Source of the DNA: Prevotella sp. E15-22
Lineage (GTDB): Bacteria; Bacteroidota; Bacteroidia; Bacteroidales; Bacteroidaceae
DNA length: 64,000 nt
Assembly: GCF_023204875.1 (NCBI RefSeq)
Contig: NZ_CP096247.1
Span: 248,001-312,000, forward strand
Direction: 5' to 3'
Shown piece by piece: positions 1-64,000 of the stretch. Made by a program: the position numbers and the translations under genes. A model generated the notes under the pieces. The model made no database searches. It was not told the DNA's origin and saw only the letters and a list, made by a program, of their open reading frames with translations. The first letter of the stretch is position 1. The number at the start of each line of letters is the position of its first letter.

Positions 1-467
1 TTCGTGCGTTAGCCAACTATGGCAGTCAGCGGAAATATGTCTTCAAGTATACAGGACGCAACAGTCGCTTGGACGAGATTCAGGCTGCGGTGCTCGATGT
101 GAAGTTGAAGTATTTGGATGAGGATAACGAGCATCGCAAGACCATCGCAAAGATCTATAATGAGGGCATCACGAATCCGCGAATCATCCTGCCGACCCAG
201 ATGGCCGACAATCAGAATGTGTATCATGTCTATCCTGTGCTCTGCGAGCAGCGTGACGGTCTTCAGACTTATCTGGAGCGGCATGGCGTCCAAACCATCA
301 TCCACTATCCCATTCCGCCCCACAAACAAGCATGTTATAAGCAGTGGAACCTTTTGTCTCTGCCTATAACAGAACAAATCCATCAACAAGAACTGAGCCT
401 CCCCATGAGTCCGGTTTTGACACATGAGGAAGCCCAGGAAGTGGTTAGAATCATCAATGCTTATTGA
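1..467 (+). CDS. DegT/DnrJ/EryC1-family sugar aminotransferase, C-terminal part (5' end outside window)
   Basis: The reading frame is open from base 3, so only about the last 154 residues are visible. They carry the family's C-terminal features: the stretch [13 protein letters not shown], where the GxNxR/LDExQAA signature of the sugar aminotransferases lies, and HYPIPPHKQ near the end. The family moves an amino group from glutamate to a keto-sugar nucleotide using pyridoxal phosphate. The visible part most resembles enzymes that make dTDP-3-amino- or 4-amino-6-deoxy sugars, but the substrate cannot be read from this fragment. The PLP lysine lies outside the window. The stop codon overlaps the stop of the convergent neighbour by 7 bases. 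Its place at the edge of a glycosyltransferase cluster fits a role in surface polysaccharide. Confidence 0.88.
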
Positions 468-2296
468 TTAAAGAACCTGTTCAGGTCCTTGATAGCTTTG
501 TCGAACTCCTTCGGACGAATGCGATAGTTGTCCACGGGGTTCAACTTACTGTCTGTTACCTCAATGTATCCGGCACCTTCCTTCGTGAGGATCGTATCAC
601 CCTCTACGATGAAAGCATAGCGTAGTTCGTTGCCCACAAAATGCCACAGACGTGGTGTCTTGTCGCTGAGCAGTCTGCCAGCAGTATAGTCCTCCAACGG
701 GTTCTTAATGCCCAGGTAGTTATGCATGATGGTCGGCACAAAGTCATAGTGCGTGGTGCGATGGGTATAGACCGCCGTTGTGTCATGGTCGGGCTGATGC
801 ACAATGAGAGGCACGCCAATCTGATATTGCGAGAAGTTAGAGTTATGTCCCCAGTAGTTCTTATGGTTCTCATTATACTCCTGAGCATGGTCACCTGTGA
901 TGAACACCAGAGAGTTGTCGTAGAGTCCCTGTTCCTTTAAGTTCGCGATTACCTCATGCACCATCTTGTCCGTCTGATAGGCCGAGTTGCGATACAGGTT
1001 CCAGAAGGGCGTTGGGTCCATATCGTTGTTCAGCTCGTCAAAGCGGCCATACTCCCACGAAGGCTGAAAGCGGTTCAGTAGTTCCTTCGGCAGACTGTAG
1101 GCATGGAGCAGGTCGAAGAAGATGAACGTGAAGAACGGACGCTTCTGTGCCTTCAGCTGAGGCATGTCCGCAATAAAGTCGTCTTTAATCTTCAAATCAC
1201 GCTCATAGGATGTGGGTAGCGGCGTATCGAGTCTGAGGTTGGGCACGTGTTGGAACAGTAGACGGTCGAAGGGCGGACTCTGCAAGCCAGCACTTGGATA
1301 CACACGGAAGTCATACCCCAACTCCAGCAGTCGGTCAACAAGTAGCGGACTCAAGCGGGCCGACTGATAAGCTGTCCAGTAATAAGGCTGGATGCCTGTG
1401 AACATACCAAAGACTGAGAACGACGTGCCATTGCCACAGCTCACGTGGTTCTTGTACCACTGCTCCTCGTGTGCCAGTTGCCACATGTTGGGCATGCACT
1501 CAGGCGTCAGCGACTGACGGCTCCACGAGTCGATAAGGATGACAACGATGTTAGGCAGTTCCAGTTGGCTGCTATCTGCCTTCTGAAGCGGATGCAATGG
1601 GTAGCACATCTCGCCTTCGCCACTCATGCCAGAGACCTCCACCACCTCGCGCTTCACGCCAAGACTCTGCATCAGCGAGCTGGCAGACAAGGGGAAGTAA
1701 TATGGCACCAGGCGTACACTCTGCAGGATGGATGGCTTGGCCACAAAGGAACCATAGACATGAATGCCATTAGCAATCAGGGTGATGCCAACCAACGAGG
1801 AAATCAGGATGGTGACGCCTCTCTTCCTGATGCGTGATGATAGCCATTTTGCTGCTGGCCATAGGCCGATGCAGATGCCAATCACCACCAACAACGAGAT
1901 GCCCTCTGTAAGATAGAGATAGGGCGAGAAGTCAAAGATATCGCCAGCATTAGGGCCCGTAATCATGTTGATGATAAAGCCGTTGATGTGGAAGCGGTAT
2001 ATCTTATACACCTGCATGTTGATGAAGGCCATCGTCGCTAGGACGCTGACAGCACCGATGAAGAGTCCCACGGCCCAACGCTCCTTCTTAAGCAGTGCCA
2101 AGGGAAGGAAGAAGATGAGCCACAGTGCCAGCAGCAGTATGGCAGCATGTGATATGCATGAAGTAATGAAAAACAGCCAGCCACTCAGGTCGAGCATGGG
2201 CACGATGACATCGTCTTTGATGTAAGACATCAATATGAGAGATGTGAATATGGTGGCTAAAACGTAATAGGTGAAACCTTTCTTCAGTATATTCAT
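461..2296 (-). CDS. YejM/PbgA-like inner-membrane protein with sulfatase-fold periplasmic domain
   Basis: The 611 residues begin with five predicted membrane spans (about 10-26, 40-68, 75-95, 128-148, 161-181), as in the DUF3413 part of YejM/PbgA. An alkaline-phosphatase/sulfatase-type periplasmic domain follows from about residue 245. Visible motifs are [10 protein letters not shown] (250-259), [14 protein letters not shown] (288-301) and, near 490, GDHAQEYN and [13 protein letters not shown]. In Enterobacteria YejM senses LPS and controls LpxC turnover without being a true sulfatase. Whether this homologue is catalytic or regulatory cannot be decided here. It stands next to LPS-type glycosyltransferase and acyltransferase genes, which fits an LPS role. 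The minus-strand -7 box TAATTTTG (2302-2309) would give an almost leaderless transcript. An LtaS-like phosphotransferase is the main alternative. Confidence 0.8.
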
Positions 2297-2382
2297 GCGT
2301 GCAAAATTAGAAAAAAAACATGAAAACGGTCTAAAGAAGCGCAGTATTTTTTAGAAAATAGGCTCCTTTTATGATTTATTTC

Positions 2383-2407
2383 GTACCTTAGGCTTTGCCG
2401 AAGGTAC
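2383..2407. repeat. Small hairpin GTACCTT / AAGGTAC
   Basis: Perfect 7-base arms at 2383-2389 and 2401-2407 enclose an 11-base loop. The left arm sits in the word TTATTTCGTACCTT (2376-2389), which recurs at 2459-2472 as the -7 region of the promoter of the next gene. The duplicated word suggests a decayed or second copy of a promoter-bearing repeat. Confidence 0.5.
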
Positions 2408-2416
2408 TTACACTCG

Positions 2417-2474
2417 GAAATGCAAAGAAAATCGAGCTTTTCTTTTGCATTTCACTCGTTATTTCGTACCTTTG
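2417..2474 (+). promoter_or_regulatory. Promoter of the LtaS-like gene inside an inverted repeat
   Basis: A -33 box TTTG (2444-2447) and a -7 box TACCTTTG (2467-2474) are 19 bases apart, which matches the Bacteroidota primary sigma consensus. The -33 box is in the right arm of an inverted repeat: GAAATGCAAAGAAAA from 2417 pairs with TTTTCTTTTGCATTTC ending at 2454, with one extra base in the right arm. The arms could be an operator or part of a dispersed promoter repeat. Confidence 0.7.
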
Positions 2475-2507
2475 TGGTCTTAGTTAGAAAAGATAGTAAA
2501 GATAGAG

Positions 2508-4469
2508 ATGAAAAACTATATTAAGTTCCTGAGACCGTTAGGTGCCGTTGCGTGTAATCTGTTCCTAGTCTATGTGGTTTATTTCATAGCCCGCATGGCT
2601 TTTCTTTTCGAGAACTGGAACCTCTTTGCCGACAGTCTCACCTGGAGTCATTTCCTCGAGATCCTGAGTGGAGGCCTGACGTTCGACACCTCTGCTATTC
2701 TCTATACCAATGCCCTGTGGGTGCTGATGGTGCTGTTCCCCTTGCATAAAAAAGAGACAGCCGCCTATCAACGCGTGTGCCGCTGGGTGTTTGTGGTTGT
2801 CAACATCCTGACGTTGGCTCTGAACCTGGGCGATTGCGTCTATTTCCGTTATAGCATGCGACGCACCACCACCACCATCTTCCAGGAGTTCGAGAACGAG
2901 AACAACCTGGGAGGCATCTTCTTCACCGAGGCCCTCAGTCATTGGTATTTCTTCCTCTTGGCAGCCTTGATAGCCTGGGGACTGTGGAAACTCTATGTCT
3001 CGCCACAGAAGCCGCTGACAAAGAAGGCTCGTCTCTTGCCCTACTATCTCACCATCACCCTGTCGCTCCTTACTTTTGTGCCTTTCTGCGTGGCAGGCAT
3101 GCGAGGTGGATGGACACGAGACATTCGTCCTATCACGATTTCAAATGCCAATAACTACTGCGACCGTCCTACAGAGGTGGGCTTGGTTCTCAACACACCG
3201 TTCGCCTTGATACGCACTATTGGCAAGAACAACTTCGAGGTTATCACCTATTTCGATAATAAAGAAGAGATGGAAGCCCTTTACTCGCCTATCCACACTG
3301 GTTGTCAGGGCGATTCTGCTTTCAAGAGAAAGAATGTGGTGGTGATCATCATCGAGAGCTTCGGACGAGAGTATATTGGCACCTATAACCGCCATGTGCC
3401 AGGCTACAAAGGCTATACGCCCTTTACAGATTCACTCCTGGCCAATGGCGCGCTGACCTTCACCCACAGCTATTGCAATGGGCGTAAGTCGATTGATGGT
3501 ATGCCATCTATCCTCTCGTCTATCCCCATGTTCGTAGAGCCCTTCTTCCTGTCGCCCTATTCTGTCAATGATGTCAGCGGACTGGCCGACTGTCTGAACA
3601 AAAAGGGCTATGAGACTGCTTTCTTCCATGGTGCTGAGCGTGGCTCTATGGGTTTCATGGCCTTTGCACGTGCCACCAAGTTCCAGGAGTATTTTGGTCG
3701 TGAGGACTTCAACAGCGATCCGCGTACGCGTGGTGATGCCGACTTTGATGGTTGGTGGGGCATCAGTGATGAGCCTTTCATGCAGTACTATTGCCAGAAG
3801 ATGACAGAGATGAAGGAACCCTTTATGACCGCCCTCTTCACCCTGTCGAGCCATCATCCCTTCCGTGTGCCTGATGCTTATAAGGATCAGTTCCCAGAAG
3901 AGGACCCAGAGATGCCTATCTATCCCGTTATCCGATATACCGACATGGCCCTGCAGCATTTCTTTGCATCGGCCCAGAAGCAGTCGTGGTTTAAGAACAC
4001 CATCTTTGTCATTACCAGCGACCATACGAATATGACCAAACTGCCAGAGTATAAGACAGACCTGGGAGGCTTCTGCTCGCCAGTCATCTTCTATGACCCC
4101 TCTGGCGAGATGGGAAGTGGTATGGTGGATGCCATTGCTCAGCAGACCGATATCATGCCGACGATTCTTGGTCATCTGGGCTATGATGAGCCTTATCTGT
4201 CGTTTGGCATTGACCTGCTCCACACACCTGCCGACAAGACGTGGGCGGTGAACTATCTGAATGGTATCTATCAGTATGTTAAGTATGGCTATGTCATCCA
4301 GTTTGATGGTCGTGAGACGCGTGCTGTCTATGCCCTCGATGATACGCTGATGAAGAACAATCTGATAGGAAAGGTGCCTGTCCAGCAGCAGATGGAGCGC
4401 GAGTTAAAGGCCATCATTCAGCAGTATATGGAGCGAATGACAGAGAACAGGCTACTTCCTACTAAGTAA
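2508..4469 (+). CDS. LtaS-like sulfatase-fold membrane protein (phosphoglycerol/phosphoethanolamine-type transferase)
   Basis: The protein has 653 residues, with hydrophobic segments at about 12-35, 60-78, 92-110, 145-165 and 178-197, then a periplasmic domain from about 275. The domain starts NVVVIIIESFGREYIG. A second motif, CNGRKSIDGMPSIL, sits where LTA synthases carry the nucleophile, with serine in place of the usual threonine. ITSDHTN further on fits the metal-binding part. Family members transfer phosphoglycerol or phosphoethanolamine onto glycans or lipid A. In a Gram-negative organism, decoration of LPS or a periplasmic glycan is likelier than teichoic acid synthesis; this is inference. 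The gene has its own promoter and ends convergent with a capsule-type gene, overlapping it by 8 bases. Confidence 0.85.
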   Translation: MKNYIKFLRPLGAVACNLFLVYVVYFIARMAFLFENWNLFADSLTWSHFLEILSGGLTFDTSAILYTNALWVLMVLFPLHKKETAAYQRVCRWVFVVVNILTLALNLGDCVYFRYSMRRTTTTIFQEFENENNLGGIFFTEALSHWYFFLLAALIAWGLWKLYVSPQKPLTKKARLLPYYLTITLSLLTFVPFCVAGMRGGWTRDIRPITISNANNYCDRPTEVGLVLNTPFALIRTIGKNNFEVITYFDNKEEMEALYSPIHTGCQGDSAFKRKNVVVIIIESFGREYIGTYNRHVPGYKGYTPFTDSLLANGALTFTHSYCNGRKSIDGMPSILSSIPMFVEPFFLSPYSVNDVSGLADCLNKKGYETAFFHGAERGSMGFMAFARATKFQEYFGREDFNSDPRTRGDADFDGWWGISDEPFMQYYCQKMTEMKEPFMTALFTLSSHHPFRVPDAYKDQFPEEDPEMPIYPVIRYTDMALQHFFASAQKQSWFKNTIFVITSDHTNMTKLPEYKTDLGGFCSPVIFYDPSGEMGSGMVDAIAQQTDIMPTILGHLGYDEPYLSFGIDLLHTPADKTWAVNYLNGIYQYVKYGYVIQFDGRETRAVYALDDTLMKNNLIGKVPVQQQMERELKAIIQQYMERMTENRLLPTK

Positions 4470-5376
4470 GCGGAGCAGACAGATGACAAGCCATTGACTG
4501 CTTGTCGTCAAGAAGTTCCTGCGGAAACTTATAACTAAGCTTTTGAATGAACGAGGCCTCCTGGGCTTCGTTCATTTTTTGTATTGTATAAGGCTCACCT
4601 GCCAGCATACTGTTAAGGAGAATATGCATAGGCTCGTCGCTCAAAACGGGAATCTTTTCATATTCCTTTTTGAATCTGTCGTCGGCCTGCAGAAGTGCCT
4701 GAAACATCAGATGATGCACAAAATAATGAATGGCTTTGTCCTCCTCCTTCCAGTAGGCTAGCATGGCTGCATACCATTTGCCCATGATATAATGGTTCCT
4801 GTTGCTGTGCAGGAAACAGTTCTGTATCAGTGTGAACGAGAACTCACCATGCGACCTGAAGAGAAAGACAGGAAGACTGTCGATAGACCTAGGAATGGCA
4901 GCCGTCTGTATGCAGGTGGCATCAACCCAGTATCCGCCGTATCTCACCATCAGATAAACACGCAGGATATCCGTAAAATGTGCATGACATATCTTGCCTT
5001 TCTGCCATTTCTCCACGATATAAGCAGGCAGTTGTGCATACTGATGAAGATTCTTGGAGGTCAGAACGACAACCTGCATGCCCTCCGACTTAAGTTGCTC
5101 AAAGGAATGAATACAGTTCTTGACGATGTCTGGTGCGTTGTCCCTGCCTTGAAGCCAGCAAATCCATATGGTGTGACCTGTGGTGCCATAGCCGGCCATT
5201 GTCACAGGCTCAACATCGGTATAGCGTTTCTTGATATAGGCCACACACCGTTTGGGACTCAGTGGGTCCAACTTCTCCCTCAGTGCATGACGCTTCTCCC
5301 TGTCGAACACCAATGCCGAGATGGTGTTAGCCAGGAATTTACAGGTCTTAACCTTTAAATAAAACCAAGAATCCAT
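4462..5376 (-). CDS. Capsular polysaccharide synthesis-type glycosyltransferase (Caps_synth / GT32-like)
   Basis: The 304 residues include a TGHTIWICWLQG-type start of the catalytic domain at about 65-75, and MVRYGGYWVDATC at about 150, the YGGxWxDxx motif of the DXD sugar-transfer families. These enzymes transfer a hexose from a nucleotide sugar to a growing glycan on the cytoplasmic side. No signal peptide is visible; the weakly hydrophobic N-terminus may associate with the membrane. It is the last gene of a minus-strand operon (8260 to 4462) with a GT4, a lipid A acyltransferase and a GT2, 13 bases after the GT2. Donor and acceptor are unknown. Confidence 0.85.
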   Translation of the reverse strand: MDSWFYLKVKTCKFLANTISALVFDREKRHALREKLDPLSPKRCVAYIKKRYTDVEPVTMAGYGTTGHTIWICWLQGRDNAPDIVKNCIHSFEQLKSEGMQVVVLTSKNLHQYAQLPAYIVEKWQKGKICHAHFTDILRVYLMVRYGGYWVDATCIQTAAIPRSIDSLPVFLFRSHGEFSFTLIQNCFLHSNRNHYIMGKWYAAMLAYWKEEDKAIHYFVHHLMFQALLQADDRFKKEYEKIPVLSDEPMHILLNSMLAGEPYTIQKMNEAQEASFIQKLSYKFPQELLDDKQSMACHLSAPLT

Positions 5377-5389
5377 GAAGTGGGAGCAT

Positions 5390-6187
5390 TTATTCCACGA
5401 GGTTGTTTTCGTTCAGGTGCTGCTCAATGCCACGCTCAGAGCGAACTAGGTTTTGTTCGTTGTTGCGGTCAATGAGTTTGCGCGTCTCAGCCAGGTTCTT
5501 CTTGGTGGGATGTTCTGGATGCCACACGTGGTATTCAATGCACATAAACTTGATGAACAACTTCTTCTTACCAATGCGTTTCAGTCGCTCCTGCACATCC
5601 TCGTCCTCATAGCCATAGGCCACAATGGTCTCGTCATAGCCGTTGATAGCCATGATATCGTCGCGCCAGAACGACATGTTGCAACCTCTCAGGTGGTCGT
5701 AGTCCTTAAAGAAAGGTGTCAGCAAACTGCATCTGAGTGCGTTCATGCGGTCGTCCAGTCCTGGTCTGAAGAACGAGAACTTCAGCTTCTTGCCCTGCTT
5801 CAGCTTGTTGGTATACGCCTCGTTGATTCGGCTTCGACTGCCACAGATGAACTGACCTCGACGAGCATAGCGCATGTGGTCCTGAATGAAATGACGCTCC
5901 ATGACGATGTCGCCGTCAATCTGGATGATATAGTCGCCAGTGCAAACGGCAAAGCCCATGTTCATCACGATGGTCTTGCGAAAGCCTTTGTTCTCCTGCC
6001 AAACGTGCTTCACGGGCATAGGCAGGCGCTGGCGCCATGCTCTGATAAGGTTGGTTGTCTCTTCGGCAGAGCCGTCGTCGGCAATGACAATCTCGTCTGG
6101 CATCACCGTTTGTTTGGTAACACTCTCCAGACACAGGTTCAGGGCTATAGGGAAGTTATAAGTAGAGATAATCAGTGTAATTTTCAT
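5390..6187 (-). CDS. Family 2 glycosyltransferase with C-terminal galactosyltransferase-like domain
   Basis: The 265 residues start MKITLIISTYNFP, the GT-A entry strand, followed by ADDGSAEET (about 37-45) and IQIDGDIVM (about 92-100), the DXD-like metal site. The segment GYDETIVAYGYEDEDVQERL matches the GT7-C-type region found after chondroitin-polymerase-like GT2 domains. The enzyme is cytosolic or peripheral and adds one sugar in LPS or capsule synthesis. It lies 28 bases after the acyltransferase and 13 bases before the Caps_synth gene, so they are almost certainly cotranscribed. Substrates cannot be assigned. Confidence 0.9.
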   Translation of the reverse strand: MKITLIISTYNFPIALNLCLESVTKQTVMPDEIVIADDGSAEETTNLIRAWRQRLPMPVKHVWQENKGFRKTIVMNMGFAVCTGDYIIQIDGDIVMERHFIQDHMRYARRGQFICGSRSRINEAYTNKLKQGKKLKFSFFRPGLDDRMNALRCSLLTPFFKDYDHLRGCNMSFWRDDIMAINGYDETIVAYGYEDEDVQERLKRIGKKKLFIKFMCIEYHVWHPEHPTKKNLAETRKLIDRNNEQNLVRSERGIEQHLNENNLVE

Positions 6188-6215
6188 ATTCGCAAGTCAA
6201 TATATTGGTAACGAC

Positions 6216-7163
6216 CTAACTGTGCTGTTGGTCTTTTGGTTTCTCGTGCACCTTGCCGTCAATCACCTCGAAACGACGGTTAAAGCGCTCGCGCGTGCGC
6301 TTCCAGCGGTCGTGCGTCCAAAGATAGCACTCAGGCTGTCGGCGGATGCTCTTTTCCAGTTCGTTGAAATAGATGTCTGTCAGTTGGAACTCCTCCATCT
6401 TCCTTGGCTCGCGCGTGATGAGCTTGAACTCAGCCTCATAATAGCCACGCTTCACACGATGTACGTCGAGATAAAAGACAGCCTGATCCAGTTTCGTGGC
6501 GATGCGCTCAGTGCCAGAAAGCACGGCCGTGTCGTGATGAAGGAATGGGCACCAGTGATGGATATTCCACCAGAAAGGCGCTTGGTCGGCAATATAGCCA
6601 ATGACGGTCTGCTTGCCCTGGCGCTTATAGTCCAGGATGCGACGCAAGGAGTCGTTCATGGGAATGCATACAGAGCCGAAGCGCTGACGGATGTGCAGCA
6701 GCAGCCTGTCGAAGTCCTTGTTCTCCAACGGATGATACAACTGTCCACATTGTGCCTCGGGTGTAATCCAGAAAGGGAGTGAGGTAATCCATTCCCAGTT
6801 GCACAGGTGTCCCAGGTAAATGGCGCACGACTGTCCCTCTTTGACGCATTGGTCCACGGCCTCAGTATTCTTGAAGACCAGTCGCTGCTTCATCTCCTCA
6901 GGCTTCATGTTCATCAGCTTGATATTTTCTACCAGATAGTCGCAGAACCATCTGTAGAACTTGCGCTCGATATCCTTATGCTCTTCAGGTTCTAGTTCTG
7001 GGAAAGAGGTGACGAGATTGACCCACACCGTGCGACGACGATATCTCAAGATGCGGAACACGATAAAGAAGATGAAGTTGCTCAGCACATACAGCGCACT
7101 TAAAGGAAGGTGCGATAGCAGGTACCATGAAGCGTAAAGCAGATAGTATAACGCTTTTTTCAT
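6216..7163 (-). CDS. Lipid A biosynthesis acyltransferase (LpxL/LpxM/HtrB family)
   Basis: The 315 residues have an N-terminal membrane anchor (about 5-37) and the catalytic HxxxxE motif as GHLCNWEW near residue 118. IGYIADQAPFW and CPFLHHDTAV downstream fit the acyl-acceptor pocket of this family. The family adds a secondary acyl chain to Kdo-lipid A at the inner face of the inner membrane. A Bacteroidales genome usually has one or a few such genes. Placement between glycosyltransferases in a tight operon (11 bases after the GT4) supports an LPS role. Acyl chain length and position are unknown. Confidence 0.88.
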   Translation of the reverse strand: MKKALYYLLYASWYLLSHLPLSALYVLSNFIFFIVFRILRYRRRTVWVNLVTSFPELEPEEHKDIERKFYRWFCDYLVENIKLMNMKPEEMKQRLVFKNTEAVDQCVKEGQSCAIYLGHLCNWEWITSLPFWITPEAQCGQLYHPLENKDFDRLLLHIRQRFGSVCIPMNDSLRRILDYKRQGKQTVIGYIADQAPFWWNIHHWCPFLHHDTAVLSGTERIATKLDQAVFYLDVHRVKRGYYEAEFKLITREPRKMEEFQLTDIYFNELEKSIRRQPECYLWTHDRWKRTRERFNRRFEVIDGKVHEKPKDQQHS

Positions 7164-7174
7164 ATCGTGCTGTG

Positions 7175-8260
7175 TTAGTCGTTTGCGTATATCGTCTTGA
7201 TCTGGGCGTAGAAATGCTCGTAGTTCAGATGGTCGTTGAAGTCAGCCTTGGCCTGACTGCCCAGCTTCTGGCGCAGGTCGGCATCATCGATGAGTCGGCT
7301 CATGGCCTCTGCCAGTTGATTGGCATTGCCTGGCGCAACGAGCAAGCCATTGCGACCGTCTTCTACGTATTCGCGCTGACCACCATTATCCGTGACCACC
7401 ACAGGATGACCTTGCGACATATATTCCTGGGGCGACAACGGACAACCTTCGCGTACAGTAGAGGCCAGAATGCCAAAGTCGGCACCAGCCACATAGGGCA
7501 GCACAGGATGGCGGAAGCCAGCGAAGATAATCTTCTCGCCGATGCCTTTCGCCTTGACGGTCGTCTTCAGATGCTCCGTATACTCATCACTTCCCTTGCC
7601 AATGAGCACCAGTTTGAAGTTCTTGTCCTTGATTTGCTCCACAGCATCCAGCAGCACGTCAATGCCCTTCTCAGGATCCAGTCGGCCATGGAACATAGCC
7701 AGCACAGTCTCTGCTGGGATGTTGAACTCGGTACGGATATCCACAGGAACAGTATTCTCAGGCACCACAATACTCGTATGGACGATGCCCAACTTCTTCG
7801 TGTCAATTGTTGGGTTGGTGCCCAGGAATGCGTCGGTGGAAATCTGTGAGTCCATGATTAGTCTGTCCAACTGTCCATACAGCCAGCGATAGAGCATGGT
7901 GTTCTTGCCAGGGCGCGTCAAGTGACGACACATCACCACCTGGATATCCTTGCGGCCAGAGAACTTCCTGGCATAGCATGCCGTATAGGCATCCTTGAAG
8001 TTGTGAGCATGTATAGTGCATTTGCCGGCCTTCTTGACGATAGAGGCCAGTTGCCAGCCACTCTTCAAGTCGAGCGCGCCTCCCAGGGGCAGGCGATAGA
8101 CCGTGATGCCAGCCTCCTCGTATTTCTTGCTGATGCTGTCGATGGGTTTGCAGATGATGTTCACCTCAATACCGTCTTTGCGCTGGCGCTGACAGAGGTC
8201 GTAAACATATTGTTCACCGCCTCCCCATTCTTTATTAGAGACAATGTGGAATATCTTCAT
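7175..8260 (-). CDS. Family 4 glycosyltransferase (GT-B fold)
   Basis: The 361 residues start MKIFHIVSNKEWGGGEQYV, the glycine-rich N-terminal loop of GT4 enzymes. The second Rossmann domain shows AMFHGRLDPEKGIDVLL (about 190-206) and TVREGCPLSPQEYMSQGHPV (about 285-304). In that last stretch the conserved ExxxxxxxE donor-binding motif is recognisable. It is the first gene of the minus-strand LPS operon and is driven by a promoter in the divergent region shared with licD. Its sugar is not identifiable; a heptose- or hexose-type core transferase is possible. Confidence 0.9.
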   Translation of the reverse strand: MKIFHIVSNKEWGGGEQYVYDLCQRQRKDGIEVNIICKPIDSISKKYEEAGITVYRLPLGGALDLKSGWQLASIVKKAGKCTIHAHNFKDAYTACYARKFSGRKDIQVVMCRHLTRPGKNTMLYRWLYGQLDRLIMDSQISTDAFLGTNPTIDTKKLGIVHTSIVVPENTVPVDIRTEFNIPAETVLAMFHGRLDPEKGIDVLLDAVEQIKDKNFKLVLIGKGSDEYTEHLKTTVKAKGIGEKIIFAGFRHPVLPYVAGADFGILASTVREGCPLSPQEYMSQGHPVVVTDNGGQREYVEDGRNGLLVAPGNANQLAEAMSRLIDDADLRQKLGSQAKADFNDHLNYEHFYAQIKTIYAND

Positions 8261-8303
8261 GCAGACGTTGTATTTTTCCTTTTATTCATATGTATTATGT
8301 TTG

Positions 8304-8335
8304 CAAAAGTACTAAATATTCAGTGATTGTGCAAA
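8304..8335 (-). promoter_or_regulatory. Promoter of the minus-strand glycosyltransferase operon
   Basis: Read on the minus strand, a -33 TTTG (plus-strand CAAA at 8332-8335) and a -7 TACTTTTG (8304-8311) are 20 bases apart. The start codon of the GT4 gene is about 44 bases downstream. Confidence 0.7.
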
Positions 8336-8350
8336 TATAAAAAGAATTAT

Positions 8351-8381
8351 TTTGCCATTTCAGTTTTTTGTGCTACCTTTG
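8351..8381 (+). promoter_or_regulatory. Promoter of the licD gene
   Basis: A -33 TTTG (8351-8354) and a -7 TACCTTTG (8374-8381) are 19 bases apart. The position decides the licD start: an in-frame codon at 8352 would lie inside the promoter, so the ATG at 8406 is preferred. Confidence 0.75.
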
Positions 8382-8405
8382 GCAAAGTTAAAACACAGAA
8401 TCATT

Positions 8406-9254
8406 ATGGCATCTTACGATATCGACATTTTGCACGAGCATATCCTGCAGATCCTGTTGTCAGTTGACAAGGTCTGTCGCGAGCATCATCTGACTTACTA
8501 TTGCTGGGCAGGCACCATGCTGGGTGCCGTTCGCCACAAGGGCTTTATTCCCTGGGACGATGATATGGACATCTGTATGCCTCGTCCTGACTACGACAAG
8601 CTGATGATGCATGCCCACGAATGGCTGCCACAGCCCCTCGAGGCCTTGTCTATCGAGACCGACGCCCATTATCCTGGCGGCTTTGGCAAGATTGTCGATG
8701 GTAGTACCACGCTGATTGAGCGTGAGCATAGTGACTATGTGGGCGGCATCTATATCGATGTTTTTCCCATTGATGGCGCACCAGCGTCCAAGTTGGCACG
8801 CCGTCTGTGCGTGGCTCGCTATAAGGCAATGGATAAGTTACTCTATTTCCTCCATCGCGACCCCTATAAGCATGGCCATGGCCCCAGTTCGTGGCCAGTG
8901 CTCCTCATCCAGAAACTTTTTACGCACGAGTGGGCGCGCAAGCAGTTGCGTGCGGCCTATCTGGCCTACGACTATGAAAAGTCGGAGTATGTGCTCGACT
9001 ACGACGATGGTGTGAATGGCGTGATTCCCAAGACCATGCTGGGCAAACCTACGCCTGTGAGGTTTGAGGGCTACGAGGTGATGGGCGTGGAGCATGCCGA
9101 TGCCTATCTGCGCAATAAGTACGGCGACTATATGGTTGTTCCTCCTCACGACAACCAGCGTCAGCACAATTTCTTCTATTTGGATTATAACCTGCCCTTC
9201 AGGCAGTATCAGGACAAGCGTTCGTTCGTTAACCGCGATAACGCTTCTCGATAA
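8406..9254 (+). CDS. LicD-family nucleotidyltransferase-fold phosphotransferase
   Basis: From the ATG at 8406 the protein has 282 residues. It carries the family signature WAGTMLGAVRHKGFIPWDDD followed by MDICMPRPDYD (about 35-65), with the aspartates that bind metal. LicD proteins transfer phosphocholine or another phospho-alcohol from a CDP-activated donor onto LPS or teichoic acid sugars; relatives such as fukutin use CDP-ribitol. No choline uptake or CDP-choline genes are in the window, so the donor is open. It is transcribed alone against the two flanking minus-strand operons. Its 3' end overlaps the convergent GT2 gene by 26 bases. Confidence 0.88.
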   Translation: MASYDIDILHEHILQILLSVDKVCREHHLTYYCWAGTMLGAVRHKGFIPWDDDMDICMPRPDYDKLMMHAHEWLPQPLEALSIETDAHYPGGFGKIVDGSTTLIEREHSDYVGGIYIDVFPIDGAPASKLARRLCVARYKAMDKLLYFLHRDPYKHGHGPSSWPVLLIQKLFTHEWARKQLRAAYLAYDYEKSEYVLDYDDGVNGVIPKTMLGKPTPVRFEGYEVMGVEHADAYLRNKYGDYMVVPPHDNQRQHNFFYLDYNLPFRQYQDKRSFVNRDNASR

Positions 9255-9984
9255 TCTTCGACACCAGGATGAACTGATATTGAGCTGCCATCAACGAGCG
9301 GATAAGGCCGCGTGTGCCCATGCGGAAGCTGCCGTCCATCACGTAGCTCTTGAAGAAGCGCCACACAGGGCGCCAGAACAGGGCCATCGTACCATACTGC
9401 TTCTTGTCGGTCTCGTTGTCGGTATAGATGTTCATCTTGGTGATATACTCATGCATGGTCTCGTCCATCAGGTGCAGCAGACGAGCCTCCTTCCTTGCTT
9501 TCAACTTCTCCACGCGTCCAGGCACTTTTGGCAGTGAATGGATGTAGGGTGGCCATTCTGTGCCTTCGCGCACCAGGAAGCGAAGTTGATAGTCGTAGTG
9601 GAAGTCGCGCACAAACATGCTCATAAACATGTTCTGGCGTGGAATATAGTAGCCAGCGGCACAGTTGGGCTGCTGAATCAGCTCGTAGAGCTCTTCGCGA
9701 AGTTCAGGTGTCACAATCTCGTCGGCATCCACCACAAAGGCCCATTTGTTCGAGGCACTCTGAATGGCAAAAGTCCTGGCAGGCTCGCAGCAGGTGTGGT
9801 TCTCCTTGGGGAAGGTCACAATCTTGCAGCCATACTCCTTGGCAATCTCCAGCGTGTGGTCTGTGCTCTCCATGTCGCACACCACCACCTCGTCAAAGTC
9901 CTTCACCGAGTCGAGCACCTTGCGCAGGTGCTGCTCAGCGTTATAGGTGTTGATGATCACCGATATCTTGTTGTCTTCGCTCAT
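9229..9984 (-). CDS. Family 2 glycosyltransferase, LPS core type (WaaE/KdtX-like)
   Basis: The 251 residues start with ISVIINTYNAEQHL (about 7-20) and carry VVCDMESTDHT (about 34-44) and FVVDADEIV (about 83-91), whose DADE is the metal-binding site. The overall order matches the WaaE/KdtX group that adds glucose to LPS inner core, followed by ENMFMSMFVRD-like acceptor residues (QNMFMSMFV at about 119). The gene is 6 bases downstream of the DegT aminotransferase and surely cotranscribed with it. Core addition is a family inference; the acceptor is unknown. Confidence 0.87.
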   Translation of the reverse strand: MSEDNKISVIINTYNAEQHLRKVLDSVKDFDEVVVCDMESTDHTLEIAKEYGCKIVTFPKENHTCCEPARTFAIQSASNKWAFVVDADEIVTPELREELYELIQQPNCAAGYYIPRQNMFMSMFVRDFHYDYQLRFLVREGTEWPPYIHSLPKVPGRVEKLKARKEARLLHLMDETMHEYITKMNIYTDNETDKKQYGTMALFWRPVWRFFKSYVMDGSFRMGTRGLIRSLMAAQYQFILVSKIIEKRYRG

Positions 9985-9990
9985 AGTCTA

Positions 9991-11202
9991 CTATTTCAAT
10001 ACGGTGTGAACGGCGTTGATCACTGTCGTGGTGATATAGTCCAGCTGCTCAGCAGTCAGCTGTGGATAGCAGGGCAGCGAGATCTCGTGGTGATAGTTCT
10101 CGTAGGCCTGCGGATAGTCCTCAATCTGATAGCCCAGTCCGTGGAAGAAGGTGAGCATGGGCATGGGGATGAAGTGCACGTTGACAGCCACCTCGCTCTT
10201 CGATATCTCGTTGATAATCTCGTCGCGCTGCTCCTCCGTGATATCCTTGATGCGCAGGGCATACACGTGGTACGAACTCTCTCTGACCCCATCGTTGCAG
10301 GGGGGCAGGATGCTCCACGACTGATTCTTGAAGGCGTTGTTATAAGCCTCGAACACGCGCTTGCGTTCCTTCAGCAGGTCGTCGTACTGGCGAATCTGTG
10401 CCAAACCGATGGCAGCGTTCACGTCGGCCATATTGGCCTTCATGCCCATGCCAACGATATCGTAGCGCCAGCCACCCACCTTTGTCTTGGTGAAGGCATC
10501 CTTGGTCTGACAGTTCAGTGCCTTCATGCGCAGTTCTGCATACAGCTCGTCGTTGTCAAACGGCTCAGGCATGTTCAGACAGATGGCACCACCCTCAGCC
10601 GTTGTCACGTTCTTCACAGCATGGAGCGAGAAGATAGCGATATCAGTCTCAGAGCCAGAGTGCTGCTGATGATAGTAGGCGCCGATAGAGTGGGCCGAGT
10701 CGCTCATCACAACGATGCGTCCCAACTTCTCCATCACAGGCGATGTGGCCTGGAACATGGCCTTAATCTCAGGCTCGTTGACCAGTTGCATGATGGCGTC
10801 GTAGTCGCAGGGCCAACCAGCAATGTCCACAGGGATGATGGCCTTTGTCTTGGGTGTGATGGCCTTGCGGATGGCGTCAACCGATATGTTCAGGTCCTCG
10901 CCAGAGTCCACCATCACAGGTTTGCCGCCAGCCCACAGCACAGCCAGGGCAGTGGCGCAATAGGTGTAGGCAGGCACGATGACCTCGTCGCCAGGCTGGA
11001 TGCCCAGCCAGCGAAGCATCAGGATGGCACCTGTTGTCCATGAGTTGACGCACAGCACGCGCTGGGCGTTTGACAGTTTCTGGATTTCCTCTTCCAGGGC
11101 CTTCACCTTGGGGCCTGTGGTAATCCAGCCAGACTTCAGTGAGTCGGTTACTTCTGCTATTACACTATCGTCAATATAGGGTGGCGAAAAAGGGATTTTC
11201 AT
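9991..11202 (-). CDS. DegT/DnrJ/EryC1-family PLP-dependent sugar aminotransferase
   Basis: The 403 residues form a complete type I PLP enzyme: GWITTGPKVKALEEE near the start, phosphate-binding NSWTTG (53-58), AYTYCATALAV (78-88), cofactor aspartate D168 in SDSAHSIGA and PLP lysine K197 in SLHAVKNVTTAEGG. The family converts keto-sugar nucleotides into amino sugars for LPS or capsule. K197 is present, so this is a transaminase and not the lysine-less dehydratase branch. The insertion at about 140-160 (EIKAMFQATSPVMEKLG) is longer than in many homologues. It leads a two-gene unit with the GT2. A minus-strand -7 box TAACTTTG is at 11225-11232. Confidence 0.9.
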   Translation of the reverse strand: MKIPFSPPYIDDSVIAEVTDSLKSGWITTGPKVKALEEEIQKLSNAQRVLCVNSWTTGAILMLRWLGIQPGDEVIVPAYTYCATALAVLWAGGKPVMVDSGEDLNISVDAIRKAITPKTKAIIPVDIAGWPCDYDAIMQLVNEPEIKAMFQATSPVMEKLGRIVVMSDSAHSIGAYYHQQHSGSETDIAIFSLHAVKNVTTAEGGAICLNMPEPFDNDELYAELRMKALNCQTKDAFTKTKVGGWRYDIVGMGMKANMADVNAAIGLAQIRQYDDLLKERKRVFEAYNNAFKNQSWSILPPCNDGVRESSYHVYALRIKDITEEQRDEIINEISKSEVAVNVHFIPMPMLTFFHGLGYQIEDYPQAYENYHHEISLPCYPQLTAEQLDYITTTVINAVHTVLK

Positions 11203-11293
11203 AATACAAATAGAATATTTGGTGCAAAGTTACGCATTATTTCTGATAATAAGCGTCTTTATAGATTGTTTTTTATTGTTTTTGTGTGTATAA

Positions 11294-11404
11294 GGTTCAT
11301 TGGGATAATCCGAACGAGTCATTGCAATAATCCCTATGGGGGTATAGAGATGATTGCAATGAGTCATAGAAACCATCCGAACAGGTCATAGAAACTATCC
11401 CTTT
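11294..11404. repeat. Array of five 22-23-base modules, one inverted
   Basis: Modules start at 11294, 11316, 11338, 11361 and 11383. Four are direct and share GGTCAT or GAGTCAT near the start and an ATCCG/ATCCC word about 12 bases later. The third is inverted. Modules two and three form a hairpin: TCATTGCAATAATCCCTAT (11319-11337) against ATAGAGATGATTGCAATGA (11344-11362), a 19-base stem with two mismatches and a six-base loop. The array has no coding frame and lies upstream of the BlaI-type promoter. Confidence 0.8.
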
Positions 11405-11504
11405 AAGGCAAAGGTGACAGCCCTATAAACCCTGATTGGCTTTGGGCTGGAATGATAATTATGTGGTTTTCAACTAAAAAAATAGGTTAAAAAATTGCTG
11501 AATA

Positions 11505-11537
11505 TTTGGAAGTAACAAATAAAAAAATATATCTTTG
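11505..11537 (+). promoter_or_regulatory. Promoter of the BlaI/BlaR1-type operon
   Basis: A -33 TTTG (11505-11508) and a -7 TATCTTTG (11530-11537) are 21 bases apart. Because the in-frame upstream codons at 11506 overlap the promoter, the ATG at 11590 is taken as the start. No classic BlaI operator (TACA-TGTA dyad) was recognised. Confidence 0.7.
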
Positions 11538-11589
11538 CAGCATCAAACTAAAAACATCGTTGAAACTTAAAACGAAATATCATACGATT

Positions 11590-11952
11590 ATGAACAAGTT
11601 GACCACGAAAGAAGAAGAGGTAATGGAGAAGATCTGGCAGATTGAGCCATGTGCTCCAAAGGACGTGCAGGCCACTTATGAGGAGCCTGTGCCCCATATC
11701 AACACGATTGCCACCGTTTTCCAGATTCTGGAACGCAAGGGATTCCTGACTCACGAACCAAAAGGACGTGGCTATGTCTATAGCTCGACCATTGCCAAGG
11801 AGGATTATGGAAAGTCGAAGTTGGGTACCTTTGTAGACCACTATTTCAAGAAGTCGTACCTCAAGTTGGTGTCTGCCTTGATTGAGAATGAGAACGTGAC
11901 GGAACAGGAACTGCTGGACTACCTGCAGGAACTGAAAAACAATAAGCGCTAA
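11590..11952 (+). CDS. BlaI/MecI/CopY-family transcriptional repressor
   Basis: From ATG 11590 the protein is 120 residues, the usual length. It starts MNKLTTKEEEVMEKIWQIEP. The winged-helix DNA-binding part spans about 5-75, with recognition-helix residues around INTIATVFQILERKGFL and the wing KGRGYVYSS. The C-terminal helices (about 80-118) form the dimer arm that is cut by the partner protease in known systems. The partner M56 protein starts 6 bases after its stop, so the two form one unit. BlaI repressors usually control their own operon and a resistance or envelope gene. No beta-lactamase is nearby, so the regulated target is unknown. Confidence 0.9.
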   Translation: MNKLTTKEEEVMEKIWQIEPCAPKDVQATYEEPVPHINTIATVFQILERKGFLTHEPKGRGYVYSSTIAKEDYGKSKLGTFVDHYFKKSYLKLVSALIENENVTEQELLDYLQELKNNKR

Positions 11953-11958
11953 AACACA

Positions 11959-13689
11959 ATGGCATCATTCATCATTTATATCATACGCTGGGGGTTAGTA
12001 CTTACACTCCTCTATTCGTTCTTCGGACTGATGATGAAGCGTGAGACGCTGCATCATGTCAACCGTGTGGTGTTGTTGACTATTCTCATAACCAGCATGG
12101 TGCTTCCAATGTGTCAGATAGAGACTAATGAGACCAATATTGTGGCCAAAGGGCGTGAGATGATTGAATGCCAGATTCAAAACGTCCACAGTCCGCTTCT
12201 GACCAATATGCCACTCTCCACCAATAGTCCGGATGTGGAGGCATCACTACAGCCACTTCCTGTTAGTAGAGACTCACATCAGGTTCAAGAGGCTAAGGCC
12301 TCACCGAATGCCAATATCTATATCGTCGGCCTCATTGCCATTTATATAATTGGTGTTGTGGTGAGCATCCTGTATTTCCTTTGGCAGGTTTTCTCCTTGC
12401 TTCTGCTCATTCATCGTGGCAAGCGTATTGAGGTGGAGGGTCTGCCAAACTATGTGCATGTGTTGACTCATCCCGCTGTAGATACTCCATGCAGTTGGAT
12501 GCGGTGGATGATTCTCAGTCCGTCTGACGCTATGCAAGTGAAAAAGGGAGAGAAGTCGGCACAGCTCATCGTCAGCCATGAGCAGGCTCATATCTGCTTG
12601 GGACATTCATGGGACATGCTCTTTTGTGAACTGGTATGCCGCATGCTGTGGTGTGTGCCCTTTGTATGGATGCTACGCCAAGACCTGCGCGATGTTCACG
12701 AATACCAGGCCGACCGTCGTGTGCTCTCCTTGGGTGTTAAAGATGAAGAATATCAGCTGTTATTAATACGTAAAGCCACTGGCACGGGACTGCAGCCTGT
12801 CGTCAACGCTTTGAACCAAAGTCCAATTAAAAGAAGATTCAAAATGATGTATCAGAAACCATCCCGACGATGGGCGTCGCTGAAAGCAGCCTATCTTTTG
12901 CCCCTGAGTGTAATGGCACTTGCTGCCTTTGCTCAAGTTAAGAACGTTGCCCAACCTTTGTCTGGCAGCAATGACAACGATTATGTCTACACCTTTGTGC
13001 GCGACGAGTCGTTAGAGTATGATGCCAAGAAACCGATGCCAGATAATGCTGACAAGCGCTATGAAATGGTGATGTATTGGTTGGAGCAGAACATGCAGTA
13101 CACCGATGACATGCGTGCACGCGGCATTGGTGGTAATATCACCGTTCAGCCTTATGTCAACTCTGACGGTAGCTATGGCAATGTAAAGTGGCCAGACAAC
13201 TTAGACCCTGCGTTGAAAGCCGAGGTACAACGCCTAATGAAAGCGATGCCTAAACCACTGATGAAGGGACTATTGCCCCTTACTACCAAGCAAGGCTATA
13301 CGTATCTCGTTGTACCCATCTTTGATCGCACGCAGAGACATCAACCGTTTAACAAACGCGAAAGAATGATAGTTTGGCATGAGGACAAAGATAGCAAAGT
13401 GCCTCCGCGTTTGCGTCAGTATTACTTGGTCAACATTCCTTTGGGTGCCACCTACGTTGATATGGAAGGCTCGTCACATATCATCACCCGTCGTGGTATG
13501 GTTCTCCAAAGGTCAGCCAGTGACTACTTTGGATTGATACTACAGGAAAACGTAAAACTGTCTCTTAATGGCGAGCCTTTCGATAGGAACAGTCTGCCCG
13601 ATCTTCCTGCCGATGACCTGAAGAAGGTGGTATTCAAGAAGAGTCCTTCTTCGCCAGAGCAGCATCTTGTCGATTTTCAAACCAAGTAG
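11959..13689 (+). CDS. BlaR1/MecR1-like M56 membrane metallopeptidase with C-terminal periplasmic domain
   Basis: The 576 residues have membrane spans at about 3-20, 30-48, 113-137 and 306-325. The zinc motif HExxH appears as SHEQAH at about 196-201, in the cytosolic loop typical of M56 sensors. Instead of a penicillin-binding sensor, the end is a periplasmic region of about 250 residues. Its stretch around 391-455 (VQPYVNSDGSYG, then LDPALKAEVQRLMKAMPK) resembles a TonB C-terminal domain, a combination common in Bacteroidota M56 proteins. It should sense an envelope signal and cleave the BlaI-type repressor encoded just upstream. The ligand is unknown. A terminator follows at 13746-13788. 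Confidence 0.87.
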   Translation: MASFIIYIIRWGLVLTLLYSFFGLMMKRETLHHVNRVVLLTILITSMVLPMCQIETNETNIVAKGREMIECQIQNVHSPLLTNMPLSTNSPDVEASLQPLPVSRDSHQVQEAKASPNANIYIVGLIAIYIIGVVVSILYFLWQVFSLLLLIHRGKRIEVEGLPNYVHVLTHPAVDTPCSWMRWMILSPSDAMQVKKGEKSAQLIVSHEQAHICLGHSWDMLFCELVCRMLWCVPFVWMLRQDLRDVHEYQADRRVLSLGVKDEEYQLLLIRKATGTGLQPVVNALNQSPIKRRFKMMYQKPSRRWASLKAAYLLPLSVMALAAFAQVKNVAQPLSGSNDNDYVYTFVRDESLEYDAKKPMPDNADKRYEMVMYWLEQNMQYTDDMRARGIGGNITVQPYVNSDGSYGNVKWPDNLDPALKAEVQRLMKAMPKPLMKGLLPLTTKQGYTYLVVPIFDRTQRHQPFNKRERMIVWHEDKDSKVPPRLRQYYLVNIPLGATYVDMEGSSHIITRRGMVLQRSASDYFGLILQENVKLSLNGEPFDRNSLPDLPADDLKKVVFKKSPSSPEQHLVDFQTK

Positions 13690-13745
13690 AATTATTCAGA
13701 CAAATAAGTCAATAATAATAGTAAGTAGTTAGAGTACCAGGTACA

Positions 13746-13788
13746 AGGCTGGGGGATGCTGAGAAGTATTCCCCAGCCTGTCTTTTTT
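13746..13788 (+). terminator. Rho-independent terminator after the BlaR1-type gene
   Basis: AGGCTGGGG (13746-13754) pairs with CCCCAGCCT (13771-13779), with further inner pairing, and is followed by GTCTTTTTT. It lies 56 bases after the stop codon. Confidence 0.85.
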
Positions 13789-13798
13789 CCGTAGTGAA

Positions 13799-13854
13799 CG
13801 GACTCGCAGTCCGACGGGGACGGACTGAGAGTCCGAAGGCGTCGGACTGTGAGT
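13799..13854. repeat. Three palindromic units spaced exactly 22 bases
   Basis: CGGACTCGCAGTCCG (13799-13813) and CGGACTGAGAGTCCG (13821-13835) are perfect five-to-six-base-arm palindromes. A third, decayed unit CGGACTGTGAGT starts at 13843. Start-to-start spacing is 22 bases both times. The array lies between the BlaR1 terminator and the 3' end of the convergent HipA-type gene. Confidence 0.8.
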
Positions 13855-13961
13855 ATCTCGTCAAAGAACTGTTTCCAACTTTTTTTGAAAAAAAGTGTCG
13901 CCCTGACGCAATGTTTGTTTGTAATGCGACTAGTTATTTCTTGCTTGCATTCTTGTTCGTT

Positions 13962-15053
13962 TTAAAAGTATTTTTCGAGTTCGCGAGTTTCTTCTTTTAC
14001 TTCCTCGATGATTTGCTGACAACGTTCACGAGACATGCGGATGTTCATGCCAACAGTTATCATGTCCTCGTCAGTGGGTATGCCTTTGAAGTTGATGGTT
14101 GAGGCGTGTTCCCCCAGAGTGGCATCGTTGGTCAGGTCGTAGGCGGGTGCCAACGACCACTCACCATCACGACAGATGAAGCTGAAGTTACGTGCATGGT
14201 CATCCATGTTGTGGGCAAAGACATTGAATGCCATCCTTCGGAACTGCTGTTCAACAGCCTTAGGCGATTGTGTTAGATAGCCTGTCAACTGCAACAGATT
14301 GTGGTATTCCATCTTGGGAGGAGTAATTGGTTCATTCAATAGTGCGCTGGCTGTGACAATATGCAGGCGAACGTCGTTCTCAATGTCAAAACGGCGAACG
14401 GCAAAGTATTTGCCTTCTATCAGTTTGAAGTCTGGGACATCTATGCCACATTGGCGAGCAACCTTATTGTAATCGTATTCTAATTGGCCGATGTTTTTGG
14501 GGTCGTAGGTGTGACGGAACTTCACCAGCCAATGCCCGTCGGCATCAGAGAAGATACACTTAGGGCGCACGCCTCCAGAGTTGCCGCTCTTAAAATAAAG
14601 CATATCGGCATTATCGTTAGTCTTTTCAGATAGTACATCAAGTGCCATCTGCTGCATCTCGTCAAAAGAGCGTTGACCATCCTCTCGAATGAGTTTCGTT
14701 TCTGGTACATAGCATAAGGCTCCCATTCCTGAACTGCCAACTATACTCAGCCATTGTACAGGGGTTAATCCTTGTGGGTCAATGCCAGAATCCTTGAGTA
14801 CCTTTCGTAGTAGGTATTCGCCATAGCCACCAGGCAGGCTGTCCTCGAAAACGCCAAAGTTGCCGTTGAATGGTTGATAGTCAGCAGAAAAGAGACCGGC
14901 TTTCAGCGGCAGTTGCAAAGGTGAAATAGAAAAACCATTCGAAAGCCAGTCTTTGTCATACTCAAATTGGCAAGTCGATCTGTTACCCATAGACAGAGTT
15001 CCCACTTTCCGTCCATGATACATCACGCTTACAGCATGTATATTCTTTATCAT
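13962..15053 (-). CDS. hipA: HipA-family serine/threonine kinase toxin
   Basis: The 363 residues have the two parts of the family: an N-terminal HipA domain (about 1-105, with GTLSMG and the LPLKAGLFSADYQPFNGNFG stretch) and a kinase domain. SGNSGGVRPKCIF (about 156-168) is the ATP-binding loop region. MDDHARNFSFICRDG (about 279-293) contains the catalytic aspartate and metal asparagine, followed by LAPAYDLTND. Known HipA kinases phosphorylate glutamyl-tRNA synthetase or related synthetases and cause growth arrest. The ATG overlaps the stop of hipB (ATGA), so the pair is translationally coupled. Catalytic residues look intact, so the toxin is probably active. The target is not known. Confidence 0.9.
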   Translation of the reverse strand: MIKNIHAVSVMYHGRKVGTLSMGNRSTCQFEYDKDWLSNGFSISPLQLPLKAGLFSADYQPFNGNFGVFEDSLPGGYGEYLLRKVLKDSGIDPQGLTPVQWLSIVGSSGMGALCYVPETKLIREDGQRSFDEMQQMALDVLSEKTNDNADMLYFKSGNSGGVRPKCIFSDADGHWLVKFRHTYDPKNIGQLEYDYNKVARQCGIDVPDFKLIEGKYFAVRRFDIENDVRLHIVTASALLNEPITPPKMEYHNLLQLTGYLTQSPKAVEQQFRRMAFNVFAHNMDDHARNFSFICRDGEWSLAPAYDLTNDATLGEHASTINFKGIPTDEDMITVGMNIRMSRERCQQIIEEVKEETRELEKYF

Positions 15054-15364
15054 ACGCCACGTTTTCTTGTACGGTTCTTATTGATTTCCAGCAGTTCCTC
15101 CATCGTGTCGTATTTCGGTTCTGACAGCAACTGCATGATTTCCTCGGAATAGCCTAATGCTTTCGCTAACTTCACATACGATTCCAAAGAGATGGAGTGT
15201 TTCAATTCAAAGCGCTGAATGGATGAAGCAGGCACGCCACTCATCTCTGCAAGACTCTTTGTGGAGAGTTTCTTTTCCAAGCGTCTTGCCTTCAAGTTCT
15301 CTGCCAACCGCTGCATAGTCACTTGTAGCGGATAAGGATCATAAACGAATTTGTTCTGCATCAT
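15050..15364 (-). CDS. hipB: HipB-like XRE-family antitoxin and repressor
   Basis: The 104 residues contain a Cro/CI helix-turn-helix at about 18-75 (LAENLKARRLEKKLSTKSLA, then MSGVPASSIQRFE). The C-terminal tail (about 76-104) is basic. HipB binds operator DNA as a dimer, holds HipA and represses the operon. It overlaps hipA by four bases. Upstream, CGTATCT (15373-15379) and AGATACG (15419-15425) form a candidate operator dyad around the -7 box. Confidence 0.88.
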   Translation of the reverse strand: MMQNKFVYDPYPLQVTMQRLAENLKARRLEKKLSTKSLAEMSGVPASSIQRFELKHSISLESYVKLAKALGYSEEIMQLLSEPKYDTMEELLEINKNRTRKRGV

Positions 15365-15447
15365 ATATTATGCGTATCTCTTGAATTTTGTGATTAACAC
15401 ATCAAATATGGTGTACAAAGATACGAATAATAATTCAAACTACCAAA
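15365..15447 (-). promoter_or_regulatory. hipBA promoter with candidate operator dyad
   Basis: On the minus strand the -33 TTTG (plus CAAA at 15444-15447) and -7 TATCTTTG (15416-15423) are 20 bases apart. CGTATCT (15373-15379) and AGATACG (15419-15425) are a perfect seven-base dyad. The right arm overlaps the -7 box, where an autorepressor would block transcription. Confidence 0.65.
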
Positions 15448-15897
15448 TATTTAGACACTTATTTCTTGCTTGCAGTATCTAATCTTTTAAGTGAATTTGG
15501 TGAATAATCTTAACAATAGCGCCTCTGAGATTTAAAAATTCTGAGCCAAAAATTTTTTCTGTGCGTACAGGCGAAATATGAGCATGTTCGTAAATCACTG
15601 AAAATGAGAGACTTACGAAATTAGCTTGAAAAGTGTAAAGAATTAGAACGCAATCGAATATTCGTTTAGGTTGTAACGGAGCCTGAGTTACACTGCAACG
15701 GAGGCTGTTTTGCATGGTAAAACAGCCTCCGTTGGGTTGTAAAACAGCCTCCGTTGCATGGTGAAATCGATAGGGGTCCTCCGAAAGGTCATTTTTGACC
15801 CATTTTTGCGTTCTAGTTTGCATTTTTTCAGAACCCCTTTTTTCGGCACTATTTCTTTACATGTTGTATGGTCGGTCTTGTTAGGTTGCTTAATATC
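15448..15897. other. Intergenic region between hipB and the TlpA-like operon
   Basis: These 450 bases are mostly the 350-bp dispersed repeat (15513-15861). The minus-strand frame at 15479-15823 is treated as non-coding, because its similarity to the copy at 50 kb is at DNA level and includes the palindromic modules. The remaining flanks show no further signal. Confidence 0.7.
15513..15861 (-). repeat. Dispersed 350-bp intergenic element, copy A
   Basis: Read on the minus strand, this matches 49964-50314 on the plus strand nearly base for base, by eye over 90 percent. It begins after TGTAAA near 15861 with GGGTTCTGAAAAAATGCAAA and ends in CAGAGGCGCTATTG near 15513. Inside is a block of four 22-base modules (15669-15756). 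Modules 2 and 3 form a perfect 16-bp stem: CAACGGAGGCTGTTTT (15696-15711) with its complement at 15719-15734, seven-base loop. No terminal inverted repeats or target duplication were recognised. It starts 36 bases beyond the stop of the TlpA-like gene. Confidence 0.9.
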
Positions 15898-17763
15898 TTA
15901 TTTCTTGCTTGCTGCCTCCAACTCGTTGCGAATGACGTCGTTGCCAGGGAAGCCAATCTGCTTGAAGATCTGGTTGCCCTTGGTGTCGTAGATGGCATAG
16001 GTGGGAATGCCCTGCGACTCGTATTTGTCGAGAATATAGTTATACTGCTCCTTGGTGAGATAGAAGTGGTCGCCATCGATGTCCTTAATCATCTCCTGCC
16101 AAGTGGCGAGGGGCGATGTGGGCGAGGTGATATAGATAAACTGAATGTTCTTGCCTTTCAGCTCTTCCTTCAGAGGCTTCATGGCCTGATGTCCTGCACG
16201 ACAGGGTCCACACCACGTAGCCCAGATGTCGATGAGCACGGCCTTGCCCTTGTATTTATCGAGGATGGTTTGTAGGATGTCCTCAGGCGCAACGTTGTCG
16301 AGTTTCTGATAGAACACATGCTCCTGACTGCCCAGTTGCTGGGCAATGCGCCGTTGTTCAGCCAGGTATTCTCTGACGACATTCCTGCAATCCTCATCAG
16401 TAAGCATTTCCTTTGCTACGTCATCGGAAGCATCGTCCTTTAAGATTCTCAGGATGGCTGGTATCGTGCGCACATCCGTATTGAAAACACTCTTCTCAGG
16501 GGCTTTCAAGTCGTAGGCACTCAACTCCGTATTCCAGAATGCTACGCTGCATGGCGAGCCTGGTTCATTGAGATATTTCCATGTGTAATTCGCCTCACTA
16601 TAAGGAAGGATAAGCATGTTTTTGTTCTTCTCTACGTCTTCAAAATAGTTGTCGTTACCCCTATACACCATACCATTTGCCGTCAACCCATATTGACTGA
16701 ATGTACTGGCAAAATTGCGAGTCCATTTTGCGAATTGTCTTTCGGCCTCCATGCACAGCAGGTCTTTGGCTGCCGTGGTGTATTTGGTCTTTTTAATGGC
16801 TTCGATGCGCTGGTTGAAGATGTCCGTCAGACATTTCAGGCGTTCTGCCGATGTGTTGCAGTCCTTGACCTTGAGATAGGTATTGTCTTCGTCCATTAAG
16901 GTCTCAAATTCGATTTCTGCATTTGTGAGGTCTATGTTGGTCTTGGCCATGTAGCCCTTGAAAGCTACAAACGGATTAGGATCGGAGGTAACTTTCATCA
17001 GGATGTTGGTTTCCTGACCAGGGGCGATAACGATATTGGCATTAGCCATCCCCTCTACGCCTACGGTCACCTCACGCGTCAGCCATAGAGGCACCTCAAC
17101 CTTCACCGTTCCATCGTCAGCAAAGCGGAACTCCTTATTGAAATGGTCGTTAGAACCCAGTGGTTGAAAGTTGAGCATGAAGAAAGCCAACTCCATGCCT
17201 TTCTTAAAGCCCAGCATCTTCACCTTGATAGTGGCGATGCCTTTGTTAATCTTGGCAGCGGGCAGTGTCTCGTCCTTGGCATATTTCACGTTCTTCCAGT
17301 CGTCAGGGATCACCACATTCTGTTTTGTCTTGCTGCCGCAGATGTTCCAGAACTTGAAATCGCCATCGTTATAGCTCTCCAGGAAGTCCATCTCCTTGGT
17401 GTCGAGGGGTACGGGCTTGAAATGTAGAGCCAGCTGGGCCATGCCGCTTTCAGGCATCCAGAAGAGTGAGTCGAGCAGCAGGTCGCTCTCCTTCTCGTTG
17501 GTCTTTGCGCCACTTGTGATGCCATACTTCTTGCCATCTGGAGTCTTCAGAAACGAATGCTTGTCGAAGCGAATCCATTGGCCAGGCCTATAGTGTGCTG
17601 TGATGTGCATCACCGTTTCCGTTGGTTTCAGTTCTACTTGAGTGATGAAAAACTCGCCGTTATAGTTTCCCATAAAGGCTGAAGGATTCTTCCAAATAAT
17701 GTCTTTAGCCTGTCCTGCCATTGCAACGATGGCGAGGAGGAAGGTAATGATGAATGATTTCAT
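15898..17763 (-). CDS. Exported TlpA/thioredoxin-like protein (paralogue 3 of operon)
   Basis: The 621 residues begin with a signal peptide (about 1-19, ending GQA). A long region without recognised domain follows, including a predicted DUF4369-like beta part (about 155-260). A thioredoxin fold starts near residue 500. The active site is FxIDIWATWCGPCRAGHQ-like (IDIWATWCGPCR, about 520-531), a canonical WCGPC redox centre. The cis-proline region is GIPTYAIYD. It should act in the periplasm as a thiol-disulfide reductase or isomerase. It is the last gene of a five-gene operon with two outer-membrane barrels. Its signal peptide is nearly identical to that of the neighbour upstream, which points to duplication. 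Confidence 0.85.
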   Translation of the reverse strand: MKSFIITFLLAIVAMAGQAKDIIWKNPSAFMGNYNGEFFITQVELKPTETVMHITAHYRPGQWIRFDKHSFLKTPDGKKYGITSGAKTNEKESDLLLDSLFWMPESGMAQLALHFKPVPLDTKEMDFLESYNDGDFKFWNICGSKTKQNVVIPDDWKNVKYAKDETLPAAKINKGIATIKVKMLGFKKGMELAFFMLNFQPLGSNDHFNKEFRFADDGTVKVEVPLWLTREVTVGVEGMANANIVIAPGQETNILMKVTSDPNPFVAFKGYMAKTNIDLTNAEIEFETLMDEDNTYLKVKDCNTSAERLKCLTDIFNQRIEAIKKTKYTTAAKDLLCMEAERQFAKWTRNFASTFSQYGLTANGMVYRGNDNYFEDVEKNKNMLILPYSEANYTWKYLNEPGSPCSVAFWNTELSAYDLKAPEKSVFNTDVRTIPAILRILKDDASDDVAKEMLTDEDCRNVVREYLAEQRRIAQQLGSQEHVFYQKLDNVAPEDILQTILDKYKGKAVLIDIWATWCGPCRAGHQAMKPLKEELKGKNIQFIYITSPTSPLATWQEMIKDIDGDHFYLTKEQYNYILDKYESQGIPTYAIYDTKGNQIFKQIGFPGNDVIRNELEAASKK

Positions 17764-17771
17764 ATGTGTTA

Positions 17772-19790
17772 TTATTTTAGTGCCTCTTTCAGTTGTTTCA
17801 TCTCGTGGTCGAAGTTATAGAAGCCGCGAATCTGCAAGTCATCGCGGACACGACGACCATCGGGGGTGATAGTTTCGTAGTGGGGAATGCCGCCAAAGCG
17901 GAAGAGTTCTTGCAGGCGGGTGAAATCATCGTTGGTGACGCAGACGGTCTCCTCGTCAGCCAACCACTCGGCCACATATTTCTTGTAGGCATCGCTGCCT
18001 TCGGTAGTTCGTTCTCCAGCGATGAAGACGAGTTTCACGTCGTCGCGTTTGCCTATCTCGGCACGTAGTTCCTTACTTTCCTGGATGGCAGAACGGCATG
18101 GGGCGCAGCTCATGCCCCAAAAATCGATGACTAGATAACGGCCTGGGTATTTGGCTGAAAGCGAACGGATGAGGTCAGCCATCGGCGCATTGGAAAGTGG
18201 CGTTGCCAATTCCGTCTGCCCCATTTCCTGAGAGTAGAATTCATCGGCCTTGGCTTTGACATAGGGATGTGTAAACGTATTGCTGACCATCGTATATTTC
18301 GACTCTACGGTAGGGATGCTGTTCAATACGCGTTCTCTTAATGAGTCTGGCAAATTTGGCGAATTCTTCAATGCCTCTATGGTACGTTCTTTCTCTGTCC
18401 GCCAATTACGGAACTCCGTCAGCATCTGCTTGTACAAACAAAGTTGCGCTATGAGTGTGTTGTCCTTGCTGCCGAGCATTTCGCGCAAAACCGCATAGTA
18501 ATCATCCAGCCGCTTTTGACCTGTAGCCTTGAAGTAGGCTTGCGTGGCGGGTGATGCATACTGGAGACGGTTGACAAGGGAAAACAAATGGCTATTAGAC
18601 AACATCAAAGGATTGTCAAAATCGACACGGTGCAAAGGCGCATAACTATTAGCGTCATTGAGAGCTTTCCAGTTGATGCTGTCAACAATCTCGTCATAAT
18701 ACACGCCGTCAACCTGTTTCATGACGTTGTATTTCATCATCATGGCATAATCCAAGAAGGCAGTAGCCAGATAGAGCTGTGCGTCGGAGAGTGCCAATTG
18801 CATCTCCATCGGTGTGAAATGGTCGCGATGACTCACCATGCCGATGCGATAAAGCATATTCCGCCACACCTCCTCAGCCAGCATCGCGGCATCGCTGAAA
18901 GAGCCTTGAAAAAGTGCCAGCGGATTACTCAGGTAGCCCGTCATTAATTTCGATTTCAGCCATCGCTCCACCTCGTGACTACTTCCATTATGATAGACGC
19001 ACTCATAGCAGCCTTCTGCGTTTCTGCGTACCGTGATGTCGATAGTTTCACCAGGACGCGCAAAGAAGGGTATCTCGTCAAAATCAACCTTCGTCTCTTT
19101 GGTGCATAGCTTAGTGCTGACGGGATAGCTGGCCATGAATTGTTTCTCGAATGAGCCGTCTGGTGCGATATCGATGACCATCATGCCGTTCTCCTTCGCA
19201 AAAACATCGCCAACAAAACCTTCCAACGATTTGAATCCGAAGCGTTCTGCATCATATCCCTCGATACGTCCGCGAATGGTGATGGCGGCAGTGTTGTACC
19301 AATAGTCTGGGAGTGTGAAAGGATTAGCCGCTGACAGTTGTTGCATCGTAGGGGTATTCAGTTTGACGTGGCTATCGTGGATGCCAAGCAGCATGAATGC
19401 ACCTGTTCCGTCGCCTTCGATGAAGTCGAATGCCTGCACCTTTTTCGGCATCGGCTCAAAATGCATCGTGAAGTTTGTCACTCCGCTTTCAGGCGACTGC
19501 ACCCATGCGTCGAGGGCGATTCCCTCGGCTGAGCGCAACGGATAGCGGTTGCCGTCCTCGTCCATGAGGTAACTCTCCTTAACGAAGCGGAAATGATGTC
19601 CTGTCTCGTATTCCATCGTGAAATGTACGGTCGTCGCCGTATCGCTCATGATGACCTCACGGACTTCCAGTTCGCCGTCCGCCACATTTACGCAGGCCAT
19701 TGCAACAGGACTCTTGATGGTCTTATAAGTATTTGCCTGCCCTGCCATTGTGACGAGGGCGAGGAGGAAGGTAATGATGAATGATTTCAT
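17772..19790 (-). CDS. Exported TlpA/thioredoxin-like protein (paralogue 2, SCAPC active site)
   Basis: The 672 residues have a signal peptide (1-19) almost identical to that of the next gene. The N-terminal half shares a PVAMACV...GELEVREVI stretch with paralogue 1. The C-terminal thioredoxin domain starts near 548, with the active site DFWGMSCAPCRSAI. The residue before the first cysteine is serine in place of tryptophan, so redox properties may differ from the WCGPC paralogue. FGGIPHYETITPDGR carries the cis-proline. Gaps to both neighbours are 8 bases and the spacer sequences are the same. Role within the operon is not known; disulfide handling for the co-encoded barrels or their cargo is a guess. 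Confidence 0.85.
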   Translation of the reverse strand: MKSFIITFLLALVTMAGQANTYKTIKSPVAMACVNVADGELEVREVIMSDTATTVHFTMEYETGHHFRFVKESYLMDEDGNRYPLRSAEGIALDAWVQSPESGVTNFTMHFEPMPKKVQAFDFIEGDGTGAFMLLGIHDSHVKLNTPTMQQLSAANPFTLPDYWYNTAAITIRGRIEGYDAERFGFKSLEGFVGDVFAKENGMMVIDIAPDGSFEKQFMASYPVSTKLCTKETKVDFDEIPFFARPGETIDITVRRNAEGCYECVYHNGSSHEVERWLKSKLMTGYLSNPLALFQGSFSDAAMLAEEVWRNMLYRIGMVSHRDHFTPMEMQLALSDAQLYLATAFLDYAMMMKYNVMKQVDGVYYDEIVDSINWKALNDANSYAPLHRVDFDNPLMLSNSHLFSLVNRLQYASPATQAYFKATGQKRLDDYYAVLREMLGSKDNTLIAQLCLYKQMLTEFRNWRTEKERTIEALKNSPNLPDSLRERVLNSIPTVESKYTMVSNTFTHPYVKAKADEFYSQEMGQTELATPLSNAPMADLIRSLSAKYPGRYLVIDFWGMSCAPCRSAIQESKELRAEIGKRDDVKLVFIAGERTTEGSDAYKKYVAEWLADEETVCVTNDDFTRLQELFRFGGIPHYETITPDGRRVRDDLQIRGFYNFDHEMKQLKEALK

Positions 19791-19798
19791 ATGTGTTA

Positions 19799-21793
19799 TT
19801 ATTTTAGCTTTTCTTTCAGTTCTTTCAAGTACATGTCAAAATTATAGTATCCATTAAAGCGTAGATCATCACGCACACGACGACCATCGGGGGTGAAAGT
19901 CTCGTAGTGGGGAATGCCATTAAACTGGAAGAGTTCCTGCATACGGGCGAACTCGGCATTTGTGATACAGATGGTCTCTTCGTCGGCCAGCCACTCGGCA
20001 ACATAATTCTTATATGCATCGCTACCTCCGGCAATGCGTTCCTCAGCAATGAATACCAGCTTAATGTCGTCGCGCTTGGCAATCTTGGTACGCAGGTCCT
20101 TGCTGCTTTGGATGGCAGAGCGACAAGGCCCGCACCCCATGCCCCAGAAGTCAATCATCAGGTAGCGGCCTGGATATTTGGCAGAGATGCTGCGAATCAA
20201 ATCGGCAGCCACATTGTTCTCGGGCAGAGGAGTGGAGAGTTCCTTCTGTGCCATCTTGCGTTCATAATACTGCTCCGTCTTTTGGCGAATATAGGCGTTT
20301 GTGTATCTGTTGGCAAAGATAGGAGTGAGATCGTCAATCCATCCGTTCTGGCGCCATCCATTGAAACGACTCATGAAATCCTTGTGGATGCTGATTTGTG
20401 CTATTAGGTTATCATGGTCACATCCCATCAGTTGACGCCAACCGTCATAGCTGAGTTGCATGCTTTTCACCTCATTCTCAGAGGTTGCCTCATAGATTAA
20501 CATCTCAACATCATCATTTAAGGTCAAAGAATTGAACACGAGGTTCCTGACTGGCGTAGCATGTTGAACACGGTTGAGAAGATGGCTGTAGCTACTGCTG
20601 GAGAGCATCAGTGGATTATCGAAGTCCACACGGTGCAGCAATTTGAAGTTGTCTAAGTTTGACAGTTCCTTCCACTCTACGCTGTCTAGAATCTCTGTAT
20701 AGTAGACGCCATCGCGTAATTCTTGCTTCATCAGGTCCATCTCATGATACATACCATAGTCTAAGACAGCTTCCGAATAGTAGGTCTGCATATCTGCGAG
20801 GGCCAGCTGTGCCTCGAATGGCGTGTAGTGTTTGTCGCGACATTCGTTGTTGAGCAGATAAAGCATGTTTTCCCATGTGCTTTCAGCTATAGCAGGCATC
20901 TCGCTAAATTTGCCTTCGAAGTAGGCTAAAGGGAAAATGAGTTCCTGGTAAGGATGCTCAGATTTTAGCAATCGTTCCACATCCTTACTGCTACCACTAT
21001 TGTAATAGCACTCATATTTCCCCTGAGCGTTTTTCTTGATGGTGATGTCAATCGTCTCGCCAGGACGGGCAAAGAACGGAATGGCATCGAAGCCAACCTT
21101 GGAGTCGTGTGTATGGAATGACTGCCAAATGGGGTAGCTGATTTGGAACTTCTTCTTAAAGGTGCCGTCAGGGTTGATATCGAGCACTTGGGTGGCATCA
21201 TCCTTCTCGAAGACATCCTCAAAGACGCACTCCATTGAGGTGAAGCCAAACTGCTCGGCGTTATATCCCTCAATGCTACCTTTGATGGTGATTGTGTCTG
21301 TCTTGAACCATTCGGCAGGCACGGAATAGGGATTCTTTGCCTGAATCTCTTGTATGGTGGGCGTCTTGAGTTTTGTCTTCTGGTCGTGGATACCCATCAG
21401 ATAGAACGCTCTGCTGTTGTCAGCCTCTCTGTAGTCAAACAGTTGCACCTTTTTAGGCATTGGCTCAAAGTGCAGCGTGAAGTCTTTCGGCCCTGTTGAT
21501 TCTCCATATGTGTTGAGTGCTATCCCCTCAGCTGAGCGCAATGGGTAGCGATTTCCCTCCTCGTCAACTAGGAAACTGGTGCTGTTGATGCTGAAATTCC
21601 GTCCCTTGGGATAGTCTATGGTGAAGTGAACGGTTGTTGCCGTATCCCTGAAGATAACTTCGCGGGCCTTCAACTCACCCCCAGGGATGTTGTGTGCCAT
21701 AGCCACAGGGTTCTTAATCGTCTTAAACGTTTTTGCTTCAATACCCACGCTGAGTAGGGTGAAGAGAATGGTAATGATTGTTTTAAATCTCAT
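19799..21793 (-). CDS. Exported TlpA/thioredoxin-like protein (paralogue 1, GCGPC active site)
   Basis: The start is the ATG at 21793, giving 664 residues with a clear signal peptide (MRFKTIITILFTLLSVGIEA). A longer open frame upstream overlaps the preceding gene and lacks a signal, so it was rejected. The protein aligns along its length with paralogue 2: KTFKTIKNPVAMA, IPFFARPGETIDIT and the RVDFDNPLMLS motif appear in both. The thioredoxin active site is DFWGMGCGPCRSAI (about 540-553), with FNGIPHYETFTPDGR holding the cis-proline. It lies 13 bases after the barrel gene upstream. Function is inferred only as periplasmic thiol-redox. Confidence 0.85.
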   Translation of the reverse strand: MRFKTIITILFTLLSVGIEAKTFKTIKNPVAMAHNIPGGELKAREVIFRDTATTVHFTIDYPKGRNFSINSTSFLVDEEGNRYPLRSAEGIALNTYGESTGPKDFTLHFEPMPKKVQLFDYREADNSRAFYLMGIHDQKTKLKTPTIQEIQAKNPYSVPAEWFKTDTITIKGSIEGYNAEQFGFTSMECVFEDVFEKDDATQVLDINPDGTFKKKFQISYPIWQSFHTHDSKVGFDAIPFFARPGETIDITIKKNAQGKYECYYNSGSSKDVERLLKSEHPYQELIFPLAYFEGKFSEMPAIAESTWENMLYLLNNECRDKHYTPFEAQLALADMQTYYSEAVLDYGMYHEMDLMKQELRDGVYYTEILDSVEWKELSNLDNFKLLHRVDFDNPLMLSSSSYSHLLNRVQHATPVRNLVFNSLTLNDDVEMLIYEATSENEVKSMQLSYDGWRQLMGCDHDNLIAQISIHKDFMSRFNGWRQNGWIDDLTPIFANRYTNAYIRQKTEQYYERKMAQKELSTPLPENNVAADLIRSISAKYPGRYLMIDFWGMGCGPCRSAIQSSKDLRTKIAKRDDIKLVFIAEERIAGGSDAYKNYVAEWLADEETICITNAEFARMQELFQFNGIPHYETFTPDGRRVRDDLRFNGYYNFDMYLKELKEKLK

Positions 21794-21806
21794 AATTGTT
21801 AGGTTG

Positions 21807-24665
21807 CTATTCTGCGTTTTTATCTTTCTTTGGTTTCTGCGAGAAGCGGTAGCTGACGGTGAGCAAGGCATAGCGGCGCATGGAGTTGGTCCAGTATTCT
21901 GTGCGACCTTGCGAACTGACCCAGTATTGGAGACTGGATACCTGACCAAGGATGTCGTAGCCGCGAAGCTTGAATACCCATCGTCCTTGCTGGATGGACT
22001 TGGTGAGTGTGGCATCCCAATAAAGGCGGTTGTCGTTCATCTCGCTGTCGGTATAGCCTCGACGCGAATGTATGGTGAGGTCTGTATCGAAGGTGAAGTT
22101 CCATGGCAGTTTGTAGTTGCCGTTGAGGCCATAGGAGAAGTCCCAGATGTCAGTGGGCTGTTCGCCGATGGTGATGTTGCGATGGAAGTTGCGATAGGAC
22201 ACATCGCCCTTCATGTTGAGGTTGAACTTCTTGTTCTGGAAGCGAGCCTTGGTGCTGAAGGTGACCTCTGAAGTGCCCACACGACTGAGTTCGGCATTGG
22301 TGCTGTTAGCAGTGAAGGAAAGACCAGTGCTCTTCTTGTATCGCAGGGTCAGCGAGTTGTCGATATACCAGAACTTCTTTTTGCCGAGGGCACGGTTCCA
22401 GGTGGTTTTCAAACTGGTTGACCAGTTGCCGCTTTTGATGTTCTCAGGACGATAGGTGCGCACACCCGTTGTCAGGTCGTAGCTACAGCCTGAGACCCTG
22501 GGGTTGCGTGTCCACTCGTTGCTGAGGTTGAACCTGATGGTCTGGTCGATGCTGTCGCGACGTATGTAATACTCTGTTGAGAGGGTATGTGTGGAAGAAG
22601 GCTTCAAATCAGGATTACCTTGATAGATGTTGAGGGGGTCGCTGGTAATGGGACGGTCGATGAGATCAGTGACATCGGGTGTGAGGTCCCAAACATAGTA
22701 TTGAAGATTGATATTTTGAGTCTGGATGGAGTCGTGTCGTGAGTAATAGGCATAGAGCTGAGGATTGAACAGCGTATAGTTGCGAGTGATGTCGGTGGTG
22801 AGCGGATCGCTCATGTAGTCCATCTTCTTTTGTTGGAAATTGGTTTGGAGATGACCAGAGACGTGAAAGGTGCGACTGATTCCGTTTTTGTAATTTCCCT
22901 TACTGAAATTGAAACTCACACCAGCCGTCTTGTCAATGGATTGTGTGTGCTGGTCGTAGCTATTCTGGGTGTCGAAAAGATAGTCGATGCTGTCGCGCAG
23001 GAATTCGTGACTGCTACTCTTCTCATCGTCGATCTGGAAGCCGGCAGAGGGCATTATTTGGATGTTCCTTCCTATGTGATAGGTATATTCCAGTGTGGCT
23101 TTTGCCTGGGCTCTGTGGCCAGGGTTTCGGGTCAGACGGTCGCGCATGTCGTGGGTGCCCAGTTTATGGTAGGTGTAATAGTTTAGGTTTGATGACTCGT
23201 GCTTGAGGAGCTTGTAATACATGCCGTCGAAGTTGAGCGTGATGGCGTCGCCCGTTTGCAAGCGCCTGCTGAGGTCGAAGTGGCCGTTGGTAAGAAAATT
23301 GCCGTTGTTGCTGTGTGTGCGATACCACGAGCTGTTGATGCTGTCGAGCATCAGCATATCGGCAGTGCTGACATCCCAGCCGTCGTTTTTGTAGTCTGCC
23401 TGGTCGTAGCTGGCTCGGAGGCTTGAGTAGAAACGGTACTTGCTGCTTGTGGCTCGCAACGTGTTTGAAATCCTGAGACTGTTGGCTTGGTTCCTTCCTA
23501 TGCCATCAGATAGGCCGAAGGTGCTGGCATCGTTCATGTAGGTTTCGCTCTGGCTGCGATGCTCAGTGCGTTCGTCGTTCCATGTGGTATTCACCTCAGT
23601 GGTGCTCTCGAACTTGTCTTCTGGCGCACGATACACAAACTGACCGCCTATCTGTTTGAAGTGGTTGTCGCCCGATTGGCTTGTCCTGTCACGATAGTCT
23701 TCTCCGCCGTAGAACTCAGCCAACTCGTTAACGTTGTTCAAGCCACCAAAGAGTACACTTCGTGTCCTGTCGGAGAAGCGCAGGCCGAAGGCCTTGAGCT
23801 TATAGCGCCAGTCGCCTTCGTCGGATGCTCCACCACCAGTCTCGATGTTGGCCGAACCACCAATATTATATTCGCGCTTGAGGATGACGTCCATCGTGTA
23901 TTCTTTCTTGTCTTCGTTGTCGATGCCCAGGAACTTGTTTTTCTCAGTCTGCTTCTTATACACCTCGACGTTCTTCACTGTGAAGTAGGGCAGGTTTTCG
24001 AGCATAATCTTGTTTCGACCCTTGAAGAAGTCGGCACCGTTCAGCGTCAGGTTATCAATCTTCTTGCCATTGACGAAGATTTCGCCGTCGTCATTCAGCT
24101 CAACGCCAGGCAGCTGCTTGATGAGACCGTCGAGCATCGAGCCTTCTGGCACGTTGAAGGCGTCGGCATTGAACACCAGCGTGTCGCCTCGCCACACCAT
24201 CTTGACCTTGGTGGCTTGCACCACCACCTCGTTGAGTATGCCGCCTTCGAAATGATGCGCTTTGGCCGTCTTCTTCATATGGATTCTGGGTCCGTCGATA
24301 TCGGTGGCTCGCTTGCTGATGTGCTTGACCTCGAAGTTGGTATAGGTTGTCTCGTAGTTGGGGTGCTCTGCCTTAATGATATATTTGGCAGGCTCATGAG
24401 AAATGCCAAAGTAATATTGCGTGGTGGCTGTCGATGATACGTATTCGTTCTTAAAGACCGTATTAGTGCGGATAACGGTGGAGTCGTCGCGCATCAGCGT
24501 GACTTGCACGTCGGGGATGGCGGCCTTTGTGAATCCGTCGGCCACATATCCAGAAAGGGTAACATATTCAACCTTCTTTTTCTTCTTCACCTTGGTGCTG
24601 TCCGTCTGTGCGAAGATGGCTAGGGTTGTAAAGGCCAAGAGTATGGTGATGAGTAATTGTCTCAT
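21807..24665 (-). CDS. Outer-membrane beta-barrel protein with carboxypeptidase-like regulatory and plug domains (second of operon)
   Basis: The 952 residues have a signal peptide (about 1-19), a basic patch KVKKKKK (25-31), a carboxypeptidase-regulatory-like beta-sandwich (about 34-130) and a plug-like domain (about 145-240). The plug shows the motif DGLIKQLPGVELNDDGEIFV. A long beta-barrel of the OMP_b-brl_3 type fills about 270-952. It resembles a TonB-dependent receptor, but no SusD partner is nearby, so glycan uptake by a SusCD pair is unlikely. It lies 12 bases after its paralogue. The substrate is unknown; export or import of a peptide or metal-bound ligand is possible. Confidence 0.87.
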   Translation of the reverse strand: MRQLLITILLAFTTLAIFAQTDSTKVKKKKKVEYVTLSGYVADGFTKAAIPDVQVTLMRDDSTVIRTNTVFKNEYVSSTATTQYYFGISHEPAKYIIKAEHPNYETTYTNFEVKHISKRATDIDGPRIHMKKTAKAHHFEGGILNEVVVQATKVKMVWRGDTLVFNADAFNVPEGSMLDGLIKQLPGVELNDDGEIFVNGKKIDNLTLNGADFFKGRNKIMLENLPYFTVKNVEVYKKQTEKNKFLGIDNEDKKEYTMDVILKREYNIGGSANIETGGGASDEGDWRYKLKAFGLRFSDRTRSVLFGGLNNVNELAEFYGGEDYRDRTSQSGDNHFKQIGGQFVYRAPEDKFESTTEVNTTWNDERTEHRSQSETYMNDASTFGLSDGIGRNQANSLRISNTLRATSSKYRFYSSLRASYDQADYKNDGWDVSTADMLMLDSINSSWYRTHSNNGNFLTNGHFDLSRRLQTGDAITLNFDGMYYKLLKHESSNLNYYTYHKLGTHDMRDRLTRNPGHRAQAKATLEYTYHIGRNIQIMPSAGFQIDDEKSSSHEFLRDSIDYLFDTQNSYDQHTQSIDKTAGVSFNFSKGNYKNGISRTFHVSGHLQTNFQQKKMDYMSDPLTTDITRNYTLFNPQLYAYYSRHDSIQTQNINLQYYVWDLTPDVTDLIDRPITSDPLNIYQGNPDLKPSSTHTLSTEYYIRRDSIDQTIRFNLSNEWTRNPRVSGCSYDLTTGVRTYRPENIKSGNWSTSLKTTWNRALGKKKFWYIDNSLTLRYKKSTGLSFTANSTNAELSRVGTSEVTFSTKARFQNKKFNLNMKGDVSYRNFHRNITIGEQPTDIWDFSYGLNGNYKLPWNFTFDTDLTIHSRRGYTDSEMNDNRLYWDATLTKSIQQGRWVFKLRGYDILGQVSSLQYWVSSQGRTEYWTNSMRRYALLTVSYRFSQKPKKDKNAE

Positions 24666-24677
24666 AATAAGTTTAGT

Positions 24678-27389
24678 TTATTTGTCTTTACTCTTGGCAT
24701 CAAGGTGATAGGTAAAGCTGATGCCCACATAGTGGTGGCGGAAGTCCCTCCACGAGGTGGTGCGCTGGTAGGCTGTCTGGTTGCTATAGAAGCCGTCCTG
24801 ATTGTTGAGGATGTCCTGGAACTCCATCTTCAGGCGCGCTTTGTTCTTGAGAATCTTCCAAGTGATGGATCCGTTCCAGGTGAGGAGGTTCTTGTTCATC
24901 GACTGCATGGCATAGCCACGTCGTGTTTCGTCAGAGAGGTCGCTCTCGAAAACGAAGTTGCCAAAGGTGGCCTCGACGTTCAGACCATACTCGTTGTTCC
25001 ACAGCGTGGTGTTCTGCTCTGGCGAGGCAGTGTATCGTATGCGATCGGCATCGATGATGGCATAGACAGACGACTTGAGCCAGTCTTTGTCGTAGGAGAT
25101 GGTCAACTTGTTTCTGGGATGGAAGTCGGTTTGGCGTGTCAGCGTGCGCTCGGCCTGCGTGGGCAGCAGTGTGAGGAAGCCATAGTGGCGATCGTCTCTC
25201 AGACGGAAGTCGTTCTGCAGGCGCACGAAGTCGCCAAGGGCCTGGTCAATGTTCAGACGGAACTCCCACGACCTGCTGCCTTTCACGTTCTCTTGCCTAC
25301 TGGTATAAACGGCCGTGGTGGGGTCGTAGCTCAGGGCGTTGACCTGATCGCGGTCAGAGGTGTGATGGCTGATGGTGGCGCTGATGTTGGTCTGACTCTT
25401 GGCAAGGACCATATTATATCTCAGCGAGATGTCGTGACTGTGCGAGTCTTTCAGGTTGGGATTGCCCTCACTGATATAAAGCGGATTGGTGAGGTCGCGA
25501 TAGCCGATGGTCTGGAAGAGGTCGGGTAGACTGGTGTCAAACCTGTAGTTCACCTCGAAACCAATGGTCTTGGTGAGCTTCAGTGTGGCACGTAGCGAGG
25601 GAGTGACGAGCAGGCGACGACGCACGGCTGTGGTGTCGAGACTGCTGCGTGTGTAGTCGAGATGCGTGCGAATCCAGCTTGCCTCGACGTTGGGCATGAG
25701 TTGCAGGGGCGTGAGATTGATAGTCTGACCAATGCGCAGACTGTGGTTGATGTTGAAGCGATGGTTTCGATAGGTGTTGTCGTTGTCCTCGACACCATTG
25801 GTCATGAAGTCCTGACGACTGTGGTTCTGGTTGTAGGTGAAAGAATACTGTGCCTGAACCATCCATTTCTTGGTGATCCAGTGTGAGCGATGGACATCGG
25901 TATAGATGTTCAGCGATGTGCTGGGTTCTGTGTATTGCTGGTTGAGCAGGGACGAGGCGATGCCTTCCTGGTGCGAGGTGATGGTACGCTGCGTCTCGCT
26001 CTCTTCCTTGTTGTCGGTATAGTTGATGTTGAAGGTGGCGCCGAACGAGCCCTCCTTGACATAGTGCTCCCATCCAGCCCTGGTGTTGAGGTCGGTTCGA
26101 TAGCCCTCGTCGTGGGTCTTCGTTATCTGAGACAAGATAGGGGTGTATGTATCGGAGGAAGAGGCGGCCTCGCTTTCCTCAGTGGTGTCTGTGCTATGCG
26201 AGCGACGCTTTTTGTGACTGGCCGAGGCGCTGAGGGTATAGGTGTTTAGCGAGTCCTTGGCCCAGCGCAGGTCGGCATTGATGGTGGGGGTCAGGGAATG
26301 GCTGCGCCAGTAGTTCTCGTTTTGACTGCGACTGGCTGCTGCGTTGGGGAAGTAGTTGTCGGTTTCCGTGTTGCGTGTTTCCCAGTTGTCATTGTGCACC
26401 AGACTACCAGTGAAGGAGTATTGGCTCCTCATCTCCTGTGTGCCCTCTTTCTTCTGCCATTTATGCTGATAGCCTGCCGTGCCTCCCTGTTCCTGTCCGT
26501 AGCCGCTGCCCCAGCTGCTGCTCCAGCTGTTCATGCCTTTGCGTACTCTCTTGTCAATGCTGTTGGCATCGGCATAAACCATGATGGGGTCGCTCTTCGA
26601 CAGGCGGTTCATGCTCAGCTCGCTCTCGTAGTATCTGGGCGACTGGTAGCCAGCCGTCACGTCGCCATACCAGCGGTCAAGGAAGCCTGGCTTGATGGTG
26701 AGGTCGAGTACCATATCCTCCTTGCCATCGTCCTTCTTGGTGCGCTCAGAAAACTCGGAGGCTTTGTTATAGGCCTTGATGTCCTGCACGGCCTCGGCAG
26801 GCAACTGCTTCATCAGTTGGTCGCCACCAAGCATGCTCTCGCCATCCATCGTCAGGCGGATGGGCTTGCCGTTCCACGTCATCTTGCCTTCTTTGTCTAC
26901 CTCGACGCCAGGTAACTTACTGATGAGTTCGTCAAGGCGGGCACCCTCCTGCAGGTGGAAGGCCTCAGGATGGAAGACAATGGTGTCGCCCCTGACGGAG
27001 AAGCGGCGGGCATGGCCTTGCACCTCGACCATCTTCAGCATTTGGGGGGATATCTTTAGTTCGATGGTGCCAACGTCGATGGTGTCTTTGTCACTGTCGC
27101 TAAAGGCCAACACGGACTTGCTCTTTTTGTAGTAGCCCAGCATAGAGGCCTCGACAGAGGCACGCCCGCTGGCAAACGAGAAGAACACGCCAAGGCTGTC
27201 GGTCTTGGTGGTATAAATACTTGAGCCATAGTCGGTTCTTTGAATGATTCGGACGGTGGCTTCAGGAAGGGTCTCCTTGGTCTCGGCATCCACCACGCGA
27301 CCTTTGATAACGTCGGCATGAAGGGGTGTCAAACAGATGAACAGTGCAACGAAGGCAAGTAGCTGGGTGATGGTGATTGATTTCTTCAT
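24678..27389 (-). CDS. Outer-membrane beta-barrel protein with carboxypeptidase-like regulatory and plug domains (first of operon)
   Basis: The 903 residues have a signal peptide (about 1-25), a carboxypeptidase-regulatory-like domain starting IKGRVVDAETKETLPEATV (about 28-110), a plug-like domain with LDELISKLPGVEVDKEG (about 152-168) and a barrel to the C-terminus. The last residues (YHLDAKSKDK) extend past the final aromatic strand. It is a distant paralogue of the next gene. This is the first gene of the five-gene unit. A minus-strand -7 box TAACTTTG (27415-27422) lies 26 bases upstream of the ATG; a good -33 box was not seen. Confidence 0.87.
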   Translation of the reverse strand: MKKSITITQLLAFVALFICLTPLHADVIKGRVVDAETKETLPEATVRIIQRTDYGSSIYTTKTDSLGVFFSFASGRASVEASMLGYYKKSKSVLAFSDSDKDTIDVGTIELKISPQMLKMVEVQGHARRFSVRGDTIVFHPEAFHLQEGARLDELISKLPGVEVDKEGKMTWNGKPIRLTMDGESMLGGDQLMKQLPAEAVQDIKAYNKASEFSERTKKDDGKEDMVLDLTIKPGFLDRWYGDVTAGYQSPRYYESELSMNRLSKSDPIMVYADANSIDKRVRKGMNSWSSSWGSGYGQEQGGTAGYQHKWQKKEGTQEMRSQYSFTGSLVHNDNWETRNTETDNYFPNAAASRSQNENYWRSHSLTPTINADLRWAKDSLNTYTLSASASHKKRRSHSTDTTEESEAASSSDTYTPILSQITKTHDEGYRTDLNTRAGWEHYVKEGSFGATFNINYTDNKEESETQRTITSHQEGIASSLLNQQYTEPSTSLNIYTDVHRSHWITKKWMVQAQYSFTYNQNHSRQDFMTNGVEDNDNTYRNHRFNINHSLRIGQTINLTPLQLMPNVEASWIRTHLDYTRSSLDTTAVRRRLLVTPSLRATLKLTKTIGFEVNYRFDTSLPDLFQTIGYRDLTNPLYISEGNPNLKDSHSHDISLRYNMVLAKSQTNISATISHHTSDRDQVNALSYDPTTAVYTSRQENVKGSRSWEFRLNIDQALGDFVRLQNDFRLRDDRHYGFLTLLPTQAERTLTRQTDFHPRNKLTISYDKDWLKSSVYAIIDADRIRYTASPEQNTTLWNNEYGLNVEATFGNFVFESDLSDETRRGYAMQSMNKNLLTWNGSITWKILKNKARLKMEFQDILNNQDGFYSNQTAYQRTTSWRDFRHHYVGISFTYHLDAKSKDK

Positions 27390-27624
27390 TATTTGGGTTT
27401 ATGAGAATTGTTTGCAAAGTTAAGTGAATGCAGGCATATAACGTAAGAAATATTTAAAATATTGTAAGGTGTTTTGTTTATTTAACCTTTGTTTTTAGTT
27501 ATTGGCATATGTCAATATATTGAAAAAACAATGGCCTATCCGCTTCGTGCAGAACAAAATACGCATATTTTTCGCTTTGATGGCGAACATTTTAAGAATT
27601 TATTTATTATCTTTGCACACGATT
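27390..27624. other. Divergent promoter region, barrel operon and GT4 gene
   Basis: The region holds the minus-strand -7 box TAACTTTG (27415-27422) and a plus-strand -7 box TATCTTTG (27608-27615) just before the GT4 start. No convincing -33 boxes or dyads were found. Confidence 0.55.
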
Positions 27625-28764
27625 ATGAATGACAGCATAAAGATAGGACTTGACGCCAAGCGCATCGTGCGAAACGGCACGGGATTGGGAAGCTATGGAC
27701 GAACACTGGCCAACGACCTGGCCGCTATGGAAGAACTGAACCTGCTACTCTATGCACCCGATAAAGGAAGGGATGATTTGCGTGGACAGGTGCCTGAGCG
27801 ACGGAACTTGAGCTATTGCTATCCGAAAGGCCTTTATACGATGCCTTTCTGCAAGGCTCTCTGGCGTACGAAGGGTATGGTTGGACAGATGGTGGAAGAT
27901 GGCGTACAGGTGTTTCATGGCTTGTCGGGCGAACTGCCTGTGGGCATTCGCAAACGTGGCATCAAGACGGTGGTCACGATTCACGACTTGATTTTCATGC
28001 GTCATCCTGAATACTACAACAGTATTGACGTTAAGATATATACACGTAAGTTTCATCATGCTCTGCGCGAGGCTGACAGGATTGTGGCTATCAGCGAATG
28101 TACCAAGCGCGATATATGTGAGTTGGGTGGGGTGGACCCCAGTAGGGTGGACGTGATCTATCAGAGTTGCGCCCAGCGCTTTTCTGACTCGCCCGACGAG
28201 CGTGGCCTGTGGCGGGTGCGCCAAAAGTATGGCTTGCCCGACCGCTACATACTGAACGTGGGCAGCATTGAGCAGCGTAAGAACGTGCTACTGGCTGTTA
28301 AGGCGTTGCATCGACTGCCTGAGGACGTGTCGCTGGTGATTGTGGGGCGTCGCACGCCCTATGCCGACGAGGTGGTGAAATATGTGAATGAGACAGGACT
28401 CTGCGGACGTGTGCTGATTCTGCATGGGGTGCCCGACGAGGACTTGCCTGCGCTCTATCGCATGGCCGACATGTTTGTCTATCCTTCGCGCTATGAGGGC
28501 TTCGGCATCCCCATCATTGAGGCCATCCGCTTGGGACTGCCTGTGGTGGCCTGCACGGGCTCGTGTCTGGAAGAGGCTGGCGGACCTGACAGCCTGTATG
28601 TGGCGCCTGACGACGACGAGGCCATGGCGCACGCCATCAGTAAGGTGCTCTTTGGGGCTGAGGGCAGACAGCAGCGCATTGAACGGAGTATGACTTATGT
28701 GCAGCGTTTTGAGAATACGGGGGCTGCACAGCGTTTTGCGGACTTATATAGAGAGATGCTTTGA
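27625..28764 (+). CDS. Family 4 glycosyltransferase (GT-B fold)
   Basis: The ATG at 27625 gives 379 residues starting MNDSIKIGLDAKRIVRNGTG. An upstream in-frame TTG (27502) was rejected because the -7 box TATCTTTG lies between. The C-terminal domain has YILNVGSIEQRKNV (about 211-224), the GT4 start of the nucleotide-binding part, and FVYPSRYEGFGIPIIEAI (about 288-305), the ExxxxxxxE donor site (E296 region). The N-terminal loop NGTGLGSYGR binds the acceptor side. It may act in a surface glycan but is separate from the LPS cluster. A 67-residue gene follows after 3 bases. Confidence 0.9.
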   Translation: MNDSIKIGLDAKRIVRNGTGLGSYGRTLANDLAAMEELNLLLYAPDKGRDDLRGQVPERRNLSYCYPKGLYTMPFCKALWRTKGMVGQMVEDGVQVFHGLSGELPVGIRKRGIKTVVTIHDLIFMRHPEYYNSIDVKIYTRKFHHALREADRIVAISECTKRDICELGGVDPSRVDVIYQSCAQRFSDSPDERGLWRVRQKYGLPDRYILNVGSIEQRKNVLLAVKALHRLPEDVSLVIVGRRTPYADEVVKYVNETGLCGRVLILHGVPDEDLPALYRMADMFVYPSRYEGFGIPIIEAIRLGLPVVACTGSCLEEAGGPDSLYVAPDDDEAMAHAISKVLFGAEGRQQRIERSMTYVQRFENTGAAQRFADLYREML

Positions 28765-28767
28765 GAT

Positions 28768-28971
28768 ATGGAAAAGAAACATTTTGCACTGAAGAAACTG
28801 ATGGCTGCAGTGGAGAAGGAACTGCTGCACAAGCCTAATCACAAAACACTGGACCGCCTGTCGCTGCTGGTGGGTTTCCAGGATTGGGATTCGTTTCAGG
28901 AGGCATTGCAGGGTGAGGCTGACGGACGTACTAACTACGAATCAAAGGAATATGGGGATCACGATGACTAA
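28768..28971 (+). CDS. Small conserved-looking protein, unknown function (67 aa)
   Basis: The product starts MEKKHFALKKLMAAVEKELL, has a predicted helix (3-20), the patch KTLDRLSLLVGFQDWDSFQEAL (about 25-46, helix-turn-helix-like but short) and an acidic tail ending GDHDD. No membrane segment or signal is visible. It starts 3 bases after the glycosyltransferase stop. Its end overlaps the next gene's ATG by 8 bases, so position strongly supports translation. I do not recognise a family; a small adaptor or DNA-associated protein are possibilities only. Confidence 0.65.
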   Translation: MEKKHFALKKLMAAVEKELLHKPNHKTLDRLSLLVGFQDWDSFQEALQGEADGRTNYESKEYGDHDD

Positions 28972-29785
28972 ACTTCTGATGGCGGTTGGCTTGGTTGGGC
29001 TGATGGCTTGCAGCGATAAGAAGGATGCAGACGATGAGCTGAACCTGATGCCGCGCTTTGACACCACATGGAACATCTATGAGAGTTATGAGAAGCAGGA
29101 GGATGGATCCATTGTCTATAACTCATTGCCATGGGGTGGACTGGTGGCTTCGGTCAAGGAGAATAACCTGCCGGTTGACTGGTCGGACTATGAGTCGGTG
29201 ACGTTTGAGTTTGCAGAACCTACGAACGTGGTGACGCAGATCATGGTGAACTCGAGTCTGAAGACGTGGGGAAAGCCTGGCATCAAATCGCTGACGTGCT
29301 ATTTCGATGGACAGAATGTGAAGTCGGTGAGCGAGGTGGTGCTGCAAACGGCCGATACGGGACGCGTGGTGCTGAGCAAGGCTTACCTCTCGCCCAAGAA
29401 TGCTACATGGACTCCCATTAGCTTGTGGAAGGGAAATTGCGAGACTGGCAATTGGCAGGATGGTTTCCTGCTGAGACCGGAGAAGTTTCAGGATGCCTAT
29501 GAGGGCGACAAACTGGAGTTTGTGTTATCGACGGAGACGAGTAATCCGGAGGTGTCGTACTGGTTGCTGAAGACGGTGATCAACACCACGCCCAAAACAC
29601 TCGAGGGTAATAGTAATGAGCAGAACCCATGGGGATGTGTACAGATTAGTAAGGGGGCCACGGTCTATAGGATTATACTGACGGCCAACGATGTGGTGAA
29701 CCTGCGCGAGCATGGACTCTTTGTGAACGGCTATTATATCAACATCACACAGTGTAACCTGCTGCAAAAGGAATACCTGGAGTGA
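28964..29785 (+). CDS. Predicted lipoprotein with two jelly-roll-like regions
   Basis: From ATG 28964 the product has 273 residues and a lipoprotein signal, MTKLLMAVGLVGLMACSD, with the lipidated cysteine at residue 16. Two beta-rich stretches follow, about 35-125 (with WSDYESVTFEFAEPTNVV) and 135-273 (ending LREHGLFVNGYYINITQ). The last motif resembles the final strands of carbohydrate-binding jelly-roll modules in Bacteroidota surface proteins. It should sit on the periplasmic face of the inner membrane or the outer membrane. The residues after the cysteine include S and D; sorting is not certain. No family was identified. A terminator follows at 29810-29844. Confidence 0.75.
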   Translation: MTKLLMAVGLVGLMACSDKKDADDELNLMPRFDTTWNIYESYEKQEDGSIVYNSLPWGGLVASVKENNLPVDWSDYESVTFEFAEPTNVVTQIMVNSSLKTWGKPGIKSLTCYFDGQNVKSVSEVVLQTADTGRVVLSKAYLSPKNATWTPISLWKGNCETGNWQDGFLLRPEKFQDAYEGDKLEFVLSTETSNPEVSYWLLKTVINTTPKTLEGNSNEQNPWGCVQISKGATVYRIILTANDVVNLREHGLFVNGYYINITQCNLLQKEYLE

Positions 29786-29809
29786 TAAGGCGTTGAGTGA
29801 AGACATAAA

Positions 29810-29844
29810 AAAGCACCGCCGTTCCTTGGGAATAGCGGTGCTTT
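29810..29844. terminator. Bidirectional terminator between lipoprotein gene and rplS
   Basis: AAAGCACCGC (29810-29819) pairs with GCGGTGCTTT (29835-29844), with inner TTCC/GGAA pairs. A/T runs on both sides let it stop the plus-strand lipoprotein transcript and the minus-strand rplS transcript. Confidence 0.85.
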
Positions 29845-29866
29845 ATTCTTTTGTTGAAGGCGATTC

Positions 29867-30238
29867 TTAATCCTCGCTGTTTGCGATGATAGCCGTACGC
29901 TTCTCCTTGATACGGGCTGCCTTACCAGTGAGCTTACGCAGGTAGTACAGCTTAGCGCGGCGAACCTTACCAACCTTGTTCACTTCAATGCTGTCAATGT
30001 TGGGCGACTCGATGGGGAAAATACGCTCCACACCGATGGTGCCTGACATCTTGCGAACAGTGAAACGCTTCTTCTCACCGTGACCTACGATCTTGATGAC
30101 TACGCCACGATAGAGCTGGATGCGCTCCTTGGTACCCTCGATAATTTTGTAAGCGACAGTTACAGTGTCACCAGCCTTGAAGGTGGGGTGCTGCTTGCCG
30201 GTTGCAAATGCTTCTTCAGCAACTTTAATTAAATCCAT
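29867..30238 (-). CDS. rplS: 50S ribosomal protein L19
   Basis: The 123 residues match L19 through the body: [50 protein letters not shown] and [22 protein letters not shown]19 sits at the 30S-50S interface. The usual trmD and rpsP neighbours are absent, as is common in Bacteroidota. The C-terminal tail ([10 protein letters not shown]) is slightly longer than in E. coli. A minus-strand -7 box TACCTTTG is at 30335-30342, so the leader is about 90 bases. Such a leader could carry regulation, but no structure was recognised. Confidence 0.97.
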
Positions 30239-30450
30239 TGTTTTATTGATAAATTAAATTTGTTGTATCGTTCCAACGCAACATAACAGGCAACTCTCCT
30301 ATCTTCCTGCCAGCGATTACGCGGAAAGCGGGTGCAAAGGTACTGCTTTTTAAGTGAAAAGTGGTAATGGAATGGTGAAAAGTGGTCTTTATTAACGTTT
30401 TTTAGTAATAAATTCGCATCCGTAAGTTGCAGACTCTGAACTATTTTTGC

Positions 30451-30458
30451 TAATTTTG
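30451..30458 (+). promoter_or_regulatory. -7 box for the split 5'-nucleotidase operon
   Basis: TAATTTTG at 30451-30458 lies 17 bases before the ATG at 30476. GTTG at 30426-30429 is a weak -33 with a 21-base spacer. The region between rplS and this gene holds the two divergent promoters. Confidence 0.55.
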
Positions 30459-30475
30459 CAGAAAAATAAACTACT

Positions 30476-31237
30476 ATGAGAAATGGTGTTTTCTTAGGGG
30501 CTGTGGCTTCGTTTTTGATGCTGACAGCCTGCACATCGCACTATCAAGTGACGAATGTGAGTCGTACAAGAATATTGATTGATAATACCTACGACGCAAC
30601 GCCTGATGCTGCTGCGACGGCTTTTCTGGCACCCTATAAGCAGAAGGTTGACTCGGTGATGGGTCCTGTGGTGGGACAGGCTGCCTGCGACATGGTGGCG
30701 GAGCGTCCTGAGAGTAAGTTGTCGAACCTGCTGCCTGATATCTTTATGTATATGGCGAAGTATTATCAGGAGAAGCCTGACTTTGCCGTGTATAACATGG
30801 GCGGCATCCGTGCGTCCTTGCTGAGGGGTGACGTGACGGTGGGTGATGTGCTTGACATTGCGCCGTTTGAGAATAAGATTTGCTTCCTGACCATGACGGG
30901 CAAGCAGGTGACGCGTTTGTTTGAGCAGATTGCTGCGCGTGGTGGCGAGGGCGTCAGTCATGGTGTGCAGTTGGTTATCTCAAAGGACGGTGCTCTGGTG
31001 TCGGCGCGATTGAATGGAAAGGAGATTGATCCGAATGCCAGTTATCGCATTACGACAATCGACTATCTGGCGCAGGGTAATGATGGACTGTCTGTGTTCA
31101 AGGAGGCTACGGTGCTGAACTCTCCCTCGGATGCCAAGAACAATGCGCGTTATATCATTGCCGACTATTTCCGCGAGATGATGAAGGCGGGCAAGATTGT
31201 TGGCGCTGAGGTGGAAGGTCGTATCGTGGTGAAGTGA
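30476..31237 (+). CDS. 5'-nucleotidase C-terminal-domain lipoprotein (substrate-binding half)
   Basis: The 253 residues start with a lipoprotein signal whose lipobox is LTAC (cysteine 19). The remainder is the 5_nucleotid_C domain of UshA-type enzymes. Visible motifs are SNLLPDIF, FAVYNMGGIRASL (the Asn-Met-Gly-Gly-Ile-Arg signature, about 101-113), LDIAPFENKICFLTMTG and YLAQGNDGLSVF near the end, with the two aromatic or glycine contacts to the base. Alone it lacks the metal centre. The catalytic half is encoded by the gene 29 bases downstream, so the pair should work together on periplasmic nucleotides. The domain order is reversed relative to UshA. Confidence 0.92.
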   Translation: MRNGVFLGAVASFLMLTACTSHYQVTNVSRTRILIDNTYDATPDAAATAFLAPYKQKVDSVMGPVVGQAACDMVAERPESKLSNLLPDIFMYMAKYYQEKPDFAVYNMGGIRASLLRGDVTVGDVLDIAPFENKICFLTMTGKQVTRLFEQIAARGGEGVSHGVQLVISKDGALVSARLNGKEIDPNASYRITTIDYLAQGNDGLSVFKEATVLNSPSDAKNNARYIIADYFREMMKAGKIVGAEVEGRIVVK

Positions 31238-31266
31238 AAGGTGATATTTGAAAGGTGAATAACTCT

Positions 31267-32121
31267 ATGAAGATGAGACGAATAGTAATGATGATAGCCC
31301 TGCTGCTGGTGGTGGTTTGTGGCAGCGCTAAGGGCACAAAGAAGATTACAGTGTTGCACACCAGCGATACGCATTCATGTATATTGCCGCTGAATAAGAG
31401 TCTGGCTGATACGTTGCTGGCCGACCGCGGCGGTTTCCTGCGTCGCATCGCCATGCTGAAGCAGGAACGTCAGAAGGAACCAAATCTGCTGTTATTCGAC
31501 TGTGGCGACTTTTCGCAGGGCTCCAGCTACTATACGATGTTCAAGGGTGATGTGGAGGTGGAGCTGATGAACCGCATGCATTATGATGCAGCGACGATCG
31601 GTAACCATGAGTTTGACTTTGGCCTGGATAATATGATCCGACTGTTTAAGATGGCTGAGTTTCCTATCGTGTGCTCGAACTATGACTTTGGCGATACGGA
31701 ATTGAAGGACATCGTGAAGCCTTATATCGTGCTGAAACGTCAGGGGGTGAAGATTGGCGTTTTTGCCTTGTGTCCGCCTTTAGAGGGACTGGTGTCGGCC
31801 AAGAACTACGGTCCGTTGAAGTTCCTGGATCCTGTGGAGGTGACTACTCGAATGGTGGATGTGTTGCGCCGTCAGGAGAAGTGTGATGTGGTGATCTGTT
31901 TGAGTCACCTGGGCTGGGAGGTGTCTGAGTATCCTGATGATAAGTTTATCAGTCAGACTAGTGGCATCGACCTGGTGCTGGGTGGGCATAGTCATACTTA
32001 CTTGAAGACGCTGGGCTATGTGACTGACAAGGAGGGGCGTCAGGTGCCTGTTGACCACGAGGGTAAGCATGCTGTCTTTGTGGGCAAGATGCAGTTGACA
32101 CTTACTCGAAATAAAGAGTAA
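31267..32121 (+). CDS. 5'-nucleotidase N-terminal metallophosphatase domain
   Basis: ATG 31267 is preferred over GTG 31255; it follows AAGGTGAATAACTCT, and the product is 284 residues. A signal peptide covers about 1-20. All metal motifs of the calcineurin-like fold are present: HTSDTHSC (DxH), FDCGDFSQGS, IGNHEFDFG and GGHSHTYL. UshA-type enzymes dephosphorylate nucleotides or hydrolyse UDP-sugars in the periplasm using two metal ions. This half has the catalytic centre but lacks the substrate-binding domain, which is the gene upstream. The 3' end overlaps the convergent PorT-family gene by 20 bases. Confidence 0.92.
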   Translation: MKMRRIVMMIALLLVVVCGSAKGTKKITVLHTSDTHSCILPLNKSLADTLLADRGGFLRRIAMLKQERQKEPNLLLFDCGDFSQGSSYYTMFKGDVEVELMNRMHYDAATIGNHEFDFGLDNMIRLFKMAEFPIVCSNYDFGDTELKDIVKPYIVLKRQGVKIGVFALCPPLEGLVSAKNYGPLKFLDPVEVTTRMVDVLRRQEKCDVVICLSHLGWEVSEYPDDKFISQTSGIDLVLGGHSHTYLKTLGYVTDKEGRQVPVDHEGKHAVFVGKMQLTLTRNKE

Positions 32122-32842
32122 ATAGAAACATCTTTGTTCTGACGCCATCAATGCCGTTGACACTGTTCGAGAAGACGCGCTTGTTGGCGTCAGTCAGTTC
32201 GTTGACGTGGTTCTTGTCGAGGACGTTGGCTAGGCCATAGCAGAACTTAATCTCTGGAATGAGCTTGAAGAACGGCAGATATAGGTCGCAGCCCATACCA
32301 ACGTTTATCATGGCATCGTAACGTTTCAGTTGGACGTAGTCTTGTCCTTTGCTCGACATGTTGACCATCGGACTGATACCTGCCACCACATAGGGGCGGT
32401 AGTTGTTGAAGCGTGGTGCCGAGAACTTCAAATCGATGGGTACCGACAGGTAGGTGTTCTTCAGGTCTTGGGTTTCTTCGCGTGGCTTTCCTGCGTCGTT
32501 CAGGTTGTCGAAGTCGCGAAACACCAGGTGCTTGGAACCGAAATGAAGGGTGGGGGATATGCGGATGTTGAAGTTGTCGCTGAGGCGCATGTCGCCCAGC
32601 ACACCTACGCTGAATCCTGGGTTCCAGTTGTCCACATCGCAGGTGATGGTACGTGTGCTGCCGTCTTCCATGAGCTGCGGACCCACGTTACTTGTTTCGG
32701 CATCCTGGATGTTCACTCCCAGACTGATGCCGAAATGTAGAGGGCGCAGGTCGATATAGGGTTTGTTCTGCACCTTTCGCTTCTGTGCTACTGCTGTCAT
32801 GGCGATAAGGACGAGCAGCATGATACTGACAATTCGTTTCAT
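32102..32842 (-). CDS. PorT-family outer-membrane beta-barrel protein
   Basis: From ATG 32842 the protein has 246 residues with a signal peptide (about 1-19, ending AVAQ). The mature part starts KRKVQNKPYIDLRPLHFGISL, and the RPLHFG motif is typical of PorT. Further motifs are RISPTLHFGSKHLVFRD and FFKLIPEIKFCYGLANVL; the last residues TLYFE form the final strand. PorT of Porphyromonas takes part in type IX secretion. Many Bacteroidales without that secretion system also keep a PorT-family protein, so a secretion role is not shown. The gene is convergent with the 5'-nucleotidase half. Confidence 0.85.
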   Translation of the reverse strand: MKRIVSIMLLVLIAMTAVAQKRKVQNKPYIDLRPLHFGISLGVNIQDAETSNVGPQLMEDGSTRTITCDVDNWNPGFSVGVLGDMRLSDNFNIRISPTLHFGSKHLVFRDFDNLNDAGKPREETQDLKNTYLSVPIDLKFSAPRFNNYRPYVVAGISPMVNMSSKGQDYVQLKRYDAMINVGMGCDLYLPFFKLIPEIKFCYGLANVLDKNHVNELTDANKRVFSNSVNGIDGVRTKMFLFTLYFE

Positions 32843-32928
32843 TATTATCAATAACGTAAAAATGTGTGGGTTATTGTTTTGGTGATTATTTCGACATAGT
32901 ATAAATTATTAAAAAAACATACCTAAAG

Positions 32929-32961
32929 TTTGGTATTGTTCGGAAAAAGTTAGTATCTTTG
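32929..32961 (+). promoter_or_regulatory. Promoter of the ferredoxin gene
   Basis: A -33 TTTG (32929-32932) and a -7 TATCTTTG (32954-32961) are 21 bases apart. The ATG is 42 bases past the -7 box. Confidence 0.75.
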
Positions 32962-33002
32962 CATCACTATAATTAAGTATTAACTCATAAAAATTAAGAA
33001 CT

Positions 33003-33173
33003 ATGGCATATGTAATTGGCGATGACTGTATCTCTTGTGGTACATGTCAGGGTGAGTGCCCCGTTGAGGCTATCTCTGAGGGTGCAGATAAGTACGTAAT
33101 CGACGCTGATGCTTGCACTGAGTGCGGTACCTGCGCTAGCGTTTGTCCTTCTGAGGCTATCAGCCTGGGCTAA
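33003..33173 (+). CDS. 2[4Fe-4S] ferredoxin (56 aa)
   Basis: This short frame reads MAYVIGDDCISCGTCQGECP and continues with a second cluster motif CTECGTCASVCP. The eight cysteines are at 9, 12, 15, 19, 38, 41, 44 and 48, the CxxCxxCxxxC pattern twice, as in clostridial-type bacterial ferredoxins. It is a low-potential electron carrier in the cytoplasm, probably for pyruvate:ferredoxin oxidoreductase or hydrogenase. It stands alone between its own promoter and a strong terminator, which fits high expression. At 56 residues it is easily missed by length cut-offs. Confidence 0.96.
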   Translation: MAYVIGDDCISCGTCQGECPVEAISEGADKYVIDADACTECGTCASVCPSEAISLG

Positions 33174-33196
33174 TCAATTAGCTTCATAAACCCATA

Positions 33197-33232
33197 AGCG
33201 GGGAGTTCCTTTCGGAATTCCCCGCTTTTCTT
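33197..33232 (+). terminator. Terminator of the ferredoxin gene
   Basis: AGCGGGGAGTTCC (33197-33209) pairs with GGAATTCCCCGCT (33214-33226), one G-T wobble, four-base loop TTTC, then TTTCTT. Confidence 0.9.
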
Positions 33233-33315
33233 ATAAGTATATATATTAAATACGTTACCCATCTATTATCTTTCTGTAGTCTATCTATCATGGTTCTGGT
33301 ATTAATATATAATAA

Positions 33316-33347
33316 ATGCCGACCTTGCAGTAGTGCAGGGTCGGCAT
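33316..33347 (-). terminator. Probable terminator of the TonB-operon TPR gene
   Basis: ATGCCGACC (33316-33324) pairs with GGTCGGCAT (33339-33347), with inner TGC/GCA. On the minus strand it is followed by an A/T-rich tract. It lies 26 bases past the TPR gene stop. Confidence 0.6.
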
Positions 33348-33372
33348 TCGTCGTATATGTGTTAGATGAATA

Positions 33373-34806
33373 TTACTTCACCAACTTCTTCAGAGTCTCA
33401 ACAGCCTTCTTTACCTCGGCGTCGTTGGGCTGAAGCTCCAGCAGCTTCTCTGCGTTGCTCAGGGCAGTCTTGTTGTCCTTCTGCTTCAGGTTGTAACGCA
33501 TCAGGTATGAATAAGCGTCAAACAGACGGCTCTTGTCGGTCTCGTCGATGGTCTCGTGAGCATTGACAAGCTCGATAAGGCGTGTGAAGTGTGCCTTAGC
33601 GGTGCCCTTCAACTCGGTATCCAGCTGTGCGCTCAGACGTCCACGCTGCAACAGTGCAAACTCCTCGGCATCGGGATACTTGGCAATCAGGTCGGCCCAC
33701 ATCTGGTCGGCCTTGGCAAATTCTGCAATACGAGCGTCGCCTTCCAAAGAACGAGCGTAGCTGTTCTGCAACAGACCCAGACCGGCATAGTCGGTAGCGT
33801 CGGCGTCGGCCTTGGCGTTCAGGAACTGCTGATAGCTCTCGATAGCCTGGGGATAGTTCTTCATGCTTTTGTATGAGTCAGAGATGCCTTTGTAGATGTC
33901 GGCATGTACGCTCTTGTCCTCAGCCTTTGCCAGTGCCTCCTTATATTTGGCGATAGCCTCCTCAAACTGACCATTGCCATAGAATGCCTGTGCGTAGTTC
34001 TGATAGTCCATGTCTGAGATGGTTACGCTATCCTTGTTAACCTTGTTGAACAGGGTGTTGGCATACTCCAAAGCCTCGGGGAACTGCTTCAGCTCGTTGC
34101 TGCATAGCATGGCAATACGTGTCATGGTAGCATTCAGAGGCTCCTTGCTCAGACCGTCCTTCACGATGCTCAGTGCCTTAGCATACTGACGACCGTGGTA
34201 GTTGGCCATAGCATACTCGATGAAGTCCATACGGGTGAGATCGTTCTTGGCTACCTTTGAGAAGGCCTCGATAGCGGTAGCATAACGCATCTGTGAGTAG
34301 CTGATGTGGCCGATGAGACGGTCAACGGGATAGCCGGGAACCTCCTGACGGAGCTCCTCAAGCTTTGCCACAGCACCTTCGGGACTCACCTTACTATAGA
34401 TGATAGCATACTTACGATAAGCCTCAGGGTTCTTGGGGTCAGAGTAGATAGCCTGCTCATACATTCTGGCTGCCTCACCACCGTTGTTGATTCCAGCGAT
34501 GTCGCCCAGCAGGATATATGCGGGAGCATAGTCGTTCTTCTTCAGACTCAGAGCCTTGCTAGCGCAATCTTTTGCGTTGATAGAGTCACCAGCCTCGTAG
34601 AAAGCACGACCGAAAGCCATGAGGTTGTCGACGTTCTTCTTGTTCTTGTTAACGTAGTTCTTTACCTGCTTGCTGAAGTCAGCGGGCTTGTTCTTAATCA
34701 AACTCTTCAGGGCATCAACGTCGGCGCTTGTGCCGTCCTGTGCCATTGTGCCAACGCTGCATCCAAACAGCAGGGCACCCATCATAAAATATTTCATTGT
34801 CTTCAT
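33373..34806 (-). CDS. Exported tetratricopeptide-repeat protein of the TonB operon
   Basis: The ATG at 34806 gives 477 residues with a signal peptide (about 1-23, ending TMAQ); an in-frame ATG at 34812 adds two residues. The mature protein consists of TPR-type helix pairs, for example PAYILLGDIAGINNGGEAARMYEQAI, AEALEYANTLF-like stretches and IYKGISDSYKSMKNYPQAIESYQQFLN. TPR arrays bind other proteins. It closes the exbB-exbD-exbD-tonB-pstS-like operon, 86 bases after the pstS-like gene. A periplasmic scaffold for the TonB complex is likely but inferred from order alone. Confidence 0.85.
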   Translation of the reverse strand: MKTMKYFMMGALLFGCSVGTMAQDGTSADVDALKSLIKNKPADFSKQVKNYVNKNKKNVDNLMAFGRAFYEAGDSINAKDCASKALSLKKNDYAPAYILLGDIAGINNGGEAARMYEQAIYSDPKNPEAYRKYAIIYSKVSPEGAVAKLEELRQEVPGYPVDRLIGHISYSQMRYATAIEAFSKVAKNDLTRMDFIEYAMANYHGRQYAKALSIVKDGLSKEPLNATMTRIAMLCSNELKQFPEALEYANTLFNKVNKDSVTISDMDYQNYAQAFYGNGQFEEAIAKYKEALAKAEDKSVHADIYKGISDSYKSMKNYPQAIESYQQFLNAKADADATDYAGLGLLQNSYARSLEGDARIAEFAKADQMWADLIAKYPDAEEFALLQRGRLSAQLDTELKGTAKAHFTRLIELVNAHETIDETDKSRLFDAYSYLMRYNLKQKDNKTALSNAEKLLELQPNDAEVKKAVETLKKLVK

Positions 34807-34892
34807 AATCATTTGGGTTTGAACAGTTAAACTTCGTATCCTAAATTGATATCCTTTTTACCTTTGATGTTTATTCTGACTAATCGTTTAAT

Positions 34893-35849
34893 CTAGTCTA
34901 TGACAACGTCGCGCACGGAATACTCGGCTCGGGCAGGGAAGAGACCTGCGTTGAAGAAGATCAGCTGACCAGGATTAGGCAGCCAGCAGAAGTTCTTGAA
35001 GGCACGAGCCACACCCGTTGAACGCGGGTCTATGCAGATGGCATAGATGGTACGAATGAAGGGGTAATAGTTGTAGGCGATGTTCCACTGCGAGGGCTTG
35101 TAGGTATTCTCACGCAGCGCCTCCTTGGCTCTTCCCACTTTCATCACGGTGATATTGCGGTTGTACGTCAGGTTTGTGGTGTCGCGCTGGTCGTTCAACC
35201 AGATGGAGCCCACCACGCCGATGGCGTTCTTGTTGTTCTCTACATATTCTACCACCTCGGCACTGGTCATGGCGGCCTTCACATTGCCGTCGGTCTTCAC
35301 CTGTTTGCCTTGCATGATGGAGTCGACCACATAGCGCAGTGTGCCCGACTTGGGGTTGTCGAAGGCCACTTTAATTTTGCCCATCTTTGATTCTGGGTTC
35401 AATTCGCTCCATTGAGTCACCTCGCCCGCCATAATCTTACGGAAGGTGTCAACAGTGATCAGTGTGTCGGGGTTGGCTTTGTTCACAATGAGGGCCAAGG
35501 CATCGTAAGCCAGTTCGGTGCATGTTGGCCTATATTTCATTTGCTTAAGCGTTTCTTCTTCGTTGGGGGTCAGTCGGCGGGTGGTGAACACCAGCAGGAC
35601 TTCCTGGTTCATCAGTTTCTCTACGGCCTCCTGCTCACTGATGTAGAGCGGATAGATGGAGTCGCGCTTGTTCTTCATGTTGAAGATGTCCAGTTCCTCG
35701 TTGATGATGGGACTCAGACTCTCGTCGGCAGCAAAGTACTTAGACTGCTGCTTGTAGGTATCGTCAGAAGGCTTGTTCCCACATGATGGGAACAAGCCTA
35801 TAAAGAGTGACAATCCAATTAATAATGTATTGAATTGGGTTCTATTCAT
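34893..35849 (-). CDS. PstS-like substrate-binding lipoprotein in the TonB operon
   Basis: The 318 residues begin with a lipoprotein signal; the lipobox is FPSC with cysteine 23. The mature part has the periplasmic binding fold type seen in PstS: NKANPDTLITVDTFRKIMAGE, KVAFDNPKSGTLRYVVDSIMQG and AIGVVGSIWLND. The typical phosphate-binding TSSG/SGT elements appear only partly (SGTLRY). No pstCAB genes are near. In Bacteroidales this protein is regularly encoded behind tonB, which suggests a role with the TonB complex and not phosphate import. Ligand unknown. Confidence 0.82.
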   Translation of the reverse strand: MNRTQFNTLLIGLSLFIGLFPSCGNKPSDDTYKQQSKYFAADESLSPIINEELDIFNMKNKRDSIYPLYISEQEAVEKLMNQEVLLVFTTRRLTPNEEETLKQMKYRPTCTELAYDALALIVNKANPDTLITVDTFRKIMAGEVTQWSELNPESKMGKIKVAFDNPKSGTLRYVVDSIMQGKQVKTDGNVKAAMTSAEVVEYVENNKNAIGVVGSIWLNDQRDTTNLTYNRNITVMKVGRAKEALRENTYKPSQWNIAYNYYPFIRTIYAICIDPRSTGVARAFKNFCWLPNPGQLIFFNAGLFPARAEYSVRDVVID

Positions 35850-35865
35850 TTTTTTTGTTTGATGC

Positions 35866-36702
35866 TTACTGGAGTTTGAAGGTAACAGGCAGAGTGAACT
35901 TCACACGTACAGCAGAACCGTTCTGCTTACCAGGAATCCACTTTGGCATAGCCTTCAGCACACGTACGGCTTCCTTATCGAGTGAGGGGTCAACGGAACG
36001 AACCACCTTGATGTCGGTGATTGAACCGTCACGCTCTACGACGAAGGTACATACTACACGACCCTGGATACCGTTTTCCTCGGCAATAGCAGGGTAGCGA
36101 ATTGACTTGTGGAGGTAGTCCATCAGAGCCTGATCGCCGCCTTTGAAAGAAGGCATCTGCTCTACTACGTCCCAAACCTTTGTCTCTTCTCTCACAGGGG
36201 GAACCTCGTCTACCACTTTTTCAGTTACTTTCAACACGTGGTCAGCCTCGTCACTACCTTTGTCATAGTCAACGGCACCTACGGCCACATCACTCTGGGC
36301 GATTTCGTCCTGAGTCTTAGTAACCTGATCGGGGGCGTCGTCTTCCATTTCATAGGCGGTGAACTTCTCAGAGTTCATGACGGTCTCCTCAGCAACGAGC
36401 TGCTCCAGCTCCTCAACGTCGTAGACCACCTCTTCCTCTTCCTGTTCCTCAGCCTCTTCCTCAATCTGCTCAAGAGTTACCTCGGTCTCGTGTTCAGCCT
36501 GTGCTGCTGCGATGGCTTCAGAAGCCACGTTAACCAGCAGGAAGCTACCCACGATAGCGATGATACCGGCAAAGAGAGCCAGCATCGCATAGAGGTTACG
36601 CTTGTTGGTATTCTGACGAATGGCATAAGCACCGTAGGCCTCGTTCTTTCCTTCGAATACGAGGTCAATCCATTTTTGATCTAACAGATCTATCTTAGAC
36701 AT
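35866..36702 (-). CDS. tonB: Energy transducer TonB
   Basis: The 278 residues have a short cytoplasmic N-terminus (about 1-38), one membrane anchor (about 39-62) and an acidic periplasmic linker rich in E (about 72-125, with QEEEEVVYDVEELEQ). The usual proline-rich linker is absent. The C-terminal domain (about 195-278) is classic: GRVVCTFVVERDGSITDIKV, SLDKEAVRVLKAMPKWIPG and VKFTLPVTFKLQ. TonB carries proton-motive energy from ExbB/ExbD to outer-membrane receptors. It is the fourth gene of the unit, 20 bases after the second exbD. Confidence 0.94.
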   Translation of the reverse strand: MSKIDLLDQKWIDLVFEGKNEAYGAYAIRQNTNKRNLYAMLALFAGIIAIVGSFLLVNVASEAIAAAQAEHETEVTLEQIEEEAEEQEEEEVVYDVEELEQLVAEETVMNSEKFTAYEMEDDAPDQVTKTQDEIAQSDVAVGAVDYDKGSDEADHVLKVTEKVVDEVPPVREETKVWDVVEQMPSFKGGDQALMDYLHKSIRYPAIAEENGIQGRVVCTFVVERDGSITDIKVVRSVDPSLDKEAVRVLKAMPKWIPGKQNGSAVRVKFTLPVTFKLQ

Positions 36703-36722
36703 AGTTCTTTCGTTTTAATGGG

Positions 36723-37454
36723 TTAATCGATCTTAATACCGTTCTCAATCAGAATAGGCAGATCCTTTTCAGGGTCAATCTTATCGATCACGTACTTACC
36801 GATACAGCAAATCTGCATCTCGTCCAGAATCGTTACGAGGTTGTCGTAGTTTGAGTTGTCCAGAGGCTTGATGTTCACAGCCAGTGTGGGCACCATATTG
36901 GTCTCTGTAAAGTCTCTCATGTCCTTGTCAACCTTGTCGTAGCGAGCCTTATCGAGCTGGTCGTTGTTAACAATATCCACGTGACCCTTCTTAATCATGA
37001 TCATAGCACGGTTATAGACAGAGTCATTGGCTTCCTGCTGGCTCTTAGGCAGAGCGTTAAACCAGTTGTCCAACTGCTTCTTGGCGTCCATCAGCACTTT
37101 GGTAGGAGCGTGACGGTGGTTGCGAAGCACTTCGCGGATACCTTCCTTACCCCATGTGGTCTCCTTCAGGAACTCGGGCTTACCGAAGTCTTCCTTGTGG
37201 TCCACGATGTAGTAGTACAGTTTGTTATCAGCAGCCAGATACAATGTGATGGTCTGCTCGGTCTTTGACTTATCCTTGTCTTCAGCCGTCATGGTATCAT
37301 CCTTTGCAGGCATGGTCAGGTGCATAGCCTGAGGCTTAGCCAAAGTTGTACACAGCATGAAGAAGGTAATAAGAAGCATCATCATATCCACCATCGGCGT
37401 GAAGTCGACGCGGACATTCATCTTTTTCTGCTTGCTTTCTTTTTGTTTAGCCAT
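36723..37454 (-). CDS. exbD: ExbD/TolR-family protein (second copy)
   Basis: The 243 residues have a basic N-terminus (KQKESKQKK), one membrane span (about 24-43) with the proton-path aspartate D23 in VDFTPMVDMMMLL, and a large periplasmic domain. That part contains insertions (about 75-165) absent from E. coli ExbD (141 residues). The tail (VTILDEMQICCIGKYVIDKI) fits the conserved C-terminal fold. It lies 3 bases after the first exbD, and the two probably form a heteromeric ExbD. Confidence 0.92.
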   Translation of the reverse strand: MAKQKESKQKKMNVRVDFTPMVDMMMLLITFFMLCTTLAKPQAMHLTMPAKDDTMTAEDKDKSKTEQTITLYLAADNKLYYYIVDHKEDFGKPEFLKETTWGKEGIREVLRNHRHAPTKVLMDAKKQLDNWFNALPKSQQEANDSVYNRAMIMIKKGHVDIVNNDQLDKARYDKVDKDMRDFTETNMVPTLAVNIKPLDNSNYDNLVTILDEMQICCIGKYVIDKIDPEKDLPILIENGIKID

Positions 37455-37457
37455 ATC

Positions 37458-38126
37458 TTATTCCTCCAATTTCTTTAACTGTGTAACCAACTTATAGCGG
37501 CTCTCGTTGATGTCCTGCAATTCTGCAATAACCATTTTAACCGCGCTGTAAGGAGTCTCCTTATCTGCCTTGATGCAGATTTCGAGCTTATTGGCAACAC
37601 CAACCTTCTCGGCATCAGCCAGATCGTTGTACCACTCCTTATAACCATTCTTCATTGCTTTCACCCAGAGTTGGAATTCACTCATCTTGTCCTCACGGTT
37701 CTGCAAGCTATCGGTAGGAATACCGGTAGTCTTCAGCAGTTTCACCTGATCCTCGTGCGTTCTGCTCAGATATTCGGGCAGGCTCTTCACGGGAATACCA
37801 ATCTGAGTACCTACCAGGAAATCCTTCTTCTGTTCAGGTGTGAGGGTTGTTTCGCGCTCTTTCAGCATCTGATCCAGCGCTTTCTCCAACGTCACGGTCT
37901 TGTCTGTTCCCATCAACACGCGGCCCTGTGGGTCGATAGTGATGTCGAGCACTGCCGATGAAGATACCTTAGCCATGGTCGTAGAACCAGGCGTAACAAC
38001 CTTCACCACTTCGTTCTTCGTGAAGTTTGCACTCAGCATGAAGAACGTCAGCAGCAGCACCATCACGTCCGACATGGGCGTCATGTCAATCCAGACGTCG
38101 GTTTTCTTAATTTTTATCTTACCCAT
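37458..38126 (-). CDS. exbD: ExbD/TolR-family protein (first copy)
   Basis: The 222 residues have a single membrane span (about 18-37), with the key aspartate D20 in DMTPMSDVMVLLLTFFML. The periplasmic part includes a charged insert (about 85-160) followed by the conserved LEICIKADKETPYSAVKMVIAELQD segment. Together with ExbB it forms the proton channel that powers TonB. Two ExbD proteins per operon is the standard Bacteroidota arrangement; E. coli has one. Confidence 0.93.
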   Translation of the reverse strand: MGKIKIKKTDVWIDMTPMSDVMVLLLTFFMLSANFTKNEVVKVVTPGSTTMAKVSSSAVLDITIDPQGRVLMGTDKTVTLEKALDQMLKERETTLTPEQKKDFLVGTQIGIPVKSLPEYLSRTHEDQVKLLKTTGIPTDSLQNREDKMSEFQLWVKAMKNGYKEWYNDLADAEKVGVANKLEICIKADKETPYSAVKMVIAELQDINESRYKLVTQLKKLEE

Positions 38127-38157
38127 AGTGGTTTAATATTTAAAGGGTTAGACAAAA

Positions 38158-38988
38158 TTAAGCCTCGTCTGCGTGTGTAGCGTTGTAGGTCTGAGCCAGT
38201 GAATAACCAATCTCGTCCAGTGCAAACGAAATCTTGTCGATGCGGTTGGTGAAGAAGTTGTAAGATACAACTGCGAGCCAAGAAGTACCGATACCGAAGG
38301 CAGTGTTAATCAGAGCCTCAGAGATACCAGCAGACAGCTCAACAGAGTCACCACCACCACCTTGTGCCAGAGCCTGGAATGACTTGATCATACCAACCAC
38401 AGTACCGAGCAGACCAGTCAGAGTACCCAGAGTAACGATGGTTGCGATGATGGGCAGGTTCATGGTCAGAGTAGGCATCTCAACAGCGATAGCCTCCTCG
38501 TGAGCAGCCTGGATGCGAGCGATCTTCACTTCCTTCTTTACACCCTGAGCGGCGTCAGCCTCTTTGTATGCCATAACAGTAGCGCGAACAACGTTAGCCA
38601 CTGAACCACCCTGAGCGTTGCAGTGCTGCAGAGCAGCGTCGAAGTTCAGAGCCTTCAGGTCAGCCTTAATCTTAGCCAGGAAAGCAGCGAGCTTCTCCTT
38701 ACCGATACACTTGCTCAGAGCGAGCACGCGCTCGATAGCCATGAAGATAACGGTGAGCAACAGAGTGTGGATCACAGGCACGATAACACCACCCTTATAG
38801 ATGGTACCCCAGATGTTCAGAGGAGAACCTGCGGGATCGCCACCTTCGAAGTTAGCTGACTGACCGAAGTTCAGGAAGAAGTTCAAGAAAGCGATAACTG
38901 CGCAAATTGCAATCACCCAGATAGCGTCCTTAATACCAACGCTGCTTGTCTTTTTTGCTGCGGGAGCAGCAGGTTTTGTTGTTGCCAT
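38158..38988 (-). CDS. exbB: MotA/TolQ/ExbB proton-channel family protein
   Basis: The 276 residues have membrane segments at about 22-42, 68-90, 175-197 and 222-242, more than the three of E. coli ExbB. The conserved block NLPIIATIVTLGTLTGLLGTVVGMIKSFQALA (about 175-206) holds the channel-lining threonines and the GLLGTV motif. NTAFGIGTSWLAVVSYNFF follows. It is the first gene of the TonB operon. Upstream on the minus strand is a -7 box TACCTTTG (39107-39114), giving a leader of about 110 bases. Confidence 0.93.
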   Translation of the reverse strand: MATTKPAAPAAKKTSSVGIKDAIWVIAICAVIAFLNFFLNFGQSANFEGGDPAGSPLNIWGTIYKGGVIVPVIHTLLLTVIFMAIERVLALSKCIGKEKLAAFLAKIKADLKALNFDAALQHCNAQGGSVANVVRATVMAYKEADAAQGVKKEVKIARIQAAHEEAIAVEMPTLTMNLPIIATIVTLGTLTGLLGTVVGMIKSFQALAQGGGGDSVELSAGISEALINTAFGIGTSWLAVVSYNFFTNRIDKISFALDEIGYSLAQTYNATHADEA

Positions 38989-39159
38989 AATTTTGTTTTT
39001 TTTGTTTTTGAGTTATTAAATGAATTAAATGTATGTTGTTCAATAATATGCTAGTTAGCGAGCGTATATACCACTGGCTTTTTAGCCATTGGGCACTTTG
39101 ACCTCGCAAAGGTAACAAAATAAACGTTTATCGCGTCAGTGTTTAACTACATTTAACGA

Positions 39160-40356
39160 TTATTTTAATGATTTTAGCGCATTGCCGATGCGCTTCATGG
39201 CTTCTCGGATGTTATCATCGCTTGTAGCGTAGCTCATGCGGAAACAGTTCGGGTCACCAAAGGCGTCGCCGCCCACGGTAGCCACATGACCTTCCTCCAG
39301 CAGATACATGGCCAGGTCGGTGCTGTTGTTGATAGCCTTTCCGCTGGGTGTTGTCTTGCCATAGAAGCTTGAGCATTTGGGGAAGAGGTAGAAAGCGCCC
39401 TCGGGCACGTTAACCTCCAGTCCAGGAATCTGCTTAGCCAGTTCCACGATGAGGTTGCGGCGGCGTTCAAAAGCCTTGCGCATGTCCTCTACGCACTCCT
39501 GACTGTCGGTGTAGGCAAACTCGGCAGCCTTCTGACTCACAGAGCAGGGTCCGCTGGTATACTGTCCTTGCAGTTTGTTGCAGCCTTTGACAATCCATTC
39601 GGGTGCTGCGATATAGCCGATGCGCCAGCCTGTCATGGCGTAAGCCTTCGACACACCATTGACGATGATGGTGCGATCTTTCATGCCAGGGAACTGAGCG
39701 ATTGACTCGTGGTGACCCACATAGTTGATGTGTTCATAGATCTCGTCGGCCAGCACGAACAGATCCTCGTGCTTTAATATAATGTTTGCGAGTGCGCGCA
39801 GTTCCTCTTTATTATAGACAGACCCCGTAGGGTTGCTGGGCGAGCAGAGGATGATGAGGCGTGTCTTAGGTGTGATGGCAGCCTCCAGCTGCTCGGGTGT
39901 CATCTTGAAGTTCTGCTCAAAAGTAGCCTCAACGAACACAGGTGTGCCGCCAGCCAGCAGTGCCATCTGAGGATAGCTCACCCAGTAGGGCGCAGGAATA
40001 ATCACCTCTTCGCCAGGGTTCACCAGTGCCATCACTGTGTTGCACACACTCTGCTTAGCACCGTTGCTCACCAGAATCTCATTCGATGTATAGTCCAGTC
40101 CGTTCTCACGCTTTAACTTCTCAACGATAGCCTTTCGCAGTTCAGGGTAGCCAGGAACGGGAGAGTAGCGCGAGTAGTTCTCGTCTACAGCCTGTTTGGC
40201 AGCCTCCTTTATGCGGTCGGGCGTGTTGAAGTCGGGTTCGCCGACGCTCAAGTTAATCACGTCAATGCCCTGGGCTTTCATCTCAGAGCTTTTTTGCGAC
40301 ATGGCGAGTGTAGCCGAAGGCGCAAGTCTTTGTAAACGGTTGGATAATTGTGCCAT
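39160..40356 (-). CDS. aspC: Aspartate aminotransferase (class I PLP enzyme)
   Basis: The ATG at 40356 gives 398 residues. An upstream in-frame codon at 40389 overlaps the -7 box TAATTTTG (40387-40394) and was rejected. Key residues: PSNPTG (173-178), ADEIYEHI (203-210) with cofactor D204 and Y207, PLP lysine K237 in NGVSKAYAMTGWRIGY, and the C-terminal FRMSYATSD arginine that binds the carboxylate. It converts aspartate and 2-oxoglutarate to oxaloacetate and glutamate. The length and motifs fit the class Ib bacterial enzymes; activity on prephenate cannot be excluded. Confidence 0.92.
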   Translation of the reverse strand: MAQLSNRLQRLAPSATLAMSQKSSEMKAQGIDVINLSVGEPDFNTPDRIKEAAKQAVDENYSRYSPVPGYPELRKAIVEKLKRENGLDYTSNEILVSNGAKQSVCNTVMALVNPGEEVIIPAPYWVSYPQMALLAGGTPVFVEATFEQNFKMTPEQLEAAITPKTRLIILCSPSNPTGSVYNKEELRALANIILKHEDLFVLADEIYEHINYVGHHESIAQFPGMKDRTIIVNGVSKAYAMTGWRIGYIAAPEWIVKGCNKLQGQYTSGPCSVSQKAAEFAYTDSQECVEDMRKAFERRRNLIVELAKQIPGLEVNVPEGAFYLFPKCSSFYGKTTPSGKAINNSTDLAMYLLEEGHVATVGGDAFGDPNCFRMSYATSDDNIREAMKRIGNALKSLK

Positions 40357-40449
40357 ATTTTTATCAAAATGTTCTTTTTCAGCCTGCAAAATTAATCATT
40401 TTATTCGTGACAACGAAAAGAATCTTTCTTTTTTTCTCTTTTTGGGGTT

Positions 40450-41658
40450 TTATAGATGCAAAGTGTGTCCCATGCGTTCCTGCTTGGTTCTCAGGTAGCG
40501 GAGGTTATACTGGTTGGGAGTCACCTCGATGGGGATGTTCTCCACGATTTCCAGTCCGTAAGCCTCCAGTCCCACACGCTTCACGGGGTTGTTTGTCATC
40601 AGTCGCATCTTGTGCACACCCAGTTGGCGCAACATCTGTGCGCCACAGCCATAGTCGCGCTCGTCGGCCTTAAAGCCCAGGCAGAGGTTGGCGTCCACTG
40701 TATCGTATCCCTCCTCTTGCAGTTTGTAGGCGGCCAACTTGTTCATCAGTCCGATGCCACGGCCCTCCTGCTGCATATAGACAATCACGCCCTTGCCTTC
40801 CTCTTCAATCTTCTGCATGGCCTTGTGCAACTGTTCGCCGCAGTCGCAGCGACGGCTACCCAGGATGTCGCCCGTCATACAAGAAGAATGTACACGCACG
40901 AGGATAGGCTCGTCTTCTTTCCATTCACCCTTGATCAGTGCGAAGTGCTCCTGTCCGTTACTCTTCTGGCGGAAGGGGATGATGCGGAAGTGACCATATT
41001 CCGTGGGCATGTCCACCTCTTCGCCCACTTCGATGAGCGATTCCTTCTTCAGGCGATAGGCAATCAAGTCCTTGATGGTGATGATCCTCAGCTGATGCTC
41101 CTTGGCAAAGGCCGTCAGCTCAGGCATGCGAGCCATGCTGCCGTCGTCGTTCATGATCTCCATCAGCGCGCCGGCAGGGTAGAGTCCAGCCAACTTACAC
41201 AGGTCGATGGCTGCCTCCGTGTGGCCACTGCGACGCAGCACGCCATTATCCTGTGCATACAGCGGGTTGATATGGCCAGGGCGTCCGAAGGTCTCAGGCG
41301 TAGACGTTGGGTCGGCCAGAGCCTGGATGGTGGCAGCGCGGTCGTGAGCCGACACACCAGTTGTGCATCCCTCCAACTTGTCCACCGTCACTGTGAACGG
41401 TGTGCCCAGCACGCTGGTGTTCTCGCTCACCTGTCGTGGCAGGTCCAGCTCCTCGCTGCGACTAATGGTGATGGGTGCGCAGAGCACGCCACGCGCATAT
41501 TTCAGCATGAAGTTCACCATGTCCGGCGTAATCTTTTCGGCGGCACAAATTAAGTCACCCTCGTTCTCGCGGTCCTCATCGTCCACCACAATCACAAACT
41601 TACCCTCGCGGAAGTCCTCAATGGCCTCCTCTATGTTGTTCAGTCTAAGTGTATCCAT
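40450..41658 (-). CDS. ribBA: Bifunctional RibBA: DHBP synthase / GTP cyclohydrolase II
   Basis: The 402 residues are a fusion. Residues 1-200 form 3,4-dihydroxy-2-butanone-4-phosphate synthase, with [13 protein letters not shown] (24-36) and [17 protein letters not shown] (about 93-109). Residues about 205-402 form GTP cyclohydrolase II, with the zinc cysteines in [19 protein letters not shown] (about 258-276) and [13 protein letters not shown] (about 292-304). These are the two entry reactions of riboflavin synthesis. No FMN riboswitch is seen; the gene starts 9 bases after the LptF-type gene and is probably read through with it. Confidence 0.96.
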
Positions 41659-41667
41659 TTCTTTCTT

Positions 41668-43611
41668 TTACTTACTAGTTGGTTCTACGTACATTTTTGC
41701 CTCAGTCTTAATGTCGCCCAGTTCCACCACCTTAGGAATCAGTTCCTGGTTCACACGGATGACATTCTGCAGGTCTTTATATAGTCTGACACGGAAACGT
41801 ATCATGCGGAAATAGAAGAACAGGCCTGTGGGCAGGAACAGTCCTATGATGATGTTCAGCCACTTGCGCTCAAACGGACGCGTGTGAGCATGCGTGGCAA
41901 TGATAGGAATCTGGTTCAGCATCATCAGTACCTGGTTGTTGCGTGTGTACGACAAGTCCTCGACCGCCACCTCCAACACGTGGAAGATATGCTCAATGTC
42001 ATGGTCGTCGCCAGGGCGGAAGAACACGTTGATGGGGTTGGGCCATCGCAGCAGCTTGTGTTGCTCCGAGTACTTGTTGATGTCCACGTTGATGTTCGTC
42101 AGCATGTCAGCGTCAAGCAAGTACTTAGGCTCCTCGATGATCACCTCCTTCTTGGTGATGTTACGATGCACTCTCAGTCCCAGCATGCGCATGACGAGCT
42201 GTTTGTAGGCGTCGATGTTAAACATCGTTGAGTCGCGGTTGGCCTTATACGTAAAGAAGACAGCCAGTGGCGCCAGCACCATGGTCGATATGCTTGTACC
42301 GAACCACACCGTCCAGTTGTCGTCGCGTGCCATGCGAATGCCCGAGTTCTCGAAGATGTAATAGACGATGAACACCAGAACCGAGATGATGACAGGCACA
42401 CCCAGTCCGCCCTTTCGGATGATGGCACCCAGCGGCGCGCCAATAAAGAAGAAGATGATGCACGACAGCGCCAGCGTGAACTTGCCGATGGCCTCGATCA
42501 TGTGCGTGCGTTCATTGCGGTTGATGTGGTTGGCATAGTCGCTCTTGAAACTCAGGTCGTTCACGGCGTTCTGAGCCTGTCGGGCCGCCATTCTTGTTGC
42601 CTCGCGCTGTTGGTCCTTGCTCATCCTGGCATAGATGCTGTCCATGCAGGGCATCTCCTCGGCTTTCATGCTCTGCAGTTTTGTCGAGTCGCTGGCCGAT
42701 AGCTCGGCTGCAAACAGCGTATAGCCGCGTGCCTCCTGGTAGAACTGCCTGCCAATCGAGTCGTTCGACAGTCGGATGGAGTCCAGGTCAGTCATAATCT
42801 TTTTCAGATTCTTTGCCTTTGCGTCGCCAGAGATAGCCGCCACATCCGCCAGGTTAAAGTCACCGTCGAAATCCAATAGGATGGTCTTGTGCGAGAAAGT
42901 CTCACGTCTGTAGGGCACCTCGGCCGTGCCGCCCATGTCCTGCGAGCGCATGTTCTCAAACCATTCGCCGCTCCACAGCGTCAACAGCAAGTGTTTCTTC
43001 TCGGCCGTCGACTGCAGCATGCCCGAGTCGGCCAGAATAATCGTCTGGTCCTCATACGAGTTCGACTGCCTGTAAATCATGATGCCGTAGAGGCGTCCCG
43101 TCTCCAGGTCCTTCTTCTCTACATAGAGGTTCGAGCCAGGTATGCCGCCATAGAAGATGCCCTCAGGAATCTCCAGCTCCGGACTCTTCTGCTTCATCGA
43201 GAGTAGCAGTTGCGAGAACTGTACGTTGGCATGAGGCACCACCACGTTCTGGAAGAAGAACGAGATGCATGCAATGAGGATGGTGATGACGATGAGCGAG
43301 CGCATCGATTGCATCAGCGAGATGCCAGCCGCCTTGATGGCCGTCAGCTCCGAGCTCTCGCCCAGGTTACCATATGCAATCAGCGATGACAGCAGGATGG
43401 CCAGGGGAAATGCCTGTGGCATCAGTCCCAAGCCCATATACCAGAAGAACTGCGCCAGGATTTCCAGCGACAGTCCTTTTCCAATCAGTTCGTCAACATA
43501 ACGCCACAGGAACTGCATCATCAGTACGAAGAGGCAGATGAAGAAGGTTCCCACGAATAGCAGCCCGAACTGCTTGGTGATAAAGATGTCTAACTTTTTT
43601 ATTCTAAACAT
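41668..43611 (-). CDS. LptF/LptG-family LPS transport permease
   Basis: The ATG at 43611 gives 647 residues; the minus-strand -7 box TACCTTTG at 43624-43631 excludes the upstream start. The N-terminus (LDIFITKQFGLLFVGTFFICL) and the LGESSELTAIKAAGISLMQ stretch (about 88-106) are typical of LptF/LptG. Membrane spans are near 12-35, 55-80, 102-122, 365-385, 397-415 and 427-450, with the periplasmic jelly-roll between. The C-terminal extension (about 460-647, one more hydrophobic part at 586-610) is not found in E. coli LptF (about 366 residues) but is usual in Bacteroidota. It should extract LPS from the inner membrane. Confidence 0.9.
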   Translation of the reverse strand: MFRIKKLDIFITKQFGLLFVGTFFICLFVLMMQFLWRYVDELIGKGLSLEILAQFFWYMGLGLMPQAFPLAILLSSLIAYGNLGESSELTAIKAAGISLMQSMRSLIVITILIACISFFFQNVVVPHANVQFSQLLLSMKQKSPELEIPEGIFYGGIPGSNLYVEKKDLETGRLYGIMIYRQSNSYEDQTIILADSGMLQSTAEKKHLLLTLWSGEWFENMRSQDMGGTAEVPYRRETFSHKTILLDFDGDFNLADVAAISGDAKAKNLKKIMTDLDSIRLSNDSIGRQFYQEARGYTLFAAELSASDSTKLQSMKAEEMPCMDSIYARMSKDQQREATRMAARQAQNAVNDLSFKSDYANHINRNERTHMIEAIGKFTLALSCIIFFFIGAPLGAIIRKGGLGVPVIISVLVFIVYYIFENSGIRMARDDNWTVWFGTSISTMVLAPLAVFFTYKANRDSTMFNIDAYKQLVMRMLGLRVHRNITKKEVIIEEPKYLLDADMLTNINVDINKYSEQHKLLRWPNPINVFFRPGDDHDIEHIFHVLEVAVEDLSYTRNNQVLMMLNQIPIIATHAHTRPFERKWLNIIIGLFLPTGLFFYFRMIRFRVRLYKDLQNVIRVNQELIPKVVELGDIKTEAKMYVEPTSK

Positions 43612-43645
43612 ACTAACAGGCTGCAAAGGTAGTGATAAAAAATGA

Positions 43646-43717
43646 GAATTGAAAATTGAGAAATGAAAAAACGCAGCTCTTCACATTAATTAAATAACAA
43701 TTCTCAATTTTCAATTC
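43646..43717. repeat. Inverted repeat, 17-base perfect arms
   Basis: GAATTGAAAATTGAGAA (43646-43662) and its exact complement TTCTCAATTTTCAATTC (43701-43717) are 38 bases apart, between the LptF-type and START-like genes. The arms are A/T-rich. It may form a long hairpin or be the footprint of a small repeat. Confidence 0.75.
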
Positions 43718-43736
43718 CCTCAACCAGTCGTTTTCT

Positions 43737-44138
43737 TCAGAATCCGCTCGACTGGTGCAGGCGGTCCAGATTGTCGTCCCAGAGCTCGTGCAGGTCTTCA
43801 ATATCCTCGGCTGGCGCGTAGTCCACCACGCATAAGCACAGTTCCTCAGTCAGCTCGCTTTGTCCTATTCGCATCTCCCAATAAGCATCAGGGTCGTCCT
43901 CGTCCACCCATTGCAGTTTGATGTGACTGTTCTTCTGCCGTTCCATGATGTTGGCGCTCAGTGTGTGGTGCTCTCCGTACAAGTCGCCCCAGGTCAGTCG
44001 CATAACGCCGTTGTCCTCTTCTACGTGGTCGGCCAGCCATCGTTCCAGTCCGTGGTCTGTGCTCAATAGCTGCCAAAGCAGGTCGGGCTTTCTTGCTGAT
44101 AGGGGATATTCTAAGTTTAAACGTTGTTTCTGCATCAT
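43737..44138 (-). CDS. START-like (SRPBCC) domain protein
   Basis: The 133 residues read as one small alpha/beta helix-grip domain: LNLEYPLSARKPDLLWQLLS (strand and helix, about 7-26), GLERWLADHVEEDNG, LTWGDLYGEHHTL and a C-terminal helix after EDIEDLHELWDDNLDRL. It resembles the START-like proteins found next to lptF and ribBA in Bacteroidota. No catalytic residues are known; a ligand- or chaperone-binding role is possible. The second Met is at 44135. A -7 box TACCTTTG is at 44185-44192 on the minus strand. Confidence 0.82.
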   Translation of the reverse strand: MMQKQRLNLEYPLSARKPDLLWQLLSTDHGLERWLADHVEEDNGVMRLTWGDLYGEHHTLSANIMERQKNSHIKLQWVDEDDPDAYWEMRIGQSELTEELCLCVVDYAPAEDIEDLHELWDDNLDRLHQSSGF

Positions 44139-44308
44139 GTTTTAGTTAGCTTTTTTGTTTGCTACGAATTAGGTTTTACGGTGGCAAAGGTACGAAAAAG
44201 GCAGCAAAACCCCAATAATATAGTCGAAAAAATACGTCTGAATTCATAAAAAACGTTAAGTTCGGCAAATTTCTGGTCTCTCATGACGTGTTTTTCGTTT
44301 TTTAGCAG

Positions 44309-44316
44309 TACCTTTG
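44309..44316 (+). promoter_or_regulatory. -7 box of the tRNA promoter
   Basis: TACCTTTG lies 19 bases before the tRNA's first base. A clear TTTG -33 box was not found in the T-rich upstream stretch. Confidence 0.55.
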
Positions 44317-44335
44317 CACCCGCTTACGAGCAGAT

Positions 44336-44409
44336 GGCGGGATAGCTCAGCTGGTTAGAGCGCATGATTCATAATCATGAGGTCGCCGGTTCAATCCCGG
44401 CTCCCGCTA
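44336..44409 (+). tRNA. tRNA with CAU anticodon (tRNA-Met elongator or tRNA-Ile2)
   Basis: The cloverleaf is complete: acceptor GGCGGGA with TCCCGCT (first pair G-U), D-stem GCTC/GAGC, anticodon stem CATGA/TCATG with loop TTCATAA (anticodon CAT at 44370-44372), T-stem GCCGG/CCGGC with loop TTCAATC, discriminator A. CCA is not encoded. The lack of three G-C pairs in the anticodon stem rules out the initiator. Elongator Met is likelier than lysidine-modified Ile2, but identity elements do not settle it. Confidence 0.93.
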
Positions 44410-44431
44410 CTAGACAACAAAATGTAAGATT

Positions 44432-44462
44432 GTGCCGAGGGATGCTTCGGCACTTTTTTTTT
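44432..44462 (+). terminator. Terminator between tRNA and typA
   Basis: GTGCCGA (44432-44438) pairs with TCGGCAC (44447-44453), eight-base loop, then nine T (44454-44462). It should end the tRNA transcript, and some read-through may serve typA, whose ATG is 16 bases on. Confidence 0.85.
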
Positions 44463-44477
44463 AAAGGTATTAGGATT

Positions 44478-46280
44478 ATGCAAGACATTAGAAACATTGC
44501 AATTATTGCACACGTAGACCACGGCAAGACTACGCTCGTGGACAAGATGATGCTGGCTGGTAATCTCTTCCGTGAGGGACAGAATCTCAGTAATCAGGTG
44601 CTCGACGCCAACGACCTTGAGCGCGAACGCGGCATCACCATCCTTTCCAAGAACGTTTCTATCAACTGGAAAGGCACCAAGATCAATATCATTGACACTC
44701 CAGGCCACTCAGACTTTGGCGGCGAGGTAGAGCGTGTGCTCAACATGGCCGATGGCTGTCTGTTGCTGGTCGATGCCTTCGAAGGTCCTATGCCTCAGAC
44801 CCGTTTTGTGCTGCAGAAGGCTCTGCAGATTGGTTTGAAACCCATCGTGGTGGTCAACAAGGTCGACAAACCTAACTGTCGTCCTGAAGAGGTCTACGAG
44901 ATGGTCTTCGACCTCATGTTTTCGCTCAACGCCACAGAAGATCAGTTGGATTTCCCTGTTGTCTATGGCTCTGCCAAGAACGGCTGGATGAGTGAGGACT
45001 ACAACAAGCCCACCACCGATATCACCTATTTATTAGATAAGATCGTCGAGGTTATCCCTGCTCCCCAGAAGATCGAGGGTACCCCTCAGATGCTCATCAC
45101 CTCGCTCGACTATTCGAGCTACACTGGCCGTATTGCTGTGGGTCGCGTTCATCGTGGCACCCTGAAGGACGGTATGCAGGTCACCATTGCCCATCGCGAC
45201 GGCTCTATGGAGAAGACCAAGATCAAGGAGCTCCACGTCTTTGATGGCATGGGTCACCAGCGTATCGACGAGGTGGAGTGTGGCGATATCTGTGCTGTCA
45301 TCGGCCTCGACAAGTTCGAGATTGGCGACACTATCTGCGACATCGAGAACCCAGAGCCCCTGCCTCCCATCGCTATTGACGAGCCCACCATGTCGATGCT
45401 CTTCATGATCAACGACTCGCCCTTCTTTGGCAAGGAAGGTAAGTTTGTCACCTCGCGCCACATCAACGACCGCTTGGAGAAAGAGCTCGAGAAGAACCTT
45501 GCCCTGCGTGTAGAGCCCTTCGAGGACTCAACCGATAAGTGGATTGTCTCTGGCCGTGGTGTGCTCCACCTCTCAGTGCTCATCGAGACCATGCGTCGCG
45601 AGGGCTACGAGCTCCAGGTGGGTCAGCCCCAGGTTATCTATAAAGAAATTAATGGTGTGAAGCACGAGCCCGTTGAGGAACTCACCATCAACGTTCCTGA
45701 GGAGTTTGCCTCTAAGATGATCGATATGGTGACACGCCGTAAGGGCGAGATGACCTCTATGGAGAGTCAGGGCGAGCGCACCAATATCGAGTTCGACATC
45801 CCCTCACGTGGCATCATTGGTCTGCGCACCAATGTCCTCACCGCCTCTCAGGGCGAGGCCATCATGGCCCACCGTTTCAAGGAGTATCAGCCCTATAAGG
45901 GCGAGATCGAGCGTCGTGTCAACGGTTCAATGATTGCCCTCGAGACTGGTAACGCCTTTGCCTACGCCATCGACAAATTGCAGGACCGTGGTAAGTTCTT
46001 CATCGATCCAGGCGAGGATGTCTATATGGGTCAGGTTGTAGGTGAGCATGTTCACGACAACGACCTTGTTGTCAACGTCTGCAAGGCCAAGCAGCTCACC
46101 AACGTGCGTGCTTCTGGTACAGACGAAAAGGCTCGCATCATCCCCAAGGTCATCATGAGTCTTGAGGAGTGTCTGGAATACATCAAGGAGGACGAGTTGG
46201 TTGAGGTTACTCCCAAGTCGATGCGCATGCGCAAAGCCATTCTTGATCACGACCAGCGTAAGAAGGCCAGCCGTCAGTAA
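44478..46280 (+). CDS. typA: Translational GTPase TypA/BipA
   Basis: ATG 44478 gives 600 residues, the normal length. An upstream open frame would run through the tRNA and terminator and was rejected. Visible motifs: P-loop AHVDHGKTT (10-18), [22 protein letters not shown] (G3), VVNKVDKP (G4) and the C-terminal block with [20 protein letters not shown]. TypA binds ribosomes and helps 50S assembly and stress adaptation. The ending [11 protein letters not shown] is typical. A terminator follows at 46313-46346. Confidence 0.97.
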
Positions 46281-46312
46281 AAAATATTCGAGAAATATAA
46301 ATAATGTGAAAA

Positions 46313-46346
46313 AAACGAACGATGTTGAGGTCGTTCGTTTTTTTTT
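46313..46346 (+). terminator. Terminator of typA
   Basis: AAACGAACGA (46313-46322) pairs with TCGTTCGTTT (46331-46340), eight-base loop, followed by more T. The next gene's -7 box TACTTTTG begins at 46349. Confidence 0.85.
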
Positions 46347-46384
46347 ATTACTTTTGTAACATCGAAAATTAAACTTTATAAGTT

Positions 46385-46666
46385 ATGCAAAAATCAGCGA
46401 TAAACATTTTGACTTGGGTAGTTTTTGTCTACTATGCCTTAGCTATGTGTTTCCTCTTTACTTGGAAAGAAGTAATTGCGCATAGCCCAATATTGCGATA
46501 TGTACTTATTTCAGTTCCAGTAGTGTTAACGTTAGGATTGCTGGTATGGCTAGTTAAAGAACTTTCTAAAAAGGCTTTAGATCGAGAGCCTGGAGTTTTG
46601 TTCTCTGTGGGTGGACTGGCGTTTGTCTCATTTCTGAATGTTATAACATTATATCTGTTTCTATAA
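46385..46666 (+). CDS. Small membrane protein, unknown function (93 aa)
   Basis: Three membrane spans are visible (about 8-28, 38-58, 72-92), joined by short loops with KELSKKALDREPG facing the cytoplasm. No motif or family was recognised. A -7 box TACTTTTG (46349-46356) gives a short leader. It is followed by a DUF805-like gene after 59 bases. Confidence 0.65.
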   Translation: MQKSAINILTWVVFVYYALAMCFLFTWKEVIAHSPILRYVLISVPVVLTLGLLVWLVKELSKKALDREPGVLFSVGGLAFVSFLNVITLYLFL

Positions 46667-46725
46667 TGTTTATGAAAAAGATTCCATTATTTTGTGACAT
46701 TAAACAATAAATTAAGAACATTAAA

Positions 46726-47157
46726 ATGATTAGAACTGCTTTGAATGCGTTATTTTCTAGCCAGCATGGAGAGAAGTGGTATAGTAAACGGTGCGACCGT
46801 AAGGACTATTGGTCTTCTATGTTGCTGTTGTTTCTTTTTTCTGTGTTAGTATTCATTCCCCAATACCTATGGAATGATTACATCACAGACAATCTCTTTG
46901 TGGCTCAGCTTGTTGTTGATACTGTCCTTGGCATATTTGTTTTATGTCTTTCAATATGTTTGAGTATTCAGCGTTTAAATGACGTGGGTGTTCCACTTTA
47001 TGTGATAGGTTGCATTTTGTCTTTTGATATCGTTGCAGGTTGGCTCCTCAGGTATTACGATCAATTGTCATGGTACTATATTATTAATGGTGTAACATAT
47101 ATTATCATCCTAGGACTCTGCTGTTTGGAAAGGGATTATTTTTACAACAAGAAATGA
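46726..47157 (+). CDS. DUF805-like integral membrane protein
   Basis: The 143 residues open with a polar stretch holding RCDRKDYWSSMLLLF, where the R-x-x-YW signature of DUF805 is recognisable. A later span is followed by SIQRLNDVGVPLYVIG, the family's RRLHD-like motif with asparagine in place of histidine. Four membrane segments (about 30-48, 60-82, 94-110, 120-136) are predicted. The function of DUF805 is unknown; an envelope stress role is a guess. The stop overlaps the next ATG by four bases. Confidence 0.75.
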   Translation: MIRTALNALFSSQHGEKWYSKRCDRKDYWSSMLLLFLFSVLVFIPQYLWNDYITDNLFVAQLVVDTVLGIFVLCLSICLSIQRLNDVGVPLYVIGCILSFDIVAGWLLRYYDQLSWYYIINGVTYIIILGLCCLERDYFYNKK

Positions 47158-47363
47158 AAAAGCATCTTATCACTCTTCTCAAGAATATCTTTGCTGCAGC
47201 TGTCGCAGCTGCTGTCGTTATTGGCGTTTTCGTGCTGATTGGCTTAGTCGATATGTCAGAATTCTTACATTACTCCTTTTCTACCTTCCTCGCTGCGCTA
47301 GTGGGGGACTATTTGCGATTATGGGATGAGAAAAGGAAGGAGAAGAAGGATAGAGAATGTTAA
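47154..47363 (+). CDS. Small single- or double-span membrane protein (69 aa)
   Basis: The product starts MKKHLITLLKNIFAAAVAAA, with hydrophobic stretches about 9-30 and 40-55, and ends in a highly charged tail (WDEKRKEKKDREC). It overlaps the DUF805-like gene (ATGA) and the following lipoprotein frame begins within 15 bases, so it belongs to one small unit. No family recognised. Confidence 0.6.
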   Translation: MKKHLITLLKNIFAAAVAAAVVIGVFVLIGLVDMSEFLHYSFSTFLAALVGDYLRLWDEKRKEKKDREC

Positions 47364-47377
47364 TAGTTGCTGGGAGC

Positions 47378-47941
47378 ATGAAAAAGAATCTTTTTACAGC
47401 CATTTATATTATCCTTATAGCAACTATTGTGTTCACCTCTTGCAGCAGTGATGAACCAAAATATGTTGACCAAGAGGCGCACGAAAAAGCCATGCAGTTG
47501 AAAGAACAGTATGGGCCACTCGTTGTTGGGACATGGCATGTTGAATATATCAAAGAGAAGGGAAGGTTCTTCGAACGCCTGACGTTCAATGCCGATGGCA
47601 CTTTCACAGGAATGCGCAAGTGGCAAACTCGAAAGCTCGTCACCATTGATGGCGAGCAGTATTATACGGACTGGCAGGACTTTTATGACTATAATGGCAC
47701 GTTCACAGGCACATGGAAACTGTCGTGGGAACGCGATGCCGATGGTGTTGGTTCAAACAAACTTTGGCTCTCAGCCAGCTATGACGGCGAGCGCGACTGG
47801 ACATCAGCAAATGCCTATAGTCTGAATGCACGTTTCATCACTGCCAACGATTCCACACTTAGTTTCACTGGCGGCTATGTGACCAACGGCGACAGTGGTG
47901 AAACGGTCTATACGCGTGGCGAAAAGGAACCAAGTTTTTGA
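47378..47941 (+). CDS. Lipocalin-like lipoprotein
   Basis: ATG 47378 gives 187 residues with a lipoprotein signal; the lipobox is FTSC (cysteine at about 20). The mature part shows LVVGTWHVEYIKEKG and ERLTFNADGTFTG, then GTFTGTWKLSWERDADG: two GTW-type strands typical of the lipocalin-like families of Bacteroidota. Ligand unknown. An upstream in-frame Met (47357) was rejected because it would hide the signal peptide. The gene ends 13 bases from the convergent luxS stop. Confidence 0.78.
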   Translation: MKKNLFTAIYIILIATIVFTSCSSDEPKYVDQEAHEKAMQLKEQYGPLVVGTWHVEYIKEKGRFFERLTFNADGTFTGMRKWQTRKLVTIDGEQYYTDWQDFYDYNGTFTGTWKLSWERDADGVGSNKLWLSASYDGERDWTSANAYSLNARFITANDSTLSFTGGYVTNGDSGETVYTRGEKEPSF

Positions 47942-47954
47942 TGGTTCCTATGAT

Positions 47955-48449
47955 TCAAGCATCTGCAAACACCTTGCCGTCGTCGAGCGTAATCTGGAGC
48001 TTGGTGTACTCTGAGTGGAAATCGTTCTTCAGGCGATCCAGATAGCGACGGCATTCCCAAATGCACATGGGCAGGTCGTGCAGCAGGTAATTGCCGCAGG
48101 CCTCAGGACGAGTGGCAGGCACCTCGGTCTGGGTGATAATCCACTCCAGACACTCGATGGTGAGCTGGCGCATGTCCTCTGCTGTGTATGTGCCAGTCAT
48201 GATGATATACATGCCTGTGAGACAGCCCATTGGACCCACATAAACTACATCGTCCTTGGCACGACTGTTGCGAAACCAGGTGGCCATGAGGTGCTCCATG
48301 CTATGCATGGCGGCAGGGGCAACGGCAGGCTCCTTGTTGGGCTCTGTGATGCGCAGGTCGAACGTGGTGAAGCCCTTGTCCTCGCGTGAGACATAGATGC
48401 CTGGCTTCAACTGTGTGTGGTCTATCGTAAAACTTTGTATTACTTCCAT
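47955..48449 (-). CDS. luxS: S-ribosylhomocysteine lyase LuxS
   Basis: The 164 residues contain all metal and catalytic residues: HSMEH (H49, H53), catalytic C76 in GPMGCLTGMY and C118 in PEACGNYLLHD. LuxS splits S-ribosylhomocysteine into homocysteine and the AI-2 precursor DPD. The gene is 24 bases downstream of the MTA/SAH nucleosidase gene, which makes its substrate, so the two steps of the activated methyl cycle are encoded together. Signalling use of AI-2 cannot be inferred from this. Confidence 0.97.
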   Translation of the reverse strand: MEVIQSFTIDHTQLKPGIYVSREDKGFTTFDLRITEPNKEPAVAPAAMHSMEHLMATWFRNSRAKDDVVYVGPMGCLTGMYIIMTGTYTAEDMRQLTIECLEWIITQTEVPATRPEACGNYLLHDLPMCIWECRRYLDRLKNDFHSEYTKLQITLDDGKVFADA

Positions 48450-48473
48450 TTTATTTAAAATTAGGGTTAGGGA

Positions 48474-49118
48474 TTAGAGGCTCTCCACGAAGGCGCGTGT
48501 GGTTTGGAATGAGTTCTCGGCCACGGTGTTCCAGAAATCGTGATACTGCGAGGCGTCAGTGTCGCGCAGGGGAATGTCGCTCACCACACGGAACGAGATG
48601 AACTTCACCTTGTTGATATAGCAGGTCTGGGCAATGGCGCACGACTCCATATCAACGGCCTTGGCCTCAGGGAAGTGGCCGATAATCTCGCGCATCTTGT
48701 CTTTCGAATCCACAAACCAGTCGCCAGTGACGATGAGGCCTGGGTGAAGACTGATGTTGGGTGTCTGAAGGCTGATGGCCTTGCGCAGCAACTCTGGGTC
48801 GGCCTGATAGCGGGCAGGAAGACCCTGCACCTGGCCATAGACGGTGGTATCGTCGATGGCTTTGCCGCAATACACGTCGTGGTAGCACAGCTCTGAGCTC
48901 ACCACGATATCCTGCACGTTGATGTCGTCGCCGTTGCCACCAGCGCATCCGCTGCTGATGATGACGTCAGGGTGAAACTCGTTGATCATCTTCTGTGCGC
49001 CCAACGCTGCGTTCACCTTGCCAATGCCGCACTTCTGCACCAGCACGTCGCTGTCTTTAAACACCTCCTGAAGCTGTCGCAGCTCCTTGTCCATGGCAAC
49101 AATAATTCCTATTCTCAT
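48474..49118 (-). CDS. mtnN: 5'-methylthioadenosine/S-adenosylhomocysteine nucleosidase
   Basis: The ATG at 49118 gives 214 residues, a normal length. A longer frame to 49304 was rejected because it would run over the promoter region. It starts MRIGIIVAMDKELRQL, and has IISSGCAGGNGDDINVQDIVV (about 53-73), VDMESCAIAQ (about 163-172, with the ribose-binding E) and SDIPLRDTD (catalytic D about 186). It removes adenine from SAH or MTA. A minus-strand -7 TAACTTTG is at 49143-49150. Position in front of luxS supports SAH as the main substrate. Confidence 0.95.
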   Translation of the reverse strand: MRIGIIVAMDKELRQLQEVFKDSDVLVQKCGIGKVNAALGAQKMINEFHPDVIISSGCAGGNGDDINVQDIVVSSELCYHDVYCGKAIDDTTVYGQVQGLPARYQADPELLRKAISLQTPNISLHPGLIVTGDWFVDSKDKMREIIGHFPEAKAVDMESCAIAQTCYINKVKFISFRVVSDIPLRDTDASQYHDFWNTVAENSFQTTRAFVESL

Positions 49119-49221
49119 AATTCTTCTTTGTTTCTTTGGCTGCAAAGTTACAACTTTTTTGGTTGATAACCAATAGAATGGGGGATATAACAGCGAGAAT
49201 ACAAAAAAACAGGCATTTATT

Positions 49222-49252
49222 TTTGCGTGTAGCAGAATAATTCGTATATTTG
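49222..49252 (+). promoter_or_regulatory. Promoter of the MntA-HepT pair (near-leaderless)
   Basis: A -33 TTTG (49222-49225) and a -7 TATATTTG (49245-49252) are 19 bases apart. The ATG follows 9 bases after the -7 box, so the transcript should start only a few bases before the start codon. Confidence 0.7.
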
Positions 49253-49260
49253 CAGCAGAT

Positions 49261-49584
49261 ATGATAAGTAGACAAGAATGCATCGACAGAATTTTGGCGA
49301 ACAAGCATACGATTATTGAAGACTATGATGTTCGTTCGCTTCGCTTGTTTGGCTCTGTGGCTCGCAATGAGCAGAAAGAGGCAAGCGATGTGGATGTGTT
49401 TGTCGAGATGGCACCTGATTTGTTTCAGATAATTGGTTTGAAAGAGTTTCTTGAAAACTTATTAGGTTGTAGTGTTGATGTTGTGAGAAAGCATCGGAAC
49501 AATGACCTTTTTTTACTTAAGCAAATAGAAAAAGATGGAATCGATATCTTCAGAGAACCTGCCGATCGTTTTGCATACGCTTGA
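49261..49584 (+). CDS. mntA: MntA-type nucleotidyltransferase antitoxin
   Basis: The 107 residues form a minimal nucleotidyltransferase: GSVARNEQKEASDVDVFV (31-48), the GSx10DxD motif with D43 and D45, and the third acidic residue D73 in SVDVV. In the characterised MntA/HepT pair, MntA transfers AMP to a tyrosine of the HepT toxin and neutralises it. All three acidic residues are present, so activity is likely. The 3' end overlaps hepT by 50 bases in another frame, a common layout for this pair. Confidence 0.9.
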   Translation: MISRQECIDRILANKHTIIEDYDVRSLRLFGSVARNEQKEASDVDVFVEMAPDLFQIIGLKEFLENLLGCSVDVVRKHRNNDLFLLKQIEKDGIDIFREPADRFAYA

Positions 49585-49918
49585 CCAGATTGAATTGGCC
49601 ATAGGAAGACTTCAGGAAAGGACGAAGAATATTCGTTCAGTTGATGATTTCCTTTCTACTCCAGGTGGAATGGAGAAATTGGATGCAGCATGTATGGTGT
49701 TGATTGCCATTGGTGAATCTATAAAGAACCTGGATAAGGTGTCTGAGGGAAAATTGCTTCCTACCTATCCAAGTATTCCTTGGAAAAAAGTTATGGGCAT
49801 TCGCGATATTATGGCCCATCATTATTTCGAGGTTGATGCTGATGTTGTTTTTGGAGTTATCAGCAAAGAATTGAATCCTCTAAAGAAGGCGATATTGTAT
49901 TTTAAAGATAATATCTAA
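49535..49918 (+). CDS. hepT: HepT-like HEPN toxin
   Basis: The 127 residues are helical. The RNase motif Rx4HxY reads RDIMAHHY, with R90, H95 and Y97, as in HepT toxins; Y97 is the position modified by MntA in the studied homologue. HEPN toxins cut RNA and arrest growth. The stop at 49918 is followed 46 bases later by copy B of the 350-bp element. Catalytic residues are intact. Confidence 0.9.
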   Translation: MESISSENLPIVLHTLDQIELAIGRLQERTKNIRSVDDFLSTPGGMEKLDAACMVLIAIGESIKNLDKVSEGKLLPTYPSIPWKKVMGIRDIMAHHYFEVDADVVFGVISKELNPLKKAILYFKDNI

Positions 49919-50433
49919 ATTCATGGCATAAGATTTTGTTTTTGTGTCTTGTGATATAGATGATTGTAAAAAAATACTGCTAAAAAACAGGGTTCTGAAA
50001 AAATGCAAACTAGAATGCAAAAATGGGGTAAAAATGACCTTTGGAGGGACCCCTATCGATTTCACCATGCAACGGAGGCTGTTTTACGATGCAACTCATG
50101 CTGTTTTACCATGCAAAACAGGCTCCGTTGCAGTGTAACTCAGGCTCCGTTACAACCTAAACGAATATTCGAACGCTTTCTAAATCTTTACACTTTTCGA
50201 GTTAATTTCGTAAGCCTCTCATTTTCAATGATTTACGAACATGCTCATATTTCGCCTGTACGCACAGAAAAAATTTTTGGCTCAGAATTTTTAAATCTCA
50301 GAGGCGCTATTGTAATATTTATTCCTTGTAGAAATTAATTGTAAAAATGTCAATTTCTTGAAAAAAGTTTTCTCCGATAGATAAAAAATATGTACCTTTG
50401 TATGCAAATTAAATATTAATTAAATTATAAAAC
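49919..50433. other. Intergenic region between hepT and the lipoprotein gene
   Basis: These 515 bases hold element copy B (49964-50314) and a promoter (-7 TACCTTTG at 50393-50400, with a weak TTTT at -33) for the next gene. The plus-strand frame at 50003-50338 is regarded as non-coding for the same reasons as in copy A. Confidence 0.7.
49964..50314 (+). repeat. Dispersed 350-bp intergenic element, copy B
   Basis: Same element as at 15513-15861, here on the plus strand. The 22-base modules are at 50070, 50092, 50114 and 50136. The outer module 4 is identical to that in copy A. Module 1 differs at its end, module 3 by one base and module 2 in several bases (CAACTCATG where copy A has CAACGGAGG), which spoils the 16-bp stem seen in copy A. 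The first module (50070-50085) can instead pair with 50115-50130, with one mismatch. Confidence 0.9.
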
Positions 50434-51510
50434 ATGAACCAAATTAAACACGCACTTTTAATGGTGCTTGCGGTTGGCATGGTGGGATGCTCGCCCAAGG
50501 TGACATCCGAAATGCTCACTAACGACTTTGAACCTCAACCCACAAACTATGTGATGATTATTGGTGCTGCCGACGAGCTGCCTGCTGGTACTGGTGCCAT
50601 CGGACACGTGGTGGTGAACGGCCGAAGCGCATCGGTCAGGAAACAATATGGCCGCATGGTGAGCTTGGCTGTGCAGGAAACGGCCAGAAAGGGAGGTAAT
50701 GTGCTGGTGATTGATACTGTTGACGCCAAGAAGAACAGTGTGAAGGCCACGATGGGTCTGACCAAAGGCCAGGTGGACCATTCGCTCACACTCTCGCCTT
50801 TCCGCCTGGATCAGTTGGAAGCCATGACCGCCATCCGCAGAAAACCAGCTCCAGTGGCTATCGAAGAGGTGGCCGAGGTGCTGCCAGAAGAGACCATCCT
50901 GCAGGACACAGTCGCGCTGCAGGAGGACGTTGCGAGCACAGACCGCTGGTATACAGACGATGCAGTGGTTTATCCAAAGATAAAAAAAGAGAAAGATGTT
51001 TTCTTTAAGATGAGCGTTGGTCCTGTGAAAACAACCTCCGAGGTTTATGCAGACGACGGTAAGCCGCTGTCTCATCTGGGTGGCATGGGCGTGGCCCTGA
51101 CCTATGGCCGCTTTGCCAGTTCCTCGTGGGGATGGGGATTGGATTCTTTCTTCAGCTATACCGATGTCAACGAGACCAGAGGCAGCCGTACCTACAAAGG
51201 CAGCTATACGCTGGGCTATGTGGGCTTGTGTGGCATCCTGAGGTTGAACATTGTTGAGAAGTTGCGCTTTGATCTTTCTCTTGGTCTGGGTGCAGCCTAC
51301 TATAACGACCCAGGGAATGCGCAACTGGGATTTGGCTCGAAGGCCGACCTGGGTCTGGAGCTGATGCTCACCGATGGCTTTGGCCTTGGCATCGAGTCGG
51401 TGGGCTTTGCCAGCAGTTTTTCGGCCCCATCGGGTGTTCATCTCGAGAAAAACGAGCGCTATGGCTACGACCAAAGTGCTTGGATGCTCACGGCCAGGTA
51501 TTATTTCTAA
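50434..51510 (+). CDS. Lipoprotein with C-terminal outer-membrane beta-barrel-like domain
   Basis: The 358 residues have a lipoprotein signal; the lipobox is MVGC (cysteine at about 19). A compact domain follows (about 35-125, VMIIGAADELPAGTGAIGHV then GNVLVIDTVDAKKN), which looks like a small alpha/beta fold. A spacer (about 140-185) is rich in acidic residues. The last part (about 190-358) has alternating strands ending YDQSAWMLTARYYF, typical of an outer-membrane barrel with terminal F. A lipidated N-terminus joined to a barrel is unusual. No family identified. A terminator follows at 51653-51694. Confidence 0.75.
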   Translation: MNQIKHALLMVLAVGMVGCSPKVTSEMLTNDFEPQPTNYVMIIGAADELPAGTGAIGHVVVNGRSASVRKQYGRMVSLAVQETARKGGNVLVIDTVDAKKNSVKATMGLTKGQVDHSLTLSPFRLDQLEAMTAIRRKPAPVAIEEVAEVLPEETILQDTVALQEDVASTDRWYTDDAVVYPKIKKEKDVFFKMSVGPVKTTSEVYADDGKPLSHLGGMGVALTYGRFASSSWGWGLDSFFSYTDVNETRGSRTYKGSYTLGYVGLCGILRLNIVEKLRFDLSLGLGAAYYNDPGNAQLGFGSKADLGLELMLTDGFGLGIESVGFASSFSAPSGVHLEKNERYGYDQSAWMLTARYYF

Positions 51511-51543
51511 TGCCTGAGACGTTAAAAAAGATTAAAACGTGAT

Positions 51544-51610
51544 TGTCCGAAATTGACATATCGGTCTTTCTTGCATCCATGTATATAGGACAAAAAGAAT
51601 ATACCGATAT
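51544..51610. repeat. Long imperfect hairpin downstream of the lipoprotein gene
   Basis: ATATCGGT (51558-51565) pairs with ACCGATAT (51603-51610), with further TTCTT/AAGAA pairing inside, and TTGTCC (51544-51549) matches GGACAA (51588-51593) as an alternative pairing. The region is not coding. It may be part of the 3' untranslated region or a small RNA. Confidence 0.5.
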
Positions 51611-51652
51611 TAATAACATTATAAGCCTACGCTGACGTAAATAAGTTGGCAA

Positions 51653-51694
51653 ACTCTGGAGATAGCAGTGATGCCGTTTCCAGAGTCTTTTTTT
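51653..51694 (+). terminator. Terminator before the YfhO gene
   Basis: ACTCTGGA (51653-51660) pairs with TCCAGAGT (51679-51686), followed by C and seven T. It would end the transcript of the lipoprotein-barrel gene. Confidence 0.8.
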
Positions 51695-51704
51695 ATGGAA
51701 ACCT

Positions 51705-51735
51705 GTTGTATATTAAGAAAAAAATAGTAATTTTG
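51705..51735 (+). promoter_or_regulatory. Promoter of the YfhO operon
   Basis: GTTG (51705-51708) and -7 TAATTTTG (51728-51735) are 19 bases apart. The -33 box differs from consensus by one base. Confidence 0.55.
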
Positions 51736-51762
51736 CACCCAAAAATAAGAAACTTGCAAGTT

Positions 51763-54345
51763 ATGAAAATTCTAAAACAATGGCTGCCAGACGTGCTGGC
51801 AGTGGTGTTCTTTGCCGTGTTGGCCTTTGCCTATTTCTATCCGGCCGACGTGCAGAACAGAGTACTGAACCAGGGCGACGTGTCAGCCGGCATCGGACTG
51901 GGTCAGGAGAGTACACAATATTATAATAGTACGGGTGAGCGCACGCGTTGGACCAACGCCATCTTCTCGGGCATGCCCACCTATCAGATAGCCCCCTCGT
52001 ATGGCAGCACCTCAACGCTGTCGGCCGTCGAGAAGGCCTATCACCTGTGGCTGCCCGACAATGTGTGGTATCTGTTTGTCTATCTGCTGGGCTTCTATAT
52101 CCTGCTGCGAGCCTTCAACTTCCGTCAGCACCTGGCTGCACTGGGTTCTGTGTTGTGGGCCTTCAGCACCTATTTCCTCATTATCATCGCTGCCGGCCAC
52201 CTGTGGAAGGTGATGGCTCTGGCCTATCTACCTCCGATGATTGGCGGTATTGTGCTGGCCTATCGAGGGAAATATATGTGGGGCCTCATCGTGACGGCCC
52301 TGTTTGCAGCGATGGAAGTGAATGCCAACCACGTGCAGATGACCTACTACTATCTGTTTGTCATCCTGCTGATGATCATCGCCTTCCTGGTTGATGCCAT
52401 CATCAAGAAGGAGTATGTGCGCTTCCTCAAAGCCACGGGCGTGTGCATCGTGGGTGGACTGCTGGGCGTGATGGTGAACCTGTCGAACCTCTATCACACG
52501 TGGGAGTTCTCGAAGGAGACCATGCGTGGCAAGAGCGAACTGGTGAAGCAAAATGCCGACAATCAGACCGACAGCGGACTGGAGCGCTCGTATATCACTG
52601 ACTATAGCTATGGCATTGGCGAGACATGGTCGCTGCTGGTGCCCAATGTGAAGGGTGGCACGTCGATGAAACTGCTGTGGGACGACGAGAATGCACGCGA
52701 GGCCATTCAGGGTATGAGCGTCAACGTGGGTCCTGGACAGAGCATGTCGGCTCCGCAGGTGTTCGACTATCTGAGTCAGAACGGCCTCTATTTCACACAA
52801 TATTGGAACGACAACCTGGAGGAGGGTGCCAACGGCACCATGGGTCCTGTCTATGTGGGTGCCTTCGTGCTGCTGCTGGCCGTGCTGTGCCTGCTGGTGT
52901 GCTATCGCAACCCCTTGACGTGGGGCTTGCTGGTGGCCACGCTGCTCAGTATCATGCTGGCATGGGGTAAGAACTTCATGGGCCTCACCGACTTCTTCAT
53001 CGACCATGTGCCCATGTATGCCAAGTTCCGAGCTGTTGAGTCGATCCTTGTGATTGCCGAGTTCACCATTCCCCTGATGGCCATGCTGGCCCTGAGGGAG
53101 GTGTGGCAGAAAGTGGAGGACGGCACGGCGCAGGAGCGTAAGTATATCTTCAAGGCTGTGCTAGTGGCCTTTGGCCTGACGGGTGGCGTGGCCCTGCTGT
53201 TTGCTGTGACACCCACCACGTTCTTTGATTTCTATACGGAGGCCGAGGCCAAGCTGTTTGGACAGATCCTGCCGCCACCTGCCAGTGCTGATGCGCTGCT
53301 CGAGGCGTTGAGTAAGGCCCGTCAGGCTGTGTTCACGGCCGACTGCTGGCGCTCGTTCCTCATCATCCTGGTGGGCACGCTGATGCTCCTGGCCTACTGC
53401 ATGAAGACGAAGTTCAAGGCCTGGATGCTGGTGGCTGGCTTGCTGGTGCTGTGTCTCACAGACCTGTGGACAGTGAACCGTCGCTATCTGAACCCCAACG
53501 ACACCAAGCAGTTTGTGAAGAAGGTGGAGCGCCAGCAGGTGCGCCCCATGACCGATGCCGACCGTCAGATTCTGGCCGATACGTCGCTCGACTATCGCGT
53601 GCTGAACCTGGCTGGCAATGTGTTCAACGAGAACGAGACTTCTTACTATCATAAGAGTGTGGGTGGCTATCATCCTGCTAAGCTGCGCCGCTATCAGGAA
53701 CTGATTGAGTATTACCTCTCAGACCAGTTGAATGCTGTGCGTCAGGCACTCTCTACCACTGGTACCGACCTGAGCGTGGTGAACGGCGATAGCATCTGGC
53801 CTGTCATCAACATGCTGAACACCAAGTACTTCCTCATGGCTCAGCAGAACATCGCCGTGCAGAACCCCTATGCTTTTGGCAATGCGTGGATGGTGGACCA
53901 TGTGAGCTATGTGGACAATGCCAACGACGAGATTGACGCACTGGGCAAACTGAACCTGCGCCATGAGGCCGTGGCCGACAAGCAGTTTGAGGCCGTTCTG
54001 GGTCAGGCTGTGGCTCAGGATTCAACCACCACTGTTCAGATGACATCGTATGCACCCAATAAGCTGACCTATACTGTTGATGGTAAGGGTGGCGTGCTGG
54101 TACTCTCAGAGATTTACTATCCTGGCTGGACGGCCACTGTCGACGGCCAGGAGGTGGAGCTGGGTCGTGTGAACTACGTGCTGCGTGCCCTGCACATCGA
54201 GGCTGGTAAGCACGAGGTGGTGCTGAGCTTCTTCCCACAATCGGTGAAGACCACTGAGACACTGGCTTATGTAGCACTGGCCATCCTGCTGCTGCTCATT
54301 GTGCTGGTGGTGGTGCTGCAGGTGAGAAAGAAGAAAGCGAATTAA
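51763..54345 (+). CDS. YfhO-family multi-span membrane protein
   Basis: ATG 51763 gives 860 residues. The protein has a dozen or so membrane segments over about 10-600. NQGDVSAGIGLGQE and WTNAIFSGMPTYQ near the start are typical of the YfhO family. The C-terminal part (about 640-830) is periplasmic, with YKNDL-type sheet and VVLSEIYYPGWTATVDGQEVELG, a beta-sandwich signature, then a last span (about 833-852). YfhO proteins are linked with lipid-linked glycosylation of polymers in Firmicutes; the Bacteroidota role is not shown. It is the first gene of a unit with the next lipoprotein. Confidence 0.87.
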   Translation: MKILKQWLPDVLAVVFFAVLAFAYFYPADVQNRVLNQGDVSAGIGLGQESTQYYNSTGERTRWTNAIFSGMPTYQIAPSYGSTSTLSAVEKAYHLWLPDNVWYLFVYLLGFYILLRAFNFRQHLAALGSVLWAFSTYFLIIIAAGHLWKVMALAYLPPMIGGIVLAYRGKYMWGLIVTALFAAMEVNANHVQMTYYYLFVILLMIIAFLVDAIIKKEYVRFLKATGVCIVGGLLGVMVNLSNLYHTWEFSKETMRGKSELVKQNADNQTDSGLERSYITDYSYGIGETWSLLVPNVKGGTSMKLLWDDENAREAIQGMSVNVGPGQSMSAPQVFDYLSQNGLYFTQYWNDNLEEGANGTMGPVYVGAFVLLLAVLCLLVCYRNPLTWGLLVATLLSIMLAWGKNFMGLTDFFIDHVPMYAKFRAVESILVIAEFTIPLMAMLALREVWQKVEDGTAQERKYIFKAVLVAFGLTGGVALLFAVTPTTFFDFYTEAEAKLFGQILPPPASADALLEALSKARQAVFTADCWRSFLIILVGTLMLLAYCMKTKFKAWMLVAGLLVLCLTDLWTVNRRYLNPNDTKQFVKKVERQQVRPMTDADRQILADTSLDYRVLNLAGNVFNENETSYYHKSVGGYHPAKLRRYQELIEYYLSDQLNAVRQALSTTGTDLSVVNGDSIWPVINMLNTKYFLMAQQNIAVQNPYAFGNAWMVDHVSYVDNANDEIDALGKLNLRHEAVADKQFEAVLGQAVAQDSTTTVQMTSYAPNKLTYTVDGKGGVLVLSEIYYPGWTATVDGQEVELGRVNYVLRALHIEAGKHEVVLSFFPQSVKTTETLAYVALAILLLLIVLVVVLQVRKKKAN

Positions 54346-54366
54346 AAAGGAAATAGGAGGAGAAAG

Positions 54367-55053
54367 ATGAAAAAGACTTTTCTATGGTTGATAAGTGGGG
54401 CACTCCTGGTGAGTGCCTGCACCAGTAATGCCGCCAGTGGCGCTTACGTGGGCGGCGAGTTCGGACATGTCATCGGTTCGGCCATCGGCGGCATTGCCGG
54501 CGGCTGGCGTGGTCAGCACACTGGCTCGCTCATCGGCACGGTAGGTGGGGCTGTGGCTGGTGCTGTCATCGGCTCGGCCATAGACAAGTCGCAAGAGCGC
54601 CGTATGGCGCCGTATGGCGACCGTCGCCAGCATGATGACAGTGGCTTCGACCCACAGGGACGTGGCGACGACCGCATCATGATTGCGCCTGTCGAGGCAC
54701 CCCTGGTGGTGCGCCATGCCGTGATCACTGAGACACAGAACGACGGCGTGCTGGTGCGTGGCGAGGAGTGTACGGCTGTGTTCGAGATTATGAACACGTC
54801 GGACAATGCTGTGTTCGACGTGCAGCCCTTTGTCGAGGATGCTACTGGCAACAAGCACATCAAGATATCGGATAACCTGCGCATAGAGAGCATTGGTCCG
54901 CGTCAGGGTGTACGCTATACTGCCACGATACTGGCCGACAAACGACTGAAAGACGGTGAGATTATTGTGCGCCTGGGCGTGGCGCAGAGTGGGCGAGAGA
55001 TAACCTCGCAGACGCGCGAGTTCCGTGTGCCTACGGCAAAGAAACGCCCTTGA
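54367..55053 (+). CDS. Glycine-zipper lipoprotein
   Basis: The 228 residues have a lipoprotein signal (lipobox VSAC, cysteine 18) and a glycine-zipper stretch (about 26-75): GGEFGHVIGSAIGGIAGGWRG and GSLIGTVGGAVAGAVIGSAI. This is like the membrane-associated zippers of OmpA/Pal-type and SlyB-type lipoproteins. The C-terminal half (about 105-222) is a beta domain with ECTAVFEIMNTSDNAVFDVQPF. Its job is unknown; membrane anchoring of a complex is possible. The 3' end overlaps rlpA by 23 bases in the convergent direction. Confidence 0.8.
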   Translation: MKKTFLWLISGALLVSACTSNAASGAYVGGEFGHVIGSAIGGIAGGWRGQHTGSLIGTVGGAVAGAVIGSAIDKSQERRMAPYGDRRQHDDSGFDPQGRGDDRIMIAPVEAPLVVRHAVITETQNDGVLVRGEECTAVFEIMNTSDNAVFDVQPFVEDATGNKHIKISDNLRIESIGPRQGVRYTATILADKRLKDGEIIVRLGVAQSGREITSQTREFRVPTAKKRP

Positions 55054-55495
55054 TATTCTTCCACGGGAACTCCTCGGTCTCGATGGCCTCGCTGACCTTC
55101 GGAATGATATGGTCGCGGTCTCGCTTCATGGGAATGTGGAAGTGTTCCAATGGCTCAACAATGACATTGGCCACGCCTGTTGACAGGATGCCCAGCACCT
55201 TGGCGGCAGCCCACGATAGGTCAACAATACGGCCGCGAACAAAAGGACCGCGGTCGTTGACCCTCACAACAATCATTCTGCCGTTCGAAGGGTTGGTCAC
55301 CTGAAGTAAGGTGCCGAAGGGATAGGAGCGATGTGCGCATGTCAGACTGTCGTGATGCAGACGGTCGCCGCTGGCTGTCATGCGTCCTGTGGCTCTCTTA
55401 GAATAGAATGAAGCCTTACCGATCTGGATTTGGCCCAGAACGGTAAGGCTTAATATTAGCGCGAATATGATTAATATGTATCGCTTAATAATCAT
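55031..55495 (-). CDS. rlpA: RlpA-family septal ring lytic transglycosylase (double-psi beta-barrel)
   Basis: The 154 residues have a signal peptide (about 1-21, ending VLGQ). A double-psi beta-barrel follows: GKASFYSKRATGRMTASGD, LTCAHRSYPFGTLLQVTNPSNG and VVRVNDRGPFVRGRIVDLSWAAAKVLG. The catalytic aspartate of RlpA in VNDRGPF is kept. There is no SPOR domain, so it is shorter than the enterobacterial protein. In Pseudomonas it cuts denuded peptidoglycan at the septum. It lies convergent to the glycine-zipper gene and on the same strand as gdhA, 34 bases after it. Confidence 0.9.
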   Translation of the reverse strand: MIIKRYILIIFALILSLTVLGQIQIGKASFYSKRATGRMTASGDRLHHDSLTCAHRSYPFGTLLQVTNPSNGRMIVVRVNDRGPFVRGRIVDLSWAAAKVLGILSTGVANVIVEPLEHFHIPMKRDRDHIIPKVSEAIETEEFPWKNIKGVSLP

Positions 55496-55529
55496 TCGTT
55501 ATTTACTGCAGCATCAATAGCTTGGAATA

Positions 55530-56867
55530 CTATACGATGCCCTGGGCGAGCATGGCCTTGGCCACCTTCATGAAGCCTGCCACGTTGGCACCCTTTACAT
55601 AGTTAATATAGTTACCTTCCTTGCCGTACTTCACGCACTGCTCGTGGATGCCCTGCATAATCTGGTGCAGACGCTGGTCAACTTCCTCGGCTGTCCATGA
55701 CATGCGCATCGAGTTCTGGGTCATCTCCAAGCCAGAGGTGGCCACGCCACCTGCGTTCACGGCCTTACCAGGAGCAAACAGCTGACCAGCAGCGATGAAC
55801 TTGTTGACGGCCTCGGCTGTGCAACCCATGTTTGATACCTCGGCTACGCACAGTGGCTTCTGAGCCAGGATCTTGTCGGCATCCTCGCCGTTCAGCTCGT
55901 TCTGAGTGGCGCAAGGCAGATAGATGTCAGCCTTCTGCTCCCAAGGCTTCTTGCCCTCGAAGAACTGAGCGCCGTCGAACTCGTCGGCATAGGGAGCGCA
56001 GATGTCGTTGCCGCTGGCACGCAGCTCCAGCAGGTAGTCGATCTTCTCGGCATCCAGGCCGGCAGGGTCGTAGATATAACCGTCAGGACCACTGATGGTG
56101 ATCACCTTGGCACCCAACTCGGTTGCCTTCTTGGCTGCACCCCAAGCCACATTGCCGAAGCCTGAGAGGGCCACGGTCTTGCCCTTGATGTCCAGTCCGT
56201 GAGTGTCGAGCATGTGGTGCACAAAGTACAGGGCACCATAGCCTGTGGCCTCTGGGCGCAGAATAGAGCCGCCCCATTCCAAGCCCTTGCCCGTGAGGGT
56301 GGCACCATGGAACTGTGAGGTGAGCTTCTTGTACATGCCGAACAGATAGCCAATCTCGCGGCCGCCTACACCGATGTCGCCAGCGGGCACGTCCATGTCA
56401 GGACCGATGACCTTGTACAACTCGCACATGAAGGCCTGGCAGAAACGCATGATTTCGGCATCACTCTTGCCACGAGGGGCAAAGTCGGAACCACCCTTGC
56501 CGCCGCCCATGGGCAGTGTGGTCAGGGCGTTCTTGAAGGTCTGCTCGAAACCTAAGAACTTCAATATTGACAGGTTTACAGAGGGGTGAAAACGGAGTCC
56601 GCCCTTGTAAGGACCAATAGCACTGTTGAACTGCACGCGATAGCCAATGTTCACCTGAACCTCGCCCTTGTCGTCGACCCAGGGCACACGGAATGTGCTG
56701 ATGCGCTCAGGCTCTACGATGCGCTCTACAATCTTGGCTTTTTCAAATTCGGGGTGCTGGTTATAGACGTCTTTAATAGATTCCAGCACTTCGCGAACGG
56801 CCTGCAGGTACTCTAATTCGCCCGGGTGTTTACGTTCCAGGGCTTGCATAATTTTCTCAACTTCCAT
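55530..56867 (-). CDS. gdhA: NADP-type glutamate dehydrogenase
   Basis: The 445 residues match the hexameric small-subunit enzyme: PYKGGLRFHPSVN (K88), K112 in EQTFKNALTTLPMGGGKGG (K124), DIGVGGREIGYLFGMYK and SGFGNVAWGAAKKA for the dinucleotide. It makes glutamate from 2-oxoglutarate and ammonium; the cofactor was assigned from similarity only. It is a major ammonium-assimilation enzyme in Bacteroidales. A -7 box TATCTTTG on the minus strand is at 56954-56961, so the leader is long (about 80 bases). Confidence 0.95.
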   Translation of the reverse strand: MEVEKIMQALERKHPGELEYLQAVREVLESIKDVYNQHPEFEKAKIVERIVEPERISTFRVPWVDDKGEVQVNIGYRVQFNSAIGPYKGGLRFHPSVNLSILKFLGFEQTFKNALTTLPMGGGKGGSDFAPRGKSDAEIMRFCQAFMCELYKVIGPDMDVPAGDIGVGGREIGYLFGMYKKLTSQFHGATLTGKGLEWGGSILRPEATGYGALYFVHHMLDTHGLDIKGKTVALSGFGNVAWGAAKKATELGAKVITISGPDGYIYDPAGLDAEKIDYLLELRASGNDICAPYADEFDGAQFFEGKKPWEQKADIYLPCATQNELNGEDADKILAQKPLCVAEVSNMGCTAEAVNKFIAAGQLFAPGKAVNAGGVATSGLEMTQNSMRMSWTAEEVDQRLHQIMQGIHEQCVKYGKEGNYINYVKGANVAGFMKVAKAMLAQGIV

Positions 56868-57114
56868 AGTTTCTTAGTTTTATTAATGTTAAAAAGGTAT
56901 AGCGATCTTTTTTGAAGAATCGTTGATTAGTGTCGTATTATTTATTTCTGATGCAAAGATAGGAAAATTCTGTTACGTTCGTCTATTGTGGCCAAACAAT
57001 TAATCTTTTTTAACCCCATATTAAAACCTTGTAAAAAAATAGTAAACTTCTGACGTTTTTCGGATTTAATTTGTATTTTTGCAGCCGAATAATTTTTAAA
57101 ACTTGAAAATTGAT

Positions 57115-58086
57115 ATGGAGACAGAGTATCAGACACCTTTTTACAAGCAGACATGGTTCTTGGGCGGCTTGGCTGCACTGGCTGTTTTTGCATTGTGTTT
57201 TTTCGCTATTAATTATGTGAGTCAGCCCGATGAGCCTAAAGCGCCGGAGGTGGAGAAGAAGGTTATTGCCTCTGTCCACACCAACGAGGAACTGATTATG
57301 ATTGCCCGTGAGCAGGGCTGGATCAAGGCCGACGCGACTGAGATGACGAGTGTTGACGCCGCCGAGGTGGACAGTCTGGGCGAGGCTTTCGTGGGCAGCA
57401 ATATTGAGAGTTTGAAGGAACTGCAGTATTTCGTAGGACTGAAGGAACTGAAGAGTGGCGCCTTTGCCCATGCCAATGGGTTGAAGGATATCGTCATTCC
57501 TGCTGGCGTGGAGGCCATCGAGGATGGTGCTCTGGCTTATTGTCCGGCATTGGAGAGTATTGCCGTGGATACGGCCAATACCCACTACGACTCGCGCGAC
57601 AACTGCAATGGCATTGTGTGCACGTGGAAGGGTAAGCTGATGCTGGTGGCTGGTTGTAAGAACACGGTGCTGACAGACAGAATGCAATATATTGCACCAC
57701 AGGCCTTTAAGGGCTGCGCTGGACTGAAAGAACTCGATCTGCCTGCACGCATGGAGTCTATCGGTGCTGAAGCCTTTAAGGACTGCGGCAGTTTGCATGC
57801 CATCGATATTCCCAAGAGCATCCGCTTTATCGAGGAGTCGACCTTCGAGGGCTGCAAGGCCTTGACGATGATTACCCTGCCCAAGAGTATCGAGCGTCTG
57901 CGTAAGGATGCCTTCAAGGGTTGCACTGCCCTTGAGAAGATTGTTTGTCCACGACACTATGTACCCATCATCGAGGGGGCGTTCGACAGTTATAATGCTA
58001 CGGTCTATGTGCCCGAGGGACAAGAGAACAAGTTTTTCCGTGATAAGGACTGGAAACACTTCAAGGATGTTAAAGAATTGAAATAA
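57115..58086 (+). CDS. Membrane-anchored BspA-type leucine-rich-repeat protein
   Basis: ATG 57115 gives 323 residues. A short cytosolic part (1-15), a membrane anchor (about 16-36) and a linker precede LRR_5-type repeats. They are ANGLKDIVIPAGVEAIEDGAL, APQAFKGCAGLKELDLP, AFKDCGSLHAIDIPKSIRFIE, TFEGCKALTMITLPKSIE and AFKGCTALEKIV (about 120-285). BspA-like repeats bind host or bacterial surface partners. The anchor is not a lipoprotein or T9SS type, so the domain faces the periplasm. A terminator follows at 58122-58154; a -7 box TATTTTTG is at 57074-57081. Confidence 0.87.
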   Translation: METEYQTPFYKQTWFLGGLAALAVFALCFFAINYVSQPDEPKAPEVEKKVIASVHTNEELIMIAREQGWIKADATEMTSVDAAEVDSLGEAFVGSNIESLKELQYFVGLKELKSGAFAHANGLKDIVIPAGVEAIEDGALAYCPALESIAVDTANTHYDSRDNCNGIVCTWKGKLMLVAGCKNTVLTDRMQYIAPQAFKGCAGLKELDLPARMESIGAEAFKDCGSLHAIDIPKSIRFIEESTFEGCKALTMITLPKSIERLRKDAFKGCTALEKIVCPRHYVPIIEGAFDSYNATVYVPEGQENKFFRDKDWKHFKDVKELK

Positions 58087-58121
58087 TATTGGGCATATTA
58101 TATTAATAATATGTTAAAATA

Positions 58122-58154
58122 GTGCGTAAGTTGTGATTCTTACGCACCTTTTTT
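58122..58154 (+). terminator. Terminator of the leucine-rich-repeat gene
   Basis: GTGCGTAAG (58122-58130) pairs with CTTACGCAC (58139-58147), eight-base loop, then C and six T. The next gene's -7 box TATTTTTG starts at 58156. Confidence 0.9.
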
Positions 58155-58241
58155 GTATTTTTGCATTTTGGAAACCCGAAAACGGACTTTGGTTTCCTAA
58201 ACACAAAAAGAAAAATATATAGAAATAGTTAAAACATAGGT

Positions 58242-59423
58242 ATGAAAATGAAAAAGATGATGTTAGTTGCAATGGTTGCAACAGTGTTGATGTCGTGTGG
58301 TGGAGGCGGTGGACGTCCTACGTTCGGCGACAACGAGTATCCTATTGAGACGGTTTCTGAATCGAGCGCTGCTCTTCAGAGTACCTATCCTGCCACCATC
58401 AATGGTATTCAGGATGTGGAAATCCGTCCGAAAGTGTCTGGCTTTATCACTCAGATCAATGTGACTGAGGGCCAGACGGTGAGCGCCGGACAGGTGCTTT
58501 TCGTGATTGACAACGAGACCTATCAGGCTCAGGTGCGTCAGGCTCAGGCTACGGTGAACACCGCCCAGACCGCTGTGAATACTGCGAAGTTGACTTTCGA
58601 TAATACCAAGAAGTTGCACGCCAGCAGGGTGGTGGGTGACTATGAGTTGCAGACTGCCGAGAACTCGTTCCTCAGCGCGCAGGCTCAGTTGGCACAGGCA
58701 CAGGCTACCCTGGCTTCGGCTAAGGAGAATCTGAGTTTCTGCTATGTGAAGAGTCCTGCTGCCGGCGTTGTGGGTACACTGCCTTACAAGAAGGGTGCCT
58801 TGGTGAGTGCCTCGAACGTGCTGACTCACGTGTCGGATATCAGTAAGATGGAGGTTTACTTCTCGCTGACCGAGAAGGATATGCTGAGTCTGTCACAGGG
58901 CGAGGGTGGCCTGCGTGCCGCTATTGATGCCTTCCCCCCAGTGAAGTTGCAGTTGACCGACGGTAGTGTTTATGCCCACGAGGGTAAGGTGGTTGCCGTG
59001 AGTGGTGTGATTGACAAGACCACCGGTTCTGTACAGGTGAAGGCTCACTTCCCCAACCCCGAGAAGTTGCTGAAGAGCGGTGGCTCTGGCTCAATCATCA
59101 TCCCCCGTTCGGCCGATGCTGCTATCGTGATTCCCCAGCGTGTGGTGATGGAGGTTCAGAACAAGAAGTTCGTGTATCTGTTGAAGGACAGCAACAAGGT
59201 GGCCTACACCGAGATTACTGTTGATCCCCAGAACGATGGCGTGAACTACATTGTGACTAGCGGACTGAAGGTTGGTGACAAGTATGTGACCAACGGTATT
59301 ACGAAGTTGACTGACAAGATGGAGATTGTGCCCATCACACCTCAGCGCTACGAGGAAAAGATCCAAGAGCAGGCTAAGGCTATGTCTGTCAGCGACATCG
59401 TGAATGCAACGAAGACAAAGTAA
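58242..59423 (+). CDS. RND efflux periplasmic adaptor (AcrA/MexA family lipoprotein)
   Basis: The 393 residues have a lipobox LMSC with cysteine 19, followed by a glycine-rich linker. The domains are in AcrA order: lipoyl halves with EIRPKVSGFITQINVTEGQTVSAGQVLF (about 62-88), alpha-hairpin (about 95-165, AQVRQAQATVNTAQTAVNTA), beta-barrel (about 195-270) and membrane-proximal domain. It joins the inner-membrane pump to the outer-membrane channel. It is first of a three-gene unit, 30 bases before the pump. Confidence 0.93.
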   Translation: MKMKKMMLVAMVATVLMSCGGGGGRPTFGDNEYPIETVSESSAALQSTYPATINGIQDVEIRPKVSGFITQINVTEGQTVSAGQVLFVIDNETYQAQVRQAQATVNTAQTAVNTAKLTFDNTKKLHASRVVGDYELQTAENSFLSAQAQLAQAQATLASAKENLSFCYVKSPAAGVVGTLPYKKGALVSASNVLTHVSDISKMEVYFSLTEKDMLSLSQGEGGLRAAIDAFPPVKLQLTDGSVYAHEGKVVAVSGVIDKTTGSVQVKAHFPNPEKLLKSGGSGSIIIPRSADAAIVIPQRVVMEVQNKKFVYLLKDSNKVAYTEITVDPQNDGVNYIVTSGLKVGDKYVTNGITKLTDKMEIVPITPQRYEEKIQEQAKAMSVSDIVNATKTK

Positions 59424-59453
59424 AAAGGAAAAAAATAGTAAAAGAGTAAATAT

Positions 59454-62400
59454 ATGACATTTACGAATTTTATCAAGCGCCCAGTATTGTCGACGGTGAT
59501 CTCTATCCTCATCGTTGTCCTGGGTGTCATCGGACTTTTCTCACTGCCTATTGAGCAGTATCCGGATATTGCACCGCCTACTGTTGTGGTGCACACTCAG
59601 TATCCCGGTGCCGATGCCGAGACGGTGAAAAACTCGGTTATCACCCCGTTGGAGGAGAGTATCAACGGTGTGGAAGGCATGGACTATATCCAGTCAACAG
59701 CTGGTGCAGGTTCGGCACAGATTAGCATCCTGTTCCGTCAGGGCATGAATGCTGATATGTGTGCTGTGAACGTGCAGAACCGCGTGCAGCAGGCTCTGGC
59801 CCTGTTGCCTGCCGAGGTAACACGTATCGGTGTGACGGTGATGAAGCGTCAGACCTCTCAGGTGCTGATGTTTACCTTGACTTCTGAGGACGGTCGTTAC
59901 GACGACGAGTTCCTGACCAACTACAACAACATTAACATCATCCCTGCCATCAAGCGTATTCAGGGTGTGGGTGATGTGCAGAGCCCAGGCTTGAAGACCT
60001 ATGCCATGCGTATCTGGCTGAAGCCCGATGTGATGAAGCAGTACAACCTGATGCCTTCTGACATCAGCAACGTGCTGGCTGAGCAGAACATTGAGGCCGC
60101 TCCTGGTACCTTTGGTGAGCAGTCGAACGTGGCCTACGAGTATTCACTGCGCTATACAGGTCGTTTGAAGTCGGCCGAGGAGTTTGGAAACATCATCATT
60201 TCGAGCGATGCTGATGGTCAGACCCTGAAACTGAAGGATGTGGCTCGCATTGAGTTGGGTGGCCAGATGTATTCTGTGGCCATGAAGAACAACAATCTGC
60301 CTTCTGTGCTGGGTATGGTGCAGCAGATTGCCGGTTCTAACGCCAACGAGATTGCCAAGCAGGTGAAGGCCGAACTCGAGGAGCAGGCTAAGCTGTTCCC
60401 GCCGGGCATGACCTATAAGATTAACTATGATGTGACGGAGTTCCTATATGCCTCTATCGAGGAGGTGATCTTCACCCTGTTCTTCACGCTGATCCTGGTG
60501 TTTATCGTAATCTACGTGTTCCTGCAGGACTGGCGTTCAACGCTGATTCCTCTGATTGCCGTACCTGTGTCACTGATTGGTACGTTCTTCTTCCTCAACG
60601 TGATGGGCTTCTCTATCAACCTACTCACGCTGTCGGCACTGCTGCTGGCCATCGCCATTGTGGTGGACGATGCTATCGTGGTGGTTGAGGCCGTGCATGC
60701 TAAGTTGGACCAGGGTTATAAGAGTGCGCTGACTGCCTCTATCGATGCCATGAACGAGATCTCGGGTGCTATCATCTCTATCACGCTGGTGATGGCTTCT
60801 GTGTTCATCCCCGTGTCGTTCCTGGGTGGCACCACGGGTACGTTCTATCGTGAGTTTGGTGTGACGATGGCTGTGTCTATCTTCATCTCGGCTCTGAACG
60901 CCTTGACGCTGTCGCCTGCCCTGTGTGCTATCTTCCTGAAGCCCCACAGTAAGGATGGTGAGAAGAAACTGAGTCGCATTGACCGTTTCCACCTGGCATT
61001 CAACACCTCATATAATAAGATTCTGGGTAAGTATAAGAACAGCATCGAGAAAACCGTGCGCAAGCCGTTCAGGATGATGCTGTTTACAGTGATAGGTATT
61101 GCTGCATTGGTTGGCACGATGTATACCACCAAGAGTGGATTGGTGCCCAGTGAGGATACGGGTACGGTGTTCTGTACCATCTCTATGCCTCCCGCTACTT
61201 CTGTGGCTCGCACCCGTCAGATTATCAACGAGGTGGATAGTATCTTGGCTGCTGATCCTGCCATTCAGGCACGTGAGCAGATTCAGGGTTATAACTTCAT
61301 TGCCGGTTCTGGTTCAGACCAGGCTACCTTCATCATCAAGCTAAAGCCTTTCTCTCAGCGTCAGAAAGGTTTCTGGTGGAAACTCTCAGGTCTGTGGGAG
61401 GGTGATGGCATCTATCGTTTCTTCGTGAATCCGCTGGATGCCCAGATGGTGATTGCTCAGATCTTTATCAAGACGGCTCACATCAAGGATGCCTCTATTT
61501 TGGCCTTCTCGCCCCCAATGATTCCTGGTTACTCGTTGAGCAGCGGTGTGTCGTTGGTGATGCAGGACCGCACAGGTGGCGATTTGAACAAGTTCTATGA
61601 TATTGTGAAGAACTATATCGCAGAGCTGAATAAGCGTCCTGAGATTCAGATGGCGCAGACATCATACAACCCTGCCTATCCACAGTACATGGTACATGTC
61701 GATGTGGCTAAGTGTAAGCAGGTTGGTGTGTCGCCTGCAACCATTCTCAGCACGCTGCAGGGATACTATGGTGGTCTCTATGCCTCAAACTTCAATGCTT
61801 ATGGTAAGCTGTTCCGTGTGATGATCCAGGGCTCGCCCGAGACCCGACAGACGGAGGAGTCGCTGAACAGCATCTATGTGCGCACCCCGTCGGGTATGTC
61901 GCCTGTGAAGGAGTTCTGTCGTTTGGAGCGTGTCTATGGTCCTTCTAACATCAACCGCTTCAACCTGTTTACCTCTATCAACGTGACGGCAACGGTGAAC
62001 GACGGTTTCTCTTCGGGTGAGGCTATCAAGGCTTGTCAGGAGGTGGCTTCTACCACGCTGCCCACTGGTTATACCTACGAATACTCTGGTCTGACCCGTG
62101 AGGAGGCTAAGGCATCTAACTCAACATGGATTATCTTCGTACTCTGCTTCCTCTTCATCTACCTGATCCTGTCGGCACAGTACGAGTCGTACATCCTGCC
62201 TCTGGCCGTGGTTCTCTCTGTACCATTCGGTTTGGCTGGCTGTTTCCTGTTCACTACGGTCTTTGGCCACTCGAACGATATCTACATGCAGATCTCGCTC
62301 ATCATGCTGATTGGTCTATTGGCTAAGAACGCCATCCTGATTGTGCAGTTCGCCCTTGAGCGTCGTCAGACTGGTATGGCCATCTCATGGTCGGCCGTGC

Positions 62401-62711
62401 TGGGTGCCGCTGCCCGTCTGCGTCCTATCCTGATGACGTCTCTGGCTATGGTTATCGGTCTGCTGCCTATGATGTTCGCATCGGGCGTAGGTAAGAATGG
62501 TAACCAGACGCTGGGTGCCGCTGCTATTGGCGGTATGTTGATTGGTACGCTGTGTCAGATTTTCGTTGTGCCCGCCCTGTTTGTGCTCTTCCAGAGTCTG
62601 CAGGAGAAGTTCAGTCCTATGAAGTTCGAGGGTGACGAGGAGAATCCTGATGTGACCACTGAGTTACAGCAGTATGCAAAGCGTTCTGTGGATTATGAAT
62701 TGGAAAAATAA
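59454..62711 (+). CDS. RND multidrug efflux transporter (AcrB/HAE1 family)
   Basis: The 1085 residues have the twelve-span RND layout with two large periplasmic loops. Motifs: YPDIAPPTVVV (porter start), the paired aspartates of TM4 in VDDAIVVVEAV (about 402-412), GLLAKNAILIVQFA (TM10) and GAAARLRPILMTS near the end. HAE1 pumps export drugs, bile salts or dyes with proton energy. The length, about 35 residues over AcrB, comes mainly from loop growth near 640-690. Substrate range is not predictable from sequence. Confidence 0.95.
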   Translation: MTFTNFIKRPVLSTVISILIVVLGVIGLFSLPIEQYPDIAPPTVVVHTQYPGADAETVKNSVITPLEESINGVEGMDYIQSTAGAGSAQISILFRQGMNADMCAVNVQNRVQQALALLPAEVTRIGVTVMKRQTSQVLMFTLTSEDGRYDDEFLTNYNNINIIPAIKRIQGVGDVQSPGLKTYAMRIWLKPDVMKQYNLMPSDISNVLAEQNIEAAPGTFGEQSNVAYEYSLRYTGRLKSAEEFGNIIISSDADGQTLKLKDVARIELGGQMYSVAMKNNNLPSVLGMVQQIAGSNANEIAKQVKAELEEQAKLFPPGMTYKINYDVTEFLYASIEEVIFTLFFTLILVFIVIYVFLQDWRSTLIPLIAVPVSLIGTFFFLNVMGFSINLLTLSALLLAIAIVVDDAIVVVEAVHAKLDQGYKSALTASIDAMNEISGAIISITLVMASVFIPVSFLGGTTGTFYREFGVTMAVSIFISALNALTLSPALCAIFLKPHSKDGEKKLSRIDRFHLAFNTSYNKILGKYKNSIEKTVRKPFRMMLFTVIGIAALVGTMYTTKSGLVPSEDTGTVFCTISMPPATSVARTRQIINEVDSILAADPAIQAREQIQGYNFIAGSGSDQATFIIKLKPFSQRQKGFWWKLSGLWEGDGIYRFFVNPLDAQMVIAQIFIKTAHIKDASILAFSPPMIPGYSLSSGVSLVMQDRTGGDLNKFYDIVKNYIAELNKRPEIQMAQTSYNPAYPQYMVHVDVAKCKQVGVSPATILSTLQGYYGGLYASNFNAYGKLFRVMIQGSPETRQTEESLNSIYVRTPSGMSPVKEFCRLERVYGPSNINRFNLFTSINVTATVNDGFSSGEAIKACQEVASTTLPTGYTYEYSGLTREEAKASNSTWIIFVLCFLFIYLILSAQYESYILPLAVVLSVPFGLAGCFLFTTVFGHSNDIYMQISLIMLIGLLAKNAILIVQFALERRQTGMAISWSAVLGAAARLRPILMTSLAMVIGLLPMMFASGVGKNGNQTLGAAAIGGMLIGTLCQIFVVPALFVLFQSLQEKFSPMKFEGDEENPDVTTELQQYAKRSVDYELEK

Positions 62712-62713
62712 AA

Positions 62714-62756
62714 GACTCTCCCCTGACCCCTCCCTGCGAGGGAGGGGAATGGGTAG
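62714..62756. repeat. GC-rich palindromic repeat, copy 1
   Basis: Around CCCCTCCCTGCGAGGGAGGGG (a near-perfect palindrome) run ACTCTCCCCTGA on the left and AATGGGTAG on the right. It lies between the pump stop and the next start. Copy 2 (62805-62844) is in the opposite orientation. Confidence 0.85.
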
Positions 62757-62777
62757 AATAATATAATGAAGATAAAG

Positions 62778-64000
62778 ATGAATAAGATATTAAAGAAAAA
62801 GGCGTCTACTCCCCTCCATATAGGGAGGGGCCTGGGGGTGGGTCTGTTGCTCAGCTTGATGTTGACCAGCTGCGGTCTCTACAACAAATATGAGCGTCCT
62901 GACGTGAACACGCAGGGACTGGTGCGCGACATCCAGAATGATGGCGATACACTGGCGCTCAACAGTGATGAGAACTTCGGCAACCTGCCTTGGCGCGAGG
63001 TATTTACCGATCCTCAGCTGCAGGGTCTCATTGAACAGGCGTTGGAAAACAATGTGGACCTGCGCAATGCTGCCCTCAACGTGAAGATGATGGAGACGGC
63101 ACTCACCGTGTCGAAACTGGCTTTCCTGCCCTCTGTGGCTTTCGCTCCTCAGGGCACTATCAGTCAGGTGCAGATGGACGGAGCCTCTGTTTCTCGTACC
63201 TATCAGTTGCCCATCAGCGCTACATGGAACCTCGACCTTTTTGGTAACCTGCTCTCGCAGAAGCGCTCGGCACAGATGAAACTGCTGGCCACTAAGGATT
63301 ATCAGGTGGCTGTGCAGACCAAGATTATCTGTGGTGTGGCCAACCTCTACTATACGCTGATGATGCTCGACGAGCAGTTGGCTATTGTTACTGATATGGA
63401 GGGACTCACCAAGGATACTTGGGATATGATGAAGTTGCAGATGGAGTTGGGTCGCGCCCGTTCTACCAGTGTGCAGACGGCTGAGGCCAACTACTACAGC
63501 GTGCAGGCCAAGAAGGCCGACCTGAAACAGCAGATTCGCGAGATGGAAAACTCGATGTCGCTGCTGCTCAACGAGCCTGGTCATCAGATTGCCCGTGGCA
63601 AGTTCTACAACCAGAGCCTGCCCACCACATTCTCTGCTGGCGTAGGCATCCAGTTGCTCTCTAACCGTGCCGATGTTCACTCTGCCGAGATGGCACTGGC
63701 CCAGTGCTTCTACGACACCGAGACGGCCCGCTCACGTTTCTATCCCAACCTGAGCATCACGGGTACGGCGATGTTTACCAATAACCTGGGAACGATTGTC
63801 AACCCTGGCAAGTGGATCCTCTCTGCTGTTGGTGCGCTCACACAGCCCATCTTCCAGCACGGACAGATTGTGGCTGGTCTGAAGGTGGCTAAGGCTCAGC
63901 AGGAGCAGGCACTGAATACCTTCCAGAACACCATCCTGAAGGCTGGTAACGAGGTGAGCAATGCTCTCTTGGCCTATAACACTTGCGACGAGAAGAGTAA
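62778..64000 (+). CDS. RND efflux outer-membrane lipoprotein (OprM/NodT family), 3' end outside window
   Basis: The frame is open to base 64000 (about 407 residues seen); ATG 62778 is chosen, with an in-frame ATG at 62766 as alternative. The lipobox LTSC has cysteine 32, and the mature start CGLYNKYERPDV matches the OprM/TolC group. Domains seen: N-terminal ASLP..NLPWREVFTDPQLQGLIEQAL (about 75-98), long helices with AQKKADLKQQIREMENSMSLLLNEPG, and the second repeat starting VGIQLLSNRADVHSAEMAL. The signal peptide is odd: residues about 10-22 (STPLHIGRGLGVG) come from a GC-rich repeat inserted in frame, so the cysteine is later than usual. Confidence 0.93.
   Translation, partial: MNKILKKKASTPLHIGRGLGVGLLLSLMLTSCGLYNKYERPDVNTQGLVRDIQNDGDTLALNSDENFGNLPWREVFTDPQLQGLIEQALENNVDLRNAALNVKMMETALTVSKLAFLPSVAFAPQGTISQVQMDGASVSRTYQLPISATWNLDLFGNLLSQKRSAQMKLLATKDYQVAVQTKIICGVANLYYTLMMLDEQLAIVTDMEGLTKDTWDMMKLQMELGRARSTSVQTAEANYYSVQAKKADLKQQIREMENSMSLLLNEPGHQIARGKFYNQSLPTTFSAGVGIQLLSNRADVHSAEMALAQCFYDTETARSRFYPNLSITGTAMFTNNLGTIVNPGKWILSAVGALTQPIFQHGQIVAGLKVAKAQQEQALNTFQNTILKAGNEVSNALLAYNTCDEKS
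62805..62844. repeat. GC-rich palindromic repeat, copy 2, inside the efflux lipoprotein gene
   Basis: CTACTCCCCTCC, ATATAGGGAGGGG and CCTGGGGGTGGGTC follow each other and match the reverse complement of copy 1 with a few changes. It lies entirely inside codons about 10-22 of the lipoprotein gene and keeps the frame. Confidence 0.85.

Follow-up and report, generated by a model that had tools for sequence, protein, structure and literature searches.

The nearest described case known to us of the repeat considered here is BrickBuilt of Porphyromonas gingivalis, an element built from 23-nt units. In the parts of its description drawn on here (PMC4596501), BrickBuilt occurs in 19 intergenic copies, is almost species-restricted, carries no internal transposase and forms long predicted stem-loops without an Rfam match. 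Each copy holds 1 to 22.8 units, part of the copies bear IS5-like terminal inverted repeats, and tandem repeats of 22, 23 and 41 nt had previously been reported in P. gingivalis W83 (PMC4596501). Judged against these parts of the description, the Prevotella element is alike in consisting of a leader, tandem units and a tail, in being intergenic, near species-restricted and transposase-free, and in having long stem-loops and no Rfam match. It differs in its four 22-bp units and near-fixed total length, compared with a variable number of 23-nt units, and in having a subterminal imperfect repeat alone where some BrickBuilt copies have IS5-like terminal repeats. In plan the element is BrickBuilt-like, but its ends do not establish it as a MITE. 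Another point of reference is the group of IS200/IS605-derived elements and RAYT/REP systems, which transpose as single strands, leave no target duplication and carry a compact hairpin near each end.

The window, a stretch of 64,000 nucleotides of the Prevotella sp. E15-22 chromosome, contains two copies of the element, delimited by alignment, genome search and end mapping: copy A at 15513-15861 on the minus strand and copy B at 49965-50313 on the plus strand (49964 if the T preceding TGT is included). A sequence-only reading had described two matching stretches of about 350 bp and had staked its case on their aligning over 300 bp; the two align over 349 bp without a gap, with 27 differences (92% identity). 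The match is far above chance because the genome (3.34 Mb, single contig) carries, by sequence search, 22 main copies, six that form a second subfamily, and two end fragments, so that the supposed pair is a family numbering about 28. Nor is the element part of a larger protein-coding gene, the other outcome that would have counted against the reading; it is non-coding. Copy A begins 36 bases, and copy B 45 bases, after a same-strand stop codon, in keeping with the spacing first given, and Pfam identifies the toxin-antitoxin neighbours hipBA and mntA-hepT as described. These loci adjoin the two window copies only, and toxin-antitoxin association does not hold as a general feature (the neighbours of the remaining 20 main copies were judged by eye and one alone was put through Pfam, which placed an HTH_3 protein 379 bp from the main copy at 3313858). 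The original observation is confirmed and its interpretation partly supported, the suggested small hairpin-based element without its own transposase matching the data.

The remaining main copies are 77-95% identical to copy B, the lowest value belonging to a copy with a deletion, and the subfamily-2 copies are 77-79% identical to it over the shared part. Length is nearly fixed: 20 of the 22 main copies measure exactly 349 bp, with one of 348 and one of 288 bp, and subfamily-2 copies measure 369-371 bp (the left end of two divergent copies was set by hand). Of the two end fragments, the one at 634943 is a left end and the one at 846750 a right end. A search with the right-end pattern returned 29 matches, accounted for by the 22 main copies, the six subfamily-2 copies and the fragment. 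The left-end pattern likewise gave 29, namely 21 main copies, six of subfamily 2, the fragment and a site at 2931524 with three mismatches, and a reversed-pattern control of this search gave one match too. Most copies begin with WTGT[AC]AAGAAATA.TGC, and the right end reads AGAATTTTTAAATCTCAGAGGCGCTATTGT; by eye, WTGT lies left of all 22 main copies and CTATTGT terminates all 22. Because the bases immediately right of CTATTGT are non-random, the actual end on this side is possibly some 11 bp farther out. The flanks of the copies differ from one another, and inspection of them by eye revealed no per-copy target site duplication.

Alignment and a period scan place the core of four 22-bp units at 15673-15760 in copy A (minus strand) and at 50066-50153 in copy B (plus strand). 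The right tail, ending in CTATTGT, occupies 15513-15581 in copy A (minus) and 50245-50313 in copy B (plus) and is almost invariant; variation across 18 copies touches 4 of these 69 sites, compared with 86 of the preceding 280. A 9-bp subterminal inverted repeat joins the two ends in the best-folding copy. In copy A its left arm, AATAGTGCC, lies at 15845-15853 and its right arm, GGCGCTATT, at 15515-15523, both read on the minus strand from the folds. On the copy-A fold these arms pair in 153 of 171 cells across 19 copies, and the repeat is imperfect in many of them. The earlier statement that terminal inverted repeats were not seen holds in part, this subterminal pair being present in the best-folding copy and mismatched in others. 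Changes between aligned copies often affect whole words, such as GGGTC..GACC versus GGGGC..GCCCC, with length mostly kept. Foldback-templated (quasipalindrome) mutation would yield word swaps of this kind without change of length. Upstream of the subfamily-2 copies (L051-L056) stands a roughly 300-bp hairpin module with arms made of tandem 9-bp words or repeats, and in at least two of the copies (L054 and L055) both arms have, by eye, switched jointly to other words, a change that fits foldback-templated mutation.

Several tests bear on what the element might encode. In its longest frame the variable sites are spread evenly over codon positions (40/40/37) and a stop codon occurs at one site in 7 of 21 copies, and on these grounds a coding gene was rejected. 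The element ORF contains no Pfam domain; 55 protein clusters (63-184 aa, no Pfam domain) match this spurious ORF and most plausibly reflect occurrences of the element in other sequence sets. An assembly artefact was rejected as well, given the many loci in a single-contig genome, the separate occurrence in a metagenome-assembled genome (MAG) and the spurious ORF in the 55 clusters. An Rfam 15 scan of the window gave no family at gathering score over the element and one tRNA elsewhere, and scans of four further loci gave sub-threshold matches only (E 0.017 to 0.76) over the element or a relative of it in another genome, G017, which are taken as chance.

Folding is strong in most copies. The predicted energy of copy A is -113 kcal/mol (z -8.6), copy B folds weakly (z -2.0), and 25 of 29 copies fold better than their shuffles (z -3 or lower, 25 shuffles each). 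When the copy-A fold is imposed on 19 copies, 1746 of 1938 cells pair, a score that favours this fold since it derives from one of the 19 copies scored; changes on both sides occur in 7 of its 102 pairs. In an automatic consensus fold, covariation is small, contributing -1.25 of -34.7 kcal/mol in 4 of 53 pairs. Of 28 copies compared, 21 fold at lower energy as the minus strand, which reaches a z of -3 or lower in nine of ten tested. With both strands folding, a function of the plus-strand RNA is not favoured. Because consensus covariation is small and the minus strand folds too, a predicted palindrome at the DNA level is the safer reading, rather than a strong claim about RNA.

Simple ORF reading gave no case of a main copy interrupting a gene; at one locus (L049) a 243-aa ORF runs into the element. 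By the same reading 17 of 22 main copies lie downstream of a same-strand gene (binomial P 0.017), which preserves the shared orientation to the upstream gene proposed for the window pair as a tendency and removes it as a strict rule. The genes downstream occur in either orientation, and no common function among the neighbours is evident by eye. Six main copies, in a single orientation, directly adjoin the 3' side of a CATTGT-type 7-mer array, of which the genome has 14 loci, and in none of the six cases is the array resumed right of the element. Eight of the 14 CATTGTA/CATTGTT array loci are without an element, some of them apparently within genes. Two copies lie upstream of presumed ribosomal RNA operons and are nearly identical over 2.2 kb; near a subfamily-2 copy (L051 3466-3649) are a cobalamin riboswitch and the end of an rRNA operon. 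At two loci (L042 and L043) the gene region right of the element is about 98% identical over about 1.2-1.4 kb, the element copies there being 88% identical, and at L042 this region is followed by a lone 51-bp right end. Some 40 bp left of the element are alike at L042 (848327) and L057 (634943); they form the end of a transporter-like gene at L057, a gene absent at L042, and transport of flanking DNA is one possible account of this likeness.

The element is nearly species-restricted. Among 398 genomes of the genus, with the two best candidates per genome scored, it was found in one, its own (E 1e-20); a more sensitive search of 40 genomes added G017, with similarity to the core units, and G020, with a match of 22 bp. 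G017 has a many-copy family of its own, with a core of 22-bp units in other words and, to the left, TTGTAAAGATAATTC or a similar sequence (L009-L025, L101). Copy B had no match among phage and plasmid records, nor two exact element patterns among viral contigs. A single copy occurs in one rumen Prevotellaceae MAG, where it follows a related gene and is separated from the shared downstream gene by about 0.8 kb and an extra ORF. This copy differs from its positional counterpart at 21 of 349 sites, compared with 84% DNA identity in the next gene, and either the element has changed less than the coding DNA nearby or its exchange came afterwards. Intergenic DNA at lolC and korB in 40 genus genomes was too diverged for an empty-site comparison, the rumen MAG alone being comparable. 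Amplification looks quiet now, with no sign of recent jumps, since the nearest 349-bp copies differ at 11 sites or more, save the pair beside the presumed rRNA operons.

What is seen, then, is a set of about 28 dispersed copies at unrelated places, of near-fixed length, non-coding and strongly folding, with an invariant tail. We favour, at a probability of roughly 0.6, a non-autonomous, non-coding, species-restricted and BrickBuilt-like intergenic repeat that was moved in trans and seems quiet now. Movement in trans is what we infer, as neither an empty site nor a strain difference was seen. Its leader, its four 22-bp core units and its nearly unchanging tail could together form a single large hairpin with branches, or a cruciform. 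The mobilising enzyme, supplied in trans, would recognise the folded ends together with the CTATTGT at the right end and insert the element 3' of WTGT on one strand, without target duplication. Later changes may partly have been whole-word swaps inside the fold, made by foldback-templated mutation.

Within this trans-mobilised reading, a single-strand mechanism of the IS200-like/RAYT kind is a first and rather doubtful guess, a guess because no enzyme is tied to the element. Points of likeness to IS200/IS605 and RAYT/REP elements are that no target duplication was seen, that a short motif stands left of the left end, with the same ATTGT at the right end, that placement at CATTGT arrays is on one strand and that the genome has Y1_Tnp (IS200-like) genes. 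There are two of these, at 1023364 and, with a borderline score (22.7 bits against a Pfam cut-off of 23), at 1848536. The likeness is incomplete: the copy-A fold pairs the left end with the right, whereas those systems have separate compact subterminal hairpins, and, unlike REP sequences, no element was matched beside a RAYT-like gene, none being found next to 1023364 and the nearest to 1848536 lying about 2.4 kb off. The protein with the borderline Y1_Tnp match is 443 aa long and has internal repeats, and the copy about 2.4 kb from it belongs to subfamily 2 (L054, L062).

Other origins were weighed. In a classical MITE the ends are the terminal inverted repeats of a DDE-transposase insertion sequence and spread is by cut-and-paste with target duplication, as proposed for BrickBuilt with its IS5-like ends. 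The short subterminal inverted repeat, clearest in copy A, the leader-minisatellite-tail plan like that of BrickBuilt and the many short gene-less copies would suit such an origin, but the repeat is mismatched in many copies and set away from the very ends, and target duplication was not seen in the flanks by eye. No insertion sequence or partner sharing the element ends was found in the genome either, where the end patterns fall at known copies, fragments and one weak left-end match (ORFs around the two end fragments were read by eye), and a MITE is rated improbable. A gene-cassette (integron-like) idea was considered in view of the approximately 98%-identical gene region behind two 88%-identical element copies, a matter of few cases; a bridge-RNA (IS110) idea was considered also.

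Function could instead account for the repeat, if selection had kept it after genome-wide copying as a regulatory or 3'-end element, such as a terminator, an RNA-stability hairpin or a small RNA. No Bacteroides-type promoter pair was found in any of the 29 copies, and two-way simple terminators occur in six of them, which would suit the idea, but not in the other 23. Placement is suggestive, with 14 of 22 main copies beginning 2-110 bp past a same-strand stop, as are the near-fixed length, the almost invariant tail and the few differences of the MAG copy (21 of 349 sites) beside a next gene 84% identical. Set against these are absence from 397 of 398 genus genomes, the lack of a common neighbour function (by eye), folding of both strands and the absence of an Rfam family at gathering score, and we hold a selected regulatory role to be unlikely. 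The spread of copies along the chromosome raises a further alternative, in which the element would serve to organise the chromosome half nearest the origin. The 22 main copies are all confined to 2.33-3.335 and 0-0.85 Mb, some 55% of the genome's length, and a gap of that size would arise by chance with a probability of about 5e-5 (simulation) to 1e-4 (formula); five of the six subfamily-2 copies occupy the remainder, and weak GC skew would centre the main half around the presumed origin. This pattern was, however, noticed post hoc, dnaA lies at 0.61 Mb, and a core chromosome function would not be absent from relatives, all of which makes such a role highly improbable.

A unit of 22 bp, as in the core, also recurs outside the element. 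Among loci retrieved for unrelated purposes, a period scan yielded 49 matches at 22 bp and at most four at any other period, most of the 49 being the element or its G017 relatives. Across 58 lolC/korB loci of the genus, 12 of 23 arrays have a period of 22 or 44. Samples at fixed places were then compared from six genus genomes (1.2 Mb) and five of other families (746 kb): among intergenic imperfect arrays the period is 22 or 44 in 31 of 43 in the genus and in 0 of 3 in the other families, the outgroup counts being small. With Tandem Repeats Finder at periods of 20 or more the figures are 29 of 45 and 0 of 5; at periods of 10 or more, 29 of 128 in the genus, repeats of 10-14 bp also being common. 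Gene calls followed simple ORF rules, and arrays falling in called genes were omitted; in the genus these include one of period 22 and two of 44. The six-genome sample includes the window's own genome (G000) and three (G003, G010, G045) that had already shown 22-bp arrays; arrays within one genome may share a family, and the unrelatedness of families was judged by eye. The window itself holds another 22-bp-period array that is not an element copy, at 13788-13875 (64% identity at lag 22), which lies between the end of the gene at 11959-13689 and the end of hipA and looks different from the element. The period scan shows a weak further one at 11344. Dyad symmetry of the 22-bp units reaches P < 0.01 in 5 of 19 arrays and P < 0.05 in 6 of 19, the consensus units of the window's own element giving P 0.54; palindromic units as a universal trait were rejected on the count of 6 of 19.

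The period is shared by different-looking arrays in at least nine genomes, with some palindromic units and word-by-word variation. Whether the element is one fixed family within a genus-wide class of arrays, in which a single machine with a two-turn footprint sets a 22-bp unit whatever the sequence, seems evenly poised. Candidates for such a machine are a protein that binds DNA or RNA and a copying process based on foldback, either of which would set unit length and create or maintain the arrays. In titles, the beginnings of abstracts, parts of PMC4596501 and passages of PMC5771137, neither the element nor a genus-wide 22-bp period is recognised, and the regularity behind the element core is possibly genus-wide and perhaps new. 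About 28 copies of nearly one length and varied words offer a test bed for how length and fold are kept constant. Should the common period of 22 bp prove robust, an unrecognised process would be shaping the intergenic DNA of the genus, a prospect that can be checked in public genomes.
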